Part shown: piece by piece, positions 1-64,000 of the stretch
Position numbering within the stretch: position 1 is the stretch's first letter
How the letters are laid out: each line of letters starts with the position of its first letter
DNA from: Frondihabitans sp. PhB188
GTDB lineage: Bacteria > Actinomycetota > Actinomycetes > Actinomycetales > Microbacteriaceae
Direction: 5' to 3'
DNA: 64,000 bases
Assembly (NCBI RefSeq): GCF_003752365.1
Contig: NZ_RJUO01000003.1
Location: 496,001-560,000, forward strand
Notes under the pieces: model-generated
Seen by the model: only the letters and a program-made list of their open reading frames with translations
Databases searched by the model: none
What the model was told of the DNA's origin: nothing
Made by a program: the position numbers and the translations under genes

Positions 1-534
1 CGCGGTGTCGAACGGGTCGCGCGGCACGTAGGTGTCGATCGGCTCGGCCGCCTCCGCGAGCGCCTCCAGCCGGTCGAACCCGGTCTGCAGGTCGGCGGGC
101 GCCAGGACCGTCACGACGTCCACTCCGGCCAGACCGGCGCCCGGCCCGCCCTCGCCGAGCAGCGGCGCCGCGCACACGAGCATCGTCGAGCCGCTGTCGC
201 GCAGGACGTACTCGATCTCGTGCTGCTTCAGGAGCGCGTGGATGGGAACGGCGACCGCTCCGAGCGACAGGACCGCGTAGTAGACCCGCGGGAAGTCGGC
301 GACGTTGGGCACCAGCATGGCCACCTTGTCGCCTTCCCCGACTCCCTTGGCCCGGAGCGCTCCGGCATAGGCCCTCGTCTGGGCCCACAGCTCGGCGTAC
401 GTCGTCTTCTGCTGACCGACTGTGACGGCTACCGCGTCGGCATACCGGTCGGCGGACTCCTTCAGGATGGCGGCGACGGATGCGCTGGCGCGGGTGATCG
501 GAGCGGCGGCCTGATCATGGTGCTGAGTACTCAT
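1..534 (-). CDS. AMP-binding acyl-CoA ligase, N-terminal part (cut by window edge)
   Basis: This is the first 178 codons of an adenylate-forming enzyme; the gene continues beyond base 1. The start is the ATG at 534, behind a GAGG ribosome site. The visible protein has the N-terminal features of fatty-acid or carboxylate CoA ligases: a TYAELW segment, a VAMLVPNVADFPRVYYAVLSLGA stretch split around the typical small-residue helix, and an AVPIHALL turn. These enzymes activate carboxylates as acyl-AMP and transfer them to CoA. The ATP-binding P-loop and the C-terminal lid lie outside the window, so chain length and substrate cannot be judged. A long-chain fatty-acid-CoA ligase is the most likely assignment. 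It is transcribed away from the membrane protein at 713-1396. Confidence 0.85.
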   Translation of the reverse strand, partial: MSTQHHDQAAAPITRASASVAAILKESADRYADAVAVTVGQQKTTYAELWAQTRAYAGALRAKGVGEGDKVAMLVPNVADFPRVYYAVLSLGAVAVPIHALLKQHEIEYVLRDSGSTMLVCAAPLLGEGGPGAGLAGVDVVTVLAPADLQTGFDRLEALAEAAEPIDTYVPRDPFDTA

Positions 535-584
535 CGGTGGTCCTCTTCGTCTTCGTTGACGACTCGGGTTCGAGCGGTGAGGGA

Positions 585-590
585 ATCATA
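585..590 (-). promoter_or_regulatory. Candidate -10 box for the acyl-CoA ligase
   Basis: On the minus strand TATGAT lies about 50 bases upstream of the ligase start, leaving a leader with a GAGG ribosome site. The -35 region 17 bases further upstream is poor (TGGTCT), so only the -10 element is supported. Confidence 0.35.
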
Positions 591-712
591 CGTCCGAGCC
601 CCGCCGCAGACCACAGGTGTACTTCAGCCTCGCCCGCCGCCCACCCGCTTGCCCGCCCGCACCGCCGACCGCTCTGTCGGTCAGCACCGCGTGATTCGCT
701 CGGACCGGGACC

Positions 713-1396
713 TCAGGGGGTGGAGTCGACGTGGCTCTGGCGCGCCCGGCGGGCCGCGGCGGTGGCCGCATCGACGTGAGGCGCCAGCCACGGCCACGCG
801 AACCAGACGCCGACGGCGACCGTGGCGAGGGTGCTCACGCGGCTGAAGAGGTACAGCGGCGTCGCGACGACCTGCAGTCCGTCGACCGCGAGCGCGGACA
901 GCACGCCGGCGAAGGCCACGATCACGACGTCGAGGACGACGTGCAGGAGCCCGAGCGCAGCCAGGACGCCGATGCCGACGACCGGATACCGCGTCGAACG
1001 GGTGTCCCGCACCAGGAGCACCGCCGCGACTACCAGCAGCACCAGCGGCAGGTACGTCGTGTAGCCCGGCCCCGGAAACACGATGCCCCACGAGTACGGC
1101 AGTGCCGAGACCAGATACAGCAGCAGGGCGAAGCCGGCAGAGACCACGACGAGGTACCGCACGGCGATCGACGATCCCAGCACGCCGGGCCGACGCGCGT
1201 GGCCGTCGACGGCAGGGATGCCGAGAGCGAGGGCCACGAGGCCGCCGGCCAGCAGGAGGGCGGCGAGCAGGTGCAGCACGACCGCCGGCGGACCGAGCGT
1301 CGGAGTCAGCTGGAGGAGGGCCGACAGGGCGATCGCGCCTCCCCCGAGACCCGCGGTGATGTGGTCGACGTCGGTGTCGCGCAGCTTGGTGCTCAT
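713..1396 (-). CDS. Uncharacterised polytopic membrane protein
   Basis: A 227-residue protein of no family I recognise. It has about six hydrophobic segments, near residues 14-32, 35-57, 74-98, 112-129, 138-165 and 190-208, and a short basic C-terminal tail rich in Ala and Arg. There is no signal peptide, transporter signature or catalytic motif. The ATG at 1396 sits just upstream of a short hydrophilic N-terminus. It is divergent from hrpA, with only 84 bases between the two starts, so promoter regions are probably shared. An integral membrane protein of unknown role is all that can be supported. Confidence 0.7.
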   Translation of the reverse strand: MSTKLRDTDVDHITAGLGGGAIALSALLQLTPTLGPPAVVLHLLAALLLAGGLVALALGIPAVDGHARRPGVLGSSIAVRYLVVVSAGFALLLYLVSALPYSWGIVFPGPGYTTYLPLVLLVVAAVLLVRDTRSTRYPVVGIGVLAALGLLHVVLDVVIVAFAGVLSALAVDGLQVVATPLYLFSRVSTLATVAVGVWFAWPWLAPHVDAATAAARRARQSHVDSTP

Positions 1397-1480
1397 CCAT
1401 CGAGAATGCCATGCATTTCACATTCCCGGAAGACCCCGTCGCCTCCGGGACGCCAGTAGCCGACGTAGAATGAGAGGCTC

Positions 1481-4400
1481 ATGATCCCCGCCATCACCTT
1501 CCCCCCGGAGCTGCCCGTCTCGCAGCGCCGCGACGACATCGCCGCGGCCATCCGCGACAACCAGGTCGTCATCGTGGCGGGCGCGACCGGCTCGGGCAAG
1601 ACGACGCAGCTTCCGAAGATCTGCCTCGAGCTCGGGCGCGAGATGATCGGCCACACCCAGCCCCGCCGCATCGCCGCCCGCACGGTCGCCGAGCGGATCG
1701 CCGACGAGCTCGGCGTCGAGATGGGCGGCCTCGTCGGCTACCAGGTGCGATTCACCGACCACGTGAGCGACGACACGCGCGTCAAGCTGATGACCGACGG
1801 CATCCTGCTCAACGAGATCCACTTCGACCGCGACCTGACGAAGTACGACACGATCATCATCGACGAGGCGCACGAGCGCAGCCTCACCATCGACTTCCTG
1901 ATCGGCTACCTGAAGCAGCTCCTGCCGCGGCGCCCGGAGCTCAAGCTCATCATCACGAGCGCGACGATCGACCCCGAGTCGTTCTCGAAGCACTTCGACG
2001 GCGCCCCGATCATCGAGGTCTCGGGCCGCACGTTCCCGGTCGAGGTCCGCTACCGCCCGCTGGTAGCCGACGACGCGGGTGCGAGCGACCAAGGCGAGGA
2101 CGACGACTTCGTCGCCGACGGCCTTCTCGACGACCGTGACGCTGTGCCCATGACGCCTCGACCGCCTGGCGGCGATCGAGACGTGCTCCAGGGCATCAAC
2201 GACGCCCTCGACGAGCTGGCGCGCGAGTCGTCCGGCGACGTGCTCGTCTTCTTATCGGGCGAGAACGAGATCCGCGACGCCGAGGAGTCGATCCGCGGCC
2301 GCAACCTCCCGCACACCGAGGTGCTTCCCCTCTACGGCCGTCTGAGCGCCGCCGACCAGCACCGGGTGTTCGAGACGAGCCGCACGCCGGGCACCCGCAG
2401 AAGGATCGTCCTGGCCACCAACGTCGCCGAGACCAGCCTCACGGTCCCCGGCATCCGCTACGTCATCGACGCCGGCACGGCGCGCATCAGCCGCTACTCG
2501 ACGCGGGCCAAGGTGCAGCGCTTGCCGATCGAGGCCATCTCGCAGGCGAGCGCCAACCAGCGCTCGGGCCGCTCCGGCCGCACCAGCGACGGCATCGCGA
2601 TCCGCCTCTACAGCGAGGACGACTTCGCCAAGCGTCCTGAATTCACCGAGCCCGAGATCCTGCGCACGAATCTGGCGGCCGTGATCCTCCAGATGATCTC
2701 GCTCGGACTGGGCGACATCGCCGGCTTCCCGTTCTTGCAGCCGCCCGACTCGCGCGGCATCAAAGACGGCCTCGACCTGCTCCGCGAGCTGAGCGCGGTG
2801 AACGAAAAGGGCGACATCACCCGCATCGGCCGCCAGATCACGCGGCTGCCGATCGACCCGCGGCTCGCCCGCATGGTGCTCGAGTCGAAGCAGCACGCGA
2901 CGACCCGCGAGGTCATGGCCATCGTCGCCGCGCTCAGCATCCAGGACCCGCGAGAGCGCCCCCTCGAGCGCCGCGCGCAGGCCGATCAGCAGCACGCGCG
3001 GTTCGCCGACCCGAGCGGCGACTTCCTAACCTTCCTGAACCTCTGGAACTACCTCGAGGAGAAGCAGAAGGAGCTCGGCTCGAGCGCCTTCCGCCGCCTG
3101 TGCAAGGCCGAGTACCTCAACTACCTGCGGATCCGCGAGTGGCAGGACGTCTACCGGCAGCTGGTCCGGGCATCGAAGACGTTGGGCCTTCACGTCGGCG
3201 AGCCGAGCGCCAACCCCGACGGCGTGCACAAGTCGCTGCTCGCGGGCCTGCTCAGCCAGATCGGCCTGAAGGACCTGCAGAAGAAAGACTATGTGGGCGC
3301 TCGCCAGTCGCGCTTCGTGATCTTCCCGGGGTCGGCGCTGGCGAAGAAGCAGCCGAATGCGATCATGAGCGCCGAGCTCGTCGAGACCAGCCGCCTCTTC
3401 GCTCGCGTCAACGGCTCGATCGATCCGGCGTGGGCGGCCCCGATCGCCGGCGATCTCGTCAAGCGCAGCCACTCCGAGCCGCACTGGGAGAAGAAGCAGG
3501 GCGCCGTCGTCGCGTTCGAGCGCGTCACGCTCTACGGCGTGCCGATCATCCCGAGGCAGCGGGTCCAGTTCAACAGGATCGACCCGGTCTACGCTCGCGA
3601 GCTCTTCATCCGGCACGCCCTGGTCGAGGGCGACTGGGAGTCGCATCAGCGCTTCCAAGACGCGAACGACGCCCTCATCGACGAGCTGACCGAGCTCGAG
3701 GAGCGCACGCGCCGTCGCGACGTGCTCGTCGACGGCGACGCGGCGTTCGAGTTCTACCACCGCCGGGTGCCGGCCGACGTGTCGACGACGCGCGGCTTCG
3801 AGGGCTGGTGGCGCAAGGCCCGCGCCGAGACGCCCGATCTCCTGACGATGAAGGCCGAGGACCTCCTCGGCGACGAGGAGGCCGAGGTCGACGAGACCGC
3901 CTACCCGTCGATCTGGCAGCAGGGCGACCAGCAGCTCACCCTCCGCTACCGCTTCGAGCCGGGCTCGCACGACGACGGGGTGACCGTGCTCGTGCCGCTG
4001 CCCCTGCTCGCGACCCTCTCGCCCGCCGGGTTCGACTGGCAGGTGCCCGCCTTCCGCGACGAGCTCGTGACGGCGCTCATCAAGTCGCTGCCGAAGCAGA
4101 TCCGCAAGAACGTCGTGCCGGCCGCCGACTGGGCGGCGAAGATCACCGCCGAGCTCCCCGCGACCCCCGCGCAGGAACTCCCCGATCCGTTCACGACCAC
4201 CGTCGCGTCGGTGATCAAGCGCCTCACGTACGCGCCGATCACGGGCGACGACTTCGATGTCTCTCGCCTCCCAGCGCACCTCCGCATGACCTTCGCCGTG
4301 GTCGACGAGCGGGGGCGCGTGGTCGGCATCGACAAAGACCTCGGCGCCCTGCAGACGTCGCTCGCCGCCGACACCCGCCGCAGCGTTGCACGCGCCACCG

Positions 4401-5293
4401 AGACGCCGCGCGCCCAGACGACGATCCAGCGCGACGGCATCGCGAAGTGGGACTTCGACGATCTCCCCGCATCCGTCGACACCCGGCACGGCGAGACGAC
4501 GATTCGCGCCTATCCCGCCCTCGTCGACGACGGCACCAGCGTGTCCATCCAGCTCATGGCGACGGCGGCCGACCAGGCCCTCGCGACCCCGAAGGGCGTG
4601 CGGCGACTCCTGATGCTCGGCACGCCGTCGCCGGTCGCGTACGTGCAGCAGCACCTGACCAGCCCCGAGAAGCTGATCCTCGCGACCAGTCCGTACCAGA
4701 ACACGGCGGCGCTCTTCGCGGACTGCCTGACGGCGGTCGTCGACGACGTTCTGTTCCGCGTGAAGCCCGACGGCATGGTGCTGACGAAGAAGGAGTTCGA
4801 GACGGTCCGCGACCGCGTCTCGGCCGCCGTCATGGACAGCATGTTCCAGACGGTGTCGCTCGTCGCCCGCACGCTGACGGCGGCGCGTGACGCAGACAAG
4901 GCGCTGAAGCAGGCGACCAACATGTCGCTGCTTCCCGCCCTGACCGACGCGCGCGAGCAGCGCGAGCGCCTGATCTACCCGGGCTTCGTGTCGCGCACCG
5001 GCCTGGCGCAGATGCAGCGCGTTCCCGTGTACCTCGTCGGCATCCAGCGCCGCATCGTCAAGCTCCTCGAGAATCCGGCGCGCGACCGCGCCTGGATGGT
5101 CGAGGTGCAGCAGGCGACGCAGCGCTACGTCGACGCCGGCGGCGCGTTCCCGCCGGCGATCGGTGCCGCCGCGCCGCTCGTCCGCGCCCGGTGGATGCTC
5201 GAGGAGTTCCGCCTCTCGCTCTTCGCGCAAGATCTGCGCCCGAGCGAGTCGGTCTCGCTGCAGCGCATCGCGAAGGTGCTCGCGACGGCCTAG
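1481..5293 (+). CDS. hrpA: ATP-dependent RNA helicase HrpA
   Basis: 1270 residues, the usual length of HrpA, a DEAH-box helicase that uses ATP to remodel RNA-protein complexes in the cytoplasm. The P-loop GATGSGKT is at residues 34-41, DEAH is near 128-131, SAT near 160, and the arginine-finger motif QRSGRSGR near 361-367. Winged-helix, helicase-associated and DUF3418-like regions follow, as in other HrpA proteins. A TAGAAT -10 box at 1466-1471 lies nine bases before the ATG, so the leader would be very short. A 45-bp piece of the 3' end (5119-5163) is found again at 5646-5690 downstream. This shows rearrangement behind the gene, although the reading frame itself is intact. Confidence 0.97.
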   Translation: MIPAITFPPELPVSQRRDDIAAAIRDNQVVIVAGATGSGKTTQLPKICLELGREMIGHTQPRRIAARTVAERIADELGVEMGGLVGYQVRFTDHVSDDTRVKLMTDGILLNEIHFDRDLTKYDTIIIDEAHERSLTIDFLIGYLKQLLPRRPELKLIITSATIDPESFSKHFDGAPIIEVSGRTFPVEVRYRPLVADDAGASDQGEDDDFVADGLLDDRDAVPMTPRPPGGDRDVLQGINDALDELARESSGDVLVFLSGENEIRDAEESIRGRNLPHTEVLPLYGRLSAADQHRVFETSRTPGTRRRIVLATNVAETSLTVPGIRYVIDAGTARISRYSTRAKVQRLPIEAISQASANQRSGRSGRTSDGIAIRLYSEDDFAKRPEFTEPEILRTNLAAVILQMISLGLGDIAGFPFLQPPDSRGIKDGLDLLRELSAVNEKGDITRIGRQITRLPIDPRLARMVLESKQHATTREVMAIVAALSIQDPRERPLERRAQADQQHARFADPSGDFLTFLNLWNYLEEKQKELGSSAFRRLCKAEYLNYLRIREWQDVYRQLVRASKTLGLHVGEPSANPDGVHKSLLAGLLSQIGLKDLQKKDYVGARQSRFVIFPGSALAKKQPNAIMSAELVETSRLFARVNGSIDPAWAAPIAGDLVKRSHSEPHWEKKQGAVVAFERVTLYGVPIIPRQRVQFNRIDPVYARELFIRHALVEGDWESHQRFQDANDALIDELTELEERTRRRDVLVDGDAAFEFYHRRVPADVSTTRGFEGWWRKARAETPDLLTMKAEDLLGDEEAEVDETAYPSIWQQGDQQLTLRYRFEPGSHDDGVTVLVPLPLLATLSPAGFDWQVPAFRDELVTALIKSLPKQIRKNVVPAADWAAKITAELPATPAQELPDPFTTTVASVIKRLTYAPITGDDFDVSRLPAHLRMTFAVVDERGRVVGIDKDLGALQTSLAADTRRSVARATETPRAQTTIQRDGIAKWDFDDLPASVDTRHGETTIRAYPALVDDGTSVSIQLMATAADQALATPKGVRRLLMLGTPSPVAYVQQHLTSPEKLILATSPYQNTAALFADCLTAVVDDVLFRVKPDGMVLTKKEFETVRDRVSAAVMDSMFQTVSLVARTLTAARDADKALKQATNMSLLPALTDAREQRERLIYPGFVSRTGLAQMQRVPVYLVGIQRRIVKLLENPARDRAWMVEVQQATQRYVDAGGAFPPAIGAAAPLVRARWMLEEFRLSLFAQDLRPSESVSLQRIAKVLATA

Positions 5294-5297
5294 CCTC

Positions 5298-5400
5298 GGC
5301 CCCCGCCGGCCCGCCCCGCGCCGGCCCGCGCCGCCCGGTGAGGAGTCGCTCGTTGTCCGCCCGCGGCCATTAGCGAGCAAGCAGCGACCCCTCACCCGAC
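5298..5400. repeat. Dispersed hairpin repeat, copy 1
   Basis: A GC-only tract of CGCCGGCCCG-type units (about 5298-5334) runs into a 66-bp element at 5335-5400. That element is found again at 9467-9532 with one difference (T at 5371, C in the other copy). Its ends pair: GGTGAGGAGTCGCT at 5337-5350 against AGCGACCCCTCACC at 5383-5396, 13 of 14 positions. An inner GCTCG/CGAGC pair and a CCGCCCGCGG core add further structure. It lies directly behind hrpA and could also terminate transcription. The two copies bracket the ABC exporter module. Confidence 0.9.
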
Positions 5401-5580
5401 CTCAGCTTGAATCCGCGACCAGATCTCGAGATCGATGACCTGACCCTCTGGCAGAAAACCGGCCTGACGTGCCGCTCCCTCGTGGACGAACCCCGACCGT
5501 CGGGCGACTCGCGCCGACGCCTCAGTGCCGGGCGCGATCAGACAGATCCTCCGAGGGAAAAGACGCTGGCCATGACCCGA
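5392..5580 (-). pseudogene. C-terminal remnant of a GNAT acetyltransferase
   Basis: This minus-strand frame is open without a usable start. It encodes about 50 residues resembling the end of RimJ/RimL-type acetyltransferases: an ASARVARRSGF segment, then VHEGAARQ, then a VIDLEIWSRI ending. These match the last acetyl-CoA-binding helix and final strands of the fold. The catalytic and N-terminal two thirds are missing. The upstream end is lost in sequence that precedes the displaced hrpA fragment. The frame runs into the repeat at 5335-5400, so its stop may be secondary. The fragment is probably debris from the event that placed the exporter module here. Confidence 0.6.
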
Positions 5581-5645
5581 TCACCGCTATGGACCGACCG
5601 TGTTCATCAGCGAGAGCCTCATCGTTCGGTCTGGTCAGGGAGGAA

Positions 5646-5690
5646 GCAGCGCTACGTCGACGCCAGCGGCGCGTTCCCGACGGCGATCGG
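5646..5690 (+). repeat. Displaced copy of hrpA 3' sequence
   Basis: These 45 bases match hrpA 5119-5163 at 43 of 45 positions; the mismatches are at 5665 and 5680. In hrpA the segment codes for the QRYVDAGGAFPPAIG region. Here it lies outside any supported gene, six bases before the stop of the exporter permease. This position suggests a duplication or target-flank duplication made during an insertion or recombination. Confidence 0.85.
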
Positions 5691-5695
5691 CTGCC

Positions 5696-6484
5696 TCAGC
5701 CGCCGGCGAAGCCGTCCGCCGAGCCCGTCCGTCGAGCGAGCCGGCCGAAGAACACCCACGACGCCACCGCGGCGGCACCCCACGCGACCGAAGCGAGGGC
5801 CGCGAGCCCGAGGTCCGACCAGTAGGCGGGCGTCGTTCCTGCGGTCGCGGCGACTCTCGCAGCATCGATGACATCCGCGATCGGAATGAGCCGGAGCACG
5901 CCGGCCATGCCGACCGGGAGCGTCGACAGCGGCGCGACGACGCCCGTGACGAGGGGCAGCAGGAACTCGGCGGCGTTGGCCAGGAACAGCGAATCGCGCA
6001 TTCGAAGCCCGACGGACCCCACCAGGAACCCGACTCCGGCCGATGCCGGTGCCACGGCCACGAACGCCAGCGCGACCCCCGCGACTCGATCCAGCCCGCC
6101 GACTCCGCCGACGAGCGCGAGCGGGACGACCGCGCCGACCGAGGCCATTCCGATGCCGACCGTCAGCAGGACGGACGCTCGGCCCAACCAGGCGACGACG
6201 GTGCCACGGGAGGCCATCAGCAGGAAGGGGAGGGTTCCTTCGAACCGGTCGCTCGCGAGGAGCACCGCGACGGAGACCGCGGCACCCGAGGCTCCCGCGC
6301 CGATAGCCGCGGCGACCGCATCGCCCGCGTCGCGGGCACCGCCTCCCGCCGCTGACATCGCGAAGTAGAACAGCGCGGCGGCCAGCGGGGTTCCAACGAA
6401 CCGGACTGCCAGCAGACGCCGATCGCGGGACTCGGGCAGGCTCGCCCAGGCGATCCGGACAGCGGTGCGCAGGCTCGCCGTCAT
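5696..6484 (-). CDS. ABC-2-type exporter permease, distal subunit
   Basis: A 262-residue membrane protein with about six hydrophobic helices and the arrangement of ABC-2 permeases. It begins with MTASLRTAVRIAW and ends in a charged tail after the final helix. The start at 6484 overlaps the previous permease stop by four bases (ATGA), showing translational coupling. The longer upstream-open frame is rejected because it covers that permease in another frame. With the second permease and the ATPase it would form an efflux transporter; the substrate is unknown. The gene ends only six bases from the displaced hrpA fragment, close to the presumed module edge. Confidence 0.8.
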   Translation of the reverse strand: MTASLRTAVRIAWASLPESRDRRLLAVRFVGTPLAAALFYFAMSAAGGGARDAGDAVAAAIGAGASGAAVSVAVLLASDRFEGTLPFLLMASRGTVVAWLGRASVLLTVGIGMASVGAVVPLALVGGVGGLDRVAGVALAFVAVAPASAGVGFLVGSVGLRMRDSLFLANAAEFLLPLVTGVVAPLSTLPVGMAGVLRLIPIADVIDAARVAATAGTTPAYWSDLGLAALASVAWGAAAVASWVFFGRLARRTGSADGFAGG

Positions 6485-7227
6485 GACAGGGCCAGTGTTC
6501 CGGCCACGCGAGCCCGATGGACCGCAACGGACAGCAGCCTCCGGGCGACGAGGGTCCAGACGGCGGAGAGGGCGAGGGCCTGGATCGCCCACCCCCAGGA
6601 CTCGGCGATCGAGGCGGATCGACCGAGCGCGACGGCACCGGTGAGCGGATGGAGTGCAGCGAGGGGGAGCGCCCACGCTGGAAGATGCGAGACGGGGATC
6701 ACCAGGCCGCACAGGAGCCACATCGGAGTCACCAGGAGGGATTCGACGACCGTTCCCCCGCGGACGACCACGAAGAGCGAGGCGAGGACCGCCGAGGATG
6801 CCACGCACGCGGCGACCGTGAGGAGGACGGCCAGCACCTGCACGTCGCGGACGACGACACCGCCGCCCAACAGCAGCTGCCCGAGAACTGCGACCGGAAC
6901 ACCCACGAGGCCGATGAGCGCCGCGCCGGCGCAGAGCCCCCCGAAGACGATGGACGGCGGGGCGGTCGACATCACCAGGTGCTCGAGCGTCCCCTGGAAT
7001 CGCTGGAAGCCGATCATGCCGACCGCCGTCGTGGTGGTGGCCCACAGCCCTGCGACGGACGCCGTGAACCAGGCGTTCGGTGCAACGATGTGCCCGGAGG
7101 CGAGGCCGCCGAGAGTGCCGAGGAGGAGGAATGCGAGCGGCGCGGTGACGGCCTGCTGGACGAAGAACGACGTGCGGAGGAGCTGGCGGGTGTGGAACGC
7201 GGCCAACCGAATGAAGAGCCGCATCAC
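6481..7227 (-). CDS. ABC-2-type exporter permease, proximal subunit
   Basis: 248 residues with about six transmembrane helices, beginning MMRLFIRLAAFHTRQLLR; this amphipathic N-terminal helix is common in ABC-2 permeases. A long central loop precedes a helix containing GLVIPVSHLPAWALP, a segment typical of drug or polysaccharide exporters. The ATG at 7227 overlaps the ATPase stop by four bases, and its own stop overlaps the next permease by four. Two different permeases after one ATPase imply a heterodimeric membrane domain. Nothing in the sequence fixes the substrate. Confidence 0.82.
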   Translation of the reverse strand: MMRLFIRLAAFHTRQLLRTSFFVQQAVTAPLAFLLLGTLGGLASGHIVAPNAWFTASVAGLWATTTTAVGMIGFQRFQGTLEHLVMSTAPPSIVFGGLCAGAALIGLVGVPVAVLGQLLLGGGVVVRDVQVLAVLLTVAACVASSAVLASLFVVVRGGTVVESLLVTPMWLLCGLVIPVSHLPAWALPLAALHPLTGAVALGRSASIAESWGWAIQALALSAVWTLVARRLLSVAVHRARVAGTLALS

Positions 7228-8186
7228 GAGAACGCGTTGGGTGACGACTGACCGCGGAGGAGCGCCAGGTAGGACTCCTCTAGGGTCGCGCCGCGGGTGT
7301 GCTCGGACACCACGACGAGGCGCGACCGGAGATCCGCTGCGATCTCCTCCCGGTAGCCGCGTGCTCCCCAGAGGACGTCGAGCGACCAGAGCCCGCGCGC
7401 GGAGAACGTCGTCGCGACATCCGGGTCGGACGCCACGAGGTCGGCCGGGTCGGACGCCGACTCGACCATGAATCCGGTGACGGTCGAGATCCCGGCGTGC
7501 GCGGCGATGTCCGCTGACGAGCCAGTGACGACGGCCCGGCCGCCGACGATCACGACGAGTCGGTCTGCGAGCTGGTCGGCCTCGTCGAGGTAGTGGGTCG
7601 TGAGGAGGATGCCGCGCCCCTCGGACCTCAACTCGCGGACGAGCTGGCGGAGTTCCTGCGCGCCTTCGGGATCGAGCCCGATCGACGGCTCGTCGAGCAG
7701 GATGAGCGGTGGATCGGCCAGGAGCGCCCGGGCCACGTGGAGTCGCTGCCGCATTCCGCGCGAGAACGTCTCGACCCGGGACGAGCCTCGGTCACCCAGC
7801 CCGACCCGCTCGAGCACCGCTGCGACCCGGGAGTCGCGCGGAGAGGCGGCCCCGCTCAAGTCGGCGAAGAAGCGGAGGTTGTCGGTCGCGGTCGCGCGCA
7901 GGTAGAAGCCGCGGTCGCCGCCGAGGACGAGGCCGATTGACCGGCGGGCCTCCCGGGGACGCCGGACGGCATCGACGCCTGCCACCTGGACGCCGCCGGA
8001 GCCGGGTTCGAGGAGGGTGGCCGCCATCTTGATGGTGGTCGTCTTACCTGCGCCGTTGGGCCCGAGCACGCCGAGGACCTCGCCGGGTCCGATCTGCAGC
8101 GACACCCCGTCGACGGCGCGGCGTCGCGCCGGACCGCGACCGAAGTCACGGGTGACATCCGAGAGGACGAGCATCGGTTCGCTCAT
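7224..8186 (-). CDS. ABC exporter ATP-binding protein (DrrA-like)
   Basis: 320 residues. Walker A is GPNGAGKTT at 42-50, the signature SRGMRQ at 142-147, Walker B LILLDE at 161-166, and the switch histidine lies in LLTTHYLDEADQ near 197. The C-terminal extension of about 90 residues is typical of DrrA/CcmA-type ATPases that power ABC-2 exporters of drugs, lipids or glycans. It overlaps the 365-residue gene upstream by four bases and the permease downstream by four. The four genes therefore form one translationally coupled operon, and this is its energy subunit. Confidence 0.93.
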   Translation of the reverse strand: MSEPMLVLSDVTRDFGRGPARRRAVDGVSLQIGPGEVLGVLGPNGAGKTTTIKMAATLLEPGSGGVQVAGVDAVRRPREARRSIGLVLGGDRGFYLRATATDNLRFFADLSGAASPRDSRVAAVLERVGLGDRGSSRVETFSRGMRQRLHVARALLADPPLILLDEPSIGLDPEGAQELRQLVRELRSEGRGILLTTHYLDEADQLADRLVVIVGGRAVVTGSSADIAAHAGISTVTGFMVESASDPADLVASDPDVATTFSARGLWSLDVLWGARGYREEIAADLRSRLVVVSEHTRGATLEESYLALLRGQSSPNAFS

Positions 8187-9280
8187 GCCGCTGCCTCCGC
8201 CACAAGGGACGAGCCGATCGGGTCGTCGGCGATCCTGCGAAGGACATCGCCCGCACCCTCGTCATCGCCACTCAGAGCCGTCGCCGCTGCGAGGTTCTTC
8301 CGGACCAGGGCCAGTCGACTTGGCGCTCCTTCTCGAGCGATGAGCGACTCGGCTTCGCTGAGCAGCTCGCTCGCGCGCTGGAAGCCGCCGCACCGGTAAT
8401 GGACATAGCCGCTCAAGGCGAGCGCCTCGGACAGCGACGCGGAATCACCGCCGCGTTCTCCCGCGACGACCGTCTCGAGCCGGTTGAGAGCCGCCCCGTA
8501 TTTGCCCGCGCCGACGAGCAGTTGAGCGCGATTGACCTCGATCTGCGCTGAGTATCGGCGACGCTCGCTGTCGCCGACCATGACGACCCGCGAGCCTTCC
8601 ACGGCCCGAGCCGCACGATCCATCAGGAAGCCGGCCGAGTCGAGCTCCCGGCGCCTCACCGCGACGAGAGCCTCGAGGTTGACCGTGATGGCCTCGAGGA
8701 CTCGGGCGTCGCCGTCGGACACCCGTCGGTCGAGCATCGCTTGCGTGAGATCTCTCCGGACCGCTCGCAGCGTCGTGAGACCGGTGTCGAAGTCCGACCG
8801 ACGCTTTATCGACCAGGCCGAGAATCGAATCTTCGCCATCGCCGCGTCCACTTCTCCGGCATCCGGCGCGACACCCGCCCGGAGGAAGAGGGCACCGGCG
8901 TCGGACGACTCGTCGTGGGACAAGATCGAACCGAGGTACGTGAGAAGACGACAGGTCGTCGCAGGACGCCCAGATCTGATGATTGCGCGGGCAGCTGTCA
9001 CCGAGGCCTGCCATGCCCCAGCGAACGAGACGATGTCGTGGCGTCCGGCGAGAGCATGGGTGAGGAAGTCGGCCGGATCCGGCGAGCGCCGAAGGCCGAG
9101 ATCGCTGATGTAGTTCGGGGCTGCCGACGGTCGGGAGACCGGTGAGCGGGCGAGCGATGCGATCTCAGCTCTGTCCAGGAGTGCGGGATGGCAGCCCGCG
9201 GGCGCTCGGCTGATGCTCGTCGCCAAGTGGCGGAGGGGATGATCGACCTCGTGCATGTGTTCTCGATACATCCCTTCCAT
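8183..9280 (-). CDS. Helical-repeat (TPR-like) protein leading the exporter operon
   Basis: 365 residues of unknown family. From about residue 80 on the sequence is a series of paired helices with TPR-like spacing, for example ALNRLETVVAGERGG and GGFQRASELLSEAESL. There is no clear DNA-binding motif, signal peptide or membrane span, so a cytoplasmic scaffold or sensor is plausible. It is the first gene of the exporter operon and overlaps the ATPase by four bases, which suggests a role tied to the transporter. The ATG at 9280 was chosen because a -10-like TATATT lies 12 bases upstream; in-frame ATGs at codons 4 and 9 are alternatives. Confidence 0.7.
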   Translation of the reverse strand: MEGMYREHMHEVDHPLRHLATSISRAPAGCHPALLDRAEIASLARSPVSRPSAAPNYISDLGLRRSPDPADFLTHALAGRHDIVSFAGAWQASVTAARAIIRSGRPATTCRLLTYLGSILSHDESSDAGALFLRAGVAPDAGEVDAAMAKIRFSAWSIKRRSDFDTGLTTLRAVRRDLTQAMLDRRVSDGDARVLEAITVNLEALVAVRRRELDSAGFLMDRAARAVEGSRVVMVGDSERRRYSAQIEVNRAQLLVGAGKYGAALNRLETVVAGERGGDSASLSEALALSGYVHYRCGGFQRASELLSEAESLIAREGAPSRLALVRKNLAAATALSGDDEGAGDVLRRIADDPIGSSLVAEAAA

Positions 9281-9298
9281 GATGACGTCATCAATATA
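9281..9298 (-). promoter_or_regulatory. Candidate promoter and palindromic operator of the exporter operon
   Basis: On the minus strand TATATT (9293-9298) is followed by the perfect 12-bp palindrome GATGACGTCATC (9281-9292) and then the ATG at 9280. Transcription from this -10 would start about five bases before the start codon, and a protein bound to the palindrome would block it. The -35 region is weak. The area is clearly AT-richer than its surroundings. Confidence 0.4.
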
Positions 9299-9361
9299 TC
9301 GATTTCACATTCAGCATGAAGGGCGCATTTCGCGGGACAGACAAACCTGTCGCGCCCCTCT

Positions 9362-9532
9362 GGCCGGCCCTCGCCGGCGCGCCGGCCCGGCCCGCCCCGC
9401 GCCGGCCCGCGCCGGCCCGCGCCGCCCCGCGCCGGCCCGCGCCGCCCCGCGCCGGCCCGCGCCGCGCCGGTGAGGAGTCGCTCGTTGTCCGCCCGCGGCC
9501 ATCAGCGAGCAAGCAGCGACCCCTCACCCGAC
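9362..9532. repeat. Dispersed hairpin repeat, copy 2, with expanded GC tract
   Basis: The 66-bp element at 9467-9532 repeats 5335-5400 with one mismatch. Its upstream GC tract (about 9362-9466) is longer than in copy 1 and is built from tandem CGCCGGCCCG and CGCCGCCCCG units, an obvious site for slippage. Together with the promoter region at 9281-9298, it accounts for most of the 319-base space between the exporter operon and the LacI gene. Confidence 0.9.
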
Positions 9533-9599
9533 GAGCCGCGTCGGCGTAGGTACAAGCACCCCCGCGAGCCGGCGACACCCGCCGCGCTACTGTGAGGCG

Positions 9600-10607
9600 A
9601 TGCGCGCAACCGTCCGAGACGTGGCGACCCTGGCCGGGGTGAGCCCGAAGACCGTCTCCAACGTGATAAACGGCGTCGTCTTCGTGCGCCCCGAGACGCG
9701 CGAACGGGTCGAGCTCGCGGTCGCCGAGCTCCAGTACGTTCCGAACCTCAGCGCGCGAGGTCTCCGGAACGGGCGAACGGGCGCGATCGCGCTCGCCTTC
9801 CCCGACCTCAGCATGGAGTACAGCGCCGAGATGCTCGACCAGTTCGTCGAGGTGGCCCACGAGCAGGGCTGGTCGGTGCAGCTCGAGCAGACCGGCAAGC
9901 GGCCCGAGCGCGAGAGGGAGCTCCTGTCGCGGGGTCGCGAGCACCTGATCGACGGCCTGGTGCTGAACCCGGTCAACCTGGAGTCGAGCGCGATCGTCGG
10001 CACCGACGACCTGCCTCCCGTGGTGCTGATCGGCGAGGTCGAGCAGGATCTCGTCGACCGGGTCGCCGTCGACAGCGTGGCCGCGGCACGCGACATGACC
10101 GCTCACCTGCTCTCGCTCGGCCACCGCCGGATCGCCGTGGTCGGAGCCGACGGACCCGATTTCGACACCGCCTCGGCCCGCGCCCGGACCCGCGGCTACC
10201 GGGAGGCTCTCGCCGAGGCGGGCGTTCCGCACGACCCCGCTCTCGAGCTCGTCGCCGACGACTGGGTACCGGGTGTCGCCGAAGCGGCGATCGTGCGGGC
10301 CCTCGATGCGGGCCTCGAGATGGACGCCGTGTTCTGCTTCACCGACTCGATGGCCAACGGCGTGCTGAGCGCTCTATTCGAACGCCGGATCCGGGTTCCC
10401 GAGCAGATCGCCGTCGCCGGGTTCGACGACGTGCACAGCGGCCGGTTCGCATCCCCGCCGCTGACGACGGTGTCCTTCGACAAGCGGGCCTTCGCCGAGA
10501 CCACGCTGTCGCTTCTCTCCGATCGCATCGCCGACCGCGCTCTCGCGCCCCGTCGGATCTACATTCCGCATCAGATCGTGATCCGCGCATCGACCGTTTC
10601 GGCGTGA
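9600..10607 (+). CDS. LacI-family transcriptional regulator
   Basis: 335 residues. The N-terminal helix-turn-helix is at about residues 4-24 (RDVATLAGVSPKTVSNVING) followed by a hinge helix, and the rest is a periplasmic-binding-protein-like sugar domain ending in IYIPHQIVIRAS. Such proteins repress sugar catabolism until a sugar binds. The downstream importer and arabinofuranosidase suggest arabinose or an arabino-oligosaccharide as ligand, but this is inferred from context. TACTGT at 9588-9593 lies six bases before the ATG, consistent with a leaderless mRNA. Palindromes downstream at 10624-10717 are its likely operators. Confidence 0.93.
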   Translation: MRATVRDVATLAGVSPKTVSNVINGVVFVRPETRERVELAVAELQYVPNLSARGLRNGRTGAIALAFPDLSMEYSAEMLDQFVEVAHEQGWSVQLEQTGKRPERERELLSRGREHLIDGLVLNPVNLESSAIVGTDDLPPVVLIGEVEQDLVDRVAVDSVAAARDMTAHLLSLGHRRIAVVGADGPDFDTASARARTRGYREALAEAGVPHDPALELVADDWVPGVAEAAIVRALDAGLEMDAVFCFTDSMANGVLSALFERRIRVPEQIAVAGFDDVHSGRFASPPLTTVSFDKRAFAETTLSLLSDRIADRALAPRRIYIPHQIVIRASTVSA

Positions 10608-10623
10608 AGACGCGCATACTTCC

Positions 10624-10717
10624 GTCAAGAAGGTCTTGACGCCGCGTTACAACGATGTAATAGTCATCTTCTACGAAGCCCGGCCACCCGACCGCGGCAT
10701 CGTGCAATCACTTGCAC
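10624..10717 (+). promoter_or_regulatory. Promoter and candidate LacI-type operators of the sugar importer
   Basis: TTGACG (10636-10641) and TAATAG (10658-10663) are a -35/-10 pair with a 16-base spacer. Within the spacer is TTACAACGATGTAA (10647-10660), an inverted repeat around a central CG, as in LacI-family operators (six of seven pairs match). Two further perfect inverted repeats flank it: GTCAAGAAGGTCTTGAC (10624-10640) and GTGCAATCACTTGCAC (10702-10717). Occupancy by the adjacent regulator would occlude RNA polymerase. Confidence 0.6.
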
Positions 10718-10741
10718 TGTCACACCGACGAGGAGGTCGAA

Positions 10742-12082
10742 ATGGCGACAGCGAACGCATTTTCACGACGAGCATTCCTGGGCGGCGCACTCGCTGCCGC
10801 AGGCACGGTCGCATTGGCAGGCTGCGCGACCAGCCCCATCGGCGCCGGCCTGGTCGGCAGCCCGCTCAACCCCGACCAGCTGATCTTCTGGAACCTGTTC
10901 GGCGGCGGCGACGGCAGCCGCATGCAGACCATGGAGGCCGGCTACGAGAAGCAGCACGGCGGCTCCGGCGCGCTCCAGGCCACGGTCTTCGCCTGGGGCA
11001 ACCCGTACTACTCGAAGCTGACGCTCGCCACCGTCGGCAACAAGCCGCCGGACGTCGCGGTCGCGCACCTCACCCGCGCGAAGCCGCTGTGGGACGGCGG
11101 GATCCTCGACCCGATCACCGAGGCCGACCTCGCGTCGGTCGGCCTGTCGTCGACCGACTTCAACCAGGCCTCGTGGGACGCCCAGAAGACCGACGGCAAG
11201 AACATCGCCATCCCCCTCGACACGCACCCGCTCGTGATGTTCTTCAACTCCGACGTCGTCGGCAAAGCGGGCCTCCTCGACTCCGACGGCAAGCTGAAAG
11301 ACCTCACCGGGCTCGACGCCTTCGAGTCGGCCCTCGCCGCCATCGCCAAGGTCACCGGCGGAACAGCGATAACGGTCGGAAACGTCAACGAGAACGCCAC
11401 CCCGTGGCGCGTCTTCACGACCCTCTACCACCAGATCAACGGCGTCTCGCCCTTCCTCTCGGACAACGGCGCGAAGATCTCGGTCGACGAGGACGCCTTC
11501 GTCAAGGTCCTCACCAAGATCCAGGAGTGGGTCAAGAAGGGCTGGCTGAACAAGGGCCTCGACTACGCCGGCGCCCAGACGCAGATGTTCACCGGCAAGG
11601 CCGGCTTCTACCTCGAGGGCGAGTGGGAGATCACCACCGCGCAGTCGATCAAGGGCCTGAAGTTCGGCATGGTGCCGATCCCGAACCTGTTCGACAAGCC
11701 GGCTGCGCAAGCCGACTCGCACACGTTCGTGCTGCCCCGCAAAGACCGGACGCCCGAGCAGCGCAAGCAGGCGATGACCTTCATCAAGTCGATGCTGGAC
11801 CAGAGCCAGACCTGGGCGATGGGCGGCCACGTTCCTGCGTACCTCCCCACCCTCGACAGCTCGGCGTACAAGGCGCTCGAGCCGCAGGCCGACTACGCGT
11901 CGGCTGCCGGCTACGCGATCTACGACGATCCGGCCTGGTACGGCGGGTCGGGCTCGACCTTCGAGAACACGGTCGGCGCGCAGCTGGGCCTCGTGCAGCA
12001 GCTCGCCGTCTCGCCGCAGGGCGCGCTCTCGGCCATCAAGGGCCAGCTCAAGGTCTACACGAACACCCCCAGCCCGCTCTGA
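10742..12082 (+). CDS. ABC sugar importer, solute-binding lipoprotein
   Basis: 446 residues. The start at 10742 follows GGAGG; an upstream ATG would add ten codons and spoil the signal peptide. The N-terminus has a twin-arginine motif (SRRAFLGG, residues 8-15) and a lipobox LAGC with Cys28, so the mature protein should be a Tat-exported lipoprotein on the outer face of the membrane. The remainder resembles family-1 carbohydrate-binding proteins, with a QADSHTFVLPRK-type segment and a C-terminal helical lobe. It delivers sugar to the two permeases that follow. No importer ATPase is encoded nearby, so a shared MsiK/UgpC-type ATPase elsewhere is likely. Confidence 0.92.
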   Translation: MATANAFSRRAFLGGALAAAGTVALAGCATSPIGAGLVGSPLNPDQLIFWNLFGGGDGSRMQTMEAGYEKQHGGSGALQATVFAWGNPYYSKLTLATVGNKPPDVAVAHLTRAKPLWDGGILDPITEADLASVGLSSTDFNQASWDAQKTDGKNIAIPLDTHPLVMFFNSDVVGKAGLLDSDGKLKDLTGLDAFESALAAIAKVTGGTAITVGNVNENATPWRVFTTLYHQINGVSPFLSDNGAKISVDEDAFVKVLTKIQEWVKKGWLNKGLDYAGAQTQMFTGKAGFYLEGEWEITTAQSIKGLKFGMVPIPNLFDKPAAQADSHTFVLPRKDRTPEQRKQAMTFIKSMLDQSQTWAMGGHVPAYLPTLDSSAYKALEPQADYASAAGYAIYDDPAWYGGSGSTFENTVGAQLGLVQQLAVSPQGALSAIKGQLKVYTNTPSPL

Positions 12083-12119
12083 TCCCCCTCTCTCTTCCCG
12101 ACCCTGGAGGTACAACGAC

Positions 12120-13076
12120 GTGACCGCCGCACCTGCTCTCACCCGCCGCTCGCAAGCGGCCGCACCGAAGGCCCGACGCAGCATCGGGTCTGCCCTGGCC
12201 CGAGGCGAGGGACGAGGAGCCTGGCTCTTCCTCGCCCCGTTCGGCCTGTTCTACATCGCCTTCCTGCTCGGACCCGCCGTGTGGATGCTCATCTCGAGCT
12301 TCTTCAACACGTCGACCGTGCGGACCGGACTCGGCTCGTTCGCCGGCTTCTCGAACTACGCCGAGATGCTGACCCGGGCCGACTTCTGGAGCGCCATGTG
12401 GCACACGCTCCAGTTCACGCTCTACACCGTGCCGCCGCTGGTCATCATCGCGTTCGTGTTCGCGATCCTGACGAACCGGGTGCGTCGCGGTCAGTGGTTC
12501 TTCCGTCTGGCGTTCTTCCTGCCCTACATCCTCCCGTCGGCGACGATCTCGCTGATCTGGCTGTTCATCTTCACGCCGGGCTCCGGCCTCTGGGCGACGG
12601 CGCAGGGCTGGGTCGGCATCACGGCCGGCAGCGGAGTCCTCGCCGACCCGAAGACCGCCATGATCGGCATTGCGATCGCGACGGTGTGGTGGACCCTCGG
12701 ATTCAACTTCGTGCTCTACCTCGCCGGCCTCCAGGAGATCCCGCGCGAGCTGTACGAGGCCGCGGCCGTCGACGGCGCATCGAACTGGGAGCAGATCCGC
12801 TACATCACCCTTCCCCTCCTCAACCGCACGACGACCCTCGTGATCCTGCTTCAGATCATCGCCAGCCTCAAGATCTTCGACCAGGTGTACCTGATGACCT
12901 CGGGAGGGCCCGGTATCTCGACGCAGGTCGCACTCGGCCTGGTCACCAACACCGGCTTCACCGACAACCGGCTCGGAGCGGCCAGCGCCGCCTCCGTCCT
13001 CCTTCTCATCGTGATCGTGGCCATCGCCGTGATCCGCCAGCTCATCGAGCGCGCAGCAGAACGAAAGGCGGCCTGA
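12120..13076 (+). CDS. ABC sugar importer permease (MalF/UgpA type)
   Basis: 318 residues, GTG start behind GGAGG. A positively charged N-terminus leads into six transmembrane helices. The EAA loop that docks the ATPase is visible as RELYEAAAVDGASNWEQIRYITLPLL, here noted around residues 205-230. This is the first membrane subunit of the importer and lies 37 bases after the binding-protein gene. The family moves oligosaccharides or sugar alcohols; arabino-oligosaccharide is inferred from the arabinofuranosidase downstream. Confidence 0.93.
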   Translation: MTAAPALTRRSQAAAPKARRSIGSALARGEGRGAWLFLAPFGLFYIAFLLGPAVWMLISSFFNTSTVRTGLGSFAGFSNYAEMLTRADFWSAMWHTLQFTLYTVPPLVIIAFVFAILTNRVRRGQWFFRLAFFLPYILPSATISLIWLFIFTPGSGLWATAQGWVGITAGSGVLADPKTAMIGIAIATVWWTLGFNFVLYLAGLQEIPRELYEAAAVDGASNWEQIRYITLPLLNRTTTLVILLQIIASLKIFDQVYLMTSGGPGISTQVALGLVTNTGFTDNRLGAASAASVLLLIVIVAIAVIRQLIERAAERKAA

Positions 13077-13078
13077 TC

Positions 13079-13990
13079 ATGGCGATCACCGACGCACCCC
13101 GCCGGCCGAAGTCCCCGATCTCGGGCGCAGCTCCCGCACCCCGCCCGACCGGCGCCCGCGTCGGCACCAGCGGCAAGACGTTCGGCATCGTCTCGGCGAT
13201 CGTCCTCACCGTCTTCGCCATCATCTGGCTGATCCCGAGCCTCTTCGCCCTGAAGACCTCGCTCTCGGACAACGGCGTGGCCGCGCTCGGAGCCCCCGAG
13301 ATCCTGAAGAACTGGAACCCGACGCTGCACTCGTACGCGTCGCTGTTCCAGGCCGGAGACATCTGGAACTGGTACCTCGCCTCGGGGATCACGTCGGTCA
13401 TCACCGCCGCCCTGACCGTGCTCTTCGCCTCGATGGCCGCGTTCGCGCTGTCGCGGCTGAAGTTCCGCGGCTCGAACCTCGCGCTCCTGGCGATCCTGTT
13501 CGGAATCATGATCCCGACCCAGGTGCTGATCATCCCGATCTTCCAGGAGCTCGGCGCGGTCAACCTGCTGAACACCTACTGGTCGGTCATCTTCCCGCAG
13601 GTGCCCGCAGCCATCGCCGTCTTCATCTTCAAGCAGTTCTTCGACGGCATCCCCCGCGAGCTCGAGGAGGCGGCGCGCATCGACGGCGCCGGCCTGTGGA
13701 AGGTCTACTGGTCGGTCATCATGCCGCTGTCGCGTCCCGTCGTCGCGGCCGTCGTGATCCTCACCTTCGTCGGGGTCTGGAACAACCTGCTCCTGCCCCT
13801 GTTCGTGCTCTCGAACCCGAACCTGATGACCATTCCCGTCGGTCTCGCGACCGTCCAGGGCAGCTTCGGCCAGCGCTACGCCGACATCCAGGCCGGCGCC
13901 CTCCTGGCCGCCCTGCCGCTGATCATCCTGTACCTGGCCTTCCAGCGTCAGATCGTCGAAGGCGTCACCGGGTCGGGCCTCAAGGGCTGA
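13079..13990 (+). CDS. ABC sugar importer permease (MalG/UgpE type)
   Basis: 303 residues starting two bases after the first permease stop. A hydrophilic Pro- and Ala-rich N-terminus of about 35 residues precedes six transmembrane helices. The EAA loop is present as RELEEAARIDGAGLWKVYWS, near residues 190-210, and the C-terminus ends FQRQIVEGVTGSGLKG, a conserved ending in this subfamily. It pairs with the MalF-like subunit to form the channel. Confidence 0.93.
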   Translation: MAITDAPRRPKSPISGAAPAPRPTGARVGTSGKTFGIVSAIVLTVFAIIWLIPSLFALKTSLSDNGVAALGAPEILKNWNPTLHSYASLFQAGDIWNWYLASGITSVITAALTVLFASMAAFALSRLKFRGSNLALLAILFGIMIPTQVLIIPIFQELGAVNLLNTYWSVIFPQVPAAIAVFIFKQFFDGIPRELEEAARIDGAGLWKVYWSVIMPLSRPVVAAVVILTFVGVWNNLLLPLFVLSNPNLMTIPVGLATVQGSFGQRYADIQAGALLAALPLIILYLAFQRQIVEGVTGSGLKG

Positions 13991-14012
13991 CCTGCGCCGC
14001 TCCACCGATTCG

Positions 14013-14040
14013 AGAGGGGCGCGGGCGACCGCGCCCCTCT
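14013..14040 (+). terminator. Intercistronic hairpin between permease and arabinofuranosidase
   Basis: Perfect 11-bp arms AGAGGGGCGCG and CGCGCCCCTCT with a six-base loop. There is no T-run, only a short CT stretch, so it may act as a partial terminator or as a 3'-end stabiliser that lowers expression of the following gene relative to the importer. Confidence 0.55.
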
Positions 14041-14067
14041 TCCACACCCCCACACGTAAGGATTCCC

Positions 14068-15603
14068 ATGCCCTCCGCCCGCATTGTCATCGACCGCGAC
14101 TTCACGATCGGTCCGGTGCCCCGCCGCCTCTTCGGCTCGTTCGTCGAGCACATGGGCCGCTGCGTCTACACCGGCATCTACGAGCCCGGCCACGCCGAGG
14201 CCGACGACCGCGGCTTCCGCCAGGACGTCCTGGAGCTCGTCAAGGAGCTCGGCCCGACGGTCGTCCGCTACCCCGGCGGCAACTTCGTCTCGGGCTACAA
14301 CTGGGAAGACGGCGTCGGCCCGGTCGAAGACCGCCCGCGCCGCCTCGACGGCGCCTGGCACACCGTCGAGACCAACGCCTTCGGCCTGCACGAGTTCGTC
14401 GAGTGGTCCAAGGAGGCCGACGTCGAGGTCATGGAGGCGATCAACCTCGGCACCCGCGGCGTCGACGCGGCCCGCGAGCTCGTCGAGTACGCCAACCACC
14501 CCGGCGGCACCGCGCTCTCGGACCGCCGCATCGCGAACGGCGCCAAGGACCCGTTCGACATCAAGCTCTGGTGCCTCGGCAACGAGCTCGACGGCCCCTG
14601 GCAGATCGGCCACAAGACCGCCGACGAGTACGGCCGCCTCGCGCAGGAGGCCGGCAAGGCCATGCGCTTCGTCGACCCGTCGATCGAGCTCGTCGCGGTC
14701 GGCTCGTCGAACTCGGGCATGCCGACCTTCGGCTCGTGGGAGCACACCGTCCTGTCGCACGCGTACGACGAGGTCGACTACATGTCGATGCACGCCTACT
14801 ACCAGGAGCACGACGGCGACGCCGCGTCCTTCCTGGCCTCGTCGGTCGACATGGACTACTTCATCGAGTCGGTCGTCGCGACCTGCGACGCGGTGCGCGC
14901 CAAGCGCAAGGCCAAGAAGTACATCAACCTCTCGTTCGACGAGTGGAACGTCTGGTACCAGTCGGGCCTCGACACCGACGACCAGCCCGACGCCGTCTCG
15001 CAGTCGTGGCGCGAGCACCCCCGCCTCATCGAGGACGCCTACAGCGTCACCGACGCGGTCGTGGTGGGCACCCTCCTCAACTCGCTCCTCCGCCACGGCG
15101 ACCGCGTGTCGATCGCGAACCAGGCGCAGCTCGTCAACGTGATCGCGCCGATCCGCTCCGAAGAGAACGGCCCGGCGTGGAAGCAGACGATCTTCTGGCC
15201 CTTCGCCCGGATGGCCGCACTGGCGCGGGGCGAGATCCTGCGCACGTCCGTCATCAGCGACAAGGTGGCGGCAGGAACGTTCGGCGACGCCGACGCGGTC
15301 GACGTCTCGGCGACCTATGACGAGGAGTCGGGCAAGGTCGCGTTCTTCCTCGCCAACCGCGGGCTCGACGAGTCGGCGTCCGTCGACATCGCGCTCAACG
15401 GCTTCGCTGGCGGACGGGTCGTGCGCGCCGAGCTGCTCGAGGTGCCCCAGGGCGGCTCGCGCCACACGGCGAACACGCTCGAGGCTCAGGACTCCGTGGG
15501 TCTGGTGCCGCTCGAGGGCGTGAGCGTCGACGGCTCGGGCGTGAGCCTCTCGCTGCCGGCCCTGTCGTGGGCGGTCGTCGAGGTCGAGGTCTCGCGGGCC
15601 TAG
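14068..15603 (+). CDS. abfA: Alpha-L-arabinofuranosidase, glycoside hydrolase family 51
   Basis: 511 residues, the normal size for intracellular GH51 enzymes, which release terminal arabinofuranosyl residues from arabinan and arabinoxylan fragments. The acid/base glutamate is E173 in CLGNELDGPW and the nucleophile is E292 in SFDEWNVWY. The YPGGNFVSGYNWEDGVGP signature is at about 68-86, and the C-terminal beta-sandwich starts near 400. There is no signal peptide, so the substrate must be imported, matching the ABC importer just upstream. The stop overlaps the stop of the convergent acetyltransferase within CTAG. Confidence 0.96.
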   Translation: MPSARIVIDRDFTIGPVPRRLFGSFVEHMGRCVYTGIYEPGHAEADDRGFRQDVLELVKELGPTVVRYPGGNFVSGYNWEDGVGPVEDRPRRLDGAWHTVETNAFGLHEFVEWSKEADVEVMEAINLGTRGVDAARELVEYANHPGGTALSDRRIANGAKDPFDIKLWCLGNELDGPWQIGHKTADEYGRLAQEAGKAMRFVDPSIELVAVGSSNSGMPTFGSWEHTVLSHAYDEVDYMSMHAYYQEHDGDAASFLASSVDMDYFIESVVATCDAVRAKRKAKKYINLSFDEWNVWYQSGLDTDDQPDAVSQSWREHPRLIEDAYSVTDAVVVGTLLNSLLRHGDRVSIANQAQLVNVIAPIRSEENGPAWKQTIFWPFARMAALARGEILRTSVISDKVAAGTFGDADAVDVSATYDEESGKVAFFLANRGLDESASVDIALNGFAGGRVVRAELLEVPQGGSRHTANTLEAQDSVGLVPLEGVSVDGSGVSLSLPALSWAVVEVEVSRA

Positions 15604-16151
15604 CTGTCGGCCCGCTCGAACGGCTTGAGCATGATGTGCAGGCCGACGAGGCCTTCGGTCGCGTGATCGAAGGCCTCGGGCACCGTGCCGATGATGCGGA
15701 AGCCGAGGCTCGTCCAGAGCTTCACTGCGGCGGTGTTCGTCTCGACGACGGCGTTGAACTGCATGCTCCGGTAGCCGTCGGCGGCCGCCGCGGCGACCAC
15801 GTGCTCGCCGAGCGCGCGGCCGATGCCCCGGCCCGCCGCCTCGGGCGCGACCATGAAGCTCGCGGTCGACACGTGCGACCCTCGCGCCGGGCGGTTCGGC
15901 CCGTAGTGCGCCGAGCCCAGCACGGTGTCGCCGGCCGGTACACCGTCACGGCCCGGCACGCCGTCGTCGCGTGGTGCGGTGCCGTCGTCCTCCACCGCGA
16001 CGACGACCGTGTGGCCGGGTGCGAACCACTGCGCGATCGCCGTCTCCATCGGCTCGTCCGGGAGCGAGTACGTCTCGCCCGCCTCGGCGATGACGCGGTA
16101 GAAGGGCCAGATCGCGGGCCAATCGGCTTCGGACGCGAGGCGGATGCGCAT
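15600..16151 (-). CDS. GNAT-family N-acetyltransferase
   Basis: 183 residues with the GNAT fold. The acetyl-CoA loop is AAGRGIGRALGEHVV at about residues 106-120 (R/Q-x-x-G-x-G/A type), followed by QFNAVVETNTAAVKLWTSLGF, the typical alpha4/beta6 region. An insertion rich in Asp and Gly (about residues 52-75) is unusual. Phosphinothricin-acetyltransferase-like and L-methionine-sulfoximine acetyltransferases share this outline, but no substrate can be assigned. It converges on abfA and diverges from the amidohydrolase. Confidence 0.88.
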   Translation of the reverse strand: MRIRLASEADWPAIWPFYRVIAEAGETYSLPDEPMETAIAQWFAPGHTVVVAVEDDGTAPRDDGVPGRDGVPAGDTVLGSAHYGPNRPARGSHVSTASFMVAPEAAGRGIGRALGEHVVAAAAADGYRSMQFNAVVETNTAAVKLWTSLGFRIIGTVPEAFDHATEGLVGLHIMLKPFERADS

Positions 16152-16205
16152 GCTCCGAGCGTAGCGGCGCGGCCGGGCGCCGCCCGGGCACGGCAGGATG
16201 GACGC

Positions 16206-17240
16206 ATGCTCCTCACCTGCGACGACGTCTGGTTCGGCGGCTGGCGCGGGCCCAGCACCCTCGTGGTCACCGGCGGGCGGGTGGAGTTCGGGGGGCCGGT
16301 AGTTCCTGCGCCCTCTGCCGCGTCAGAGCCCGAGGCCCACATCCCGGGCGTCGTGCTCGCGCCCTTCACCGACTCGCACGTGCACCTCGGCCTCGTCGAC
16401 GCGGGGGCGCTCGTCGCGGGAGGTATCGGCCGGGTCGTCGACCTGGGCTGGGACCCCGAGGTCGCAGGAACGTGGCCCTCCCTCACGCGCGACCCGGCGA
16501 GCGCGTGGCCGGAGGTGTCGGTCGCCGGGCCCCTCCTCACGGCGCCGAACGGCTACCCATCGCGCTCGGGCTGGGCGCCCGACACCGCCTCCGTGGCCGT
16601 GGCGGCTCCCGACGACGCCGATGCGGTGGTCGAGGGCGTGGCCAGGGCCGCCGCCTCGCTCGTCAAGATCGCACTGAACACGGACGCCGGGCCGGTGTGG
16701 GACGACGCCACGCTCGATGCCGTGGTGACCGCCGCGCACGCGCGAGGGCTGCCGGTCTTCGCGCACGCGCAGGGCCTCGGCCAGGTGCGGCGCGCCGCAC
16801 GCGCCGGGGTCGACGCCCTCGCGCACACGCCGTTCTCGGAGCGCCTCGACGACGACCTGATCGCCGACCTCGCGCGCTCGATGGCGTGGATCTCGACGCT
16901 CGACATCCACCGGGGCACCGCGGCTCAGGACATCGCCGTCGACAACCTGGCCCGGTTCCATCGCCTCGGCGGGGCCGTGCTGTACGGGACGGACCTCGGC
17001 AACGGAGCGCTGCCGCCCGGCCTCGACGGCCGCGAGATCGCCGCCCTCGCCGCCGCCGGCCTTGGGCTCGACGACGTCGTGCGCGCGCTGACGCCGGGGA
17101 GCGGCGAGACCGGGTTCGACACGCGTCTCGTCACCTGGCTGCCGGCGCGGCCGACCCGGCTCGAGGACCTCGCCCGAGCCGCCGTCCTGTCCCCACCCGC
17201 CCTCCTCTCACTGGCAGACGAACAGGAGCTCGCCGAATGA
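16206..17240 (+). CDS. Amidohydrolase-superfamily enzyme
   Basis: 344 residues of the metal-dependent amidohydrolase fold. Visible ligands are H58 and H60 in DSHVHLG, K154 (candidate carbamylated lysine) in LVKIALN, H187 in VFAHAQG, H207 in ALAHTPF, and D263 in YGTDLGN. CAGGAT lies exactly six bases before the ATG (leaderless pattern). The stop overlaps the kynureninase-like gene by four bases, so the two enzymes are translationally coupled. This could be a hydrolase acting on an N-acyl or cyclic intermediate of aromatic amino-acid breakdown, but that is inferred only from the neighbour. Confidence 0.85.
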   Translation: MLLTCDDVWFGGWRGPSTLVVTGGRVEFGGPVVPAPSAASEPEAHIPGVVLAPFTDSHVHLGLVDAGALVAGGIGRVVDLGWDPEVAGTWPSLTRDPASAWPEVSVAGPLLTAPNGYPSRSGWAPDTASVAVAAPDDADAVVEGVARAAASLVKIALNTDAGPVWDDATLDAVVTAAHARGLPVFAHAQGLGQVRRAARAGVDALAHTPFSERLDDDLIADLARSMAWISTLDIHRGTAAQDIAVDNLARFHRLGGAVLYGTDLGNGALPPGLDGREIAALAAAGLGLDDVVRALTPGSGETGFDTRLVTWLPARPTRLEDLARAAVLSPPALLSLADEQELAE

Positions 17241-18445
17241 CCGATCTCGACACCACCGACCCCCTCGCCGCGTACGTCGATCGCTTCGTGCCCGCCGTCG
17301 GAGTGACCGCCTACTTGGACGGCAACTCGCTCGGCCGACCGCTGCGCGCGACCGCCGACCGGATCGCCGGCTTCGTCGCGCACGACTGGGGCACCCGCCT
17401 CATCCGCTCGTGGGACGACCGGTGGATGGACCTCCCCACCGTCGTCGGCGACCGCATCGGCGCGCTCGCCCTCGGCTCGGCCGCCGGCCAGACCGTGGTC
17501 GGCGACTCCACGACGGTGCTGCTCTACAAGGCCCTCCGCGCCGCTCTCGAGATCGGGCAGCGCGCCGGACGACACGAGATCGTGCTGGACGACGACCAGT
17601 TCCCGACCGACCGCTTCGTCGTCGAGGGCATCGCCCGCGAGCGAGGTGCGACGGTGCGCTGGATCCACGTCGACCCGGATGCCGGCGTCACGCCCGCACT
17701 CGTCGGCGACGCCGTCGGACCCGGCACGGCGGTCGTGCTGCTCAATCACGTGTCGTACCGGTCGGGGTTCCTGGCCGATCTGCCGGCGATCACCGCGATC
17801 GTGCACGACGCCGGGGCTCTCGTCGTGTGGGACCTCTGCCATTCGGCCGGCGTCGTGCCGATGTCGCTCGACGAGGCGGGCGCCGACCTCGCGGTGGGCT
17901 GCACGTACAAGTTCCTGAACGGCGGACCAGGAGCCCCGGCGTTCCTCTTCGCGCGGGCCGATCTGCAGGCGCGACTCGAGCAGCCGATCCAGGGATGGAT
18001 GGGCGCAGCCGACGTCTTCGCGATGGCGGCGTCCTACGAGCCGGCGCCGGGCATCCGCCGGTTCATCAGCGGCACCCCGCCCGTCCTCGGCATGCTGCCC
18101 ATGCAGGACATGCTCGACCTGATCGAGGAGGTCGGCATCGACGCGGTGCGCACCAAGTCGCTGGCGCTGACCGATCACGCGTTCGCCCTGGCCGACGAGC
18201 ACCTCGCCCCGCTCGGCGTCGTCACCGCCACTCCGCGCGACCCTGCGGTGCGCGGCAGCCACGTGACCCTCCGCCACCCCGACTTCAAGGCGCTCCTCCC
18301 CCGCCTCTGGGACGCCGGCGTGATCCCCGACTTCCGCAACCCTGACGCCCTGCGCCTCGGGCTCTCGCCGCTCTCGACGTCGTTCGCCGAGGTGGAGGCG
18401 GGCGTTGCGGCGGTGCGCGAGGCGCTCGCCTCGGGCGCGGCCTGA
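17237..18445 (+). CDS. kynU: Kynureninase-like PLP enzyme (aminotransferase class V fold)
   Basis: 402 residues, close to bacterial kynureninases, which cleave kynurenine to anthranilate and alanine. The family motif LDGNSLG is at residues 27-33. The cofactor aspartate and histidine lie in VVWDLCHSAG (D199, H202), and the PLP lysine is K225 in GCTYKFLNGGPG. There is no tryptophan dioxygenase or kynurenine formamidase gene of the usual family in the window. The pathway is therefore incomplete locally, and a related hydrolase activity cannot be excluded. It is coupled to the amidohydrolase by an ATGA overlap. Confidence 0.85.
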   Translation: MTDLDTTDPLAAYVDRFVPAVGVTAYLDGNSLGRPLRATADRIAGFVAHDWGTRLIRSWDDRWMDLPTVVGDRIGALALGSAAGQTVVGDSTTVLLYKALRAALEIGQRAGRHEIVLDDDQFPTDRFVVEGIARERGATVRWIHVDPDAGVTPALVGDAVGPGTAVVLLNHVSYRSGFLADLPAITAIVHDAGALVVWDLCHSAGVVPMSLDEAGADLAVGCTYKFLNGGPGAPAFLFARADLQARLEQPIQGWMGAADVFAMAASYEPAPGIRRFISGTPPVLGMLPMQDMLDLIEEVGIDAVRTKSLALTDHAFALADEHLAPLGVVTATPRDPAVRGSHVTLRHPDFKALLPRLWDAGVIPDFRNPDALRLGLSPLSTSFAEVEAGVAAVREALASGAA

Positions 18446-18471
18446 AGGCCACGGGCTGCTGCGCTCGGCGG

Positions 18472-18532
18472 CGCGAGATGGCCCTCGTCGTCGCCAGCGC
18501 CCAGTCCCGCCGACGGCCACGGCCATCTCGCG
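18472..18532. repeat. Intergenic inverted repeat, family 1, copy A
   Basis: Perfect 12-bp arms CGCGAGATGGCC (18472-18483) and GGCCATCTCGCG (18521-18532) with a 37-base interior. It fills the space between the convergent kynureninase and bacteriocin-ATPase genes. Related copies sit at 44146-44202 and twice at 50878-51030. Confidence 0.8.
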
Positions 18533-18546
18533 AGGCTCGACGTGCC

Positions 18547-19212
18547 TCAGCGGCAGGTCACGCCCTCGCCTCCCAGGTCGATCCGCGAGTCGCACCACGA
18601 CGCAAGATCGACGTCGTGCGTGACCACGACGATCGCTGCCCCGGCATTGCGCAGCTCGTCGAGCACGTCGACGGCTCGGCCTGCGTTCTCCGCATCGAGC
18701 GCCGAGGACGGCTCGTCCGCGAGGACGATCCGCGGGCGGCGCAGGAGCAGTCGCGCGAGAGCGACCCGCTGCTGCTCGCCGCCGCTCATCGTGTGCGCTC
18801 GCCGTCGGTTCGCGCCGGCGAGCCCGACGCGGTCGAGCGCTGCCGACCGTCGCCGAGCGCGCTCGGAGCGGCTGATCCTGCTGCCGATCAGCCCCAGGTC
18901 GAGGTTGCGATCAACGGTCCACGAGCCCTCGAGCCCGTAGTCCTGGCGGAGGTGAGCGACGACCCCTCGAAACAGAGCGCGGCGTCGGCTCTCGTGGGGG
19001 CGAGTGACGTCGTCGCCCTCGACTCGAAGGCTCCCCGCGTCGAAGCGGTCGACCAGGCCGAGACAGTCGAGCAGGGTCGACTTGCCGGAGCCGCTTCGGC
19101 CCCAGATGGCGATGCTCTGCCCCGCGGCGACGTCGAAGGACAGGTCGCTCCACAGGGTGTTCGCGCCGCGCGCCTTCGAGACTCCGGAGACGGAGAGGGC
19201 TGGGTCGGTCAT
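18547..19212 (-). CDS. ABC ATPase of the bacteriocin operon
   Basis: 221 residues, a compact LolD/MacB-type ATPase. Walker A is GRSGSGKS at 38-45, the signature MSGGEQQR at 142-149, Walker B IVLADE at 162-167, and the switch histidine H199. It starts at 19212 behind GAAAGGA and overlaps the membrane-protein stop by four bases. An in-frame start 29 codons upstream is rejected because it lies inside that membrane gene and has no ribosome site. In lactococcin-972-type loci such an ATPase pairs with the large membrane protein and is thought to export the bacteriocin or protect the producer. Confidence 0.92.
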   Translation of the reverse strand: MTDPALSVSGVSKARGANTLWSDLSFDVAAGQSIAIWGRSGSGKSTLLDCLGLVDRFDAGSLRVEGDDVTRPHESRRRALFRGVVAHLRQDYGLEGSWTVDRNLDLGLIGSRISRSERARRRSAALDRVGLAGANRRRAHTMSGGEQQRVALARLLLRRPRIVLADEPSSALDAENAGRAVDVLDELRNAGAAIVVVTHDVDLASWCDSRIDLGGEGVTCR

Positions 19213-21191
19213 CGGAGATTCCTTTCGGTGCGGCGTTGCGCGCCCAGCGCCAGAGCCACGATCGCGGCATCGGCGACCACGCAGAGGGTCATCGCCCACC
19301 GGACGCCGTCTGCACTCGAGCCACGGGAGAAAGCAGCGACCAGGATCGCCGCGCTGAGCACGGCCAGGCAGACGAGTGCCGGTGTCATGACACGGAAAAG
19401 CGTGACGCCGTGGATGAACCGAAGAGCGACCGCACGCCGGCTCCGCTGAGCGACGATTGTCGCCAGGACCAGGGCGGACAGGACGAGCGAGACGATCGCC
19501 ACGCCTCCGATGAAGAGGCTTGCTCTCACTGTCACGGACTGCTCGGCCAGCCGGACGGCGGCGAGATCTTTCACGGATTCGATGGCGCCGATCTGGTCGG
19601 TGAGGCCCGCCGCGTCGATCGCCGCCTGAATGGAGGCGGGGTCGTCGAAGAGGATCTCCGCCGAGGTGACTGTCGAGCTGAGCCAGTTGTCGGAGAGGAG
19701 CGAGGCCTCAGACGGCAGCACGGCGATCACTGGCTCGGTGAGCGAACTGCGAGACACGACCCATGTCTGGAATGAGAAGATTTCCTGGTCTGACGCGATC
19801 GGAATCACGTCTATAGCCGGTGCCTCGCGGCCGTCACCTGCCTCGGAGCCGACCTGATAGCTGATCCAGCTTCTGTACTCGGCCACGATCTGGGCGCTCT
19901 GTTCCACAAGGGTTTCGGGGATGAGTAGCGTCAATGAGGTGTCGGGCAGATCCGACGCGACCACTGCCGAACCGTCGGATCGATTGACTCTTACTTCGTC
20001 GAGGTAGCGGTCCGTGACGATGAGGCTGTTCCCCCTACCTGGTGAATAACCGTCGTCGGGGTCCATCGGAGTGAAGGTGATCATGGCGCGTCCACCATCG
20101 AGTTCCGTTCGAATAATCCGGGCGACGACCGACTCGCTTTCGTCGAATTCGGCTGGTTGTGAGCGAAACGACAGCGCGAAGTAGTCGCTGACCGAATCCC
20201 ACTGCTGCCGCTCGCGCGTGTTCGCCGCAACCGTGCCGGCCGCAAGAACCGTGGGGCTCAGGGTCGTCAGGACAAGAGGAAGAATGCTCGCGTGCACGCC
20301 GGCCGCTCCGACCACGATCCGTCGGGACGGCGCCCTGACCGCTAGGACCGAGGCGAGACCGGATCCCGTCGTGGTGACAACCGCGGCGGCGGTGAATGCC
20401 ATTGACACAATGCAGATGGCGCCGCATGCCACTCCGGCTGCCACACCTAGTCGCCCGATCTGGGCACCCCCGTTGTAGGCGACGATGGCGACGAATCCCA
20501 GAACGCAGGCGCCGACGGCTGACACCGCGCCCGTCAGCCCGGTGATAAGACTCTCGTGAATGACGATGACGGATCGGGACCGCCCTGCCAGACGTGCAAT
20601 GGCGGCTCGCCGACGGCTGGAGACGGCGTCGAAAATGCAGCCCAGGGCGAGCATGAGAACAGCGGCAAGGCTGACTGAGACGATCGGGACCTCGTCGGCA
20701 ATCCAGAACCCGATACCCACCACCCCGAAGGGAAGCGTCGAGACCGACATGCCCCGGGCGTTGAGCGCGAGGGCGTAGGCGTCAGCGCCCTCTTCACCCG
20801 CGTCAGTCACGTACATACCGTCGAGCTCGGCATCGGGGAGTTCTCTGCCGTCGGCGAACACCGTCCTCTGCGATCGGCTGAAGTCGGGATAACCGTCAGT
20901 CGATGCCGTAGCCAGGGCCGTTGCTGGTTCCGAGTTGATGATGAAGAGCTTTCGCGAGGTCGCACCATCAGTGGCGGCTGTCACGCTCTTGTAGAGCGTC
21001 AGGTGCTGGCGCCGCGCCTCGTCGATCATGAGCTGTCGGGCCTCGGACCGGGTCCGACCGTCGCCCTTGTCCCAGACGGTCACGACCGTCTGAGTGCCGC
21101 GCGGCGCGAGCTCGTCGCTCGTCCGCACGAAGAAGAACGCCATAAGCAAGGCGAGCACGATTGCCGCCCCGACGCTGATTCGCAGAGCCAT
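19209..21191 (-). CDS. Bacteriocin-associated integral membrane protein (DUF1430-like permease)
   Basis: 660 residues. A single N-terminal helix (about 5-25) is followed by an extracytoplasmic region of about 130 residues, then a block of membrane helices (about 155-320). A second large external domain (about 320-540) and three final helices follow. This layout fits the putative immunity or export proteins of lactococcin-972 loci and resembles FtsX/MacB permeases. The ATG at 21191 was chosen because GGAGAAGG precedes it; the more upstream ATG at 21239 has no ribosome site and would place a strong hairpin in the coding region. It is coupled to the ATPase by ATGA. Confidence 0.8.
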   Translation of the reverse strand: MALRISVGAAIVLALLMAFFFVRTSDELAPRGTQTVVTVWDKGDGRTRSEARQLMIDEARRQHLTLYKSVTAATDGATSRKLFIINSEPATALATASTDGYPDFSRSQRTVFADGRELPDAELDGMYVTDAGEEGADAYALALNARGMSVSTLPFGVVGIGFWIADEVPIVSVSLAAVLMLALGCIFDAVSSRRRAAIARLAGRSRSVIVIHESLITGLTGAVSAVGACVLGFVAIVAYNGGAQIGRLGVAAGVACGAICIVSMAFTAAAVVTTTGSGLASVLAVRAPSRRIVVGAAGVHASILPLVLTTLSPTVLAAGTVAANTRERQQWDSVSDYFALSFRSQPAEFDESESVVARIIRTELDGGRAMITFTPMDPDDGYSPGRGNSLIVTDRYLDEVRVNRSDGSAVVASDLPDTSLTLLIPETLVEQSAQIVAEYRSWISYQVGSEAGDGREAPAIDVIPIASDQEIFSFQTWVVSRSSLTEPVIAVLPSEASLLSDNWLSSTVTSAEILFDDPASIQAAIDAAGLTDQIGAIESVKDLAAVRLAEQSVTVRASLFIGGVAIVSLVLSALVLATIVAQRSRRAVALRFIHGVTLFRVMTPALVCLAVLSAAILVAAFSRGSSADGVRWAMTLCVVADAAIVALALGAQRRTERNLR

Positions 21192-21207
21192 CCCAACCCT
21201 TCTCCGA

Positions 21208-21237
21208 GAGCCGGCCGCCTCGGATGGCGGCCGGCTC
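21208..21237 (-). terminator. Attenuator-like hairpin between bacteriocin and transporter genes
   Basis: Perfect 12-bp arms GAGCCGGCCGCC and GGCGGCCGGCTC with a six-base loop. The hairpin starts five bases after the bacteriocin stop codon and ends 16 bases before the membrane-protein start. No U-run follows, so it may be a partial terminator or an RNA stabiliser that keeps bacteriocin mRNA in excess. Confidence 0.65.
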
Positions 21238-21241
21238 ATGT

Positions 21242-21604
21242 TCACTTGACGAATCGGTAATACGCGGAGTTCCCGCTCCACGTCTTCTTGACTGTGGCCT
21301 TCGACGTCTGACCCTTATTCGTGTCGTCGGTCCTGAATGTCTTTCCGGTTCCGTTCTTGACAGTCGATCCGTGCTTGCGCGTTTTGTGGAAGAAATTCGA
21401 GTAGGCCTCGTTGTTTGTTCCGTACGTCCAGGTGCCACCGCCCTCCGGCGTGACGACGTAGTTGATCGAAACCCTGCTGTCATCGAAGTTGACAGAGCCC
21501 GACGCTGCCGAAGGAGCCGGTGTCTCTGCGGACGCAACCTCGGGTGCGGCCAGGAGCGACGCCGCGGCGAGTCCGACGACAAGGGCGATGGAATTAATTT
21601 TCAT
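21242..21604 (-). CDS. Lactococcin-972-family bacteriocin precursor
   Basis: 120 residues, ATG at 21604 behind GGAG. Residues 1-26 form a Sec signal peptide (KIN, hydrophobic core, then ASA before Glu27). The mature part shows the family hallmarks: GGGTWTYG near residues 54-61, an AYSNFFHKTRKHGSTV segment matching the SNYHH...HSATV region of lactococcin 972, and an aromatic C-terminus (SAYYRFVK). There are no cysteines. Compared with the 66-residue lactococcin 972 peptide it carries about 28 extra N-terminal residues. The family binds lipid II and blocks septum formation in close relatives. Codon use is visibly less GC-rich than in neighbours, suggesting acquisition by transfer. Confidence 0.88.
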   Translation of the reverse strand: MKINSIALVVGLAAASLLAAPEVASAETPAPSAASGSVNFDDSRVSINYVVTPEGGGTWTYGTNNEAYSNFFHKTRKHGSTVKNGTGKTFRTDDTNKGQTSKATVKKTWSGNSAYYRFVK

Positions 21605-21621
21605 AGTTCTCCAAACGAATG

Positions 21622-21627
21622 TAAATA
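21622..21627 (-). promoter_or_regulatory. Candidate -10 box of the bacteriocin operon
   Basis: TATTTA on the minus strand lies 17 bases before the bacteriocin start, in AT-rich DNA. No good -35 is visible. An interrupted palindrome CACAG-AC-CTGTG at 21646-21657 lies about 20 bases upstream and could bind a regulator. Confidence 0.35.
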
Positions 21628-21690
21628 CCGAAATTCCACACACTACACAGACCTGTGCACGCGCCCAAATCACCGTGCCAGGGTGGACTC

Positions 21691-22458
21691 ATGACCACCG
21701 GAGACGCCTTCGAACCCGACCAGCGCTACGCCGCCAACGCCACCTCGTTCGGGGCCGCGGCCGAGGTGTACGAGCGCGGGCGGCCGTCCTACCCGGCCAC
21801 GGCCGTCGACTGGTTGCTGCCCGAGGGCGCACACCACGTGCTCGACCTCGGCGCCGGAACCGGCAAGCTTACGCGGATGCTCGTCGACCGCGTACCCCTG
21901 GTGACGGCTGTCGAGCCCTCCGAGGGCATGCGCGAGCAGCTGGTGCGGTCGGTCCCGGGCGCCCAGGCGCTGCCGGGTTCTGCCGAGCGCCTGCCCCTCG
22001 ACGGCGAGAGCGTCGACGCGATCTTCGCGGCGCAGGCCTGGCACTGGGTCGACGTCGACCGGGCTGTGCCCGAGGCTGCCCGAGTGCTCCGGCCGGGCGG
22101 CGTGCTCGCTCTGCTCTGGAACATCCGCATCGTCACCGACCCGTGGATGATCGCCCTCGACGAGATCATCGCCCCGGCCAGCGAGAGCGACGCCGAGTCC
22201 GAGAGCCCTCGCGTCGGCCCGCCGTTCTCGGAGATCGAGCGCCGCGACTTCGAGTGGGTCAACGAGATCACGCCCGACGAGGTGATCGACATGGTCGCCT
22301 CGCGCAGCTACATCCTGACCCTCCCGGAGGGCGAACGGCTCGAGCAGCTCGAACGGGTGCGGACCCTGCTGGCGACGCACCCCGACACGGCAGGCCGGGC
22401 AACAGTGGGCGTCCCGTACGTGACGCGGTGCTCGAAGGCCACGCTCGCGGCCGAATAA
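21691..22458 (+). CDS. Class I SAM-dependent methyltransferase
   Basis: 255 residues. The SAM-binding glycine loop is VLDLGAGTGKLTRML at about 48-62, the acidic loop is AVEPSEGM, and the post-I motif region is DAIFAAQAWHWVDVD, a QAWHW form typical of the UbiE/COQ5-like methyltransferase group. CAGGGT lies six bases before the ATG (leaderless pattern). It diverges from the bacteriocin gene across only 86 bases. There is no evidence that it acts on the bacteriocin, and the substrate is unknown. Confidence 0.88.
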   Translation: MTTGDAFEPDQRYAANATSFGAAAEVYERGRPSYPATAVDWLLPEGAHHVLDLGAGTGKLTRMLVDRVPLVTAVEPSEGMREQLVRSVPGAQALPGSAERLPLDGESVDAIFAAQAWHWVDVDRAVPEAARVLRPGGVLALLWNIRIVTDPWMIALDEIIAPASESDAESESPRVGPPFSEIERRDFEWVNEITPDEVIDMVASRSYILTLPEGERLEQLERVRTLLATHPDTAGRATVGVPYVTRCSKATLAAE

Positions 22459-22486
22459 CCGACCCGGGTTCCTGCATAGTGGTCTC

Positions 22487-23560
22487 ATGGACATCGCCCC
22501 GGTCTCGACCCTCCCGCACCGCCTGAGCGATCGGGCCGTCGAGGTGGCGCCGGGTGTGGCGGTCGCCTTCGTCATCGCCGTCGTTGCAACGCTGGTGGGC
22601 CGAGTCGTGCCTCTCGTGGGGTCGGCGGTACCGGCGGTCGTGATCGGCGTCGTCGTCGCCCTCGTGCGGCGGCCGACGGCCCGGGTGGCGCCGGGGATCG
22701 CGTACTCGGGCAAGTTCCTGCTCCAGTGCGCAGTCGTGCTGCTCGGCTTTCAGCTGTCGCTCGGGACGATCGCGACCGTCGGCCTCGAGTCGCTTCCCGT
22801 CATGCTCACGTCGCTCGTCGTCTGCCTCGTCGCGGCGGCGCTGCTCGGCCGCGCCTTCGGGGTCGAGCGCCGGCTGCGCACCCTGATCGGCGTCGGGACC
22901 GGCATCTGCGGCGCCTCCGCCATCGCCGCCGTCTCACCCGTGATCGGTGCGGCGTCGGCCGAGATCGCCTACGCCGTGTCGACGATCTTCTTGTTCAACG
23001 TGACGGCGGTCGTCGTGTTCCCCCTCGTCGGGCACGCACTCGGCCTGTCGCCGCACGCGTTCGGCCTCTTCGCCGGCACCGCCGTCAACGACACCAGCTC
23101 GGTCGTCGCCGCGGCCAGCGTGTTCAGCGCGTCGGCCCTCGGCTTCGCCGTCGTGGTCAAGCTCGTGCGCACGTTGATGATCATCCCGATCAGCGTCGGC
23201 CTGGCCGTGATCGAGGGGCGCCGAGAGGCGTCGGCCGGCTTGGACGGCAGGAACTCGCCCGCCGCCGCTCGCCCCATGACCGCACGCCGCGTGGCCGGTC
23301 TCGTCCCCTGGTTCCTCGTCGGGTTCGTCGTGATCGCGATCGTCAAGTCGTTCGTGCCGATGTCGGCCGGCAGCCTGAGCGGGCTCGTGCAGGTGAGCAC
23401 GTTCCTGATCGCGATGGCCCTCGCCGGCATTGGTCTGAGTACCGACGTGAAGGGGCTGCGCTCGGCTGGATGGAAGCCGCTGGCGCTGGGCGCGATCTTG
23501 TGGGTGCTGGTCGCCGCCACGACCCTCGCCACGATGACGCTCACGGGGGCGCTCCGATGA
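22487..23560 (+). CDS. YeiH/UPF0324-family membrane transporter
   Basis: 357 residues with about ten transmembrane helices. Family signatures include GKFLLQCAVVLLGFQLSLG, TGICGASAIAAVSPVI, and FAGTAVNDTSSVVAAA. Relatives are described as putative sulfate or small-anion exporters, and some function in sulfonate or taurine metabolism. No such genes are adjacent, so the substrate is open. CATAGT lies six bases before the ATG. The stop overlaps the next small gene by four bases. Confidence 0.88.
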   Translation: MDIAPVSTLPHRLSDRAVEVAPGVAVAFVIAVVATLVGRVVPLVGSAVPAVVIGVVVALVRRPTARVAPGIAYSGKFLLQCAVVLLGFQLSLGTIATVGLESLPVMLTSLVVCLVAAALLGRAFGVERRLRTLIGVGTGICGASAIAAVSPVIGAASAEIAYAVSTIFLFNVTAVVVFPLVGHALGLSPHAFGLFAGTAVNDTSSVVAAASVFSASALGFAVVVKLVRTLMIIPISVGLAVIEGRREASAGLDGRNSPAAARPMTARRVAGLVPWFLVGFVVIAIVKSFVPMSAGSLSGLVQVSTFLIAMALAGIGLSTDVKGLRSAGWKPLALGAILWVLVAATTLATMTLTGALR

Positions 23561-23724
23561 GCGGGGTGGGTTCGCCGCGGAAGCCGCTCGCCGTCGCCGC
23601 GATCGTCGGGATCCTCGTCGTCTTCGTCGCGGCGGTCGTGGTCGCGGGGCTTTTCGCGGGACACGAGCTGTCCCGCCAGGCCAGCACCCCCTCCCCCACG
23701 CCGACGTCGACGGTGGCACCCTAG
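23557..23724 (+). CDS. Small single-span membrane protein
   Basis: 55 residues, starting in the ATGA overlap with the YeiH gene. One hydrophobic helix (about residues 11-33) is followed by HELSRQ and a Ser/Thr/Pro tail that would lie outside the membrane. Translational coupling supports a real gene, perhaps an accessory of the transporter. No family is recognised. Confidence 0.6.
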   Translation: MSGVGSPRKPLAVAAIVGILVVFVAAVVVAGLFAGHELSRQASTPSPTPTSTVAP

Positions 23725-23728
23725 GGGC

Positions 23729-24190
23729 ATGACCGTCACGCTCGAGCCCATGCCCGCCGACCGCCGCACCGCGTGGCTCGACCGGTCGCGGTCCGAGTAC
23801 ATCGAATCACGGCAGAAGGCCGGCGAGACGCTCGGACAGGCCACGGCGAACGCCGACAGGTCGTTCAAGACGTACTTTCCCCAGGGCGTACCAGCGGCGG
23901 GCCAGCACGTGTTTGACGTCGTCGCCGACGGTGCGCCGGTCGGCATCCTGTGGATCGGCGTCATGGACTCCGCCTCGAACGACTGGTGGGTCTTCGACGT
24001 CGAGATCTCCGAGTCGGAACGCGGTCGCGGCTACGGCCGGGCCGCGATGGAGCTCGCAGAGACGACGGCGCAGGAACTCGGCGCAGCCTCCATCGGACTC
24101 AACGTGTTCGGCTACAACACCATCGCCCGAAAGCTCTACGAGTCGCTCGGCTACGAGACGACGTCCGTGCAGATGAAGAAGGGGCTCTGA
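23729..24190 (+). CDS. GNAT-family N-acetyltransferase
   Basis: 153 residues. The central strand VFDVEISESERGRGYGRAAM carries the acetyl-CoA loop RGRGYG, and IGLNVFGYNTIARKLYESLGYE is the conserved C-terminal helix-strand unit. It begins five bases after the small membrane protein stop. The substrate is unknown. It converges on nrdF. Confidence 0.88.
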   Translation: MTVTLEPMPADRRTAWLDRSRSEYIESRQKAGETLGQATANADRSFKTYFPQGVPAAGQHVFDVVADGAPVGILWIGVMDSASNDWWVFDVEISESERGRGYGRAAMELAETTAQELGAASIGLNVFGYNTIARKLYESLGYETTSVQMKKGL

Positions 24191-24238
24191 CGGATTCGGA
24201 ATGGTATTCGGCCCGCGCCGAGTCGTCTGGGTACGCAA

Positions 24239-24267
24239 GAAGGGCGCCGGCTGTGCCGACGCCCTTC
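24239..24267. terminator. Hairpin terminator between acetyltransferase and nrdF
   Basis: GAAGGGCGcCGGC pairs with GCCGaCGCCCTTC across a TGT loop, with one internal mismatch. On the minus strand it is followed by a short CTTCTTG stretch, so it probably ends nrdF transcription. It may also work for the converging gene. Confidence 0.6.
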
Positions 24268-24367
24268 CCTGCTAGGTGATACTTCGCCGCCCGGGTAAGC
24301 GGCTCTTCCCTGATCCCAAGTGTCTGGGCTCCCTCAGGGGCTTGTGTTCGGCCTGAACGAGACGGTT

Positions 24368-25480
<1,113 letters not shown>

Positions 25481-25690
25481 CTACACGCGTTGCGTGATAG
25501 TTCCGCCCGGGTTCCGCGTCGCAGCCGCCTGCGTTACGAAACGACCTGTTGCTGCTGAACGGTTCACCGATGTGTTGTTACTCGTACCTGTTCCAACTCG
25601 TTCCGTCGTTGTTTTGCTTGGCCAACGTGCGGCGGCCGCTTTACTGACGAATCGACCCGAACCTGCACTTCGATTCACGGTCTTGCCCAT
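25481..25690 (-). CDS. Small two-repeat basic protein inside the nrd locus
   Basis: 69 residues from the ATG at 25690, behind a strong GGAGGGGG site; an ATG nine codons upstream has no ribosome site. The protein is two copies of a 29-residue unit, about residues 4-32 and 41-69. Each contains VNRSA..GRFV..AAA.R and ends in a Thr-rich strand closing with RV. It has no membrane span, signal peptide or cysteine, and it is basic. Similar short proteins with a GRFV motif occur as uncharacterised genes in actinobacteria; I do not know a function. Base composition is lower in GC than nrdE and nrdF. Confidence 0.8.
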   Translation of the reverse strand: MGKTVNRSAGSGRFVSKAAAARWPSKTTTERVGTGTSNNTSVNRSAATGRFVTQAAATRNPGGTITQRV

Positions 25691-25808
25691 GATTTCCACC
25701 CCCTCCCAGGGCTCCACGCCCCGGTTGAGCCCGGCCTGGCGACCGGTGGTAACTCATGTAAAGTTGACAATCCAGCTCACCAGTTGGAAGTCCCCTCTAC
25801 CGGGGCTT

Positions 25809-25850
25809 TGGAGGCCGAACCCCTGCAAGGGTTCGGCCTCCAGCTTTTTA
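25809..25850. terminator. Strong hairpin with T-run downstream of nrdE
   Basis: Fourteen perfect pairs (25809-25822 with 25829-25842, core GGAGGCCGAACCC) around a CTGCAA loop. The T-run GCTTTTTAA is on the plus-strand side, although nrdE and the next gene are on the minus strand. It is either a bidirectional terminator for nrdE or the end of an unseen plus-strand transcript. Confidence 0.75.
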
Positions 25851-25855
25851 AGTTG

Positions 25856-27961
25856 TCACAGCATGCACGAGACGCAGCCGTCGACCTCGGTGCCCTCGAG
25901 CGCCATCTGACGGAGACGGATGTAGTAGATCGTCTTGATGCCCTTGCGCCATGCGTAGATCTGGGCCTTGTTGATGTCGCGGGTGGTCGCCGTGTCTTTG
26001 AAGAACAGCGTGAGCGAGAGGCCCTGGTCGACGTGCTGCGTGGCCGCGGCATAGGTGTCGATGATCTTCTCGGGGCCGATCTCGTACGCGTCGGTGTAGT
26101 AGTCGAGGTTGTCGTTGGTCATGAAGGGCGCGGGGTAGTAGACGCGGCCCAGCTTGCCCTCCTTGCGGATCTCGATCTTCGACGCGATCGGGTGGATCGA
26201 CGAGGTGGAGTGGTTGATGTACGAGATCGAACCGGTCGGCGGGACGGCCTGGAGGTTCTGGTTGTAGATGCCGTGCTCCATGACGCTGGCCTTGAGCGCG
26301 CGCCAGTCGTCCTGCGTCGGGATCTCCACGTTCGCGTCGGCGAACAGCTTCGCAGCGCGCTCGGTCGACGGGACCCACTCGGACTCGGTGTACTTGTCGA
26401 AGAACTCGCCCGACGCGTACTTCGAGTCGTCGAAGCCGCCGAACTTCACCTTGCGCTCGATCGCGATCTTGTTCGAGGCGCGCAGCGCGTGGAACAGCAC
26501 CGTGTAGAAGTAGATGTTCGTGAAGTCGATGGCCTCTTCGGTGCCGTAGTGCACGCGCTCACGGGCCAGGTAGCCGTGGAGGTTCATCTGCCCGAGGCCG
26601 ATGGCGTGCGAGGAGTCGTTGCCGACCTCGATGGAGCGGACCGACGTGATGTGGCTCATGTCGCTGACGGCGCTGAGCCCGCGGATGGCGGTCTCGACGG
26701 TGCGGCCGAAGTTGTCGCTGTCCATCGAGAGGGCGATGTTCATCGACCCGAGGTTGCAGGAGATGTCCTTGCCGATCTCGTCGTACGAGAGGTCTTCGTT
26801 GAAGGTGGTCGGCGTGTTGACCTGCAGGATCTCGGAGCAGAGGTTCGACATGTTGATCCGGCCCTTGATCGGGTTGGCCTTGTTCACCGTGTCCTCGAAC
26901 ACGATGTAGGGGTAGCCCGACTCGAACTGGATCTCGGCGATGGTCTGGAAGAACTCGCGAGCGTTGATCTTCGTCTTCTTGATGCGAGCGTCGTCGACCA
27001 TCTCGCGGTACTTGTCGGTGATCGAGATGTCGCCGAAGGGGACGCCGTAGACGCGCTCCACGTCGTAGGGCGAGAACAGGTACATGTCCTCGTCCTTCTT
27101 CGCGAGCTCGAACGTGATGTCGGGCACGACGACACCGAGTGACAGCGTCTTGATGCGGATCTTCTCGTCGGCGTTCTCACGCTTCGTGTCGAGGAATCGC
27201 AGGATGTCGGGGTGGTGCGCCGACAGGTAGACCGCGCCGGCCCCCTGGCGTGCGCCGAGCTGGTTGGCGTAGCTGAAGCTGTCTTCGAGGAGCTTCATGA
27301 CGGGGATGATGCCCGAGGACTGGTTCTCGATCTGCTTGATCGGCGCGCCGGCCTCGCGGATGTTCGAGAGCGACAGGGCGACGCCGCCGCCGCGCTTCGA
27401 CAGCTGGAGCGACGAGTTGATGCCGCGCGAGATCGACTCCATGTTGTCTTCGATGCGCAGGAGGAAGCAGCTGACGAGCTCGCCGCGCTGGGCCTTGGCC
27501 GTGTTGAGGAAGGTCGGGGTGGCCGGCTGGAAGCGGCCGGCGATGATCTCCTCGACGAGGTCGATCGCGAGCTGCTCGTCGCCCTGGGCGAGGCCGAGGG
27601 CGGTCATGACGACGCGGTCCTCGAAGCGCTCGAGGTAGCGCTTTCCGTCGAAGGTCTTGAGCGTGTAGGAGGTGTAGTACTTGAACGCGCCGAGGAACGT
27701 CTGGAAGCGGAACTTCTTCGAGTACGCGAGGTCGTTGAGCTTCTCGATGAACTCGAACGAGTACATGTCGATCGTCGCCTGCTCGTAGTAGTCGTTCTCG
27801 ACCAGGTAGTCGAGACGCTCCTTGAGGTTGTGGAAGAAGACCGTGTTCTGGTTGACGTGCTGCAGGAAGTACTGCTTGGCCGCCTCGCGATCCCTGTCGA
27901 ACTGGATCTCGCCGTTGCTCCCGTAGAGGTTGAGCATGGCGTTCAGCGCGTGGTAGTCCAT
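25856..27961 (-). CDS. nrdE: Class Ib ribonucleotide reductase, alpha subunit
   Basis: 701 residues from the ATG at 27961 ([10 protein letters not shown]). A TTG at 28012, preceded at some distance by AGAAGGA and inside nrdI, would add 17 residues and is an alternative start. Catalytic landmarks are LVSCFLLR for the first redox cysteine, the NLCSEI segment with the thiyl-radical cysteine, [18 protein letters not shown], and a C-terminal CVSCML cysteine pair that is recharged by NrdH. The enzyme makes dNDPs in the cytoplasm with NrdF. It follows nrdH and nrdI and should share the NrdR-controlled promoter. Confidence 0.97.
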
Positions 27962-27981
27962 ACCCGCGTTTGGCCCCGCGA

Positions 27982-28398
27982 TTACCTCGAGGTCATCGAC
28001 TGCTGCGTCCAAAATTGGTCCAATCCTTCTTGTACTGCTCGTACGTCGTCCGGGGTGCCGAAGACCTCGGCACGGTAGAGGAGGGGCACTCCGCACTTGG
28101 CGCTGACGATCTCGCCGGCCAGGCAGTAGCCCTCTCCGAAGTTGGTGTTGCCCGTCGCTATGACTCCGCGGATGAGGTCTCTGTTGACCTCGTCGTTCAG
28201 AAAGCGGATGACCTGCTTGGGGACGGCGCCTCGCCCTTCGCCTCCGCCGTAGGTGGGGAGGACGAGGACGAAGGGGTCACGGGCGTGGAGCGGCTCGTCG
28301 GTCGGGAAGAGCGGGATCCGCTCGGCCGGGAGGCCCAGCTTCTCGACGAAGCGCGCAGTGTTGCCCGACACGCTCGAGAAGTAGATGAGGTGAGTCAC
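27982..28398 (-). CDS. nrdI: NrdI flavodoxin-like activator of NrdF
   Basis: 138 residues. The FMN phosphate loop SSVSGNT is at about residues 8-14, the [12 protein letters not shown] segment near 50-60, and [15 protein letters not shown] near 82-96. NrdI supplies oxidant or electrons to assemble the dimanganese-tyrosyl cofactor of NrdF. It lies between nrdH and nrdE as in other class Ib operons. Confidence 0.95.
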
Positions 28399-28426
28399 GA
28401 CACTCCTCCTCGGGGTGGTTTCAGAA

Positions 28427-28660
28427 CTACGCGATGGCGGCAGCGAGGCCGGCGATCTTGTCGGGGCGGAAGCCGCTCCAGTGGTCTTCGTCGGTGACGA
28501 CGACGGGAGCCTGCAGGTAGCCCAGGGCCTTGACCGTCTCGAGGGCCTTGTCGTCGACGGAGACGTCGAAGACCTCGTACTCGATGCCCTTGTTGTCGAG
28601 AGCGCGGTAGGTGGCCGTGCACTGGACGCAGGACGGCTTCGTGTAGACGGTGATGGCCAT
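28427..28660 (-). CDS. nrdH: NrdH glutaredoxin-like protein
   Basis: 77 residues with redox motif C11-V-Q-C14 and the C-terminal WSGFRPDKI segment typical of NrdH, which reduces NrdE and is recharged by thioredoxin reductase. The start at 28660 follows GGGGAGAAC; an upstream ATG in frame has no ribosome site. It is the first gene of the nrdHIE operon. Confidence 0.95.
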
Positions 28661-28743
28661 GTTCTCCCCTAGAAAAACGACGGTTCGCGGACCCGCGAAT
28701 GCCTGCAAGGGCTTCTGCGGGGTGTGGTTGGTGCTGCGGATCG

Positions 28744-28791
28744 ATACTACATCTAGGGGCCGACATTGGAAGGCACCACTAGATCCGGTGT
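28744..28791 (-). promoter_or_regulatory. Tandem NrdR-like boxes upstream of nrdH
   Basis: Read on the minus strand, ACACCGGATCTAGTGG (28776-28791) and CCCCTAGATGTAGTAT (28744-28759) both fit the 16-base NrdR consensus acaCwAtATaTwGtgt at its most conserved positions. Their starts are 32 bases apart, three helical turns, which is the usual spacing for cooperative NrdR binding. NrdR represses ribonucleotide reductase genes when dATP is abundant. Confidence 0.7.
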
Positions 28792-28818
28792 TACACGGCT
28801 GTAATTACGACCGCCGGA

Positions 28819-28918
28819 TTATCCACAGGGGTTGTGCACAGTTGGGAGCGCTTATCCCCGGAAAATCGGCTTTCTCCACAGCCTCCTCCCCACCCCCGAC
28901 ACTCGAAACTGTGGATAA
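28819..28918. promoter_or_regulatory. Cluster of DnaA boxes upstream of the nrd operon
   Basis: Two perfect TTATCCACA boxes, plus strand at 28819-28827 and minus strand at 28910-28918. Between them lie TTGTGCACA at 28832-28840, TTCTCCACA at 28872-28880 and the weaker TTATCCCCG at 28852-28860. All lie within 100 bases. No dnaA, dnaN or other origin gene is near, so control of nrd transcription by DnaA, or DnaA titration, is more likely than an origin. Confidence 0.65.
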
Positions 28919-29132
28919 CCCGTCGCGCCCCCATTTCGGGGGTGCGGCGTGTCGCGTGAATCGCCCCTCCGACCTTCTCGGGCATCGGCTCGAGCCGTGA
29001 GATCCGTCAACGCCTCGACACCGGACCAGGAGGCATCTAGGATGCATATACGGGTCGGTGACAAGAACGCCACGGGTGTTCTTCCCTTCGGGATAGCCGA
29101 CCTTTTACCTGCCCGGAATCGACTGCCCGAGA
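28919..29132. other. Non-coding stretch before the DUF3800 gene
   Basis: No gene is supported here. It contains CCCCCATTTCGGGGG (near 28929-28943), a short hairpin, and a nested structure at about 29054-29106 in which GGTCGG...CCGACC encloses AAGAAC...GTTCTT, followed by CTTTTA on the plus strand. The latter could end transcription from either side. Confidence 0.4.
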
Positions 29133-29810
29133 TCACCGGACCTGCTTGGCGAAGGCGAGCAAGGACACGTCGGCTGCCCAAGGAAAATGGCGGAACTCCT
29201 GCCGCGGAAGAACGACCTGCTCGAGGTGATGGCAATCCTTGCCTTGGACGACGCTCCGCTGGATAGCCCACAGCGCGTAGTCAGCCATCTGCAAGCCCGC
29301 TGACGAGGAGCTCCGCCAGATATGCGGTCGCATATCCCGCTTGTCGGCGAACTGCGCGCACACATCCGCGAGGGCATTCCATACCGCTTCCTGCCTGGCC
29401 CCCATGTCAATGTGGGCTGCGACCACATGCACTGTGTCGCCCGGTGCAGACAAACGGGGAACCGCGGCCTTGAGATGCACGTAGAGCGTGTATTTGTAGA
29501 GCCAGATCTTGGGACGTTCGCGCACCCGAGGGAATGCATTCGACTTGGCCATGAACGTCGACGCGAATCGGACATCGGTGCGACCCAAGACTTCAAAGAA
29601 GGCCTGCCTGGTGCCGGGAGAGTCGTTGTAGGCGTGAAAACCGGCCGTAAGTGCTTCTCGAGACGCTCGCGCCAGGACAGACTCTTCAAGGAATTGTGCT
29701 TGAGACCCTCGAATCGAGGCGCTGCCGAACGCGAAGTACGGCGACTTCGATTTGGTCGGCTCGAAATCCACCGTTCCCGACTCATCGAGATAGATCCAGA
29801 TCTCAGACAC
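29133..29810 (-). CDS. DUF3800-domain protein
   Basis: 225 residues, GTG start at 29810. The N-terminal strand IWIYLDESGTVDF with an early Asp-Glu pair and the C-terminal GLQMADYALWAIQR helix with its Asp are the two signatures of DUF3800. This family is predicted to have an RNase H-like fold and is common in mobile and defence regions. The acidic residues suggest a metal-dependent nuclease, but no activity is established. Base composition is lower in GC than the flanking MFS and nrd genes, which points to transfer. It stands alone, with no helicase or methylase beside it. Confidence 0.82.
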   Translation of the reverse strand: MSEIWIYLDESGTVDFEPTKSKSPYFAFGSASIRGSQAQFLEESVLARASREALTAGFHAYNDSPGTRQAFFEVLGRTDVRFASTFMAKSNAFPRVRERPKIWLYKYTLYVHLKAAVPRLSAPGDTVHVVAAHIDMGARQEAVWNALADVCAQFADKRDMRPHIWRSSSSAGLQMADYALWAIQRSVVQGKDCHHLEQVVLPRQEFRHFPWAADVSLLAFAKQVR

Positions 29811-29899
29811 AACTAAGCATTCTGTGCATCAGATCAACATATCAAGGACCAAGGTGAGTCTCGCAGAGCGTGGCCCCCCTTCCGTAGACTGGTCACCTC

Positions 29900-31111
29900 G
29901 TGGGCGCCTATTCCAATCTTCTGAAGACGCCGGGGGTCGCGCGGATCATCGCCGCGCAGCTGACCGCCCGGTTCCCGTTCGGCATGCTCTCGCTCGCCTT
30001 CCTGCTCCACGTCGAGCACGTGACGCACTCGTACGGCGCCGCGGGAATCGTCCTCGCCGCCACGAGCGTGGGCCAGGCGATCTCGGGTCCGCTCACCAGC
30101 CGGTGGATGGGCATCTGGGGCATGCGCCCGGTGCTGCTGCTCACGCTGGCCGTCTGCTTCGCGAGCCTCATCGTCTTCGCGCTCGCCCCGCTGACGCTCC
30201 CCCTGTACATGGTGGTCGGCTTCGTGGCGGGCCTGAGCGTGCCCCCGGTCCAGCCGGCCGTGCGCACGATCTACCCGAAGATGGTCAACTCGAAGCAGCT
30301 GACGCCGCTCTTCTCGCTCGACGCCTCCGCGCAGGAGATCATCTGGGTCGCCGGCCCCGTCATCACCACCTTCGTCGGCACGCAGATCGGCACGACCTAC
30401 GCGATCCTGACCGCGGCCGCCTTCCTCATCGGCGGCGGCATCTGGTTCATCGCCTCGCCCGAGGTCGGCCAGGTGCGGATTCCGAAGAGCAAGCGCTCAT
30501 TCGGCAAGGTGCTGGCCCGACCGACGGTGCTCCTGTCGACGATCACCGGCTTCCTCCTCATCGGAACCTGCGCCGCCGTCGAGGCCGGCGTCATCTCGGC
30601 GTTCGGCGACGGCAGCCCGAACTCCGGCTTCGTACTCGCCGTCTTCGCGATCGGCTCGCTCGCCGGCGGCCTCCTGCTCGGCCATCTCCCGGTCGGTCCG
30701 TGGTCGCTGCCGATCCGCATGGTGATCGTGTTCGCGGGCATCGCGCTCACGATCTTCATCCCGACGTCGTTCGTCTGGCTGTGCGTGACCCTGCTCATCG
30801 CCGGCGTCGGCATCGCCCCCGCCCTGGCCGTGATGTTCGCGATCATCTCGTCGAGCGTGCGCTTCAGCGACACGGCCGAGGCCTACGGCTGGGCCGGTAC
30901 CGGCCAGCTCATCGGAGCGGCGATCGGCTCCGCCATCGCCGGCGCCCTGATCGACCAGACGGGCACCGTCGGCGGGCTCTACGTCGCTGCGGGCTTCGCG
31001 CTGCTGGGCGTCCTCGTGCCGACGCTCTTCCAGCGCGTGCTGCCCGACCTCCGCGGCACGGATGCCGGGCCCCTCGCCGACACGGAGCCGGTGCCGATCC
31101 AGGCGAGCTGA
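29900..31111 (+). CDS. MFS transporter
   Basis: 403 residues, GTG start, about twelve transmembrane helices. The cytoplasmic loop after helix 2 reads SRWMGIWGMRP, a weak form of the GxxxDRxGRR motif, and SVPPVQPAVRTIYPKMV follows helix 4. This outline is that of small drug or metabolite exporters. TAGACT lies nine bases upstream, so the mRNA leader should be short or absent. No neighbouring pathway indicates the substrate. Confidence 0.9.
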   Translation: MGAYSNLLKTPGVARIIAAQLTARFPFGMLSLAFLLHVEHVTHSYGAAGIVLAATSVGQAISGPLTSRWMGIWGMRPVLLLTLAVCFASLIVFALAPLTLPLYMVVGFVAGLSVPPVQPAVRTIYPKMVNSKQLTPLFSLDASAQEIIWVAGPVITTFVGTQIGTTYAILTAAAFLIGGGIWFIASPEVGQVRIPKSKRSFGKVLARPTVLLSTITGFLLIGTCAAVEAGVISAFGDGSPNSGFVLAVFAIGSLAGGLLLGHLPVGPWSLPIRMVIVFAGIALTIFIPTSFVWLCVTLLIAGVGIAPALAVMFAIISSSVRFSDTAEAYGWAGTGQLIGAAIGSAIAGALIDQTGTVGGLYVAAGFALLGVLVPTLFQRVLPDLRGTDAGPLADTEPVPIQAS

Positions 31112-31135
31112 CGTCGCGTCGGCGATAATCGACAC

Positions 31136-31966
31136 ATGGCGAACGACGTGGTCCCTCGGATCCGACTCAACGACGGCAACTCGATCCCGCAGCTCGGGCT
31201 GGGGGTCTACAAGGTCGACGACGACACCGCCGAGCGGACGGTCGCCACGGCCCTCGACGCCGGCTACCGCCACCTCGACACGGCCGAGTACTACGCGAAC
31301 GAAGCCGGCGTGGGCCGCGCCCTGGCGGCCTCGGGCCTCCCTCGCGACGACGTCTACGTCACCACCAAGGTGTGGAACGATCAGCAGGGATTCGACTCCA
31401 CCCTCCACTCGTTCGACCGGAGCCTCGACAAGCTCGGCGTCGACTTCGTCGACCTCTACCTCATCCACTGGCCCGCCCCCCGCCAGGACCTCTACGTCGA
31501 GACGTACCGCGCCCTCGAGCGCATCCGCGAGGAGGGACGAGCCCGCTCGATCGGCGTCTCGAACTTCCAGGTGCATCACCTCGAGCGCCTCCTCGGCGAG
31601 ACCGACGTCGTGCCGGTGCTGAACCAGATCGAGGTGCAGCCGTGGCTGCAGCAGACCGAGCTTCGGGCCTTCGGTGACGCCCGCCACATCGCGACGGAGG
31701 CGTGGTCGCCGCTGGCACGCGGGCGGATCCTCGACGAGCCCCTCCTCACCGGCCTCGCCGAGAAGCACGGCGTCTCGACCGCTCAGCTCGTGATCCGCTG
31801 GCACCTCCAGTCGGGGCTCGTGGTGATCCCGAAGTCGGTGACGCCGTCGCGCATCGCCGAGAATCTCGACGTGTTCGGGTTCGAGCTCTCTGACGACGAG
31901 ATGGCGACGATCGCGGGTCTCGACTCGGGCGAGCGCGTCGGGTCGCACCCGGACGAGGTGGGCTAG
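31136..31966 (+). CDS. Aldo/keto reductase
   Basis: 276 residues, a typical AKR5-type TIM barrel using NADPH. The catalytic tetrad is visible: D48 and Y53 in LDTAEYYANEAGVG, K78 in VTTKVW, and H111 in LYLIHWP. The cofactor site IPKSVTPSRIAENLDVF is near the C-terminus. Relatives reduce 2,5-diketo-D-gluconate, methylglyoxal and other aldehydes. GATAAT is exactly six bases before the ATG, predicting a leaderless transcript. Confidence 0.94.
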   Translation: MANDVVPRIRLNDGNSIPQLGLGVYKVDDDTAERTVATALDAGYRHLDTAEYYANEAGVGRALAASGLPRDDVYVTTKVWNDQQGFDSTLHSFDRSLDKLGVDFVDLYLIHWPAPRQDLYVETYRALERIREEGRARSIGVSNFQVHHLERLLGETDVVPVLNQIEVQPWLQQTELRAFGDARHIATEAWSPLARGRILDEPLLTGLAEKHGVSTAQLVIRWHLQSGLVVIPKSVTPSRIAENLDVFGFELSDDEMATIAGLDSGERVGSHPDEVG

Positions 31967-32048
31967 CCGGTCGACGGCGCTGCCCTCTGATCGGAGCATC
32001 GGCTCGAGCCCGGTACCGTTGTGGGGCACCCCGAGAGCTAGGAGCACC

Positions 32049-32576
32049 ATGACGATCAGAGCCGCCGCAGACGGATCCGCCCTCGGCAACCCCGGGCCCG
32101 CCGGCTGGGCCTGGTACGTCGACGACGAGCGCTGGGCGGCCGGCGGCTGGCCGCGCAACACCAACAACGTGGGCGAGCTCACGGCCGTGCTGGAGCTGCT
32201 GCGGGCGACGGCCGATGAAGACGACGACCTGCTGATCCTGTGCGACAGCCAGTACGCCATCAAGGCGTGCACCGAGTGGCTCGCCGGCTGGAAGCGCAAG
32301 GGCTGGCGCAAGGCCGACGGCAAGCCGGTGATGAACGTCGAGATCATCAAGGAGCTCGACGAGGCTCTGCAGGGTCGACGGGTGAAGTTCGAATGGGTGC
32401 GCGGGCACGTGGGCCACGTCATGAACGAGGCCGCCGACATCCGGGCGCGGACGGCCGCCGAGGCGTTCCAGCGCAAGACCGCCGTGCCGCACGGACCCGG
32501 CTGGCCTGACAAGCCCGTGACGACGGTCAGCGACGCTGCCGCCGTCGACCCGGCGCCGCCCGCGACGCTCTTCTAG
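32049..32576 (+). CDS. rnhA: Ribonuclease HI
   Basis: 175 residues. The four metal-binding acids are D8, E43, D66 and D130, with the mobile His-loop residue H120 in VRGHVGHVMNEAAD, so it should cut RNA in RNA:DNA hybrids. A C-terminal extension of about 30 residues follows the core. The ATG at 32049 has AGGAG upstream. The stop overlaps the stop of the converging helicase within CTAG. Confidence 0.95.
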   Translation: MTIRAAADGSALGNPGPAGWAWYVDDERWAAGGWPRNTNNVGELTAVLELLRATADEDDDLLILCDSQYAIKACTEWLAGWKRKGWRKADGKPVMNVEIIKELDEALQGRRVKFEWVRGHVGHVMNEAADIRARTAAEAFQRKTAVPHGPGWPDKPVTTVSDAAAVDPAPPATLF

Positions 32577-35128
32577 GCGCCGACCGGCCCGACGGCCGTG
32601 ACCCGCAGCACCGCCTGGCCCTGCTCGTTCGACTCCGCCAGGTCGACGGTGCCCGAGATGCCCCAGTCGTGGTCGCCCTCGGGGTCGTCGAGGATCTGCC
32701 GCACGGTCCATGCGGTCGCGCCCTCGTCGATGACCAGGAGGGACGCGCCTCGAGCGGCCGGGCTCGTTCCGATCGTGTCGTACTCGTCGTAGTAGCGGTC
32801 GAGGGCCGCGCCCCACGCGTCGGCGTCGAAGCCGGCGGCAGCGTCGAGCTCGCCCAGTGCTTCGGCGTCGTCGCGGGCCGCGAGCTGCACGCGACGGAAC
32901 AGCTCGTTGCGCACGAGCACTGTGAAGGCCCGGTGGTTGGCCGTGAGCGTGCGGAGGGTGGGCGGCACGATGGCGTCGTGCGAGGCGACCTCGGTCGGAT
33001 TGACCATCTCCTCCCACTCGTCGAGCAGCGACGAGTCGACCTGCCGCACCAGCTCGCCGAGCCACTCGATGATGTCGAGCAGCTCGTCGGTCTTGGCCTC
33101 GTTCGGGATCGTCTGGCGCAGCGCCCGGTAGGCGTCGGAGAGATAGCGCAGGACGAGCCCCTCCGAGCGCGCCAGCCCGTAGAAGTTCACGTAGTCGCCG
33201 AACGTCATGGCGCGCTCGAACAGATCGCGAACGACGGCCTTGGGCGACAGCTCGAAGTCGCCGATCCACGGCTGCGACGCCTTGTACGTCTCGAACAGGG
33301 CGCCGAGCAGCTCGTCGAGCGGCTTCGGCCAGGTGACCTCCTCGAGCAGCTCCATGCGCTCCTCGTACTCGATGCCCTCCTGCTTCATCGTGGCGACCGC
33401 CTCGCCCCGCGCCTTGAACTGCTGCTGCGACAGGATCGGCCGCGGGTCGTCGAGGGTGGACTCGACGACGGACACCATGTCGAGCGCGTAGGTGTCGGAC
33501 TCGGGGTCGAGCACCTCGAAGGCGGCGAGCGCGAACGGAGACAGCGGCTGGTTGAGGGCGAAGTTGGGCTGCAGGTCAACGGTGAGGCGGATGGTGGGGC
33601 TGCCCGTTCCTGCGGGATCGGGGATCTGCTCGACCACCCCCGACTCGCGGAGGCTGCGGTACAGCGAGATGGCCTGCCGCGCCAGCGCGTACTTCTGGGC
33701 GCGCGTCGAGTGGTTCTCGAACACCAGCGACCGCACGTTGCCGAAGACGTCGCCGCCGCGCGCGATCACGTTCAGCATCATCGCGTGCGTGATCTGCATG
33801 CTCGACGACAGGGGCTCCGGCTCGGCCTCGACGAGCTTGAAGAACGACGGCTCGCCCCACGAGACGAAGCCCTCGGGCGCCTTCTTGCGCACGATCTTGC
33901 GCTTCTTCTTGGCGTCGTCGCCGGCCTTCTTGATCTGCTGCAGGTTGTCGATCTCGTGCTCGGGAGCCTGCAGGGTGACAGTGCCGGCCGTGTCGTAGCC
34001 CGCACGCCCCGCGCGACCGGCGACCTGGTGGAACTCCCGCGCGCTCAGCTGGCGCATGCGCGTGCCGTCGAACTTGGTGAGCGCCGTGAGCAGCACGGTG
34101 CGGATCGGCACGTTGATGCCCACGCCGAGCGTGTCGGTGCCGCAGATCACCCGCAGGAGCCCGCGCTGAGCGAGCTGCTCGACGAGGCGGCGGTACTTGG
34201 GGAGCATGCCCGCGTGGTGGACGCCGATCCCTGCCCGCACCAGGCGGTTAAGGGTCTTGCCGAAGCTGGTCGAGAAGCGGAACCCCGCGATCAGCTCGGC
34301 GATCTCGTCGCGCTGCTCGCGCGTGGCGACCTTGATGCTCGACAGCGCCTGCGCCCGTTCGAGCGCTGCGGCCTGCGAGAAGTGCACGACGTAGATCGGG
34401 GCCTCGCCGGTCGACAGCAGCTCCTCGACCGTCTCGTGCACCGGGGTGGTCGCGTAGAAGTAGTGCAGCGGCACCGGTCGCTCGACCCCGGTGACCAGGG
34501 CGACCGGCCGACCCGTCCGTCGGCCGAGGTCGTCGCTGATGGCCTCGACGTTGCCCAACGTGGCCGACATGAGCAGGAACTGGACCTCCGGCAGCAGAAG
34601 CAGCGGGACCTGCCACGCCCACCCGCGGCTCGGGTCGGCGTAGAAGTGGAACTCGTCCATGACGACCTGCCCCACCTCGGCGGCCGGGCCGTGGCGCAGA
34701 GCCAGGTTGGCGAGGATCTCGGCCGTGCAGCAGATGATCGGGGCGTCGGAGTTGACCGACGAGTCGCCGGTGACCATGCCGACGTTCTCCGGGCCGAAGA
34801 GGTCGACGAGCTGAAAGAACTTCTCGCTCACCAGGGCCTTGATCGGTGCCGTGTAGTAGCTGCGCTTGCCCGTGGCCAGGGCGACGAAGTGCGCGCCGGC
34901 CGCGACGAGCGACTTGCCGGTTCCGGTCGGGGTCGAGAGGATCACCGAGGCGCCCGACACGAGCTCGATCATGGCCTCGTCTTGGGCGGGGTAGAGGGGG
35001 CGGCCCGACGACTCGGCCCAGGTGGCGAAGTCCATGTAGACGGTGTCGGCGTCGAACTCGCCGTCGCCCTTGGTGTCGTTCGGCCCGTAGTACTGGGACA
35101 GCAGCGCGGCAAGGGGGTACGTCGGCAT
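32573..35128 (-). CDS. DEAD/DEAH-family helicase with DUF3516 C-terminus
   Basis: 851 residues. The P-loop TPTGTGKS is at 66-73, the DExH box is DEFH at 158-161, SAT at 188-190, and the arginine motif HQVAGRAGRAG lies near 366, so it is a complete superfamily 2 helicase core. The large C-terminal part (about 420-851) matches the actinobacterial DUF3516 type, related in outline to Ski2/HelY helicases. It carries a lysine-rich insertion (DDAKKKRKIVRKKAPE). It probably unwinds RNA or RNA-DNA, and convergent rnhA may act on related substrates. Confidence 0.93.
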   Translation of the reverse strand: MPTYPLAALLSQYYGPNDTKGDGEFDADTVYMDFATWAESSGRPLYPAQDEAMIELVSGASVILSTPTGTGKSLVAAGAHFVALATGKRSYYTAPIKALVSEKFFQLVDLFGPENVGMVTGDSSVNSDAPIICCTAEILANLALRHGPAAEVGQVVMDEFHFYADPSRGWAWQVPLLLLPEVQFLLMSATLGNVEAISDDLGRRTGRPVALVTGVERPVPLHYFYATTPVHETVEELLSTGEAPIYVVHFSQAAALERAQALSSIKVATREQRDEIAELIAGFRFSTSFGKTLNRLVRAGIGVHHAGMLPKYRRLVEQLAQRGLLRVICGTDTLGVGINVPIRTVLLTALTKFDGTRMRQLSAREFHQVAGRAGRAGYDTAGTVTLQAPEHEIDNLQQIKKAGDDAKKKRKIVRKKAPEGFVSWGEPSFFKLVEAEPEPLSSSMQITHAMMLNVIARGGDVFGNVRSLVFENHSTRAQKYALARQAISLYRSLRESGVVEQIPDPAGTGSPTIRLTVDLQPNFALNQPLSPFALAAFEVLDPESDTYALDMVSVVESTLDDPRPILSQQQFKARGEAVATMKQEGIEYEERMELLEEVTWPKPLDELLGALFETYKASQPWIGDFELSPKAVVRDLFERAMTFGDYVNFYGLARSEGLVLRYLSDAYRALRQTIPNEAKTDELLDIIEWLGELVRQVDSSLLDEWEEMVNPTEVASHDAIVPPTLRTLTANHRAFTVLVRNELFRRVQLAARDDAEALGELDAAAGFDADAWGAALDRYYDEYDTIGTSPAARGASLLVIDEGATAWTVRQILDDPEGDHDWGISGTVDLAESNEQGQAVLRVTAVGPVGA

Positions 35129-35668
35129 GATCCCCCTATCCTCGCAGGCCTACTCGGAGCGCGCGGCGCCAGCCGCCTCTTCAGCACGAGAGATCCCTCG
35201 GTCGGACGGTGCCGAAGGCACGGATCTCACGAGCGGCAGCGTCGGCGGCCGACCCCGCGGCAAAGCCGCCGAGGCAATACAGAGGGATGCGCCCCCTGCT
35301 CGACGAAACAAGTTTCGGAACGGAGGGCGCATCGCACGCCCCTGGTGATGCCATGCGAGCGGAATCGGATCAGGTGACTGCCGCGCACATGGAGCCAGAT
35401 GGTGGACGTGTTGCCTCGGTAACCAGCCGAGAGCTTTATCAACCTATATGCCAACGCATGCGAAGTGCGGGTGAAAACCGGGTGATAGACAACTCGGTCC
35501 ACGGGCATAACTGCCTACGCGGGGTACGTAATCAGCCATTTGGGGCACAGGATCGGTCTTCTCGTGCTCTACCCGGTGGTCGTCGAACCACAAGAGCACG
35601 CCTCCGCTACGGTGAAGACGATGCCGCGGTACCCACCGCACTCCCCCACCGAGCTCGAAGGACCGACA
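35129..35668. other. 540-base gene-free region with repeat family 2, copy 1
   Basis: No convincing gene is present. A repeat at 35223-35270 (GATCTCACGAGCGGCAG, then GGCCGACCCCGCGGC and AGCCGCC) recurs at 44238-44286, and CGCGGCGCCAGCCGCC near 35162-35177 also matches the tail of that second copy. From about 35290 to 35600 the DNA is less GC-rich than its neighbours and carries only short open frames without ribosome sites. It may be decayed mobile DNA or a long leader of the epimerase gene. Confidence 0.5.
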
Positions 35669-36559
35669 ATGCCGTCACCCGAAAACCCCGTCCGCGTCGC
35701 CGTCACCGGAGGCTCCGGCAAGCTCGGCCGCGCTGTCGTGCGCGACCTCGCCGAGCACGGCTACGACGTCGTCCTGCTCGATCGCATCCCCTCGCCCGAG
35801 CCGGTCCCCGGCGTGCAGTTCACTCGGGTCGACCTGACCGACTTCGGCCAGGTGCTGCAGTCGCTCACCGCGATCGACGACCGGTACGACCACGTCGACG
35901 CCGTCGTGCACCTGGGGGCGATCCCCGCGCCGGGCCAGGTGCCGAACGCCGCGCTGTTCACCAACAACGTGACCTCGTCGTACAACGTGTTCGCCGCAGC
36001 CAAGGCCGCGGGCATCCGCAATGTCGTCTGGGCGTCGAGCGAGACCCTGCTGGGGCTGCCGTTCGAGGTCGACCCGCCGTACATCCCCGTCGACGAGAAG
36101 TACGCCGTTCGCCCCGAGTCGTCGTACTCGCTCGGCAAGGCCGTCGACGAGGAGATGGCCCGCCACTTCACCCGCTGGGACCCTCAGCTCAAGATGTTCG
36201 GCCTCCGCTTCTCGAACGTGATGGACGACGGCGACTACGGCGCGTTCCCGTTCGACGACGACGCCGCGTCGCGCTCGTTCAACCTCTGGTCGTACATCGA
36301 CGCCCGCGATGGCGCGCTGGCCGTCCGTCTCGCCCTGGAGTCCGACCTGACCGGGTTCGAGGCGTTCGTCATCGCCGCCTCGGACACCGTGATGACGACG
36401 GACACCGCCGTGCTGGCCGAGGAGTTCCTCCCCCACGTCGAGCGCCGCGCGTCGATCGAGGGCACCATGCCGCTGCTGTCGAGCGACAAGGCCCGCGACC
36501 TGCTCGGCTTCGTGCCGCAGTTCTCCTGGCGCGGCTGGGGGGAGCGGGTCGGCCGCTAG
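35669..36559 (+). CDS. NAD-dependent epimerase/dehydratase (extended SDR)
   Basis: 296 residues. The dinucleotide motif VTGGSGKLGR is at about 12-21, followed by a YDVVLLDR acidic end of strand 2. The catalytic Y-x-x-x-K is in SSYSLGKAVDEE (Tyr near 153). The C-terminal part is shorter than in UDP-glucose epimerases and fits sugar-nucleotide or sugar-acid dehydrogenase-like SDRs. The ATG at 35669 has a GAAGGA site; longer in-frame starts have none. Substrate not assignable. Confidence 0.88.
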   Translation: MPSPENPVRVAVTGGSGKLGRAVVRDLAEHGYDVVLLDRIPSPEPVPGVQFTRVDLTDFGQVLQSLTAIDDRYDHVDAVVHLGAIPAPGQVPNAALFTNNVTSSYNVFAAAKAAGIRNVVWASSETLLGLPFEVDPPYIPVDEKYAVRPESSYSLGKAVDEEMARHFTRWDPQLKMFGLRFSNVMDDGDYGAFPFDDDAASRSFNLWSYIDARDGALAVRLALESDLTGFEAFVIAASDTVMTTDTAVLAEEFLPHVERRASIEGTMPLLSSDKARDLLGFVPQFSWRGWGERVGR

Positions 36560-36580
36560 GCCGCCCCGCCCTGAGGCGCG

Positions 36581-38128
36581 TCACAACCGCAGCATGCCCG
36601 TCGCGACGAGCTCGCGCACCTGAGGCAGGAGCTCGGCCCGCAGGTCGGCCTCGGGTGCGTCGAGCAGCTGCGCCAACGCACCCACGATGGCCCCGACGCT
36701 CAGGTCGCCGTCGCAGGCGCCGACGAGCGCGCTGAGCGCCGTGCCCGAGTCGACCGAGCGCGCGAACCCGCCGCCCTGCTTGAGGGTGATCACCGTCGGG
36801 TCGTCGTTGCCCGGCCAGTAGTGGCGCTCCTCGGTGACGTCGCCGGCGACGCGCAGTGTCGCGGCTGCCAGAGCGTCGTCGGGGAGGTCGCGGAGGGCGT
36901 CCTGGGCGGCCAGACACTCCAGGATGTGCGGCGCGAGGCCGGCGGCGACGGGGGCGAGGAGCCGTTCGATGCGCGGTGGGGCGGCGGCGTGGAGTTCCTG
37001 CGGTCGTCTGAGGGTGATGTAGCCGAAGCCGATCTCGCTGACGCCCCGCTCGTCGAAGTCGTCGAGCCATGCGCCGTAGAGCCGCTCGAAGTCGGGCGTG
37101 CCCGGACGGGTGCCACCGTCGCGGATCCACGTCTCGGCATATGCCGCCGGGTCTTGAGTCTCGCGCTCGACCACCCAGACGTCGAGGGGCACGCCACCCT
37201 GCTCCGCCCAGTCGGCCACCGAGTACGCACCCCGCTTCGCCCCCTGCCCCGTCTCCCAGTTGCCCAGGAACTGGCCCACCCCGCCCGGCGTCAAGTGGCG
37301 CCCTGCCTCGGCCACCACGCGCGCCACGAGGGCGTCGCCGACCATGCCGCCGTCGCGGTACTCGTAGGCGGGCACGCCCTCGGTGCGCGGCGTGATGACG
37401 AACGGGGGGTTCGACACGATGTGGTCGAACGTCTCGCCGGCGACCGGCTCGAACAGGCTGCCGAGGCGGAACTCGATCCCGTCGACCAGGTTGAGCTCGG
37501 CGTTGAAGGCCGCGAAGTCGAGGGCGCGCTGCGAGATGTCGGTGGCGACCACGTGACGGGCATGGCGGGCCGCGTGCAGCGCCTGGATGCCGCAGCCGGT
37601 GCCGAGGTCGAGGGCCCGGTCGACGGGGCGCGGGATCATGAGCGAGCTCAGGGTGGCCGAGGCGCCGCCGATGCCCAGCACGTGGTCTTCGCGCAGAGGC
37701 CCCTGCAAGGCGAGCTCGCCGAGGTCGGAGGCGATCCACCAGTTGGCCTCGCCTGCGGAGTCGGTGAACGAGTAGGGCCGGAGGTCGACGAGGGCGCGCA
37801 CCTGGCGGTCGTCGTCTTCGGCGACGAGGCCGAGCTCGGTGGCTCCCGCGAGGCCCAGCTCGGGGAGGGCTGCCGCCACGTCGGCGGCGGGCTGCGGGTA
37901 GCCGAGCACGAAGAGCAGGGCCAGCGTGTCGGATCGGCGCTCGGCTTCCGACGCGGGCGTGCGGCTCGCGAGGGCACGGCGGGCGGCCACGCGCTCGCCC
38001 CGGAACAGCGCCGCGCCGCCCGACGCACCCCACGCTCCGGCGCCGCTCAGGCGGGCGACGGTGAAGAGCGACGAGCCGAGGTCGGATCGGAGGCGGGCGA
38101 GCAGGGCGGGGCGCGAAGCGGGAGGCAC
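36581..38128 (-). CDS. Class I methyltransferase with N-terminal extension (HemK/RlmG-like)
   Basis: 515 residues. A 150-residue N-terminal domain precedes a Rossmann methyltransferase with DLGTGCGIQALHAARH (about 178-193) and the NPPF motif (VSNPPFVITP, about 260-269). NPPF is the mark of enzymes that methylate exocyclic amines of bases or glutamine amides. The C-terminal 150 residues form a separate domain. This architecture is known in actinobacteria, but I cannot name the substrate; rRNA or DNA is likely. The GTG at 38128 has CAGGAT exactly six bases upstream, matching the leaderless pattern; an ATG further upstream would run through a hairpin. Confidence 0.85.
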   Translation of the reverse strand: MPPASRPALLARLRSDLGSSLFTVARLSGAGAWGASGGAALFRGERVAARRALASRTPASEAERRSDTLALLFVLGYPQPAADVAAALPELGLAGATELGLVAEDDDRQVRALVDLRPYSFTDSAGEANWWIASDLGELALQGPLREDHVLGIGGASATLSSLMIPRPVDRALDLGTGCGIQALHAARHARHVVATDISQRALDFAAFNAELNLVDGIEFRLGSLFEPVAGETFDHIVSNPPFVITPRTEGVPAYEYRDGGMVGDALVARVVAEAGRHLTPGGVGQFLGNWETGQGAKRGAYSVADWAEQGGVPLDVWVVERETQDPAAYAETWIRDGGTRPGTPDFERLYGAWLDDFDERGVSEIGFGYITLRRPQELHAAAPPRIERLLAPVAAGLAPHILECLAAQDALRDLPDDALAAATLRVAGDVTEERHYWPGNDDPTVITLKQGGGFARSVDSGTALSALVGACDGDLSVGAIVGALAQLLDAPEADLRAELLPQVRELVATGMLRL

Positions 38129-38169
38129 GCGACCATCCTGCCGCACGGCGGGCCGGGGCCCGGGCTTTC

Positions 38170-38225
38170 GTCTGGAGCCGCTTTCCCTGGGCCTGAATTC
38201 ACGCCCAGGGAAAGTCTCTCCAGAC
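38170..38225. repeat. Long two-step inverted repeat
   Basis: GTCTGGAG (38170-38177) pairs with CTCCAGAC (38218-38225), and within it CTTTCCCTGGGC (38181-38192) pairs with GCCCAGGGAAAG (38203-38214), around a ten-base loop. All 20 pairs are perfect. A second inverted repeat follows immediately, GTGACTTCACGCG (38240-38252) with CGCGTGGAGTCAC (38284-38296), with one mismatch. The pair lies between the methyltransferase start and the end of the small gene at 38308. Confidence 0.85.
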
Positions 38226-38307
38226 CACTTCACCGTCCCGTGACTTCACGCGTGGTCGAGGTCATGCGCGACCGCTTCAGGCTCGCGTGGAGTCACGCCG
38301 AGCGAGG

Positions 38308-38583
38308 TCACTCAGACGGCACCAGGCGACCCCGGAGGAACGGCAGCAGCGGCGCCCGATACCGCAGCGGCCGGCCGTCGACGGCGATCTCGGCGGCGCC
38401 GAACCGCCACACCCGGTTGAAGAGGTAGACGCCCACGATGGCCCCGGGCTCCACCTGCCACGTACCGGTGCCCCACTGCGCAGGATGCCCCCGCCCGCCG
38501 ACGACCACGGTCGGCTTCGGGAACCAGCCCACGGGCGGCTTGGTCAGGGTGAGCTCGATGCGAGCGGCGTCTGCGGCGGTCAC
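38308..38583 (-). CDS. Small conserved-looking hypothetical protein
   Basis: 91 residues, GTG start at 38583. It is mostly beta-strand with a motif KPTVVVGGRGHPAQWGTGTW and a YLFNRVWRFG strand, and it has no membrane segment. The frame is compact, ends in PSE, and lies 42 bases from the hydrolase stop, probably in one operon. No family is recognised; a small beta-barrel or ligand-binding fold is plausible. Confidence 0.65.
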   Translation of the reverse strand: MTAADAARIELTLTKPPVGWFPKPTVVVGGRGHPAQWGTGTWQVEPGAIVGVYLFNRVWRFGAAEIAVDGRPLRYRAPLLPFLRGRLVPSE

Positions 38584-38625
38584 CGGTTCAGGCTACCGGC
38601 ACGCACCAGGGCTCCCGCACGGTGA

Positions 38626-39447
38626 TCAGGCGACCGGCGCGGCCGCCTTCGCCACGAACTCGTGCACGACGGCGGCGAAGCGCTCGGGGATGTCGTCGGC
38701 GATGTCGATGCCCTCGTCGCCGAAGCCGTACAGCTCGACGCTGGGCGGCGCGACCTCGAACGCCGAGCGGGTGTCGGCGTCGAGCATCTCGCGGTCGCCG
38801 GTGAGGAAGAGCACCGGCACGGTCACGGCGTCGAGGAGGGCGCGGTGGTCGGCACGGCCGACGGCGTTGTGCCCGTCGGGGCGGTGGTGCCCGGCGACGA
38901 CGTACTCCATCAGCGAGCGGGCCATGACCCAGCCGTCATTACCCGGCGTCGCCCACCTCTTGCGGCGGTGCCACCAGTCGGCCACGTCGTCGACGTAGGT
39001 GTCGTCGAAGACGGGAGGCTGCTCGCTCGCGAGGACGGCGGCGTGCTCCGGGTCGACCATGGCGTAGCCCCAGACGGCGACGGCCGTGACCCGCGACGGG
39101 TCGGCGACCGACATGGCGACGCCGACCGACGAGCCGGTGTGGTGTCCGACGATCGCGACCCGGACGACGCCGAGCTGGTCGAGGGCGGCGAAGAGGACGG
39201 CGGCGTAGTCCTCGAGCTCCGGGGCCGTCGGCATCGGATCGGACATCCCGTACCCGGGCAGGTCGACGGCGATGACTCGGTGCCCGCGGTCGGCGAACCG
39301 CGGGATCACCGCCTCCCACATCTGCGACGAGCTCGGCACCTGGTGGATCAGCAGCAGGGCGGGGCCGTCGTCCGGGCCGGCGAGCCGGACGTGAAGCTGC
39401 CCGTGCTCGAGGTCGACGTAGTGCTTCGTGACCGTCGGTGTCGTCAT
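38626..39447 (-). CDS. Alpha/beta-hydrolase
   Basis: 273 residues. The oxyanion segment HQVPSSSQMWE follows strand 3. The nucleophile position lies in VAIVGHHTGSSVG, where the usual GxSxG serine is replaced by histidine-threonine (G-H-H-T-G), as in some epoxide hydrolase-like or bromoperoxidase-like relatives. The acid region is VLFLTGDREM. The missing serine means activity is uncertain: either a threonine acts or the protein is non-hydrolytic. The ATG at 39447 was preferred over one ten codons upstream, which would include an atypical hydrophilic start. Confidence 0.82.
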   Translation of the reverse strand: MTTPTVTKHYVDLEHGQLHVRLAGPDDGPALLLIHQVPSSSQMWEAVIPRFADRGHRVIAVDLPGYGMSDPMPTAPELEDYAAVLFAALDQLGVVRVAIVGHHTGSSVGVAMSVADPSRVTAVAVWGYAMVDPEHAAVLASEQPPVFDDTYVDDVADWWHRRKRWATPGNDGWVMARSLMEYVVAGHHRPDGHNAVGRADHRALLDAVTVPVLFLTGDREMLDADTRSAFEVAPPSVELYGFGDEGIDIADDIPERFAAVVHEFVAKAAAPVA

Positions 39448-39565
39448 GTCTTCGACGCTAACCCCGGCGCATTTCACCCCGGCTCATCGAACGTTGCCGC
39501 TTCGTTACGCCGGCGCCCAGACGAGCACCGACGCCCAGGAGAAGCACGTCCAGGACCACCACGCA

Positions 39566-39595
39566 AAATGGCCCTCCCGAGAGGGAGAGCCATTT
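39566..39595 (-). terminator. Rho-independent terminator of tRNA-Ala
   Basis: Read on the minus strand, AAATGGCTCTCCC pairs with GGGAGGGCCATTT around a four-base loop, with one G-T pair, and ends in TTTTGCG. It begins just seven bases after the tRNA. Confidence 0.85.
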
Positions 39596-39601
39596 GCATC
39601 G

Positions 39602-39674
39602 TGGAGCCTAGGGGATTCGAACCCCTGACCTTCTCATTGCGAACGAGACGCGCTACCAACTGCGCCAAGGCCCC
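39602..39674 (-). tRNA. tRNA-Ala, anticodon CGC
   Basis: 73 nucleotides fold into a standard cloverleaf: acceptor stem GGGGCCT/AGGCTCC, D stem GCGC/GCGC, anticodon stem TCTCG/TGAGA with loop TTCGCAA, and T arm AGGGG-TTCGAAT-CCCCT. The anticodon CGC reads GCG, and the third acceptor pair is the G-U pair that marks alanine tRNAs. The CCA end is not encoded. A terminator follows directly. Confidence 0.96.
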
Positions 39675-39735
39675 CAACTGCTTTTCAACGATATCAGACC
39701 GTCGGGATCGCTCGTGACACCACGGGCTGTCGTCG

Positions 39736-40803
39736 TCAGACGGCGCGACGGCGCCGGAGCACCTCATCGAGCCGGAGCTCTTCGAGAGCCTCTTCGTCGA
39801 CGTAGCCCATGCGGGCGAAGGGGCTCGCGGGGGCGGGCGGCTCCACGGGCGCGGGGGCCGACGCAGGGGCGGCCCGGACGACGGGAGCGGCCGGCGCAGC
39901 GGGCTCGCGGTGGCTCTGCAGGGCCGCCTCGGCCCGGGCGACCTCGAGGAGCGCCTCGCGCTGGGCCTCGAGGCGCGCGGCCTCCTGGCCCTGGCGGACC
40001 TGCTCGGCGGCGGCCTCGCGAAGGGCCTCGGCATCGGCGGACGTCGTCGGCGACCCGGCGACGGCGGAGGAGCGTGCCAGCGCGCGACCGGCGCCACGGC
40101 GCATGTACAGCGGGCGCGGAAGCGGCACGGGCGTCCACTCGCGTTCAGCCGCGATCGGCGACTCTGCGGCGGGAGCCTCGACGGTCTGCCGCGGCGCGAA
40201 GTCCTGGAAGGGCTGGGCGACAGGGGCCGCGTCGCTGACCCCCGGGGCGGCGATCGTCCGGCGGGCGCGGGCCCGCGAGACCTGGGCGAGCTGGCCGAGG
40301 ACGAGGAGGGAGCCGGCGGTGGCCAGAGTTCCTGCGACCATCAGCGGCCACGCCGAGGCGATCTGCACCGCACCCGCGACGACGGCTACGAGGCCGAGCA
40401 CGAGCAGGAGGGTGGTGGCGAGACGGGTGCGCCGGAGCCGACGCGCGGCCAGGGCGGGGTCGCTGTCGGCGGCGCGCAGGGCAGGACCGGTGGCGGCGAG
40501 CTCGCGGGTGATGGCCCGCTGCCGGGCGGCCTCGTGAGCACGGCGGATAGCCTCGCGCTTGGCCTCCTCGGTGCGGAGGATGCGCTGGGCCGTGGCGACG
40601 GACTTCGCGTTGGCCTCGACCTGGAACTCCTCGGGCACCTCGGCGGTCTGCGCGAGGATGCGGAGCGTCTGCTGGAGGCGGATCGCGTTGCGCTCGGTCG
40701 CGAGGTACTGCTGACGACGGGCCCATGACGGGATCAGGTAGACGAGCCAGAGCACGGCGACCAGCCCGAGGACGATGCCTCCACCCCATGACCCGATTCC
40801 CAT
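39736..40803 (-). CDS. GlpR/SepX-like membrane protein of cell division
   Basis: 355 residues. A first helix near residues 4-26 (IVLGLVAVLWLVYLIPSW) is followed by a conserved cytoplasmic ARRQQYLATERNAIRLQQTLRILAQT segment split by charged residues. Two more helices lie near 130-180, and a long Pro/Ala/Glu-rich tail ends in RLDEVLRRRR. This outline and the position next to rimJ- and galU-like genes match actinobacterial GlpR/SepX proteins, which act with the divisome and bind the gephyrin-like Glp. The Glp gene, normally between galU and rimJ, is not here. The assignment rests mainly on gene order and the N-terminus. Confidence 0.65.
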   Translation of the reverse strand: MGIGSWGGGIVLGLVAVLWLVYLIPSWARRQQYLATERNAIRLQQTLRILAQTAEVPEEFQVEANAKSVATAQRILRTEEAKREAIRRAHEAARQRAITRELAATGPALRAADSDPALAARRLRRTRLATTLLLVLGLVAVVAGAVQIASAWPLMVAGTLATAGSLLVLGQLAQVSRARARRTIAAPGVSDAAPVAQPFQDFAPRQTVEAPAAESPIAAEREWTPVPLPRPLYMRRGAGRALARSSAVAGSPTTSADAEALREAAAEQVRQGQEAARLEAQREALLEVARAEAALQSHREPAAPAAPVVRAAPASAPAPVEPPAPASPFARMGYVDEEALEELRLDEVLRRRRAV

Positions 40804-40841
40804 GTGGGACAGGGTAGGAGCCACTCGCCTCCGACCCGCGG

Positions 40842-41486
40842 CTATCGCGGGGTGTGTTGGCTTTCTTCGAGCGCGGACGGCGGGACGCTGCCCTGGCCGG
40901 GCGGCACACGGCCTTCGTGCCAGCGGCGCAGGACGCCCTCGGGCACCTCCTCGGCCACGAGCGCGAAGCAGAAGTGGTCGCGCCAGTCGCCGTTGATGTG
41001 GATGTAGCGGCGACGGAGGCCCTCGTACCGGAACCCGAGCTTCTCGACGACTCGGAGGCTGGGGTGGTTCTCAGGCCGGATGCAGATCTCCATGCGGTGG
41101 AGACCCAGGCGCTGGAAGCAGTGGTCGGTCGCGAGGGCGACGGCCGTCGGGGTCGCATCGTTGCCGGCGGCCTGCTGGGTGACCCAGTAGCCGATGGTGG
41201 CCGAGGCGAGAGACCCGTAGGTGATCCCCGAGACGTTCAGCTGCCCGACGAACTGCTGGTCGAGCTCGATCGCGAACGGGAGGCCGAGCCCCGCGCGCGC
41301 ATTGGTCTGCAGCGAGCGGATGCTCGATCTCACGTCGATCGTGGTGAAGCCGTGGGGGTTGGTGGCCTCCCACTGCCGGAGCCAGGAGCGGTTGGCCGCG
41401 AGGGCACGATCGAGATCGCGCGTGTCACGCAGCCGCAGGGGTCGGATGCCGACCCGCCCCGACACCAGCGTGGGGATGGTGGTCAC
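40842..41486 (-). CDS. RimJ/RimL-type GNAT acetyltransferase
   Basis: 214 residues, GTG start. It shows the RimJ hallmarks: IRPLRLRDTRDL near the start, IGYWVTQQAAGNDATPTAVAL with the acetyl-CoA loop altered (AGNDAT instead of RGxGxA), and MEICIRPENHPSLRVVEKLGFRYEGLRRRYIHINGDWRDH. RimJ-type enzymes acetylate N-termini of ribosomal or other proteins. The AGNDAT loop matches the RimJ group rather than indicating decay. It precedes the GlpR-like gene by 38 bases. Confidence 0.88.
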   Translation of the reverse strand: MTTIPTLVSGRVGIRPLRLRDTRDLDRALAANRSWLRQWEATNPHGFTTIDVRSSIRSLQTNARAGLGLPFAIELDQQFVGQLNVSGITYGSLASATIGYWVTQQAAGNDATPTAVALATDHCFQRLGLHRMEICIRPENHPSLRVVEKLGFRYEGLRRRYIHINGDWRDHFCFALVAEEVPEGVLRRWHEGRVPPGQGSVPPSALEESQHTPR

Positions 41487-41545
41487 TTGTGATTGCCAAC
41501 TTCAGGAAGGGTGGACGGCCCTGCGATCGCGCAGGGCCGCTACGG

Positions 41546-42442
41546 CTACTTCTCCAGGCCCGAGGCGAACTCGAGGATCCACGCCTTCAGGTCTTCGCCG
41601 AGGTCCTCGCGGTCGCTGGCGAGCTGGATGATCGCCTTGATGTAGTCGAGTTTGTCACCCGTGTCGTATCGGCGTCCACGGAAGACGACTCCGTACACGC
41701 CGCCGGTCCACTCGTCGGCCGCCGCCATCTTCTCGAGGGCGTCGGTCAGCTGGATCTCGCCGCCCTTGCCGGGGGCCTGCTTCTCGAGCACGTCGAAGAC
41801 CTCGGGGCGCAGCACGTAGCGGCCGATGATGGCCAGGTTCGACGGGGCCTCGCCCTGCGGGGGCTTCTCGACGAGTCCGGTGATCTTCACCACGTCGTCC
41901 TCGTCGGTCGCCTCGACTGTGGCCACGCCGTAGAGGTGGGTCATGTTGTCGGGGACCTCGAGCAGCGCGACGACGGAGGCGTTCTTCTTGCCCTGCACCT
42001 CGATCATGCGGCTGAGGAGCGGGTCGCGGGCGTCGATGATGTCGTCGCCGAGGAGCACGGCGAACGGCTCGCGGCCGACGTGCATGGAGGCGCGGAGCAC
42101 GGCGTGGCCGAGGCCGAGCGGGTCGCCCTGGCGCACGTAGTGCATGTCGGCGAGGTCGGTGGACTGGTTGACCTTGGCGAGCTTCTCGTGGTCGCCCTTC
42201 TTGCGAAGGGTCTCCTCGAGCTCGGACACGTGGTCGAAGTGGTTCTCGAGGGCGTTCTTGTTACGCCCCGTGATCATGAGCACGTCGGTGAGTCCGGCCG
42301 CGACGGCCTCCTCGACCACGTACTGGATGGCCGGCTTGTCGACGACCGCGAGCATCTCCTTCGGGATGGCCTTGGTTGCGGGAAGGAATCGTGTTCCCAG
42401 CCCTGCTGCGGGAATGACGGCTTTTGAAATGGTGAATCCCAT
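41546..42442 (-). CDS. galU: UTP-glucose-1-phosphate uridylyltransferase
   Basis: 298 residues. The nucleotide-binding motif AAGLGTRFLPATKAIPKEML is at about 13-32, and VVDKPAIQYVVEEA follows; GDDIID holds the metal-binding Asp. The enzyme makes UDP-glucose for cell-wall glycans and storage polymers. It is divergent from the 5-formyl-THF cyclo-ligase gene across 51 bases that carry a palindrome. Confidence 0.96.
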   Translation of the reverse strand: MGFTISKAVIPAAGLGTRFLPATKAIPKEMLAVVDKPAIQYVVEEAVAAGLTDVLMITGRNKNALENHFDHVSELEETLRKKGDHEKLAKVNQSTDLADMHYVRQGDPLGLGHAVLRASMHVGREPFAVLLGDDIIDARDPLLSRMIEVQGKKNASVVALLEVPDNMTHLYGVATVEATDEDDVVKITGLVEKPPQGEAPSNLAIIGRYVLRPEVFDVLEKQAPGKGGEIQLTDALEKMAAADEWTGGVYGVVFRGRRYDTGDKLDYIKAIIQLASDREDLGEDLKAWILEFASGLEK

Positions 42443-42464
42443 GCCGCTCAGCGTATCTATTCGT

Positions 42465-42486
42465 CACGTTACGTGGCGGTTAAGAT
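42465..42486. promoter_or_regulatory. Shared promoter region of galU and cyclo-ligase
   Basis: CACGTTACGTG (42465-42475) is a perfect inverted repeat with a one-base centre. TAAGAT (42481-42486) is a plus-strand -10 box seven bases before the cyclo-ligase ATG, so that gene should be leaderless. The palindrome would sit between the two opposed promoters. Confidence 0.45.
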
Positions 42487-42493
42487 TGCGGGC

Positions 42494-43075
42494 ATGACCG
42501 ATCCCGTAGGCGATGCCAAGCGCGTGCTTCGCAAGGAATTACGCTCCCGACGCCGCGCAATGACTGAATCCGAGGGGGTCTCAGCAACTGAGGCGCTCAC
42601 GACGCACCTGGTCGGCTTGGCCTCCGAACTGGGGGTGTCGTCGATGGCCGCCTACCTCTCGGCGATCAACGAGCCGAACACCCGGCCCTTCCTGAACTGG
42701 GCCAACGAGCAGGGCATTCGCGTGCTCTTCCCCATCACCCGGGCCGACGGACTCCTCGACTGGGCCGTCTCGACCGACTTCGAGTCCGAGACGGAGGGGC
42801 TGTTCGGTCTGCCCGAGCCCGTCGGCGAGATCCTGAGCCCCATGGCCATCAACGACGTCGACCTCATCATCGTGCCGGCCGCCCAGATCGACCACTCCGG
42901 CATGCGGATGGGCTGGGGAAAGGGGTACTTCGACAAGACCCTCGGGTCGATGGCCCGGCGCCCGCCGGTTTATGCTGTGGTGTTCGACTCCGAATACGTC
43001 GAGTCGGTGCCCAGCGAGCGGCACGACCAGCCCGTCGACGGCGTCGTCACCCCCTTGGCCGTCCACCGGTTCTGA
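42494..43075 (+). CDS. 5-formyltetrahydrofolate cyclo-ligase
   Basis: 193 residues. The N-terminal KRVLRKELRSRRRAM helix binds ATP phosphates, and the C-terminal signature MRMGWGKGYFDKTL is the family's P-loop-like motif. The enzyme converts 5-formyl-THF to 5,10-methenyl-THF using ATP. The start at 42494 is preferred over an ATG seven codons upstream because that one overlaps the -10 box. Confidence 0.93.
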   Translation: MTDPVGDAKRVLRKELRSRRRAMTESEGVSATEALTTHLVGLASELGVSSMAAYLSAINEPNTRPFLNWANEQGIRVLFPITRADGLLDWAVSTDFESETEGLFGLPEPVGEILSPMAINDVDLIIVPAAQIDHSGMRMGWGKGYFDKTLGSMARRPPVYAVVFDSEYVESVPSERHDQPVDGVVTPLAVHRF

Positions 43076-43099
43076 CCCCCTTCTCTCCCTGAGGACCCT

Positions 43100-43480
43100 G
43101 TGCCCACCTATAGCTACCGCTGCACCGAGTGCGGCAACGCGTTCGACATCCAGCAGTCCTTCTCCGACGACTCCCTGACCGAGTGCCCCGTCTGCGGCGG
43201 CAAGCTGCGCAAGATCTTCTCAGCCGTCGGCGTGACGTTCAACGGCTCCGGCTTCTACCGCACCGACTCGCGCGCCAAGCCGGCGGGAGGGTCGGAGTCG
43301 TCGGGCTCATCGAACTCGTCGGGCTCATCGAGCTCGTCGGGCGGTTCGTCGTCGTCGGGCTCGTCTTCCGAGTCCAAGGGCGCAGGAACGTCCGGTTCCT
43401 CCTCGAGCACCCCCGCCGCCCCGGCCTCCAAGCCCTCGGGCTCGGCCTCCTCCTCCGGCGGTTCGACTTCGTCGTCCTGA
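43100..43480 (+). CDS. FmdB-type zinc-ribbon protein with Ser/Gly tail
   Basis: 126 residues, GTG start. The zinc ribbon is C8-x2-C11 and C29-x2-C32 within PTYSYRCTECG and TECPVCGGKLRKIF, the FmdB regulatory-protein signature. Residues 60-126 are almost entirely Ser, Gly, Pro and Ala, a low-complexity tail encoded by TCG/TCC-rich DNA prone to slippage. It probably binds nucleic acid; its role in this neighbourhood is not established. Confidence 0.9.
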   Translation: MPTYSYRCTECGNAFDIQQSFSDDSLTECPVCGGKLRKIFSAVGVTFNGSGFYRTDSRAKPAGGSESSGSSNSSGSSSSSGGSSSSGSSSESKGAGTSGSSSSTPAAPASKPSGSASSSGGSTSSS

Positions 43481-43549
43481 CACCGATACGCTCCTCGTGG
43501 TTGAGTCGACGGAGATTCGCGTCCTGATCCCCGACCCGAAGGAGCACCC

Positions 43550-44056
43550 GTGAAGGGCTTCAAAGAGTTCATCCTGCGCGGCAACGTCATCGACCTGGCC
43601 GTCGCCGTGGTCATCGGCGCTGCGTTCACCGCCATCGTCACCTCGCTCGTGACGAACATCTTCAATCCGCTGATCGGCGCGCTCTTCAATGCGTCGATGC
43701 TCGACGAGGCCCTCAAGGTCGACATCCCCACCGTCGCCGGCGGAAAGCCGGCGACGCTGATGTTCGGCGCGGTCATCGGCTCGGCGATCAACTTCATCAT
43801 CATCGCGGCGGTCGTCTACTTCTGCCTCGTCCTGCCGGTCAACTCGCTTCTGAAGCGGGCCTTCGCGAAGCAGCAGCAGGAGGAGGGCAAGCCTCAGGAC
43901 ACCCCGCCGACCGACGTCGAGATCCTCAGCGAGATCCGCGACCTGCTCCGCGCGCAGAACACGTCGCTCAGCGACACGCACGGCACGCACGCCGCCGAGG
44001 TGACGCCGCCCACGGCGACCGGCACCACCGGAGTCCCCGGGATGCCGTCGGCATAG
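43550..44056 (+). CDS. mscL: Large-conductance mechanosensitive channel
   Basis: 168 residues, GTG start. The N-terminal MKGFKEFILRGNVIDLAVAVVIG amphipathic helix plus TM1 and the FIIIAAVVYFCLVLPVN TM2 are diagnostic of MscL. A periplasmic loop of about 45 residues lies between. The C-terminus extends past the usual helical bundle with a Thr/Pro-rich tail of about 35 residues. It opens under membrane tension to release osmolytes. A strong terminator follows. Confidence 0.95.
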   Translation: MKGFKEFILRGNVIDLAVAVVIGAAFTAIVTSLVTNIFNPLIGALFNASMLDEALKVDIPTVAGGKPATLMFGAVIGSAINFIIIAAVVYFCLVLPVNSLLKRAFAKQQQEEGKPQDTPPTDVEILSEIRDLLRAQNTSLSDTHGTHAAEVTPPTATGTTGVPGMPSA

Positions 44057-44077
44057 CCACGCCCCTTCGCGCCAAAT

Positions 44078-44127
44078 GCCCCGATCGGGGCGTTCTCGAC
44101 CCCGAGAACGCCCCGATCGGGGCTTTT
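44078..44127 (+). terminator. Terminator of mscL made of two tandem palindromes
   Basis: Arms 44078-44098 and 44103-44123 pair perfectly over 21 bases and are followed by TTTT. Each arm also contains the self-complementary GCCCCGATCGGGGC, so the RNA can form either one long hairpin or two short ones. Confidence 0.92.
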
Positions 44128-44145
44128 CGTCGGTGCGGAACGCCT

Positions 44146-44202
44146 CGAGATGGCTCCCGCCGTCGCCTCACTGCCGGCGACGTGACGCGCAGGGCCATCT
44201 CG
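44146..44202. repeat. Intergenic inverted repeat, family 1, copy B
   Basis: CGAGATGGC (44146-44154) and GCCATCTCG (44194-44202), nine perfect pairs, with an interior that shares GCCGTCG near the left arm with the other copies. It lies between the mscL terminator and the small gene at 44291. Confidence 0.75.
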
Positions 44203-44237
44203 CCGCGTCCCCCGTGGGTGCGACCGTCCGCAGGACA

Positions 44238-44286
44238 GATCTCACGAGCGGCAGGCACTGAGGCCGACCCCGCGGCGCCAGCCGCC
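44238..44286. repeat. Dispersed intergenic repeat, family 2, copy 2
   Basis: GATCTCACGAGCGGCAG (44238-44254), GGCCGACCCCGCGGC (44262-44276) and a final AGCCGCC match 35223-35270 in the same order and spacing, apart from a seven-base divergent middle. Confidence 0.8.
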
Positions 44287-44290
44287 AGGA

Positions 44291-44494
44291 CTACCAGTGG
44301 GGAGGCTTGTCCGCCTTCAAGCGCTCGTCGTTGGCCGAGCTGTCGACGCGGCGGTCGGACGGCGCGGGCGTGGGGTCGGTGCCCGGGGCGGGCTGGGTCG
44401 TGACGCGGCGGCCGCGCCGGCGGAGGCCGTGGACGGCGGGGGCGGGGAGTTCCTGCGCCCGATCGCCCTCGGCAGGCCTCTCGTCGGGTGACAC
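44291..44494 (-). CDS. Small protein following the giant helicase-like gene
   Basis: 67 residues, GTG start four bases after the helicase-like gene stop. It is hydrophilic and Pro/Arg-rich, and it ends in NDERLKADKPPHW, which looks like a constrained C-terminal motif after a disordered region. The tight spacing implies an operon. No family name can be given; I have an impression that actinobacterial small proteins with a PPHW ending recur, but this is unverified. Confidence 0.55.
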   Translation of the reverse strand: MSPDERPAEGDRAQELPAPAVHGLRRRGRRVTTQPAPGTDPTPAPSDRRVDSSANDERLKADKPPHW

Positions 44495-44498
44495 GGGC

Positions 44499-47400
44499 TC
44501 AGGCGTGGTTGACGTGCCCGCGAGCCGACACGACGGGGACGGGCTGGGTGTGCGTGGCGCCGATGCCGAGGACGTCCGCGATCCGTGTGGCGACCGCGTC
44601 GGGATCGGTGAACAGCTGGAAGGCGTGCACGCGCACGTAGTGCCAGCCGAGGCGGCGCAGGATCTCGGGTCGCTCGCGCAGCGACTCGCGGAGGCTCGAC
44701 TCGACGAGGGTGGAGTCGGTCTCGATGGTGACGCAGACTCCGTCGTTGGCGCAGACGAGGCCGAGCTTGCCACGGTGCCCGAGGGCGACCGGGATGCCCT
44801 TGGCCTCGAGGCGGCGGGCCAGGTCGACGAGCATCGGGTCGGAGTCGTCGGGCACGTGCTCGGCCGACGTGCGCACCTGGACCTCGGTCAGGATCTCGGC
44901 GAGGGCGACGGTTCCGTGGCCCATGCGCCCGGCGTCGATGTCGCTCGGCTGGAAGCAGGTGACGATGACCATCGACCGGCGGGCCCGCGTCATGGCGACG
45001 GCGAGGAGCCGTTCGCCGCCGGGCTGGCCGAGCGAGCCGAAGTCGCTGAGCACGCGGCCGTGCGGGGTGCGGCCGTAGCCGATCGAGAAGATCACGTGGT
45101 CGCGGCTCTGGGCGACGCTCTGCTCGAGGGTCGCGATCGTGAACGGCTCGCGGCGCTCTCCGATGACGAACTCCGTGAGGTCTTTGTGACCCGAGATCGC
45201 CGACAGCACGGCCTGCTGCACGCGGATGGCGTGCTTGGCGCTGGCGGTGATGACCATGAGCGACTCGGCAGGGCGCGTGCGGGCGTGATCGACGACGAGG
45301 GCGACGACGCGGTCGACCTCGGCTTCGACGCTCTCGACGGCTCCGGACTCGGGGTCGGGCACGGCGGTGCCGCCGCTGACGTAGTCGAGCGAGATGCTGC
45401 CGTGGCCGAGGAAGCTGCCGGCCCAGGGAAGCGACTCGATGCGTCCGCCGTAGAAGCGGCGGTTGACGAGCTCGGCGAGGTCTTCGCCGCCGGCGCGGTA
45501 GCTGCGGGTGAGCGACAGCGTGGGCAGCAGGGTCGAGAGGCGGGCGAGCGCCGATTCTTCGTGGAGGCGCTCGAGTCGCGACTCGGCGGTGGCGACGGCG
45601 TCGAAGTCGTCGGCCGAGTCGGCGGCGTGCGGCTTGCGCGCCACGGGAGCCTCGTCGACGAACGGCGGGATCGCGATCGAGAAGTCGGAGGGCGTCTCGG
45701 TCACCGGGTCGCCGAAGGCCACCGTCTGCCGGCCGCGGCGGATGGCCCCGACGTTCTCGGCCAGGGTCGTGGCTCCGGCGTCGACCAGGATCACCGTGTC
45801 GAACGGGACCGTGTCGGCGATGTGGTGCACCTCGTACGGCGAGGCCAGCCAGACCGGCGCGACCGAGCGCGCGAGGTGCGGCGCGGCGTCCTGCAGCAGG
45901 CGGCTGGTGACGTGGTCGTGTCGCAGGAGCTGCTTGAGCTGGGTGGCCTCCTCGGGCCAGTCGACCAGGCCGAGCTTCCAGTTCTCGGCGAGCTGCCACC
46001 CGAGCTGCTGCGCGCTGCCGGCGGCGTGGGCCTCGTCGACCAGACGGAAGTCGGCCTCGAGGCGGTCGAGCATCGCGGTGTTGGCGCCGAGCAGGGCCCG
46101 GTCGGCCTCGAGCAGCGACTCGAGGGCGGAGCGCCACCAGGCGAGCTCGAGCTCGGCCGCGACCTGCGTCTCGGGCACGTGGCGGTTGGCGAGGTCGGTG
46201 ACGAGCGGCGCGAGCTCCAGGTCGCGGAGCGTCGTCATCAGCTCCGTGCGCTCCTGCAGGTTGTTCAGAACGTCGCTGTCGGCGGCGAGCACCTCGAGCT
46301 TCTGTCGCAGCTCGTCGATGCCGATGGCCTCGAGCAGGTCTTCGCCGGAGAGGCCGAGCGGCTTGTCGAGCTGGGCGAGATCGTCGGCGACGTGCTTGTA
46401 GAGCGCGATGGTGTCGGTGACGCCGGTCGGCACCTCGGGCGGCGTGCCCGCGGCGACGTAGCGCTGCCAGAGGATCCGCTGCTGCTGCACCTTCTGGAGG
46501 GCCTCGTGGAGGTCGGGCACGTGCATTCCCGGGCGGACGTACTCGCGGGCGAGCTTCTTGAGGCGTCGGCGATCGCCGCCCGACATCCGGTCGGACGATG
46601 TGCGGCCGCTGGTCGCCTCGATCAGCTCGGTGACGCTTCGCTCGAAGACCACGGGCAGGAACTTGTCGAGGGTGTCGCGCACGTCGGCCAGCAGTCGCAG
46701 GTAGATTCCGAGCTCGTGGATGCTGACGTAGGGCCGCATCCGCGTCGACCCGACGACCTCGTTGGCGCGCTCGAGCAGGTGCGGCACGTCGCGGTGGTAG
46801 AGGTTCTTGGCGAGCTGGTGCGCCTGCCCGGCCGTGACTCCGCCGGAGCTGCCGTCGTCGAAGCGCGCGCCGTACCAGGGCGAGTCGCCCGGTCCGTACA
46901 GGAACTCGCCGAGGTTCGCCGCACCCACCATGGTCTCGGCGACCCGGCCTCGGCCCTCCACCATCGACTCCACGCTGTGGCGGCTCAGGCGCGCCGTCGT
47001 GGCCGGCGCCGCGGGCAGGAGCGCGAGGCGCGCGAGCTCCGTGAGGCAGTCCAGCACCGAGACGCCGAGCACGGGGTCCTGGCGCGAGAGGGCGCCGCGG
47101 TAGTCGACGAGCACGCGGCGAAGGCGCACGAGGGCGTCGTCGACCTCGGCCATGCCGGCCTGCTTCGCCTTCTCGTTGCGGCCGATGGCGCGGATCACGT
47201 CGCGACGGAGCGTGGCCGGCGACACGGCGACGCCCGGCAGGCCGATCTCGGTGAGGCGCGAGCCGATGCCGCGCAGGGTGGCGCGGCGGGCGCTGACCAC
47301 GAGCACGCGCTTGTTCTGCGCGACGAGCGTGCCGATGGTGTTGACGATGGTCTGGGTGCCGCCGGTGCCGGGCAGCGTCTTCACGACGACGGAGTTGCCG

Positions 47401-48320
47401 GCGGTGATCTGCGCGACCACGCTCTCCTGCTCGGGGTCGGCGTCGAGCAGGAGCGTGTCGGTCTCGGGGCTGCGTTCGTCCTGCGGCGTCGGCGACACGG
47501 GGCGGTACGACGAGCGGATCTGCTGCTGCGCGGTCGGGTTGCCGGCGAGCGCGTCGAGCACGGGGTGGCTGAGCTCGCGGGCGTCCTCGACCATGAGGTC
47601 GGCGACGGCGGCGAACGACGAGACGACCAGGCGGGGCTGCACGGTGAAGTCGTCGATGTGGGCGGTGAGGCCTCGGAGGCGGTCGATGACCGGGTTCGGC
47701 GTGAACGAGCCCTCGCGGTCGGCGAGCGCGACGAACGCTCCGGCGTCGAGCGAGATGCCGAACTGGTCGTGGAGCGCGTCGGCCAGCGCCGGGTTGAGGA
47801 AGGGCGAGCCGAGCAGCTTGACCTCGAAGTCGCGGCCGGATCGGCGGATCGCGAGCGGACGCAGGAGCAGCGGGGCCCGGTACGACTCCCCCGCGAACAC
47901 CCACTGCGCGATGCCGATGGCGAGGTGCACCGAGTCGATGCCGCGGACGGTGGAGAGCTCGAGCCCCTTCGCCGCGATCTCGCCGGCGGCGACGCGGGCG
48001 GAGCGGAGCGCGAGGTCGTCGCGGATCAGGCTCGACAGGAAGGTCTTCTTGCCGGTGATGAACTGGGCGAGGCCGCCGGGGTGCGTCGTGCTCAGCTCGA
48101 TGCGGGTGCGCGGGGCGTCGCGGAAGTGGAGGAGCGTGGACTCGCCGCCGACGTCGGCGAGGCGCGACCGCCAGGAGTCCCACGTGGGCTGGGCGACGTT
48201 GCCGACCGACAGCGTCGGGTCGCCGAGGCTCAGGGTGTGGGGCATCGTGGCAGGACCAGCGGACGGCGCACCGGACTCTTCTCCGTCGCCGCCATCCTGC
48301 TCACTGTCAGCACGCCACAC
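44499..48320 (-). CDS. Giant DNA2/NAM7-like helicase with degenerate catalytic motifs
   Basis: 1273 residues, GTG start with AAGG upstream. The outline is that of superfamily 1 helicases with a C-terminal endonuclease-like domain. The P-loop reads LPGTGGTQT (316-324), with glycine where lysine is needed. The expected DEAS box reads VDAGATT (about 842-848). Motifs V/VI are well kept: GYGRTPHGRVLSDFG and AMTRARRS. The last 90 residues resemble the nuclease domain of such proteins (IETD, then ILRRLGWHYVRVHAFQLF), but the first catalytic Asp is not seen. It is a full-length frame, so it is probably a retained non-catalytic protein rather than a pseudogene. Confidence 0.8.
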   Translation of the reverse strand: MWRADSEQDGGDGEESGAPSAGPATMPHTLSLGDPTLSVGNVAQPTWDSWRSRLADVGGESTLLHFRDAPRTRIELSTTHPGGLAQFITGKKTFLSSLIRDDLALRSARVAAGEIAAKGLELSTVRGIDSVHLAIGIAQWVFAGESYRAPLLLRPLAIRRSGRDFEVKLLGSPFLNPALADALHDQFGISLDAGAFVALADREGSFTPNPVIDRLRGLTAHIDDFTVQPRLVVSSFAAVADLMVEDARELSHPVLDALAGNPTAQQQIRSSYRPVSPTPQDERSPETDTLLLDADPEQESVVAQITAGNSVVVKTLPGTGGTQTIVNTIGTLVAQNKRVLVVSARRATLRGIGSRLTEIGLPGVAVSPATLRRDVIRAIGRNEKAKQAGMAEVDDALVRLRRVLVDYRGALSRQDPVLGVSVLDCLTELARLALLPAAPATTARLSRHSVESMVEGRGRVAETMVGAANLGEFLYGPGDSPWYGARFDDGSSGGVTAGQAHQLAKNLYHRDVPHLLERANEVVGSTRMRPYVSIHELGIYLRLLADVRDTLDKFLPVVFERSVTELIEATSGRTSSDRMSGGDRRRLKKLAREYVRPGMHVPDLHEALQKVQQQRILWQRYVAAGTPPEVPTGVTDTIALYKHVADDLAQLDKPLGLSGEDLLEAIGIDELRQKLEVLAADSDVLNNLQERTELMTTLRDLELAPLVTDLANRHVPETQVAAELELAWWRSALESLLEADRALLGANTAMLDRLEADFRLVDEAHAAGSAQQLGWQLAENWKLGLVDWPEEATQLKQLLRHDHVTSRLLQDAAPHLARSVAPVWLASPYEVHHIADTVPFDTVILVDAGATTLAENVGAIRRGRQTVAFGDPVTETPSDFSIAIPPFVDEAPVARKPHAADSADDFDAVATAESRLERLHEESALARLSTLLPTLSLTRSYRAGGEDLAELVNRRFYGGRIESLPWAGSFLGHGSISLDYVSGGTAVPDPESGAVESVEAEVDRVVALVVDHARTRPAESLMVITASAKHAIRVQQAVLSAISGHKDLTEFVIGERREPFTIATLEQSVAQSRDHVIFSIGYGRTPHGRVLSDFGSLGQPGGERLLAVAMTRARRSMVIVTCFQPSDIDAGRMGHGTVALAEILTEVQVRTSAEHVPDDSDPMLVDLARRLEAKGIPVALGHRGKLGLVCANDGVCVTIETDSTLVESSLRESLRERPEILRRLGWHYVRVHAFQLFTDPDAVATRIADVLGIGATHTQPVPVVSARGHVNHA

Positions 48321-48433
48321 ACCTCGACCTTAAGGCGTCGCGCTGGGGAATGCCGGGAGGACGGGCGGGTTTCTGCCAGGCCGAGCCCGACGAGCACACG
48401 ACGGTGATCGTTTACATATCGATTCGTAGGCTA

Positions 48434-48445
48434 ATATGCGCATAT
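48434..48445. promoter_or_regulatory. Palindrome upstream of the OrfA-like gene
   Basis: ATATGCGCATAT is a perfect 12-bp palindrome in an AT-rich patch, 43 bases before the OrfA-like start and about 115 bases before the divergent giant gene. It may be an autoregulatory site or the remains of a transposon end. Confidence 0.35.
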
Positions 48446-48487
48446 AAACCCGACTTCGCCCCGTACATGTAGATGACTTGGAGTCCC

Positions 48488-48877
48488 ATGCCGTTCGAAC
48501 AGAAGTACACGCCGGAGACGCGCGAGGCTTCGCTGGCCCGCGTCCTCGAGCGCCGCGAGGCCGAGCCGGGCAACCGCGCGATCATCCGCGAGACCGCCGA
48601 GGAGTTCGAGGTCGGCGAGCAGTCGCTCCGCGGCTGGATCCGGGTCCACGAGAAGTTGACGACGCCGGAGCCCGAGGCTGCTCCGGAGGCGGCCGCCGCT
48701 GCCGACGAGCCTGCTCCCGAAGCTGTCGCCGCGCCCGAGGCGCCCGTGCGCCGCGGCCGTCCGCCGGCCAGCGCGGCTGCCGACTCCCGGGTGGCCGAGC
48801 TCGAGGCCGAGGTCGCCAAGCTCCGCCGCGATCGCGAGACTCTCAAGAGCGCTCTGGCCGTCCTGCTCTCGGAGTAG
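48488..48877 (+). CDS. Orphan IS3-OrfA-like HTH protein
   Basis: 129 residues; ATG at 48488 with GGAG. Residues 4-55 (FEQKYTPETREASLARVL ... TAEEFEVGEQSLRGWI) match the helix-turn-helix of IS3-type OrfA transposase subunits. The C-terminal 30 residues form the usual leucine-rich coiled coil (VAELEAEVAKLRRDRETLK). Between them is an Ala/Pro/Glu linker of about 35 residues with an AT-hook-like RRGRPP. No OrfB, frameshift window or inverted ends are present, so this appears to be a domesticated DNA-binding protein. Confidence 0.75.
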   Translation: MPFEQKYTPETREASLARVLERREAEPGNRAIIRETAEEFEVGEQSLRGWIRVHEKLTTPEPEAAPEAAAAADEPAPEAVAAPEAPVRRGRPPASAAADSRVAELEAEVAKLRRDRETLKSALAVLLSE

Positions 48878-48963
48878 TTCTGCTCCTTCCGATGCACCCC
48901 CGCCGGCCCTAGGCTGAGGCCAGCCGGCCACGGCGGTCGGTGAGATCGTCCGAGAGGTGCGCC

Positions 48964-49152
48964 ATGGCCAGCAAGTTCGTCCTCACCAGATCCGACTCCG
49001 GCGCGTTCCACTTCACCCTCGTGGCCTCCAACGGCGAGGTCATCGCGTCGTCAGAGATGTACTCGACGAAGGGCGGCGCTCAGAACGGCATCGACTCGGT
49101 ACGCCGGGCGGCCGCCGACGCCATCGTCGATGACCAGACCGGGTCGAACTGA
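48964..49152 (+). CDS. YegP-family (DUF1508) protein
   Basis: 62 residues. A single DUF1508 unit: KFVLTRSDSGAFHFTLVASNGEVIASSEMYSTKGGAQNGIDSV is laid out as strand-strand-helix with the NGEVI.SSE motif. Function is unknown; the family is widespread. The ATG at 48964 has GAGAGG upstream, and eight extra upstream codons in frame lack a site. Confidence 0.9.
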   Translation: MASKFVLTRSDSGAFHFTLVASNGEVIASSEMYSTKGGAQNGIDSVRRAAADAIVDDQTGSN

Positions 49153-49228
49153 GCGGCTTCTGACCGCTGACTCTCGACGCCGAAGGACGCCTGCGCCACT
49201 CGAGCTCCCGCAGCGCTACCGTCGGGGC

Positions 49229-49849
49229 ATGGCGTCGCCCTACGAGATGGTCCTGGGAGCCGAGCTCGGTGCGCTGCACCCGCGGCTTCGGGCGTACTTC
49301 GGCGCGATCCCGGACGGGTCCGTCGGGCGCGGCCACGGGGTGTTCGACGCCGTCGGGACGCCGCGGCGGTGGCTGTGGCCCGTGCTGGCGCTGCTCGGCC
49401 TCGAGGGCGTCGCCTTCCCGGTCTGGGCGACGGACGTCCCGTTCGATGTCGAGAACCGGCCGATCCGGCTGGCCGACGGCACGATCGGGGTGGCTGCCGT
49501 GCGGACGTTCCACCTGCCCGGCCGCACGCGGCGCATGGTCGACGCGATCACGGCCGAGGCGCGTGGGCTCGTCGACCACCTCGGCCCGCACGGCCTGGTG
49601 AGTGCCGACCTGGAGGCCGGCGTGCGGGATGGCGCGCTGACGATGCGCAGCGTCGGCGTGGGGGTCGGAGGGGGACGCGCGCGCCTCGAGTTCCTGCGCC
49701 CTCTTGCACCGACGGTGGTGCTGACCGAGCGCTTCGACGACGACCGCGAGCAGCAGCACGTGTCGATCGTGCTGACGATGCCGATCATCGGAAAGATCTA
49801 CGAGTACAGCGGGTATTTCGAGTACGCCGTGGTACCGGAAACGTCATAG
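49229..49849 (+). CDS. DUF4166-domain protein
   Basis: 206 residues. The N-terminus PYEMVLGAELGALHPRLRAYF and the segment GVFDAVGTPRRWLWPVL are typical of DUF4166 proteins, often encoded beside or fused to SDR epimerases of the TIGR01777 type, as here. Central strands suggest a lipocalin-like or saccharopine-dehydrogenase-associated fold. TACCGT is exactly six bases before the ATG (leaderless). Function unknown. Confidence 0.85.
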   Translation: MASPYEMVLGAELGALHPRLRAYFGAIPDGSVGRGHGVFDAVGTPRRWLWPVLALLGLEGVAFPVWATDVPFDVENRPIRLADGTIGVAAVRTFHLPGRTRRMVDAITAEARGLVDHLGPHGLVSADLEAGVRDGALTMRSVGVGVGGGRARLEFLRPLAPTVVLTERFDDDREQQHVSIVLTMPIIGKIYEYSGYFEYAVVPETS

Positions 49850-49868
49850 CAACGGGGGATCTATTTAC

Positions 49869-50846
49869 ATGAGCACATATCGAGAACGTATCGTCATCGC
49901 GGGCGCGTCGGGCTTCATCGGGCGGCACCTCGCCGAGGTGTACCGCAGCCGCGGCGCCGACGTGAAGCTGATCGGCCGATCCGGTCCGGATGCGCGCTGG
50001 GGCGACACGGCGGCCATCACGCGGCTCGTCGACGGTGCCGACCTCGTCGTCAACATGGCCGGCAAGAGCGTCAACTGCCGGTACGACGAGGAGAACCGGA
50101 GCGAGATCCTGCAGTCGCGAATCGACACCACCCTCGAGCTCGCTGAGGCGATCCGCGCCGCCGCCACGCCTCCGCCCCTCTGGCTGAACTCGTCGACCGC
50201 CACGATCTACCGCCATGCCGAAGACCGCCCGATGACCGAGGCGACCGGAGACATCGGATCAGGCTTCTCGGTGTCGATCGCCACGACCTGGGAGTCCGCG
50301 TTCTTCTCGGGTGACCTGCCGGGCACCAGACGCGTCGCCCTGCGCATGGCCATCGTGCTCGGCGACGGCAGCGCGCTCGTGCCCCTGATCAACCTCGCCC
50401 GGTTCGGCCTCGGCGGCCCGCAGATCGACGGCCGCTGGCCCGCGTCGGCGGCGCGGACGAAGGCCGGCACCCACCACGCGTTCGGCGCGAGCCGGGGCCG
50501 CCAGAAGTTCAGCTGGGTGCACATCGACGACGTCGTCGGGAGCATCGACTTCGTTCGCGACCACGCCGACATCGACGGGGTCGTCAACGTGTCGTCGCCG
50601 AACCCCAGCGACAACCGCTCGATGATGCGCGATCTCCGCCACGCGCTGGGCGTGCGCCTCGGCCTGCCGGCGACGCGATGGATGCTGGAACTCGGGTCTG
50701 CCGCGATCCGCACCGAGGTGGAGCTCGTGCTGAAGAGCCGGTGGGTCGTCCCGGAGAGGCTTCAGCAGGCCGGGTACCGGTTCGAGTACCCGTACCTCGA
50801 CGTGGCGCTCAAGGCGATCATCGCGGAGCGGGCGGCGGCTTCGTAG
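49869..50846 (+). CDS. TIGR01777-type epimerase with DUF1731 C-terminus
   Basis: 325 residues. IVIAGASGFIGRHLAE (8-23) is the dinucleotide motif, and VVNMAGKSVNCRYDEENRSEILQSRIDTT is the family signature. WVHIDDVVGSIDF and the C-terminal 45 residues form DUF1731 (LPATRWMLELGSAAIRTEVELVLKSRWV). It follows the DUF4166 gene by 19 bases, with a GGGGGAT site. Substrate unknown; some relatives are called nucleoside-diphosphate-sugar epimerases. Confidence 0.92.
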   Translation: MSTYRERIVIAGASGFIGRHLAEVYRSRGADVKLIGRSGPDARWGDTAAITRLVDGADLVVNMAGKSVNCRYDEENRSEILQSRIDTTLELAEAIRAAATPPPLWLNSSTATIYRHAEDRPMTEATGDIGSGFSVSIATTWESAFFSGDLPGTRRVALRMAIVLGDGSALVPLINLARFGLGGPQIDGRWPASAARTKAGTHHAFGASRGRQKFSWVHIDDVVGSIDFVRDHADIDGVVNVSSPNPSDNRSMMRDLRHALGVRLGLPATRWMLELGSAAIRTEVELVLKSRWVVPERLQQAGYRFEYPYLDVALKAIIAERAAAS

Positions 50847-50877
50847 AGGTCGCGGGTCGCGCGCCTGGCCCCGAGTC

Positions 50878-51030
50878 GCGAGGTGGCCCGCGCCGTCGGG
50901 TCCGAGCCGCCGCCGCGACGCCCCGGGCCATCTCGTGGAGTCGGGGCGGTGCGGGCGCGGGCGGCACCTCTCGCGAGGTGGCCCGCGCCGTCGGGTCCGA
51001 GCCGCCGCCGCGACGCCCTGGGCCATCTCG
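50878..51030. repeat. Intergenic inverted repeats, family 1, tandem copies C and D
   Basis: Two 58-base units, 50878-50935 and 50973-51030, differ at one base. Each is bounded by CGAGGTGGCCC and GGGCCATCTCG, which pair with one G-T, and they share the interior GCGCCGTCGGGTCC. They fill the space between the converging epimerase and SGNH-GAF genes. Confidence 0.88.
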
Positions 51031-51049
51031 CCGCGGGCCCGCCCACGGC

Positions 51050-52270
51050 TCACACCCCGACGGGCTCCGGCATCGCCAGCTCACGCTGCACCGACAGGGC
51101 GAGCTCGCGCAGCAGCACGAGGTCGACGCTGTCGGCGGTGCGCGGATTCGGGTCGGTGACGCACAGGGCGCCGATGCGGACGCCGTCGGGAGTCTCGACG
51201 GGGTGCCCCGCGTAGAAGCGCACGGCCGGGTGCGTGACGAAGCGGTCGTCGTGCCAGACATCGGGCACCACGAACGGCACGCCGCTGGTGATGGTCACGG
51301 CGCACATGGCCCCCCGGAGCGGGACCTCGGTCATGCCGACGCCCGAGTACGACTTGTTGAAGAGGCGGTCCTCGTCGACGATCGAGAACGCCGCGCCGGC
51401 CGTTCCGAGCAGGATGCGGGCGCGCTCGGTGATGTCGTCGAAGCGCTTCTCGGGCGGGGTGTCGAGGATTCCGAGCGAGCGGATCGCGGCGAGGCGCAGG
51501 TCGTCGCTCTGCGGCTGGTTGCGGTTGCCGCGAGCCGTGCGGCCTCGCACGACGTGCTGGTCGAGGAGCGGCGCGAGCAGGTCGGCGTGCGCGGCGGCCC
51601 ACAGCCGGAACCCGGCTGCGGCACGACTGCCGGCCCCGGTGCCGTGCGCCGGCCCGTCGAACACGGGCAGCTCGGGCGGCACCACGAAGTGGATGCGCTC
51701 GCGCTCCTCGCACAGGTGGCGCGACACGCGGTCGAGCTGCGCGGCGTGACGATCGACGATGCCGCCCTCCCTGACGCTGAAGGCGGGGATGGAGCTGGGG
51801 CGGTGGATTCCGACGACGAGAATCTCGGCGTTCTCGTGCGCGTGCGCCTGGATCGTGTCGAGCAGCTCGGCGAGGCCGCGCTTCCAGCGGGTCGGCGACA
51901 CCAGGCGGAGGGCGTCGCTCACGCCGAGGATCACGACGATCGCATCGTAGATTCCGAGGCGCTCGGTGGGGAGGGCCGACGCCGCCGACTCGATGGTGAG
52001 CTTCGGGTCGGCGACCGCGTCGACGTCGACGCCGCGGCCGGTGTGCGCCGAGATCTTCCGCGCGAGCTGGCCGGGCAGCGCGAGGTCGTGGCTGCGGACG
52101 CCCCAGCCGACGGCGGCGCCGTTACCGAAGACGAGGATGCGGTCGGGGTCGATTCCGGGGGCGTGCGCGCGAGGCGCATCGTCGGGTCGCGGCATGGAGA
52201 GGCGTCCGCCGACGGCGCCGTAGCGGCTGCGGAGGAACGGGAGGACCGCGTGATGAAGGATCGACTGCAC
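51050..52270 (-). CDS. SGNH-hydrolase-like domain fused to a GAF domain
   Basis: 406 residues. The N-terminal half (about 40-235) has the SGNH fold: block I is RILVFGNGAAVGWGV (45-59), block III-like IVVILGVSDALRLVSP follows, and the helical region continues after that. The usual GDS nucleophile is replaced by GNG, so classic esterase activity is doubtful. The C-terminal half (about 250-400) is a GAF domain of the two-component/phytochrome type: LGILDTPPEKRFDDIT, FNKSYSGVGMTEVPLR and VRFYAGHPVETPDGVRIGALCVTD. GAF domains bind small ligands. It is probably a cytoplasmic sensor. Confidence 0.82.
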   Translation of the reverse strand: MQSILHHAVLPFLRSRYGAVGGRLSMPRPDDAPRAHAPGIDPDRILVFGNGAAVGWGVRSHDLALPGQLARKISAHTGRGVDVDAVADPKLTIESAASALPTERLGIYDAIVVILGVSDALRLVSPTRWKRGLAELLDTIQAHAHENAEILVVGIHRPSSIPAFSVREGGIVDRHAAQLDRVSRHLCEERERIHFVVPPELPVFDGPAHGTGAGSRAAAGFRLWAAAHADLLAPLLDQHVVRGRTARGNRNQPQSDDLRLAAIRSLGILDTPPEKRFDDITERARILLGTAGAAFSIVDEDRLFNKSYSGVGMTEVPLRGAMCAVTITSGVPFVVPDVWHDDRFVTHPAVRFYAGHPVETPDGVRIGALCVTDPNPRTADSVDLVLLRELALSVQRELAMPEPVGV

Positions 52271-52307
52271 GGTTCACACTGTCCTCGCCACGACAGGTGT
52301 CGATCAA

Positions 52308-52339
52308 TCCCCACTAGGGGAGTCCGCACATGTGCGGAC
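52308..52339. promoter_or_regulatory. Two palindromes in the divergent promoter region
   Basis: GTCCGCACATGTGCGGAC (52322-52339) is a perfect 18-bp palindrome, and TCCCCACTAGGGGA (52308-52321) directly beside it is another inverted repeat. They lie between the divergent SGNH-GAF gene (starts 52270) and permease gene (starts 52428) and are likely operators. Confidence 0.6.
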
Positions 52340-52427
52340 CCGGCCCCGCCCCACCGCGCCGCACCAGGCGAAAGTGAGCCGCGTGTTGCGACCGGGGCCG
52401 AGCGGCGCTGACGGCTACCGTCGGGGC

Positions 52428-53462
52428 GTGACCACCACCGAGGCGCACCGCGAGCACGCGCACGGCACCCGCGCGGCCGGCGGGCGGCTGCTGGTGGCGG
52501 GGGTGGGCGCGATCGTCGTCATCGCGCTGGCGCGGATCGGGACGGCGACGCTTCCGGCCGGGATCCTGCCCGACCGCCTGCAGGACTTCGTGACGCTGAC
52601 GGTGAGCGTCGTCGTGGAGTCGATGCCGTTCGTCGTGCTCGGGATCCTGCTGTCGATCGTCGTCCAGGTGTGGCTGCCGGCGGGGTTCTTCGCCGCGTGG
52701 CTGCCCCGCAACCCGATGGCGCGTCGGGCAGTCGTGTCGCTGCTGGGGGTGCTCCTGCCGGTATGCGAGTGCGGCAACGTGCCGCTGGCGAGGGGGCTGG
52801 TCGCCAAGGGGTTCTCGGTGTCCGATTCGATGACCTTCTTGATCGCGGCTCCGATCGTCAACCCGATCACCATCGTGACGACGTACCAGGCGTTCGGCTG
52901 GAGCGACGGGATCCTGGTGTCGCGCATCGTCGGCGGCTTCCTGGTCGCGAACCTGCTCGGCTGGCTGTACTCGAAGCACCGCGACCAGGACGCCCTGCTG
53001 ACGACGGCGTTCGCGCGCGAGTGCCGGATGCCCGCCGGGAGCCACGACGGCCACTCGCACTCGCGGGTGGGGTCGTCGGCGGGGCTGTTCCGGCGCGAGA
53101 TGACGACCATGCTGCCGGCGCTCCTCGTCGGCGCGGCGGTAGCCGGAGGCGTGCAGACCCTGGTGCCTCGCAGCGTCCTCCTGACCCTCGGATCGAATCC
53201 GGTGTGGTCGATCCTGGCGATGATGGCGCTCGCGTTCGTGATCTCGATCTGCTCGAACGTCGACGCCTTCTTCGTGCTGCCGTTCGCCTCGACCTTCCTG
53301 CCGGGCTCGATCGTCGCCTTCCTGGTGTTCGGGCCGATCGTCGACATCAAGATGCTGACGCTGCTGCGCACCACGTACCGCCCGGCGGTGCTGGCGCAGA
53401 TCGGCGTGGTCGTGGGGCTCGTGGCAGCGGTGCTCGGCCTGGTGGTGAACCAGATTGCGTAG
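52428..53462 (+). CDS. DUF318/ArsP-like permease
   Basis: 344 residues, GTG start with TACCGT six bases upstream. About eight to nine helices. The family motif PVCECGNVPLARGLVAKGFSVSDSMTFLIAAPIVNPIT is around residues 110-150, with paired cysteines in CEC, and SICSNVDAFFVLPFAST lies near 285. A His-rich loop (HDGHSHSR, about 205-212) suggests metal contact. Relatives export trivalent organoarsenicals or act with TIGR03943 proteins; the latter pairing is seen here. Confidence 0.88.
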   Translation: MTTTEAHREHAHGTRAAGGRLLVAGVGAIVVIALARIGTATLPAGILPDRLQDFVTLTVSVVVESMPFVVLGILLSIVVQVWLPAGFFAAWLPRNPMARRAVVSLLGVLLPVCECGNVPLARGLVAKGFSVSDSMTFLIAAPIVNPITIVTTYQAFGWSDGILVSRIVGGFLVANLLGWLYSKHRDQDALLTTAFARECRMPAGSHDGHSHSRVGSSAGLFRREMTTMLPALLVGAAVAGGVQTLVPRSVLLTLGSNPVWSILAMMALAFVISICSNVDAFFVLPFASTFLPGSIVAFLVFGPIVDIKMLTLLRTTYRPAVLAQIGVVVGLVAAVLGLVVNQIA

Positions 53463-54222
53463 CCGCAGGAACTGGCCCGGCCTCGCCCTCACCCTCGTGA
53501 TCGGCACTGCGACCCTGTGGCTCGCCGCCACCGGTCAGCTCGTCCTCTACATCCACCCGCGCTACGTCGTCTTCACCGTCGTCATGACGCTCTGCGGCAT
53601 GGGGCTCGCCCTCGTGGCGCTGGCCCGCAGCGGCGACTCCGACGAGCAGGACGAGCACGCCGCAGCCGACGGCGGCGGGGCCGGCGCCGCCGACCTCCCG
53701 AGATCCCGCCGCCCCTCCCCCGTCGCACTCGGCGCCGCCCTCGTCGTCACCCTCGTCGCCGTCGCCCTCGTGGTCCTGCCGCCCGCCGTCCTGAGCAGCG
53801 CCACCGCCTCCACCCGCGGCCTGGGCGCCGCCGTCACGACGACCGGGAGCGTCCGCACCGACGGCGCCACGACGAAGTACACCGTGCTCGACTGGGCGTC
53901 GAAGCTCCGCGCCTCGACCGACATCGGGTCGTACGAGAACGAGAGCGTCGACGTCACCGGGTTCGTGAGCCCGTCGCCCGACGATCCCGACGACACCTTC
54001 TACGTGACCCGCTTCGTCATCACCTGCTGCGCCGTCGACGCGCAGCCGGTCGGCGTGCCCGTGTACGCGCCGGCCTGGAAGGACTCCCTCGAGGCGAACC
54101 AGTGGGTGCGCATCCAGGGGGCGTTCGCCACGAACCCGAGCGCCGCGTCGTCGGCCACGATCGCGCTCGTCCCGCGCGCCGTCTCGAAGATCGACCAGCC
54201 GCATGACCCGTACCTCTACTGA
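53455..54222 (+). CDS. TIGR03943-family protein, partner of the permease
   Basis: 255 residues from a TTG at 53455 that overlaps the permease stop by eight bases. Two N-terminal helices (about 8-28 and 36-56) are followed by a Gly/Ala/Asp linker, a third helix (about 90-110), and a C-terminal external domain with YVTRFVITCCAVDAQPVGVPVY, the double-cysteine signature of this family. It forms a conserved pair with DUF318 permeases. Confidence 0.85.
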   Translation: MRSRRNWPGLALTLVIGTATLWLAATGQLVLYIHPRYVVFTVVMTLCGMGLALVALARSGDSDEQDEHAAADGGGAGAADLPRSRRPSPVALGAALVVTLVAVALVVLPPAVLSSATASTRGLGAAVTTTGSVRTDGATTKYTVLDWASKLRASTDIGSYENESVDVTGFVSPSPDDPDDTFYVTRFVITCCAVDAQPVGVPVYAPAWKDSLEANQWVRIQGAFATNPSAASSATIALVPRAVSKIDQPHDPYLY

Positions 54223-55270
54223 GCCGCGCACCGACGAGGCTCCGTCGAACCGCTCGTTCGTGCGGACCTTCGCGGTCACGATCGCCGTGCTCGCCCTGCT
54301 CTGCGCGGGCCTCGTCGCCGTCGCGCACAGCCAGGGGCCGAGGCTGAGCGAGACGATCGTCGACGGCCGGGCCGTCACGCTGCGGGCCGACCAGCAGGCG
54401 CGGGTCTTCCTCGACGAGTCGGTCGCGACGGTGAGGGCGGAGCAGGTGGCCGTGTCGCCGGCGGCCCGCTTCGCCGTGACCACGCAGGGCACGGTGGTGG
54501 CCGTGCAGTTCCTGCACCGGTTGGACTACGACACCCGGTACCGGGTGACCATCCGCGGCGTCACGAGCGTGTTCGGCTCGCGCGCGACGACGATCTCGAC
54601 GGAGTTCACGACCGGCAGGGCTCAGGTGCTGACACTCGACCGGAATCCGGCGGGGCAGGATCGCATCGTCCGCGCCTCCGTGAACGCCGTCGGCCGCTCG
54701 GTCGTCTACCAGGCGCGGCGGATCCAGGCGTACGCGCCGATCGGCTCCGACCTGGTCGTCGTCTCAGACGACCGCCGCACGTCGCGGATCACCGTCGTCT
54801 CGAGCGACGGGACGACCGAAGACCTCCTGCTGCCCGGCCCGGGGCTGGTCACCGGATTCGCGCTCGACGCGCCCACGGGAGTGCTCGTGTTCCGGTTCAC
54901 GGCGCGGGGCACGGCGACGAAGCTGTACACGATCTCGCTCACCGGAGTCCACACGTCGGCGCCCTACGAGGGCTCGACGCTGCCCGCGGACGACGCGAGC
55001 CAGGGCGCGGCGCCGAGCCTGGCGGCCGACTCGCGCTCCGTCGTCGTGAGCGGGCGGACCGTCTACACGGCCCCGAAGGGCGCCCGGCTGTCGCAGCTCG
55101 GGTCGTCGCCGAACGGGCAGTTCGTCACGGTCGTCAGCGCCCCCGCGAGCGCCGCCTCCGACCGCTCCACGATCGATCCGGCGCCGGTGGGAGCGACCAC
55201 CCTCGTCGTCGACCGCTCGTCGGGCGCCGTCGTGGCGAGCTTCGCCGGGTCGAGCCTGCGCTGGGGCTGA
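54203..55270 (+). CDS. Membrane-anchored Ig-like/beta-propeller-like protein
   Basis: 355 residues; the ATG overlaps the previous gene by 20 bases. One N-terminal helix (about 20-42) anchors the protein. Residues 45-140 look like a bacterial Ig-like domain (TVRAEQVAVSPAARFAVTTQG ... FTTGRA), and the rest is a series of beta hairpins with TGVLVFRF, TKLYTISL and SPNGQFVTV repeats, suggesting propeller blades outside the membrane. The function is unknown, but the overlap ties it to the permease pair. Confidence 0.75.
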   Translation: MTRTSTEPRTDEAPSNRSFVRTFAVTIAVLALLCAGLVAVAHSQGPRLSETIVDGRAVTLRADQQARVFLDESVATVRAEQVAVSPAARFAVTTQGTVVAVQFLHRLDYDTRYRVTIRGVTSVFGSRATTISTEFTTGRAQVLTLDRNPAGQDRIVRASVNAVGRSVVYQARRIQAYAPIGSDLVVVSDDRRTSRITVVSSDGTTEDLLLPGPGLVTGFALDAPTGVLVFRFTARGTATKLYTISLTGVHTSAPYEGSTLPADDASQGAAPSLAADSRSVVVSGRTVYTAPKGARLSQLGSSPNGQFVTVVSAPASAASDRSTIDPAPVGATTLVVDRSSGAVVASFAGSSLRWG

Positions 55271-55407
55271 CGGCGCCCGCTGCCGGCTGTCAGCTGCCGG
55301 ATGCCAGACACCGCCAGGCCCGCCGAATCGGCTCGGCCCCGCCGCCTTTCTGGCGTGTTCGAGCCGCAAAAGAGGGCGCAGGAACTCGAGGCGGTCACCG
55401 CCCGCAG

Positions 55408-55440
55408 ATTGTCTAGCAATCTGCTAGATTGCCTGGCAAT
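55408..55440 (+). promoter_or_regulatory. Double operator of the GntR regulator
   Basis: ATTGTCTAGCAAT (55408-55420) and ATTGCCTGGCAAT (55428-55440) are related inverted repeats 20 bases apart, two helical turns. The second is perfect and includes the first two bases of the start codon. TAGATT (55425-55430) between them is a fair -10 box. The layout implies autoregulation. Confidence 0.65.
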
Positions 55441-56086
55441 GGACAGAGACGTATCGATCGCGCGCGTACCGGCCTCGGTGGCCGAGTCGCTGCGCTCCGA
55501 AGTGCTCGCCGTGCGCATCCGACCCGGCGACGCCGTGACCGAGGCGTCCGTCGCGAGCCGGTTCGACGTCTCGCGGCCCACGGCGAGGCTGGCCATCGAC
55601 CAGCTCGTGAACGCGGGCCTGCTGCGCCGCGAGGCCAACCGCGGCGCGCGCGTGCCGGCACTGAGCCGCGCCGACATCGTCGACCTGTACGACAACCGCG
55701 CGCTCGTGGAGGGCGCCGCTCTTCGGGCGCTCGCCGAGGGTGGGGCAGTTCCTGCCGATGCGGTCTTCCACAACCGCGCCCTCGCGGACGCTCCTGACGA
55801 GGCGCCGTTCGCCGCCGACGACATCGCCTTTCATCGGGCGCTCGTCACGGGACAGTCGAGCCCGCGACTGAGCCGCATGCACGAGAGCCTCATGGGCGAG
55901 ATCGAGCTCTGCATCGGGCAGGTCGCCGCGAACTCCCTCTGGCGCCCGGCCGACATCGCGGCCCAGCACGCCCGGGTGCTCGACGCCGTCGTGGCCGGCG
56001 ACCCCGAGCTCGCCTCCCGCCTCGTGCGCGAGCACATCCTGACCTCGCGCGATCGCCTCATCGATCACGTCGACCGCACCCGCTGA
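55439..56086 (+). CDS. GntR-family regulator of lactate oxidation (LldR-like)
   Basis: 215 residues. The winged helix is around residues 15-75 (EVLAVRIRPGDAVTEASVASRFDVSRPTARLAIDQLVNAGLL in outline), followed by an FCD-type helical effector domain with metal-binding His/Asp residues (IAFHRALV, AAQHARVLDAV, EHILTSRDRL). It lies 27 bases before the lactate dehydrogenase gene, so lactate is a likely effector; this is inferred from position. Confidence 0.88.
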   Translation: MDRDVSIARVPASVAESLRSEVLAVRIRPGDAVTEASVASRFDVSRPTARLAIDQLVNAGLLRREANRGARVPALSRADIVDLYDNRALVEGAALRALAEGGAVPADAVFHNRALADAPDEAPFAADDIAFHRALVTGQSSPRLSRMHESLMGEIELCIGQVAANSLWRPADIAAQHARVLDAVVAGDPELASRLVREHILTSRDRLIDHVDRTR

Positions 56087-56113
56087 CACCACCCACACCC
56101 TGGAGGCACCGCA

Positions 56114-57352
56114 ATGACGCAGCGACAAGTTCCGAAGCCCAGAGAGCTCCTCGAGTACATGCAGTTCAAGAAGCCCGACCTCGACTTCAAGCGCAGCCGC
56201 CTGCAGTCGGCTCTGACGATCGCCGATCTCCGCACGATCGCGAAGCGCCGCACCCCGAAGGCGGCGTTCGACTACACCGACGGCTCGGCCGAGGGCGAGA
56301 TCTCGATCAGCCGCGCCCGGCAGGCGTTCGAAGACGTGGAGTTCCACCCGCAGGTGCTCCGCGACGTCGCCGACGTCGACACCACGACGACCACCTTCGG
56401 CGCCGCCTCCGCGCTGCCGTTCGGCATCGCCCCGACGGGCTTCACCCGCCTGATGCAGACCGAGGGCGAGACCGCCGGGGCCGGGGCCGCGGGTGCCGCC
56501 GGCATCCCCTTCACCCTGTCGACCCTCGGCACGACCTCGATCGAGAACGTCAAGGCCGCCAACCCGACCGGCACCAACTGGTTCCAGCTCTACGTGATGC
56601 GCCAGCGCGAGATCTCGTACGGCCTGGTCGAGCGCGCCGCCGCCTCCGGCTTCGGCACCCTCTTCTTCACCGTCGACACTCCCGTGGCCGGTGCCCGCCT
56701 CCGCGACAAGCGCAACGGCTTCTCGATCCCACCCCAGCTCACGCCCGGCACCGTCCTGAATGCGATCCCCCGCCCGTGGTGGTGGTTCGACTTCCTCACC
56801 ACGCCCAAGCTGGAGTTCGCCTCGCTCGCCTCCACCGGCGGCACCGTCGGCGAGCTGCTCGACTCGGCGATGGACCCCACGATCGACTTCGACGACCTCA
56901 AGATCATCCGCGACATGTGGCCGGGCAAGCTCGCGATCAAGGGCGTGCAGAGCGTGGAGGACGCGAAGAAGTTCGCCGACTTCGGGGTCGACGGCATCGT
57001 GCTGTCCAACCACGGCGGGCGTCAGCTCGACCGCGCGCCGATCCCGTTCCACCTGCTGCCCGAGGTCGTGAAGGAGGTCGGGAGCGACGTCGAGGTCGTC
57101 GTCGACACCGGCATCATGAACGGCGCCGACATCGTGGCGTCGATCGCGCTCGGCGCCAGCTTCACGCTCGTCGGGCGCGCCTACCTCTACGGCCTCATGG
57201 CCGGCGGCCGCGCCGGGGTCGACCGCATGATCGCGATCCTCTCCGACGAGATCCGCCGCACGATGAAGCTGCTCGGGGCGCACTCGCTCGAGGAGCTCAC
57301 GCCCGCGCACGTGACGCAGCTCGAGCGCTTGGCGCCCCGCGCGCGCAGCTGA
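56114..57352 (+). CDS. lldD: FMN-dependent L-lactate dehydrogenase / alpha-hydroxyacid oxidase
   Basis: 412 residues. [11 protein letters not shown] and [17 protein letters not shown] form the N-terminal barrel, [34 protein letters not shown] has the catalytic His and FMN contacts, and [33 protein letters not shown] binds phosphate. This is a complete family signature. The enzyme oxidises L-lactate to pyruvate at the membrane or in the cytosol. The neighbouring rhamnose pathway makes lactate from lactaldehyde. Confidence 0.95.
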
Positions 57353-57387
57353 CGCCGGGGCGGCGCCGGCTCGACCCCCGCGATCGT

Positions 57388-57419
57388 CCTATCCGACAGC
57401 CCGCGGACTGACGGATAGG
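57388..57419. terminator. Hairpin between convergent lldD and rhaB
   Basis: CCTATCCG and CGGATAGG pair perfectly over eight bases around a 16-base loop. There is no T-run. Its position between two converging genes suggests bidirectional termination. Confidence 0.6.
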
Positions 57420-57449
57420 CCGACACGGAGGGTTCAGCCGCCAGAGGCT

Positions 57450-58967
57450 TCAGCGGGCAGCCGCAGCAGCAGCAGCCGCAGCCGCAGCCGACGGCTCGTA
57501 CCGCACCGGCGGGAACGCCTGCCGCACGAGGTCACGCAGCGCCTCCAACGACGACCCTGCCGGCACCAGCCCGGCAGCCAGCGCCTGCACCAGCACGTTG
57601 CCGATAGCGGTGGCCTCGACGGGCCCGGCGAGTACCGTGCGTCCGGTGCGGTCGGCGGTCAGCCGGCAGAGCAGCTCGTTCTGCGAGCCGCCGCCCACGA
57701 CGTGCACCGTCGTGATGGTGCGCCCCGAGAGCCGTTCCGCCTCATCGAGCGTCGCCGCATACGCAGCCGCCAGCGACTCGAGGATGCTGCGGACCACCTC
57801 GGCGCGCGTGGTCGGCGCCGCGATTCCGTGCTCCTCGCACCAGCCTCGGATCCGCGCCGGCATGTCGCCGGGCGCGGTGAAGCGGTCGTCCGACGCGTCG
57901 AACACGGCGACCGGCCCGGTGACCTCGGCCGCGGCGGCGAGGAGCGACGCGAGGTCGCTCGACCGCGTGGCGTCCGTGCCCGCGGCGGCATCCCAGGTGC
58001 GCATCGACTCGCTCAGCAGCCAGAGCCCCGAGATGTTCTTCAAGAAGCGGATCCGCCCGAAGGCGCCGCCCTCGTTCGTGAAGTTCGCGGCACGCGCGGC
58101 CTCCGTGATGACGGGCCGCTCGAGCTCCAGCCCGACGAGCGACCAGGTGCCGCTCGAGATGTAGGCCGCGTGCTCGTCGGCGAGCGGCACCCCGACGACC
58201 GCCGAGGCGGTGTCGTGCGAGCCGACGGCTGTGACCGGGATCTCCCGGCCGCCGGCCATCGACGCCGCGAGCTCCGGTGTGAGGGCGCCGATCGCCGTGC
58301 CCGGGTCGACCAGCGGCGCGAACAGCGACGTCGGCAGCCCCAGCGTGTCGAACAGCTCGGCATCCCACTCGCCGGTCTCGGCGGCGAGGAGCCCCGTCGT
58401 CGACGCGTTGGTGCGCTCGGTCACGTCGACGCCGGTCAGCCAGTGCCCGATCAGGTCGGGCACCAGCAGCGCCCGATCGGCGAGCGGCAGCACCCCTGCC
58501 TCCCGGTCTGCCGCCAGCTGGAAGACCGTGTTGAACGGAAGGTGCGCGAGGCCCGTCCGCCGGTACAGCTCGTCGGCCGGCACGGCCCGGTGCACCGCCG
58601 CGACGCCCGCTTCCGAGCGCGCGTCGCGGTAGTGGTACGGCACGCCCAGCAGGCGTCCCCCGCGCTGCAGGCCGTAGTCGACCGCCCACGAGTCCACCCC
58701 GATGGAGGCGAGCGCAGGAACTCCGGCCACCGCCTTCGCGAGCCCCTCCTCGATGGCCGCCCACAGCCCGAGCACATCCCAGTGGAGCGACGCCGCGCCG
58801 GGGCCTTCGGTGAGGCGCACCGGGCGGTTGGGGAAGCGCGCGACGTGCTGCAGCCGCAGCCCGTGCGCCCCGATGTGCCCGAGGATGACCCGGCCGCTGG
58901 TCGCACCGAGGTCGACCGCGGCCACCGAGCCGCCCGAGGGGGTCGTCATCCCCGACCGCGTCGTCAT
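57450..58967 (-). CDS. rhaB: Rhamnulokinase
   Basis: 505 residues of the FGGY kinase family. AAVDLGATSGRVILGHI (about 16-32) is the first phosphate loop, VGSHDTASAVVGVPL lies in the middle, GTWSLVGLE and VHVVGGGSQNELLCRLTADRTGR close the active site. It phosphorylates L-rhamnulose. The start at 58967 overlaps the aldolase-dehydrogenase stop by four bases. The last 13 codons encode a near-pure alanine tail in GCA/GCC repeats. Confidence 0.94.
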   Translation of the reverse strand: MTTRSGMTTPSGGSVAAVDLGATSGRVILGHIGAHGLRLQHVARFPNRPVRLTEGPGAASLHWDVLGLWAAIEEGLAKAVAGVPALASIGVDSWAVDYGLQRGGRLLGVPYHYRDARSEAGVAAVHRAVPADELYRRTGLAHLPFNTVFQLAADREAGVLPLADRALLVPDLIGHWLTGVDVTERTNASTTGLLAAETGEWDAELFDTLGLPTSLFAPLVDPGTAIGALTPELAASMAGGREIPVTAVGSHDTASAVVGVPLADEHAAYISSGTWSLVGLELERPVITEAARAANFTNEGGAFGRIRFLKNISGLWLLSESMRTWDAAAGTDATRSSDLASLLAAAAEVTGPVAVFDASDDRFTAPGDMPARIRGWCEEHGIAAPTTRAEVVRSILESLAAAYAATLDEAERLSGRTITTVHVVGGGSQNELLCRLTADRTGRTVLAGPVEATAIGNVLVQALAAGLVPAGSSLEALRDLVRQAFPPVRYEPSAAAAAAAAAAAR

Positions 58968-61030
58968 CTCAGGAAGGCTGCGGCCACCCCGGCGTCGACC
59001 GGGATGTGCAGGCCGGTCGTGTGCGACAGGTCGCCGGCGGTGAGCACGAACACGGCGTTGGCGACGTGCTCGGGCAGGACCTCGCGCTTCAGCAGGGTGC
59101 GCTGCGCGTAGTAGGCGCCGAGCTCCTCTTCGGGCACGCCGTAGACCGCTGCGCGCTTGGCGCCCCAGCCGCCGGCGAAGATGCCCGAGCCGCGGACGAC
59201 GCCGTCGGGGTTGATGCCGTTGACCTTGACCCCGTACTCGCCGAGCTCGGCCGCGAGCAGGCGCACCTGATGCGCCTGGTCGGCCTTCGTCGCGGAGTAC
59301 GCGATGTTGTTCGGGCCGGCGAACACCGAGTTCTTCGACGAGATGTAGATGATGTCGCCGCCGAGCTCCTGGTCGATCAGCACCTTCGCCGCCGCCCGGG
59401 AGACGAGGAACGACCCCTTCGCCATCACGTCGTGCTGGAGGTCCCAGTCGGCGACCGTCGTCTCGAGCAGCGACTTCGACAGCGAGAGGCCGGCGTTGTT
59501 GACGACGAGGTCGAGGCCGCCGAAGGCCAGGAGGACCTCCTGGATGCCGGCCGCGATGTCGTGCTCGGAGGTCACGTTCGCCTGGACTCCGATCGCGACG
59601 TCGGTCGATCCGAGCTCGGCGGCCGCGGCCTGGGCCTTGGCGAGGTCGAGGTCGGCGATGACGACGCAGGCGCCCTCCTCGGCCAGTCGGGTCGCGATCG
59701 CCTTGCCGATGCCGGACGCCGCGCCGGTGACCAGCGCGATACGGGTGGCCAGCGGCTTGGGCGCCGGGCGGCGCTGCAGCTTCGCCTCTTCCAGAGCCCA
59801 GTACTCGATCCGGAACTTCTCGGACTCGTCGATCGGGGCGTACGTCGAGATCGCCTCGGCTCCGCGCATCACGTTGATCGCGTTGAGGTAGAACTCCCCC
59901 GCTACGCGGGCGGTCTGCTTGTCGGCGCCGTACGAGAACATCCCGACGCCCGGGATCAGGACGATCGCAGGATCCTGCCCGCGGATCGCCGGCGAGTCCG
60001 GCGTCGCGTGACGGTCGTAGTAGGCCTGGTAGTCGGCGCGGTACTCGGCGTGCAGCTCCTTCAGGCGCGCGAACGACTCGTCGAGCGTCGCGGACGCCGG
60101 GAGGTCGAGCACGAGCGGCTTGACCTTGGTGCGGAGGAAGTGGTCGGGGCACGACGTGCCGAGGGCGGCGAGACGCGGGTGCTCCGAGGAGCGCAGGAAC
60201 TCGAGCACCTCGGGAGCATCGGTGAAGTGGCCGACCTGCGGGTGGTCGGTTGAGACGAGACCGCGGAGGGCCGGCGCGAGGGCGGCCGCACGGGTTCGGC
60301 GGAGTTCCTGCGCCAGATCGGCGTAGCCGTCGAGCTCGGGGCCGAACGGCTCGGGGCGTCCGTGCTCGGCGATGTAGGCGGCGGCGGTCTCGATGATCCA
60401 GAGCGAGTTCGCCTCGGCCTCGTCGGAGGTGTCGGCCCAGGCCGTGATGCCGTGGCCGCCGAGGATCGTGCCGATCGCCTGCGGGTTGGCCTCCTTGATG
60501 GCGGCGATGTCTTCGCCGAGCTGCCACCCCGGCCGACGCCACGGCACCCAGACGACCCGGTCGCCGAAGATCTGCTTCGTGAGCGCCTCGCCGTCGGCGG
60601 AGGTCGCGATGGCGATCCCCGAGTCGGGGTGGAGGTGGTCGACGTGCGCCGCGTCGACCAGGCCGTGCATGGCCGTGTCGATCGACGGCGCCGCGCCGCC
60701 CTTGCCATGGAGGGCGTAGTCGAAGGCGGCGACCATGTCGTCTTCGGAGTCCACGCCTCGATAGACGGAGCGGAGCGAGCGCAGCCGGTCGAGCCGGAGC
60801 ACCGCCAGGCCCTTCTCGGCGAGGGTGCCGAGGTCGCCGCCCGAGCCCTTCACCCAGAGCAGCTCGACCGGCTCGCCCGTGACCGGGTCGACGGCCGTGC
60901 CCTTGGCAGAGGTGTTGCCGCCGGCGTAGTTGGTGTTCGCCGGGTCGGAGCCCAGGCGGTTGGAGCGCGCGATCAGGTCGGCGGCGGTCGTGGTGGTGCC
61001 CGTCGTGCTGTCGGGTGTGGTCGTCGTCAT
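58964..61030 (-). CDS. Bifunctional rhamnulose-1-phosphate aldolase / lactaldehyde dehydrogenase
   Basis: 688 residues. The first 400 form a class II aldolase domain (NYAGGNTSAKG, HLHPDSGIAIATS, GGHGITAW with metal-binding histidines). The rest is an SDR with VTGAASGIGKAIA (about 437-449) and catalytic Y-S-A-T-K in IAYSATKADQ. The fusion cleaves rhamnulose-1-phosphate to DHAP and L-lactaldehyde and oxidises the latter to lactate. It begins four bases after rhaI. Confidence 0.93.
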   Translation of the reverse strand: MTTTTPDSTTGTTTTAADLIARSNRLGSDPANTNYAGGNTSAKGTAVDPVTGEPVELLWVKGSGGDLGTLAEKGLAVLRLDRLRSLRSVYRGVDSEDDMVAAFDYALHGKGGAAPSIDTAMHGLVDAAHVDHLHPDSGIAIATSADGEALTKQIFGDRVVWVPWRRPGWQLGEDIAAIKEANPQAIGTILGGHGITAWADTSDEAEANSLWIIETAAAYIAEHGRPEPFGPELDGYADLAQELRRTRAAALAPALRGLVSTDHPQVGHFTDAPEVLEFLRSSEHPRLAALGTSCPDHFLRTKVKPLVLDLPASATLDESFARLKELHAEYRADYQAYYDRHATPDSPAIRGQDPAIVLIPGVGMFSYGADKQTARVAGEFYLNAINVMRGAEAISTYAPIDESEKFRIEYWALEEAKLQRRPAPKPLATRIALVTGAASGIGKAIATRLAEEGACVVIADLDLAKAQAAAAELGSTDVAIGVQANVTSEHDIAAGIQEVLLAFGGLDLVVNNAGLSLSKSLLETTVADWDLQHDVMAKGSFLVSRAAAKVLIDQELGGDIIYISSKNSVFAGPNNIAYSATKADQAHQVRLLAAELGEYGVKVNGINPDGVVRGSGIFAGGWGAKRAAVYGVPEEELGAYYAQRTLLKREVLPEHVANAVFVLTAGDLSHTTGLHIPVDAGVAAAFLR

Positions 61031-61034
61031 GGCC

Positions 61035-62201
61035 TCAGGCGCTCCAGCTCAGCTGCTTGCCGCCGACGCGCTCGGCGGCGATCTTCTCGGCGTGGCCGGA
61101 CTCGGCGTACGCCCTCATCGGGTTGGCGGGCAGGCCTCGCGATTCACGCCACTCGGCGAGTGCCGGGCGGACGTCGGTGTAGAAGGCGTCCATCAGGATG
61201 CCATTGGCGCCGAGCACGTCGTGCGATGCCTGCGCTGCGGCGAGGGCGACGCGGTCGACGAGCAGGGCGCGGGCCGTCATCTCCTGGACGTTGAGCACGG
61301 AGCGCATCTGGCCGGGGATCTTGTCTTCGACGTTGTGGCACTGGTCGAGCATGAACGCGACGGGCGAGTCGGGCTCGAGGCCGCCGCCCTGGATCACCTC
61401 GAACAGGATCCGGAAGAGCTGGAACGGGTCGGCGGCGCCCACGATCAGGTCGTCGTCGGCGTAGAAGCGCGAGTTGAAGTCGAACGAGCCGAGCTTGCCG
61501 AGGCGCAGCAGCTGCATGACGATGAACTCGATGTTGGTACCGGGCGCGTGGTGGCCCGTGTCGAGGCAGGTGTAGGCCTTCGGGCCGAGGGCGCTCACCT
61601 GGGCGAAGCTGGTGCCCCAGTCGGGAACGTCGGTGTGATAGAACGCCGGCTCGAAGAACTTGTACTCGAGCACGAGGCGCTGCTCGTCGCCGAGCTGCGA
61701 GTAGATCTCGGCGAGGCTTGCGGCGAGGTTGTCCTGGCGGGTGCGGAGGCTGTCCTGGCCGGGGTAGTTGGTGCCGTCGGCCAGCCAGATCTTCAGGTCG
61801 CGCGATCCTGTCTCGGTCATGATCTCGAGGCAGCGGAGGTGGTGGTCGATCGCACGGCGGCGGACTGCCGGGTCGGAGTGCGCGAGGGAGCCGAACTTGT
61901 ACTCCTCGTCTTGGAAGGTGTTCGAGTTGACCGTGCCGAGGCTGACGCCCAGCGACTCGGCGTGCGCCTTGAGTGCCGACCAGTCGTCGACGAGGTCCCA
62001 CGGGATGTGCAGCGCCACGCTCGGCGCGAGTCCGGTGAGCTCGTTCACGGTGGCGGCGTCGGCGATCTTCTCCTCGGGGCTGCGCGGGGTGCCCGGCGTG
62101 CCGAAGACCTTGAAGCGCGTGCCCGAGTTGCCGAACGCCCAGGACGGCAGCTCGATGGCCTGCCGCTCGAGGGTGGAGGTGATGTCAGCGAAGGTTGTCA
62201 T
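61035..62201 (-). CDS. rhaI: L-rhamnose isomerase (RhaI type)
   Basis: 388 residues. Metal ligands are visible in VLEYKFFEPAFYHTD, CLDTGHHAPGTNIEF and FDFNSRFYADDD, the pattern of the Pseudomonas-type L-rhamnose isomerase rather than E. coli RhaA. It converts L-rhamnose to L-rhamnulose. The start overlaps the mutarotase stop by four bases (ATGA). Confidence 0.94.
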   Translation of the reverse strand: MTTFADITSTLERQAIELPSWAFGNSGTRFKVFGTPGTPRSPEEKIADAATVNELTGLAPSVALHIPWDLVDDWSALKAHAESLGVSLGTVNSNTFQDEEYKFGSLAHSDPAVRRRAIDHHLRCLEIMTETGSRDLKIWLADGTNYPGQDSLRTRQDNLAASLAEIYSQLGDEQRLVLEYKFFEPAFYHTDVPDWGTSFAQVSALGPKAYTCLDTGHHAPGTNIEFIVMQLLRLGKLGSFDFNSRFYADDDLIVGAADPFQLFRILFEVIQGGGLEPDSPVAFMLDQCHNVEDKIPGQMRSVLNVQEMTARALLVDRVALAAAQASHDVLGANGILMDAFYTDVRPALAEWRESRGLPANPMRAYAESGHAEKIAAERVGGKQLSWSA

Positions 62202-62572
62202 GCGCTTTCTCCTTGGTGCGAAGACGGGGTGGATGGGATGAGTGCGGCGAGCTGGTCTTCGAGGTGGAAGACCTCGGCGAGTTCGGTGGCGGTCTGGTCG
62301 GCACGGCCGTCGAGGCCGTCGAAGAGGTCGCCCATGTGGCGCTCCCAGGTCGCGGCGACCTCGGAGTGCGCGAGGTAGCGGTCGGCCTCGAGCACCGAGT
62401 CGACCTCGTAGTAGCCGACGAGCAGGCCGTCCGGGTCGAGGAAGAGCGAGTAGTTGCGGCGGCCGGCACGCTCGATCTCACGGAGCATGTCGGGCCACAC
62501 CGCCTCGTGCCGAGCGCGGTACTCGGGGATGCGCTCGGGTGCGACCCGCAGCCGGAAGCACACGCGGGTCAT
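62198..62572 (-). CDS. rhaM: L-rhamnose mutarotase
   Basis: 124 residues. CFRLRVAPERIPEYRARHEAVWPDMLREIERAG with the catalytic His, then NYSLFLDPDGLLVGYYEV, fits RhaM (YiiL), which interconverts alpha and beta anomers before isomerisation. A C-terminal helix of about 25 residues runs past the usual length. ATGA overlaps on both sides tie it to the transporter and isomerase genes. Confidence 0.95.
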   Translation of the reverse strand: MTRVCFRLRVAPERIPEYRARHEAVWPDMLREIERAGRRNYSLFLDPDGLLVGYYEVDSVLEADRYLAHSEVAATWERHMGDLFDGLDGRADQTATELAEVFHLEDQLAALIPSTPSSHQGESA

Positions 62573-63897
62573 CGTCGGCTCCCGGCGCGGTCGCGGATCG
62601 GGCGGACGGTGCCGGTCTCGGTGGTCGCCGTGCCGTAGCGCTCGGCCTCGATCTCGTCCAGCGTCTTGCCGCGGGTGTCCGGCGCCCAGATCGTGCCGAC
62701 GAGGAACGACACGGCGAGCAGGCCGATGATGAGGCCGCCGAGCGCCTGGAGGCCGATGTCGGCGAGCAGCAGCGGGAACCAGATGCTGAGCAGGCCCACG
62801 GCGACGCGGGCGGCGAGGAACAGCACGCCCTGCGCGCTGGCGCGGTAGCGGGTGGCGAAGAGCTCGCTCGTCCAGAGACCGTAGAAGGCCTGCGCGCCGA
62901 TGCCCGACGAGATGCCCCAGGCGATGGCGAAGAAGAGGAGCGTGCCGAGGTTCGCGGGTGCGTAGATGAGGGCGGCCCAGGCGATGATCGCGAGAGCGGC
63001 TCCGATGGCGAAGAGCACCCGGCGGCTCATCCGGTCGGCGAACCGCATGAAGCCGAAGTAGGTGACGGCGACCGTGCACGCCCAGACGAGGATCTGCAGG
63101 AGGTACTGCTCGGTCACGCTCGTGACGCCGGTGGCGCTGTAGACGCGGGGCTGGAAGATGCCCGCCTGGCCCGCCACGGTGTTCCAGAGCGCGTAGACGC
63201 CGAAGAGGAAGAGGAGCGCCGTGAGGTTCTTCCTGTTGGTGAAGAGCAGCTTGAACCCGCTGAAGAAGGGGGCGGTGGCGGTCGTCTTCGCTCGCTCCTC
63301 CTTCCAGAGGGTCGACTCGGGGAGGCCTCGTCGCAGCCACCAGACGACGGCCGCGACGACGAAGAGGTGCGCGAAGATCAGGCGGCTGCCGAGGAGGCCG
63401 AGGGGCGCCGCCGCGATGGCGAGGGCGAAGCCGACCATCGGGCCGACCGACCAGGCGAGCTGGGCGGTGCCGACGTGGGCGGCGCGCTTGCCGGGAGGGG
63501 CCTGCTCGGCGATGTAGGTCCATGACGCCGGGACACCGGCGCCGACGGCGATGCCGGTGAGGATGAAGCCGATCAGCAGCATGGCGTAGCTGCCGGCGAA
63601 GACGGCCAGCACGATGCCGAGCATGTAGAGCAGCAGGTCGTAGGTGTAGATGAACTTGCGGCCGTAGCGGTCGCAGAGCGGCCCGCCGATGATGGCGCCG
63701 GCGGCCGCGCCGAACGCGTTGGCGCTGAGGCTCGCGAGCAGGCCGACCGCGAGGTCGCCGATGTGGAACTGGGCCTGCCAGAGCGCGAGGCTGGTCGCGA
63801 TCGCGATGATCGACCCCGACTCGATGTAGTTCGACATGGCGACCGAGACGGTCGCCTTCCAGCCGGTGGTACTGGTGCTTCCGATTCGGACCGTCAT
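62569..63897 (-). CDS. MFS transporter, probable L-rhamnose importer
   Basis: 442 residues with twelve helices and a central cytoplasmic loop. GGPLCDRYGRKF (loop 2-3) is the MFS motif, and RFADRMSRRVLF its second-half echo. The ATG at 63897 follows GGAGGGG; an ATG 30 codons upstream runs through a hairpin. It is first in the five-gene rhamnose operon, so rhamnose uptake is inferred from context. Confidence 0.9.
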   Translation of the reverse strand: MTVRIGSTSTTGWKATVSVAMSNYIESGSIIAIATSLALWQAQFHIGDLAVGLLASLSANAFGAAAGAIIGGPLCDRYGRKFIYTYDLLLYMLGIVLAVFAGSYAMLLIGFILTGIAVGAGVPASWTYIAEQAPPGKRAAHVGTAQLAWSVGPMVGFALAIAAAPLGLLGSRLIFAHLFVVAAVVWWLRRGLPESTLWKEERAKTTATAPFFSGFKLLFTNRKNLTALLFLFGVYALWNTVAGQAGIFQPRVYSATGVTSVTEQYLLQILVWACTVAVTYFGFMRFADRMSRRVLFAIGAALAIIAWAALIYAPANLGTLLFFAIAWGISSGIGAQAFYGLWTSELFATRYRASAQGVLFLAARVAVGLLSIWFPLLLADIGLQALGGLIIGLLAVSFLVGTIWAPDTRGKTLDEIEAERYGTATTETGTVRPIRDRAGSRR

Positions 63898-64000
63898 CGG
63901 CCCCTCCGTCCATCGTCGTTGACAGTTCACGGGTTGTGGCCCGGGGCGGTCGCCCCGGGAGCTCGGGTTCGATCCGCTGCTGTTCACGACGGCAGTTGAA
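63898..64000 (-). promoter_or_regulatory. Upstream region of the rhamnose operon
   Basis: On the minus strand a palindrome CCCGGGGCG/CGCCCCGGG (63940-63959, two-base loop) stands about 45 bases before the importer start. CGTGAACTG and CGTGAACAG occur on either side of it as a direct repeat and may be regulator half-sites. No regulator gene is visible within the window. Confidence 0.35.

Follow-up and report, generated by a model that had tools for sequence, protein, structure and literature searches.

The peptides of the lactococcin 972 family carry no modifications and act on the drug target lipid II. In Lactococcus lactis the corresponding genes, lcn972-orf2-orf3, lie on plasmid pBL1 (L133) in the order precursor, permease, ATPase. 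Streptococcus pneumoniae carries the streptococcin B operon scbABC, a three-gene lactococcin 972-type operon that is under competence control and commonly occurs in orphan BC forms (PMC11796350). Mediterraneibacter gnavus produces mediterrocin, a lactococcin 972-related protein with a Sec signal and an N-terminally long mature form of 89 residues, as measured by mass spectrometry (PMC12345188); its cluster includes a DUF1430 permease and an ABC protein. Loci of this type in Actinomycetota are already in print for Brevibacterium (PMC5719810) and Corynebacterium (PMC12188740), so an actinobacterial host is in itself not novel.

How does the locus of Frondihabitans sp. PhB188 compare? The window, by which we mean the whole stretch of 64,000 nucleotides analysed here, contains at 18547-21604, on the minus strand, a precursor gene followed by genes for a permease and an ABC ATPase. 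A sequence-only reading had described a lactococcin-972-type operon here; the elements it named lie on the minus strand where it had placed them, and a precursor, a large permease and an ABC ATPase do share one strand. Their order recurs in pBL1 and, according to the published description, in the streptococcin B locus (PMC11796350). The predicted ATGA coupling is present as well, with the ATG of the ATPase overlapping the permease stop codon at 19209-19212. The window operon sits in an actinobacterial chromosome as an insertion, whereas that of pBL1 is plasmid-borne; scbABC differs in its competence control, and the mediterrocin cluster is larger, with a regulator and mobile genes. The comparison took in 55 precursor loci; 25 of them, this one included, have both a permease and an ATPase gene after the precursor, and in another, L057, the permease lies upstream of the precursor and there is no ATPase. 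The window operon adds a divergent member to a known family and does not amount to a new type of system; its family membership and operon order are directly established. Read from its genes, the cassette very probably specifies an antibacterial, secreted lactococcin 972-family protein together with a membrane pump that protects the producer. We consider it highly likely that the whole is a horizontally acquired bacteriocin operon of this type, consisting of a presumably Sec-secreted peptide, an ABC complex that is most likely protective and a hairpin that probably sets a ratio.

The precursor (21242..21604, minus strand; 120 residues) has a GGAG at 21609-21612, just 5' of its ATG. It exceeds the curated cut-offs of both family models, PF09683 (55.1 bits versus 22, E 1.1e-14, residues 55-116 covering the full 62-position model) and TIGR01653 (40.1 bits versus 32.1), and matches solved family members in the PDB, 9hkj with E 3.7e-5 and 2lgn, lactococcin 972 itself, with E 8.4e-4. 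A search against the family had been proposed in the sequence-only reading, as had an alignment with lactococcin 972; identity to the pBL1 precursor is 32% over 68 residues. The traits it had listed, a GGGTWTYG motif (residues 55-62), a SNFFHK...HGSTV segment and zero cysteines, are all there, and the model scores and PDB matches are more than chance would give. The Sec-type signal peptide that it proposed is apparent by eye as a hydrophobic stretch running up to A-x-A (residues 1-26, 21527..21604, minus strand, cut after ...VASA), but the cut site is uncertain, being placed after residue 26 by inspection and at residue 15 by a crude script. Cleavage after residue 26 would leave a mature peptide of 94 residues with a computed pI of 9.7; an AF2 model of this peptide from 5 sequences is poor (pLDDT 38.8), and a beta-sandwich like that of 2lgn may be expected from the sequence homology to 2lgn and 9hkj.

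Lactococcin 972, as in 2lgn, has 66 mature residues. The core domain of the window peptide, supported by its PF09683 match, comprises residues 55-120 (21245..21442, minus strand) and is preceded by an N-terminal extension, residues 27-54 (21443..21526, minus strand), that lactococcin 972 lacks; the predicted surplus of about 28 residues is borne out by comparison with both the pBL1 precursor and 2lgn. A first scan of genome contigs returned no relative; a second, with a three-row alignment and two short patterns only, returned four, all from Curtobacterium (L114, L115, L116, L117). These are N-extended too and share the extension in part, and their mature peptides are 47-54% identical to that of the window, with a common PEGGG[TS]W start and ...AYYRF end. 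The operon order is likewise the same. They differ in that the EHG...IP motif of their extension is not seen in the window and in that their permeases are just 25-27% identical to the window permease. Does this make a distinct subgroup, as had been suggested? As a sequence cluster of the window and Curtobacterium peptides it does, but length by itself is no mark of one, since mature mediterrocin already has 89 residues; on the mediterrocin model NF052268 the window precursor scores 26.2 bits, below the cut-off of 40. Elsewhere in the family Microbacteriaceae there are lactococcin 972 genes paired with a module unrelated to the large permease and ATPase. With start codons chosen by the analyst, the core is preceded by at least 50 residues in 11 of 26 large-permease loci versus 1 of 23 other-module loci (p 0.0024, uncorrected for relatedness), the sole exception, L059, having an uncertain start. 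The extension as a single clade was rejected: the permease tree needs at least six changes for this label, a number as low as in 19 of 500 shuffles.

The permease gene (19209..21191, minus strand) would encode 660 residues with about eight membrane helices arranged as two repeats, each of one helix, an outer domain and three helices. From the first ATG, at 21239, the product would have 676 residues. The 660-residue protein of the sequence-only reading is backed by the alignment of the ATG at 21191 with the start of three of the four Curtobacterium permeases and by a Met at this position in 87% of 31 permeases; this ATG also has its own GGAGAAGG. For the bacteriocin-associated 7TM family, against which a search had been proposed, the outcome was divided: the match to TIGR01654 has E 2.1e-16, yet its score of 59.6 bits is well short of the cut-off of 189.35, so that by the NCBI standard the permease is related to the family without belonging to it (pBL1 permease, 706.3 bits). 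Two Curtobacterium permeases have no TIGR01654 match at E 1e-3, and a profile of 31 Actinomycetota permeases detects the pBL1 permease with E 1.2e-36. The ATPase (18547..19212, minus strand; 221 residues; ABC_tran, 105 bits) scores 190.8 bits on its best NCBIfam model, TIGR03608, below the cut-off of 254.85; the pBL1 ATPase, with 253.4, likewise falls just below. By sequence, both window proteins are distant relatives that score under their NCBIfam cut-offs, with identities to their pBL1 counterparts of 20% over 303 residues for the permease and 32% over 210 for the ATPase. A search of plasmids with the permease gave no match.

A type VII (MacB/FtsX) fold of the permease is only suggested. Foldseek, run on a model with pLDDT 59.5, places YbbAP first (E 3.3e-8), followed by LolCDE, a pneumococcal MacB-like protein and FtsEX (E 0.009-0.03); VIA-align scores type VII chains at Z 5.3-5.6 (BceAB, Z 5.6, rmsd 8.7), yet ranks unrelated coiled-coil and small-domain chains above them, with Z up to 8.1. 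The helix-outer domain-helices layout of BceAB, MacB and FtsX complexes appears twice within the one chain. An alignment of the N-terminal with the C-terminal half (hhalign probability 87% over 82 columns) is only suggestive of an origin by internal duplication. Homology to the other module's short permease is not supported, with an hhalign probability of 16.6% for the whole protein and less for other comparisons.

Does this transporter export the bacteriocin or protect against it? Secretion, target and immunity mechanism are features that we infer. The precursor would be exported via Sec and lose its signal peptide, and the mature protein of about 94 residues, unmodified, basic and cysteine-free, would act outside the cell; by analogy with lactococcin 972 it is likely to bind the lipid II of closely related bacteria and to block wall synthesis at the septum. 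Permease and ATPase would form a MacB/FtsX-class (type VII) ABC complex that is most likely no peptide exporter but a means of protecting the producer, detaching the bacteriocin from its target in the membrane from the outer side; such a mechanism has been put forward for BceAB and bacitracin. Lactococcus is protected against lactococcin 972 by a BceAB-like transporter, for which an indirect route through dlt is suspected (PMC7438565). That the pair instead serves as a dedicated exporter or folding aid would fit TIGR03608, which NCBI calls a 'putative bacteriocin export ABC transporter', and a gene layout that, with its ATGA overlap, looks co-transcribed; a 2024 paper states that the B and C products are unverified for every lactococcin 972 locus (PMC11796350). 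We nonetheless think this quite improbable. The precursor has, by eye, a signal peptide of its own, and four loci keep full-length permease and ATPase frames beside a broken or lost bacteriocin gene: L069, with an in-frame stop in the precursor, L112, with a 34-residue remnant, and L110 and L113, with no precursor seen. Such loci favour immunity over export, and the three precursor-less ones occupy three separate places on the permease tree; in L111, decay affects the permease as well. Transporters without a working bacteriocin gene also occur in 157 of 571 pneumococcal genomes (PMC11796350), and incomplete loci are reported from S. mitis (PMC11921387).

The insertion site of the cassette is directly established. 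Its neighbours, a kynureninase-like gene on the left (17237..18445, plus strand; TIGR01814, 220.2 bits, below the cut-off of 246.4) and a methyltransferase-like gene on the right (21691..22458, plus strand; weak matches to several methyltransferase models), are adjacent, 18-98 bp apart, in four of six sibling genomes (G002, G003, G004, G005), which identifies the cassette as an insertion. GC3 is 74.4% in the precursor gene, 77.0% in the permease gene and 86.5% in the ATPase gene, versus 92.8% and 91.8% in the flanks; the cassette ends showed no recognisable direct repeat or recombinase. The ATPase and kynureninase-like genes converge, and between them lies an inverted repeat with 22-nt arms (18472..18532; z -1.79, no T run), a possible terminator. 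The distribution is patchy, with 3 of 7 genomes of the genus and 43 of 398 of the family. Lactococcin 972 blocks septum formation (PMC11796350, PMC12345188), and the secreted protein might accordingly be a modulator of the producer's own wall or septation and no weapon at all; in view of the accessory distribution, the clean insertion into a site empty in siblings and the existence of orphan transporters, we give this very little credence. Could the operon be a silent or decaying relic in PhB188? A promoter consensus scan gave no convincing promoter, its single match overlapping the start codon, and the operon has decayed in siblings, by an in-frame stop in G005 and by loss of the precursor and a broken permease frame in G006. 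The scan, however, covers actinobacterial promoters poorly, and none of the three reading frames is disrupted; they have Shine-Dalgarno-like sites and retain conserved residues of the family, which leaves a relic unlikely.

Taken alone, the window operon is one further divergent lactococcin 972 member. With its relatives it offers a compact set for tests of self-protection: intact operons, operons that lost the bacteriocin and kept the transporter, an alternative module and a hairpin. The cassette insertion, the hairpin, the transporter-only loci and the alternative module in the family are new here.

The hairpin, itself directly observed, lies between the precursor and permease genes (21208..21237, minus strand) and has 12 perfect pairs and a loop of 6; the RNA fold of 21192-21244 reaches -30 kcal/mol (z -3.47). 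pBL1 has a hairpin in the same place, there with a T run; no T run follows 3' in the window, where the hairpin thus departs from the classical terminator. Of 29 related loci, 15 have a strong hairpin after the stop codon of the bacteriocin gene, versus 20 of 1740 random, mostly coding control windows; the control of ordinary gene ends, limited to two kinds, gave 0 of 29 (permease) and 3 of 29 (ATPase). It is absent from the other 14 loci, among them L065, L104, L108 and L114. Collapsed by clade, the count is 8 of 17 clades with L061 and the group of L067, and 7 of 17 minus L061. It is wholly intergenic in 10 of the 15 (the window, L064, L077, L098, L099, L100, L103, L116, L117 and L056, the same locus as L115). 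In L067, L076, L089 and L097 it overlaps the earliest start that the permease gene could have, and in L061 it falls within the permease reading frame. As to its role, we infer that it probably sets how much bacteriocin is made relative to immunity proteins; it would end or process part of the transcripts, leaving more bacteriocin than immunity mRNA. Literature searches found no paper on it, and an earlier description is possible; terminator regions feature in figures and tables of PMC11921387. Rather improbable is a joint picture in which the hairpin, its sequence turning over, fixes this ratio family-wide from lactococci to actinobacteria, one lipid-II bacteriocin family in Microbacteriaceae works with two unrelated self-protection modules, and the extension arose with the large-permease module as a handle for recognition and removal of the peptide by its permease. 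A Streptomyces plasmid (NZ_CP108417.1) has no hairpin within 60 nt and one within 100 nt.

Three co-oriented genes occupy positions 21604 to 18547 on the window's minus strand: a bacteriocin precursor (21242-21604, 120 aa), a permease (19209-21191, 660 aa, or 676 aa with an earlier ATG as start) and an ABC ATPase (18547-19212), which shares an ATGA overlap with the permease gene. The sequence-only reading had taken these for a lactococcin-972-type operon, and we found all three genes as described. The precursor belongs to the lactococcin-972 family as proposed, with 55.1 bits on PF09683 (cut-off 22) and 40.1 on TIGR01653 (cut-off 32.1); its sequence also matches those of PDB entries 9hkj and 2lgn. 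The family match expected for the membrane protein, TIGR01654, was recovered at 59.6 bits, but below its cut-off of 189.35; the ATPase scores 190.8 bits on TIGR03608, below a cut-off of 254.85. Since both scores fall short, we regard permease and ATPase as relatives outside the curated thresholds. For calibration, the proteins of the prototype operon on the Lactococcus lactis plasmid pBL1 reach 706.3 (permease, TIGR01654) and 253.4 (ATPase, TIGR03608), the latter likewise slightly under its cut-off.

Is the likeness to the prototype confined to the peptide? The pBL1 operon has the window's order of precursor, permease and ATPase, with identities of 32% over 68 residues, 20% over 303 residues and 32% over 210 residues, respectively, and a profile of 31 actinobacterial permeases, the window's among them, recovers the permease of pBL1 (E 1.2e-36). 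Order, identities and profile match therefore indicate that the window holds a divergent homologue of the entire operon. The reading as a lactococcin-972-type bacteriocin operon is supported; its novelty is modest.

To place the operon among its relatives, we compared 55 precursor loci, namely the window and 54 more (51 from the family, 3 from the phylum). In 26 of them the precursor adjoins a large permease like that of the window; this includes L057, where the permease lies upstream of the precursor and the ATPase was not detected. A second type (23/55; L058, L066, L068, L070, L072-L075, L078, L079, L082, L084, L086-L088, L090, L091, L093, L094, L096, L101 and L105, with L059 lacking the ATPase) combines a short ATPase and a ~360-residue permease with a lipoprotein-like protein of ~200 residues and a PG_binding_1 protein. 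Homology between large and short permeases is not detectable, and the lipoprotein-like protein of L075 has no Pfam or NCBIfam match. Published Brevibacterium loci, in which an ATPase accompanies two membrane proteins (PMC5719810), may be of this second type. The remaining six loci have neither permease; five encode the lipoprotein-like protein nearby, downstream of the precursor in L060, L063, L071 and L106 and upstream on the other strand in L062, and there it may be a stand-alone immunity protein. The sixth, L109, has no recognised neighbour module by its precursor. One genome, G102, combines both types: it has three lactococcin 972-like loci (L061, L083, L088) and, in addition, an orphan transporter module (L112).

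The mature window peptide is, as anticipated, longer than lactococcin 972 (94 versus 66 residues, with the cut placed by eye after residue 26). Four Curtobacterium mature peptides, 47-54% identical to it, are of similar length and share its PEGGG[TS]W entry into the PF09683-matching core. Long extensions occur at 11 of the 26 large-permease loci versus 1 of the 23 second-type loci, and the permease tree implies that they were gained or lost several times. Mediterrocin offers a precedent for a long mature form, which mass spectrometry showed to have 89 residues (PMC12345188).

A hairpin (21208-21237) separates the stop codon of the precursor from the likely start of the permease; its stem is 12 bp of perfect inverted repeat and its loop 6 nt long (RNA fold -30 kcal/mol, z -3.47). 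Counting hairpins that score at least 27 under a single scheme within 60 nt 3' of the precursor stop, we found them at 15 of 29 large-permease loci (the 26 plus the Curtobacterium loci L114, L116 and L117; random windows from the same loci, 20/1740), 7 of 23 second-type loci (16/1380) and none of the six others (5/360), counts that are not independent because the loci are related. Control sites, in 25 precursor loci plus L110-L113, gave 0/29 at the permease-ATPase junction and 3/29 at the ATPase end. After the loci were merged by hand into 17 permease clades, 8 of these have a hairpin, or 7 without L061, whose hairpin sits within the permease reading frame. Stem letters vary from locus to locus; by eye, one pair is altered on both sides with pairing retained in L064 versus L116 and in L098 versus L103. 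At the same place, pBL1 has a 17-bp stem leading into T's (3517-3556 of its locus, L133) and the stem in a plasmid locus of Streptococcus salivarius has 16 pairs (controls 0/200 windows each); in a plasmid locus of Streptomyces, a hairpin lies within 100 nt, though not within 60. Partial termination or mRNA processing would be the simplest reading, leaving bacteriocin message in excess of immunity message, a pattern shared with other bacteriocin operons. The likely role of the hairpin is to set the bacteriocin-to-immunity ratio.

Do permease and ATPase export the peptide, or do they confer immunity? We favour immunity. Full-length permease and ATPase frames persist in L069 (G005), where a stop codon interrupts the precursor, in L112, with a 34-aa precursor remnant, and in L110 (G166) and L113 (G163), with no precursor in ~700 bases upstream; the whole G166 genome has no PF09683 match at E 1e-3. 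The three precursor-less transporter loci (L110, L112, L113) fall at three places of the permease tree. L111 (G006) is a counter-example: its precursor is gone, its permease frame broken and its hairpin retained, which speaks for general decay. Published work describes similar orphan loci in pneumococcus (157/571 genomes; PMC11796350), S. mitis (PMC11921387) and Propionibacterium acnes (PMC4746626), and, in Lactococcus, lactococcin 972 resistance through a BceAB-like transporter, for which the authors suspect an indirect route (PMC7438565). The permease has a helix, an outer domain and three helices, then the same again; its model matches YbbAP, LolCDE and FtsEX in Foldseek, and with the ATPase it would fit a type VII ABC complex, with the reservation that a second structural comparison placed unrelated chains above the type VII ones.

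Relatives of the window by sequence are the four Curtobacterium loci, which suggest a host in Microbacteriaceae. With the window's own genome counted in every sample, PF09683 hits turned up in 3 of 7 genus genomes, in 43 of 398 family genomes (at 52 places) and in 4 of 396 genomes sampled from the phylum. When proteins were searched with the window permease, 20 of the 398 family genomes gave a hit. The cassette, an insertion, lies between a kynureninase-like gene on the left (TIGR01814, 220.2 bits, under the cut-off of 246.4) and a methyltransferase-like gene on the right. Orthologues of these flanks adjoin in the sibling genomes G002, G003, G004 and G005, with aligned ends 18 to 98 bp apart; they are far from each other in G006, and G001 lacks a close match to the kynureninase-like gene. 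Compared with these six siblings, only the window's genome has the 3.2-kb cassette at this site; G005 carries its own such operon elsewhere. GC at third codon positions rises from 74-77% (precursor and permease) through 86.5% (ATPase) to 92-93% (flanks). We recognised neither a recombinase nor a terminal repeat at the cassette. A 22-nt inverted repeat (18472-18532) separates the ATPase gene from the convergent kynureninase-like gene and is perhaps their shared terminator. A near-perfect (94%) inverted repeat of two 17-nt arms without spacer (25809-25842) lies immediately downstream of a large minus-strand reading frame (25856-28096) for a putative ribonucleotide reductase-like protein.
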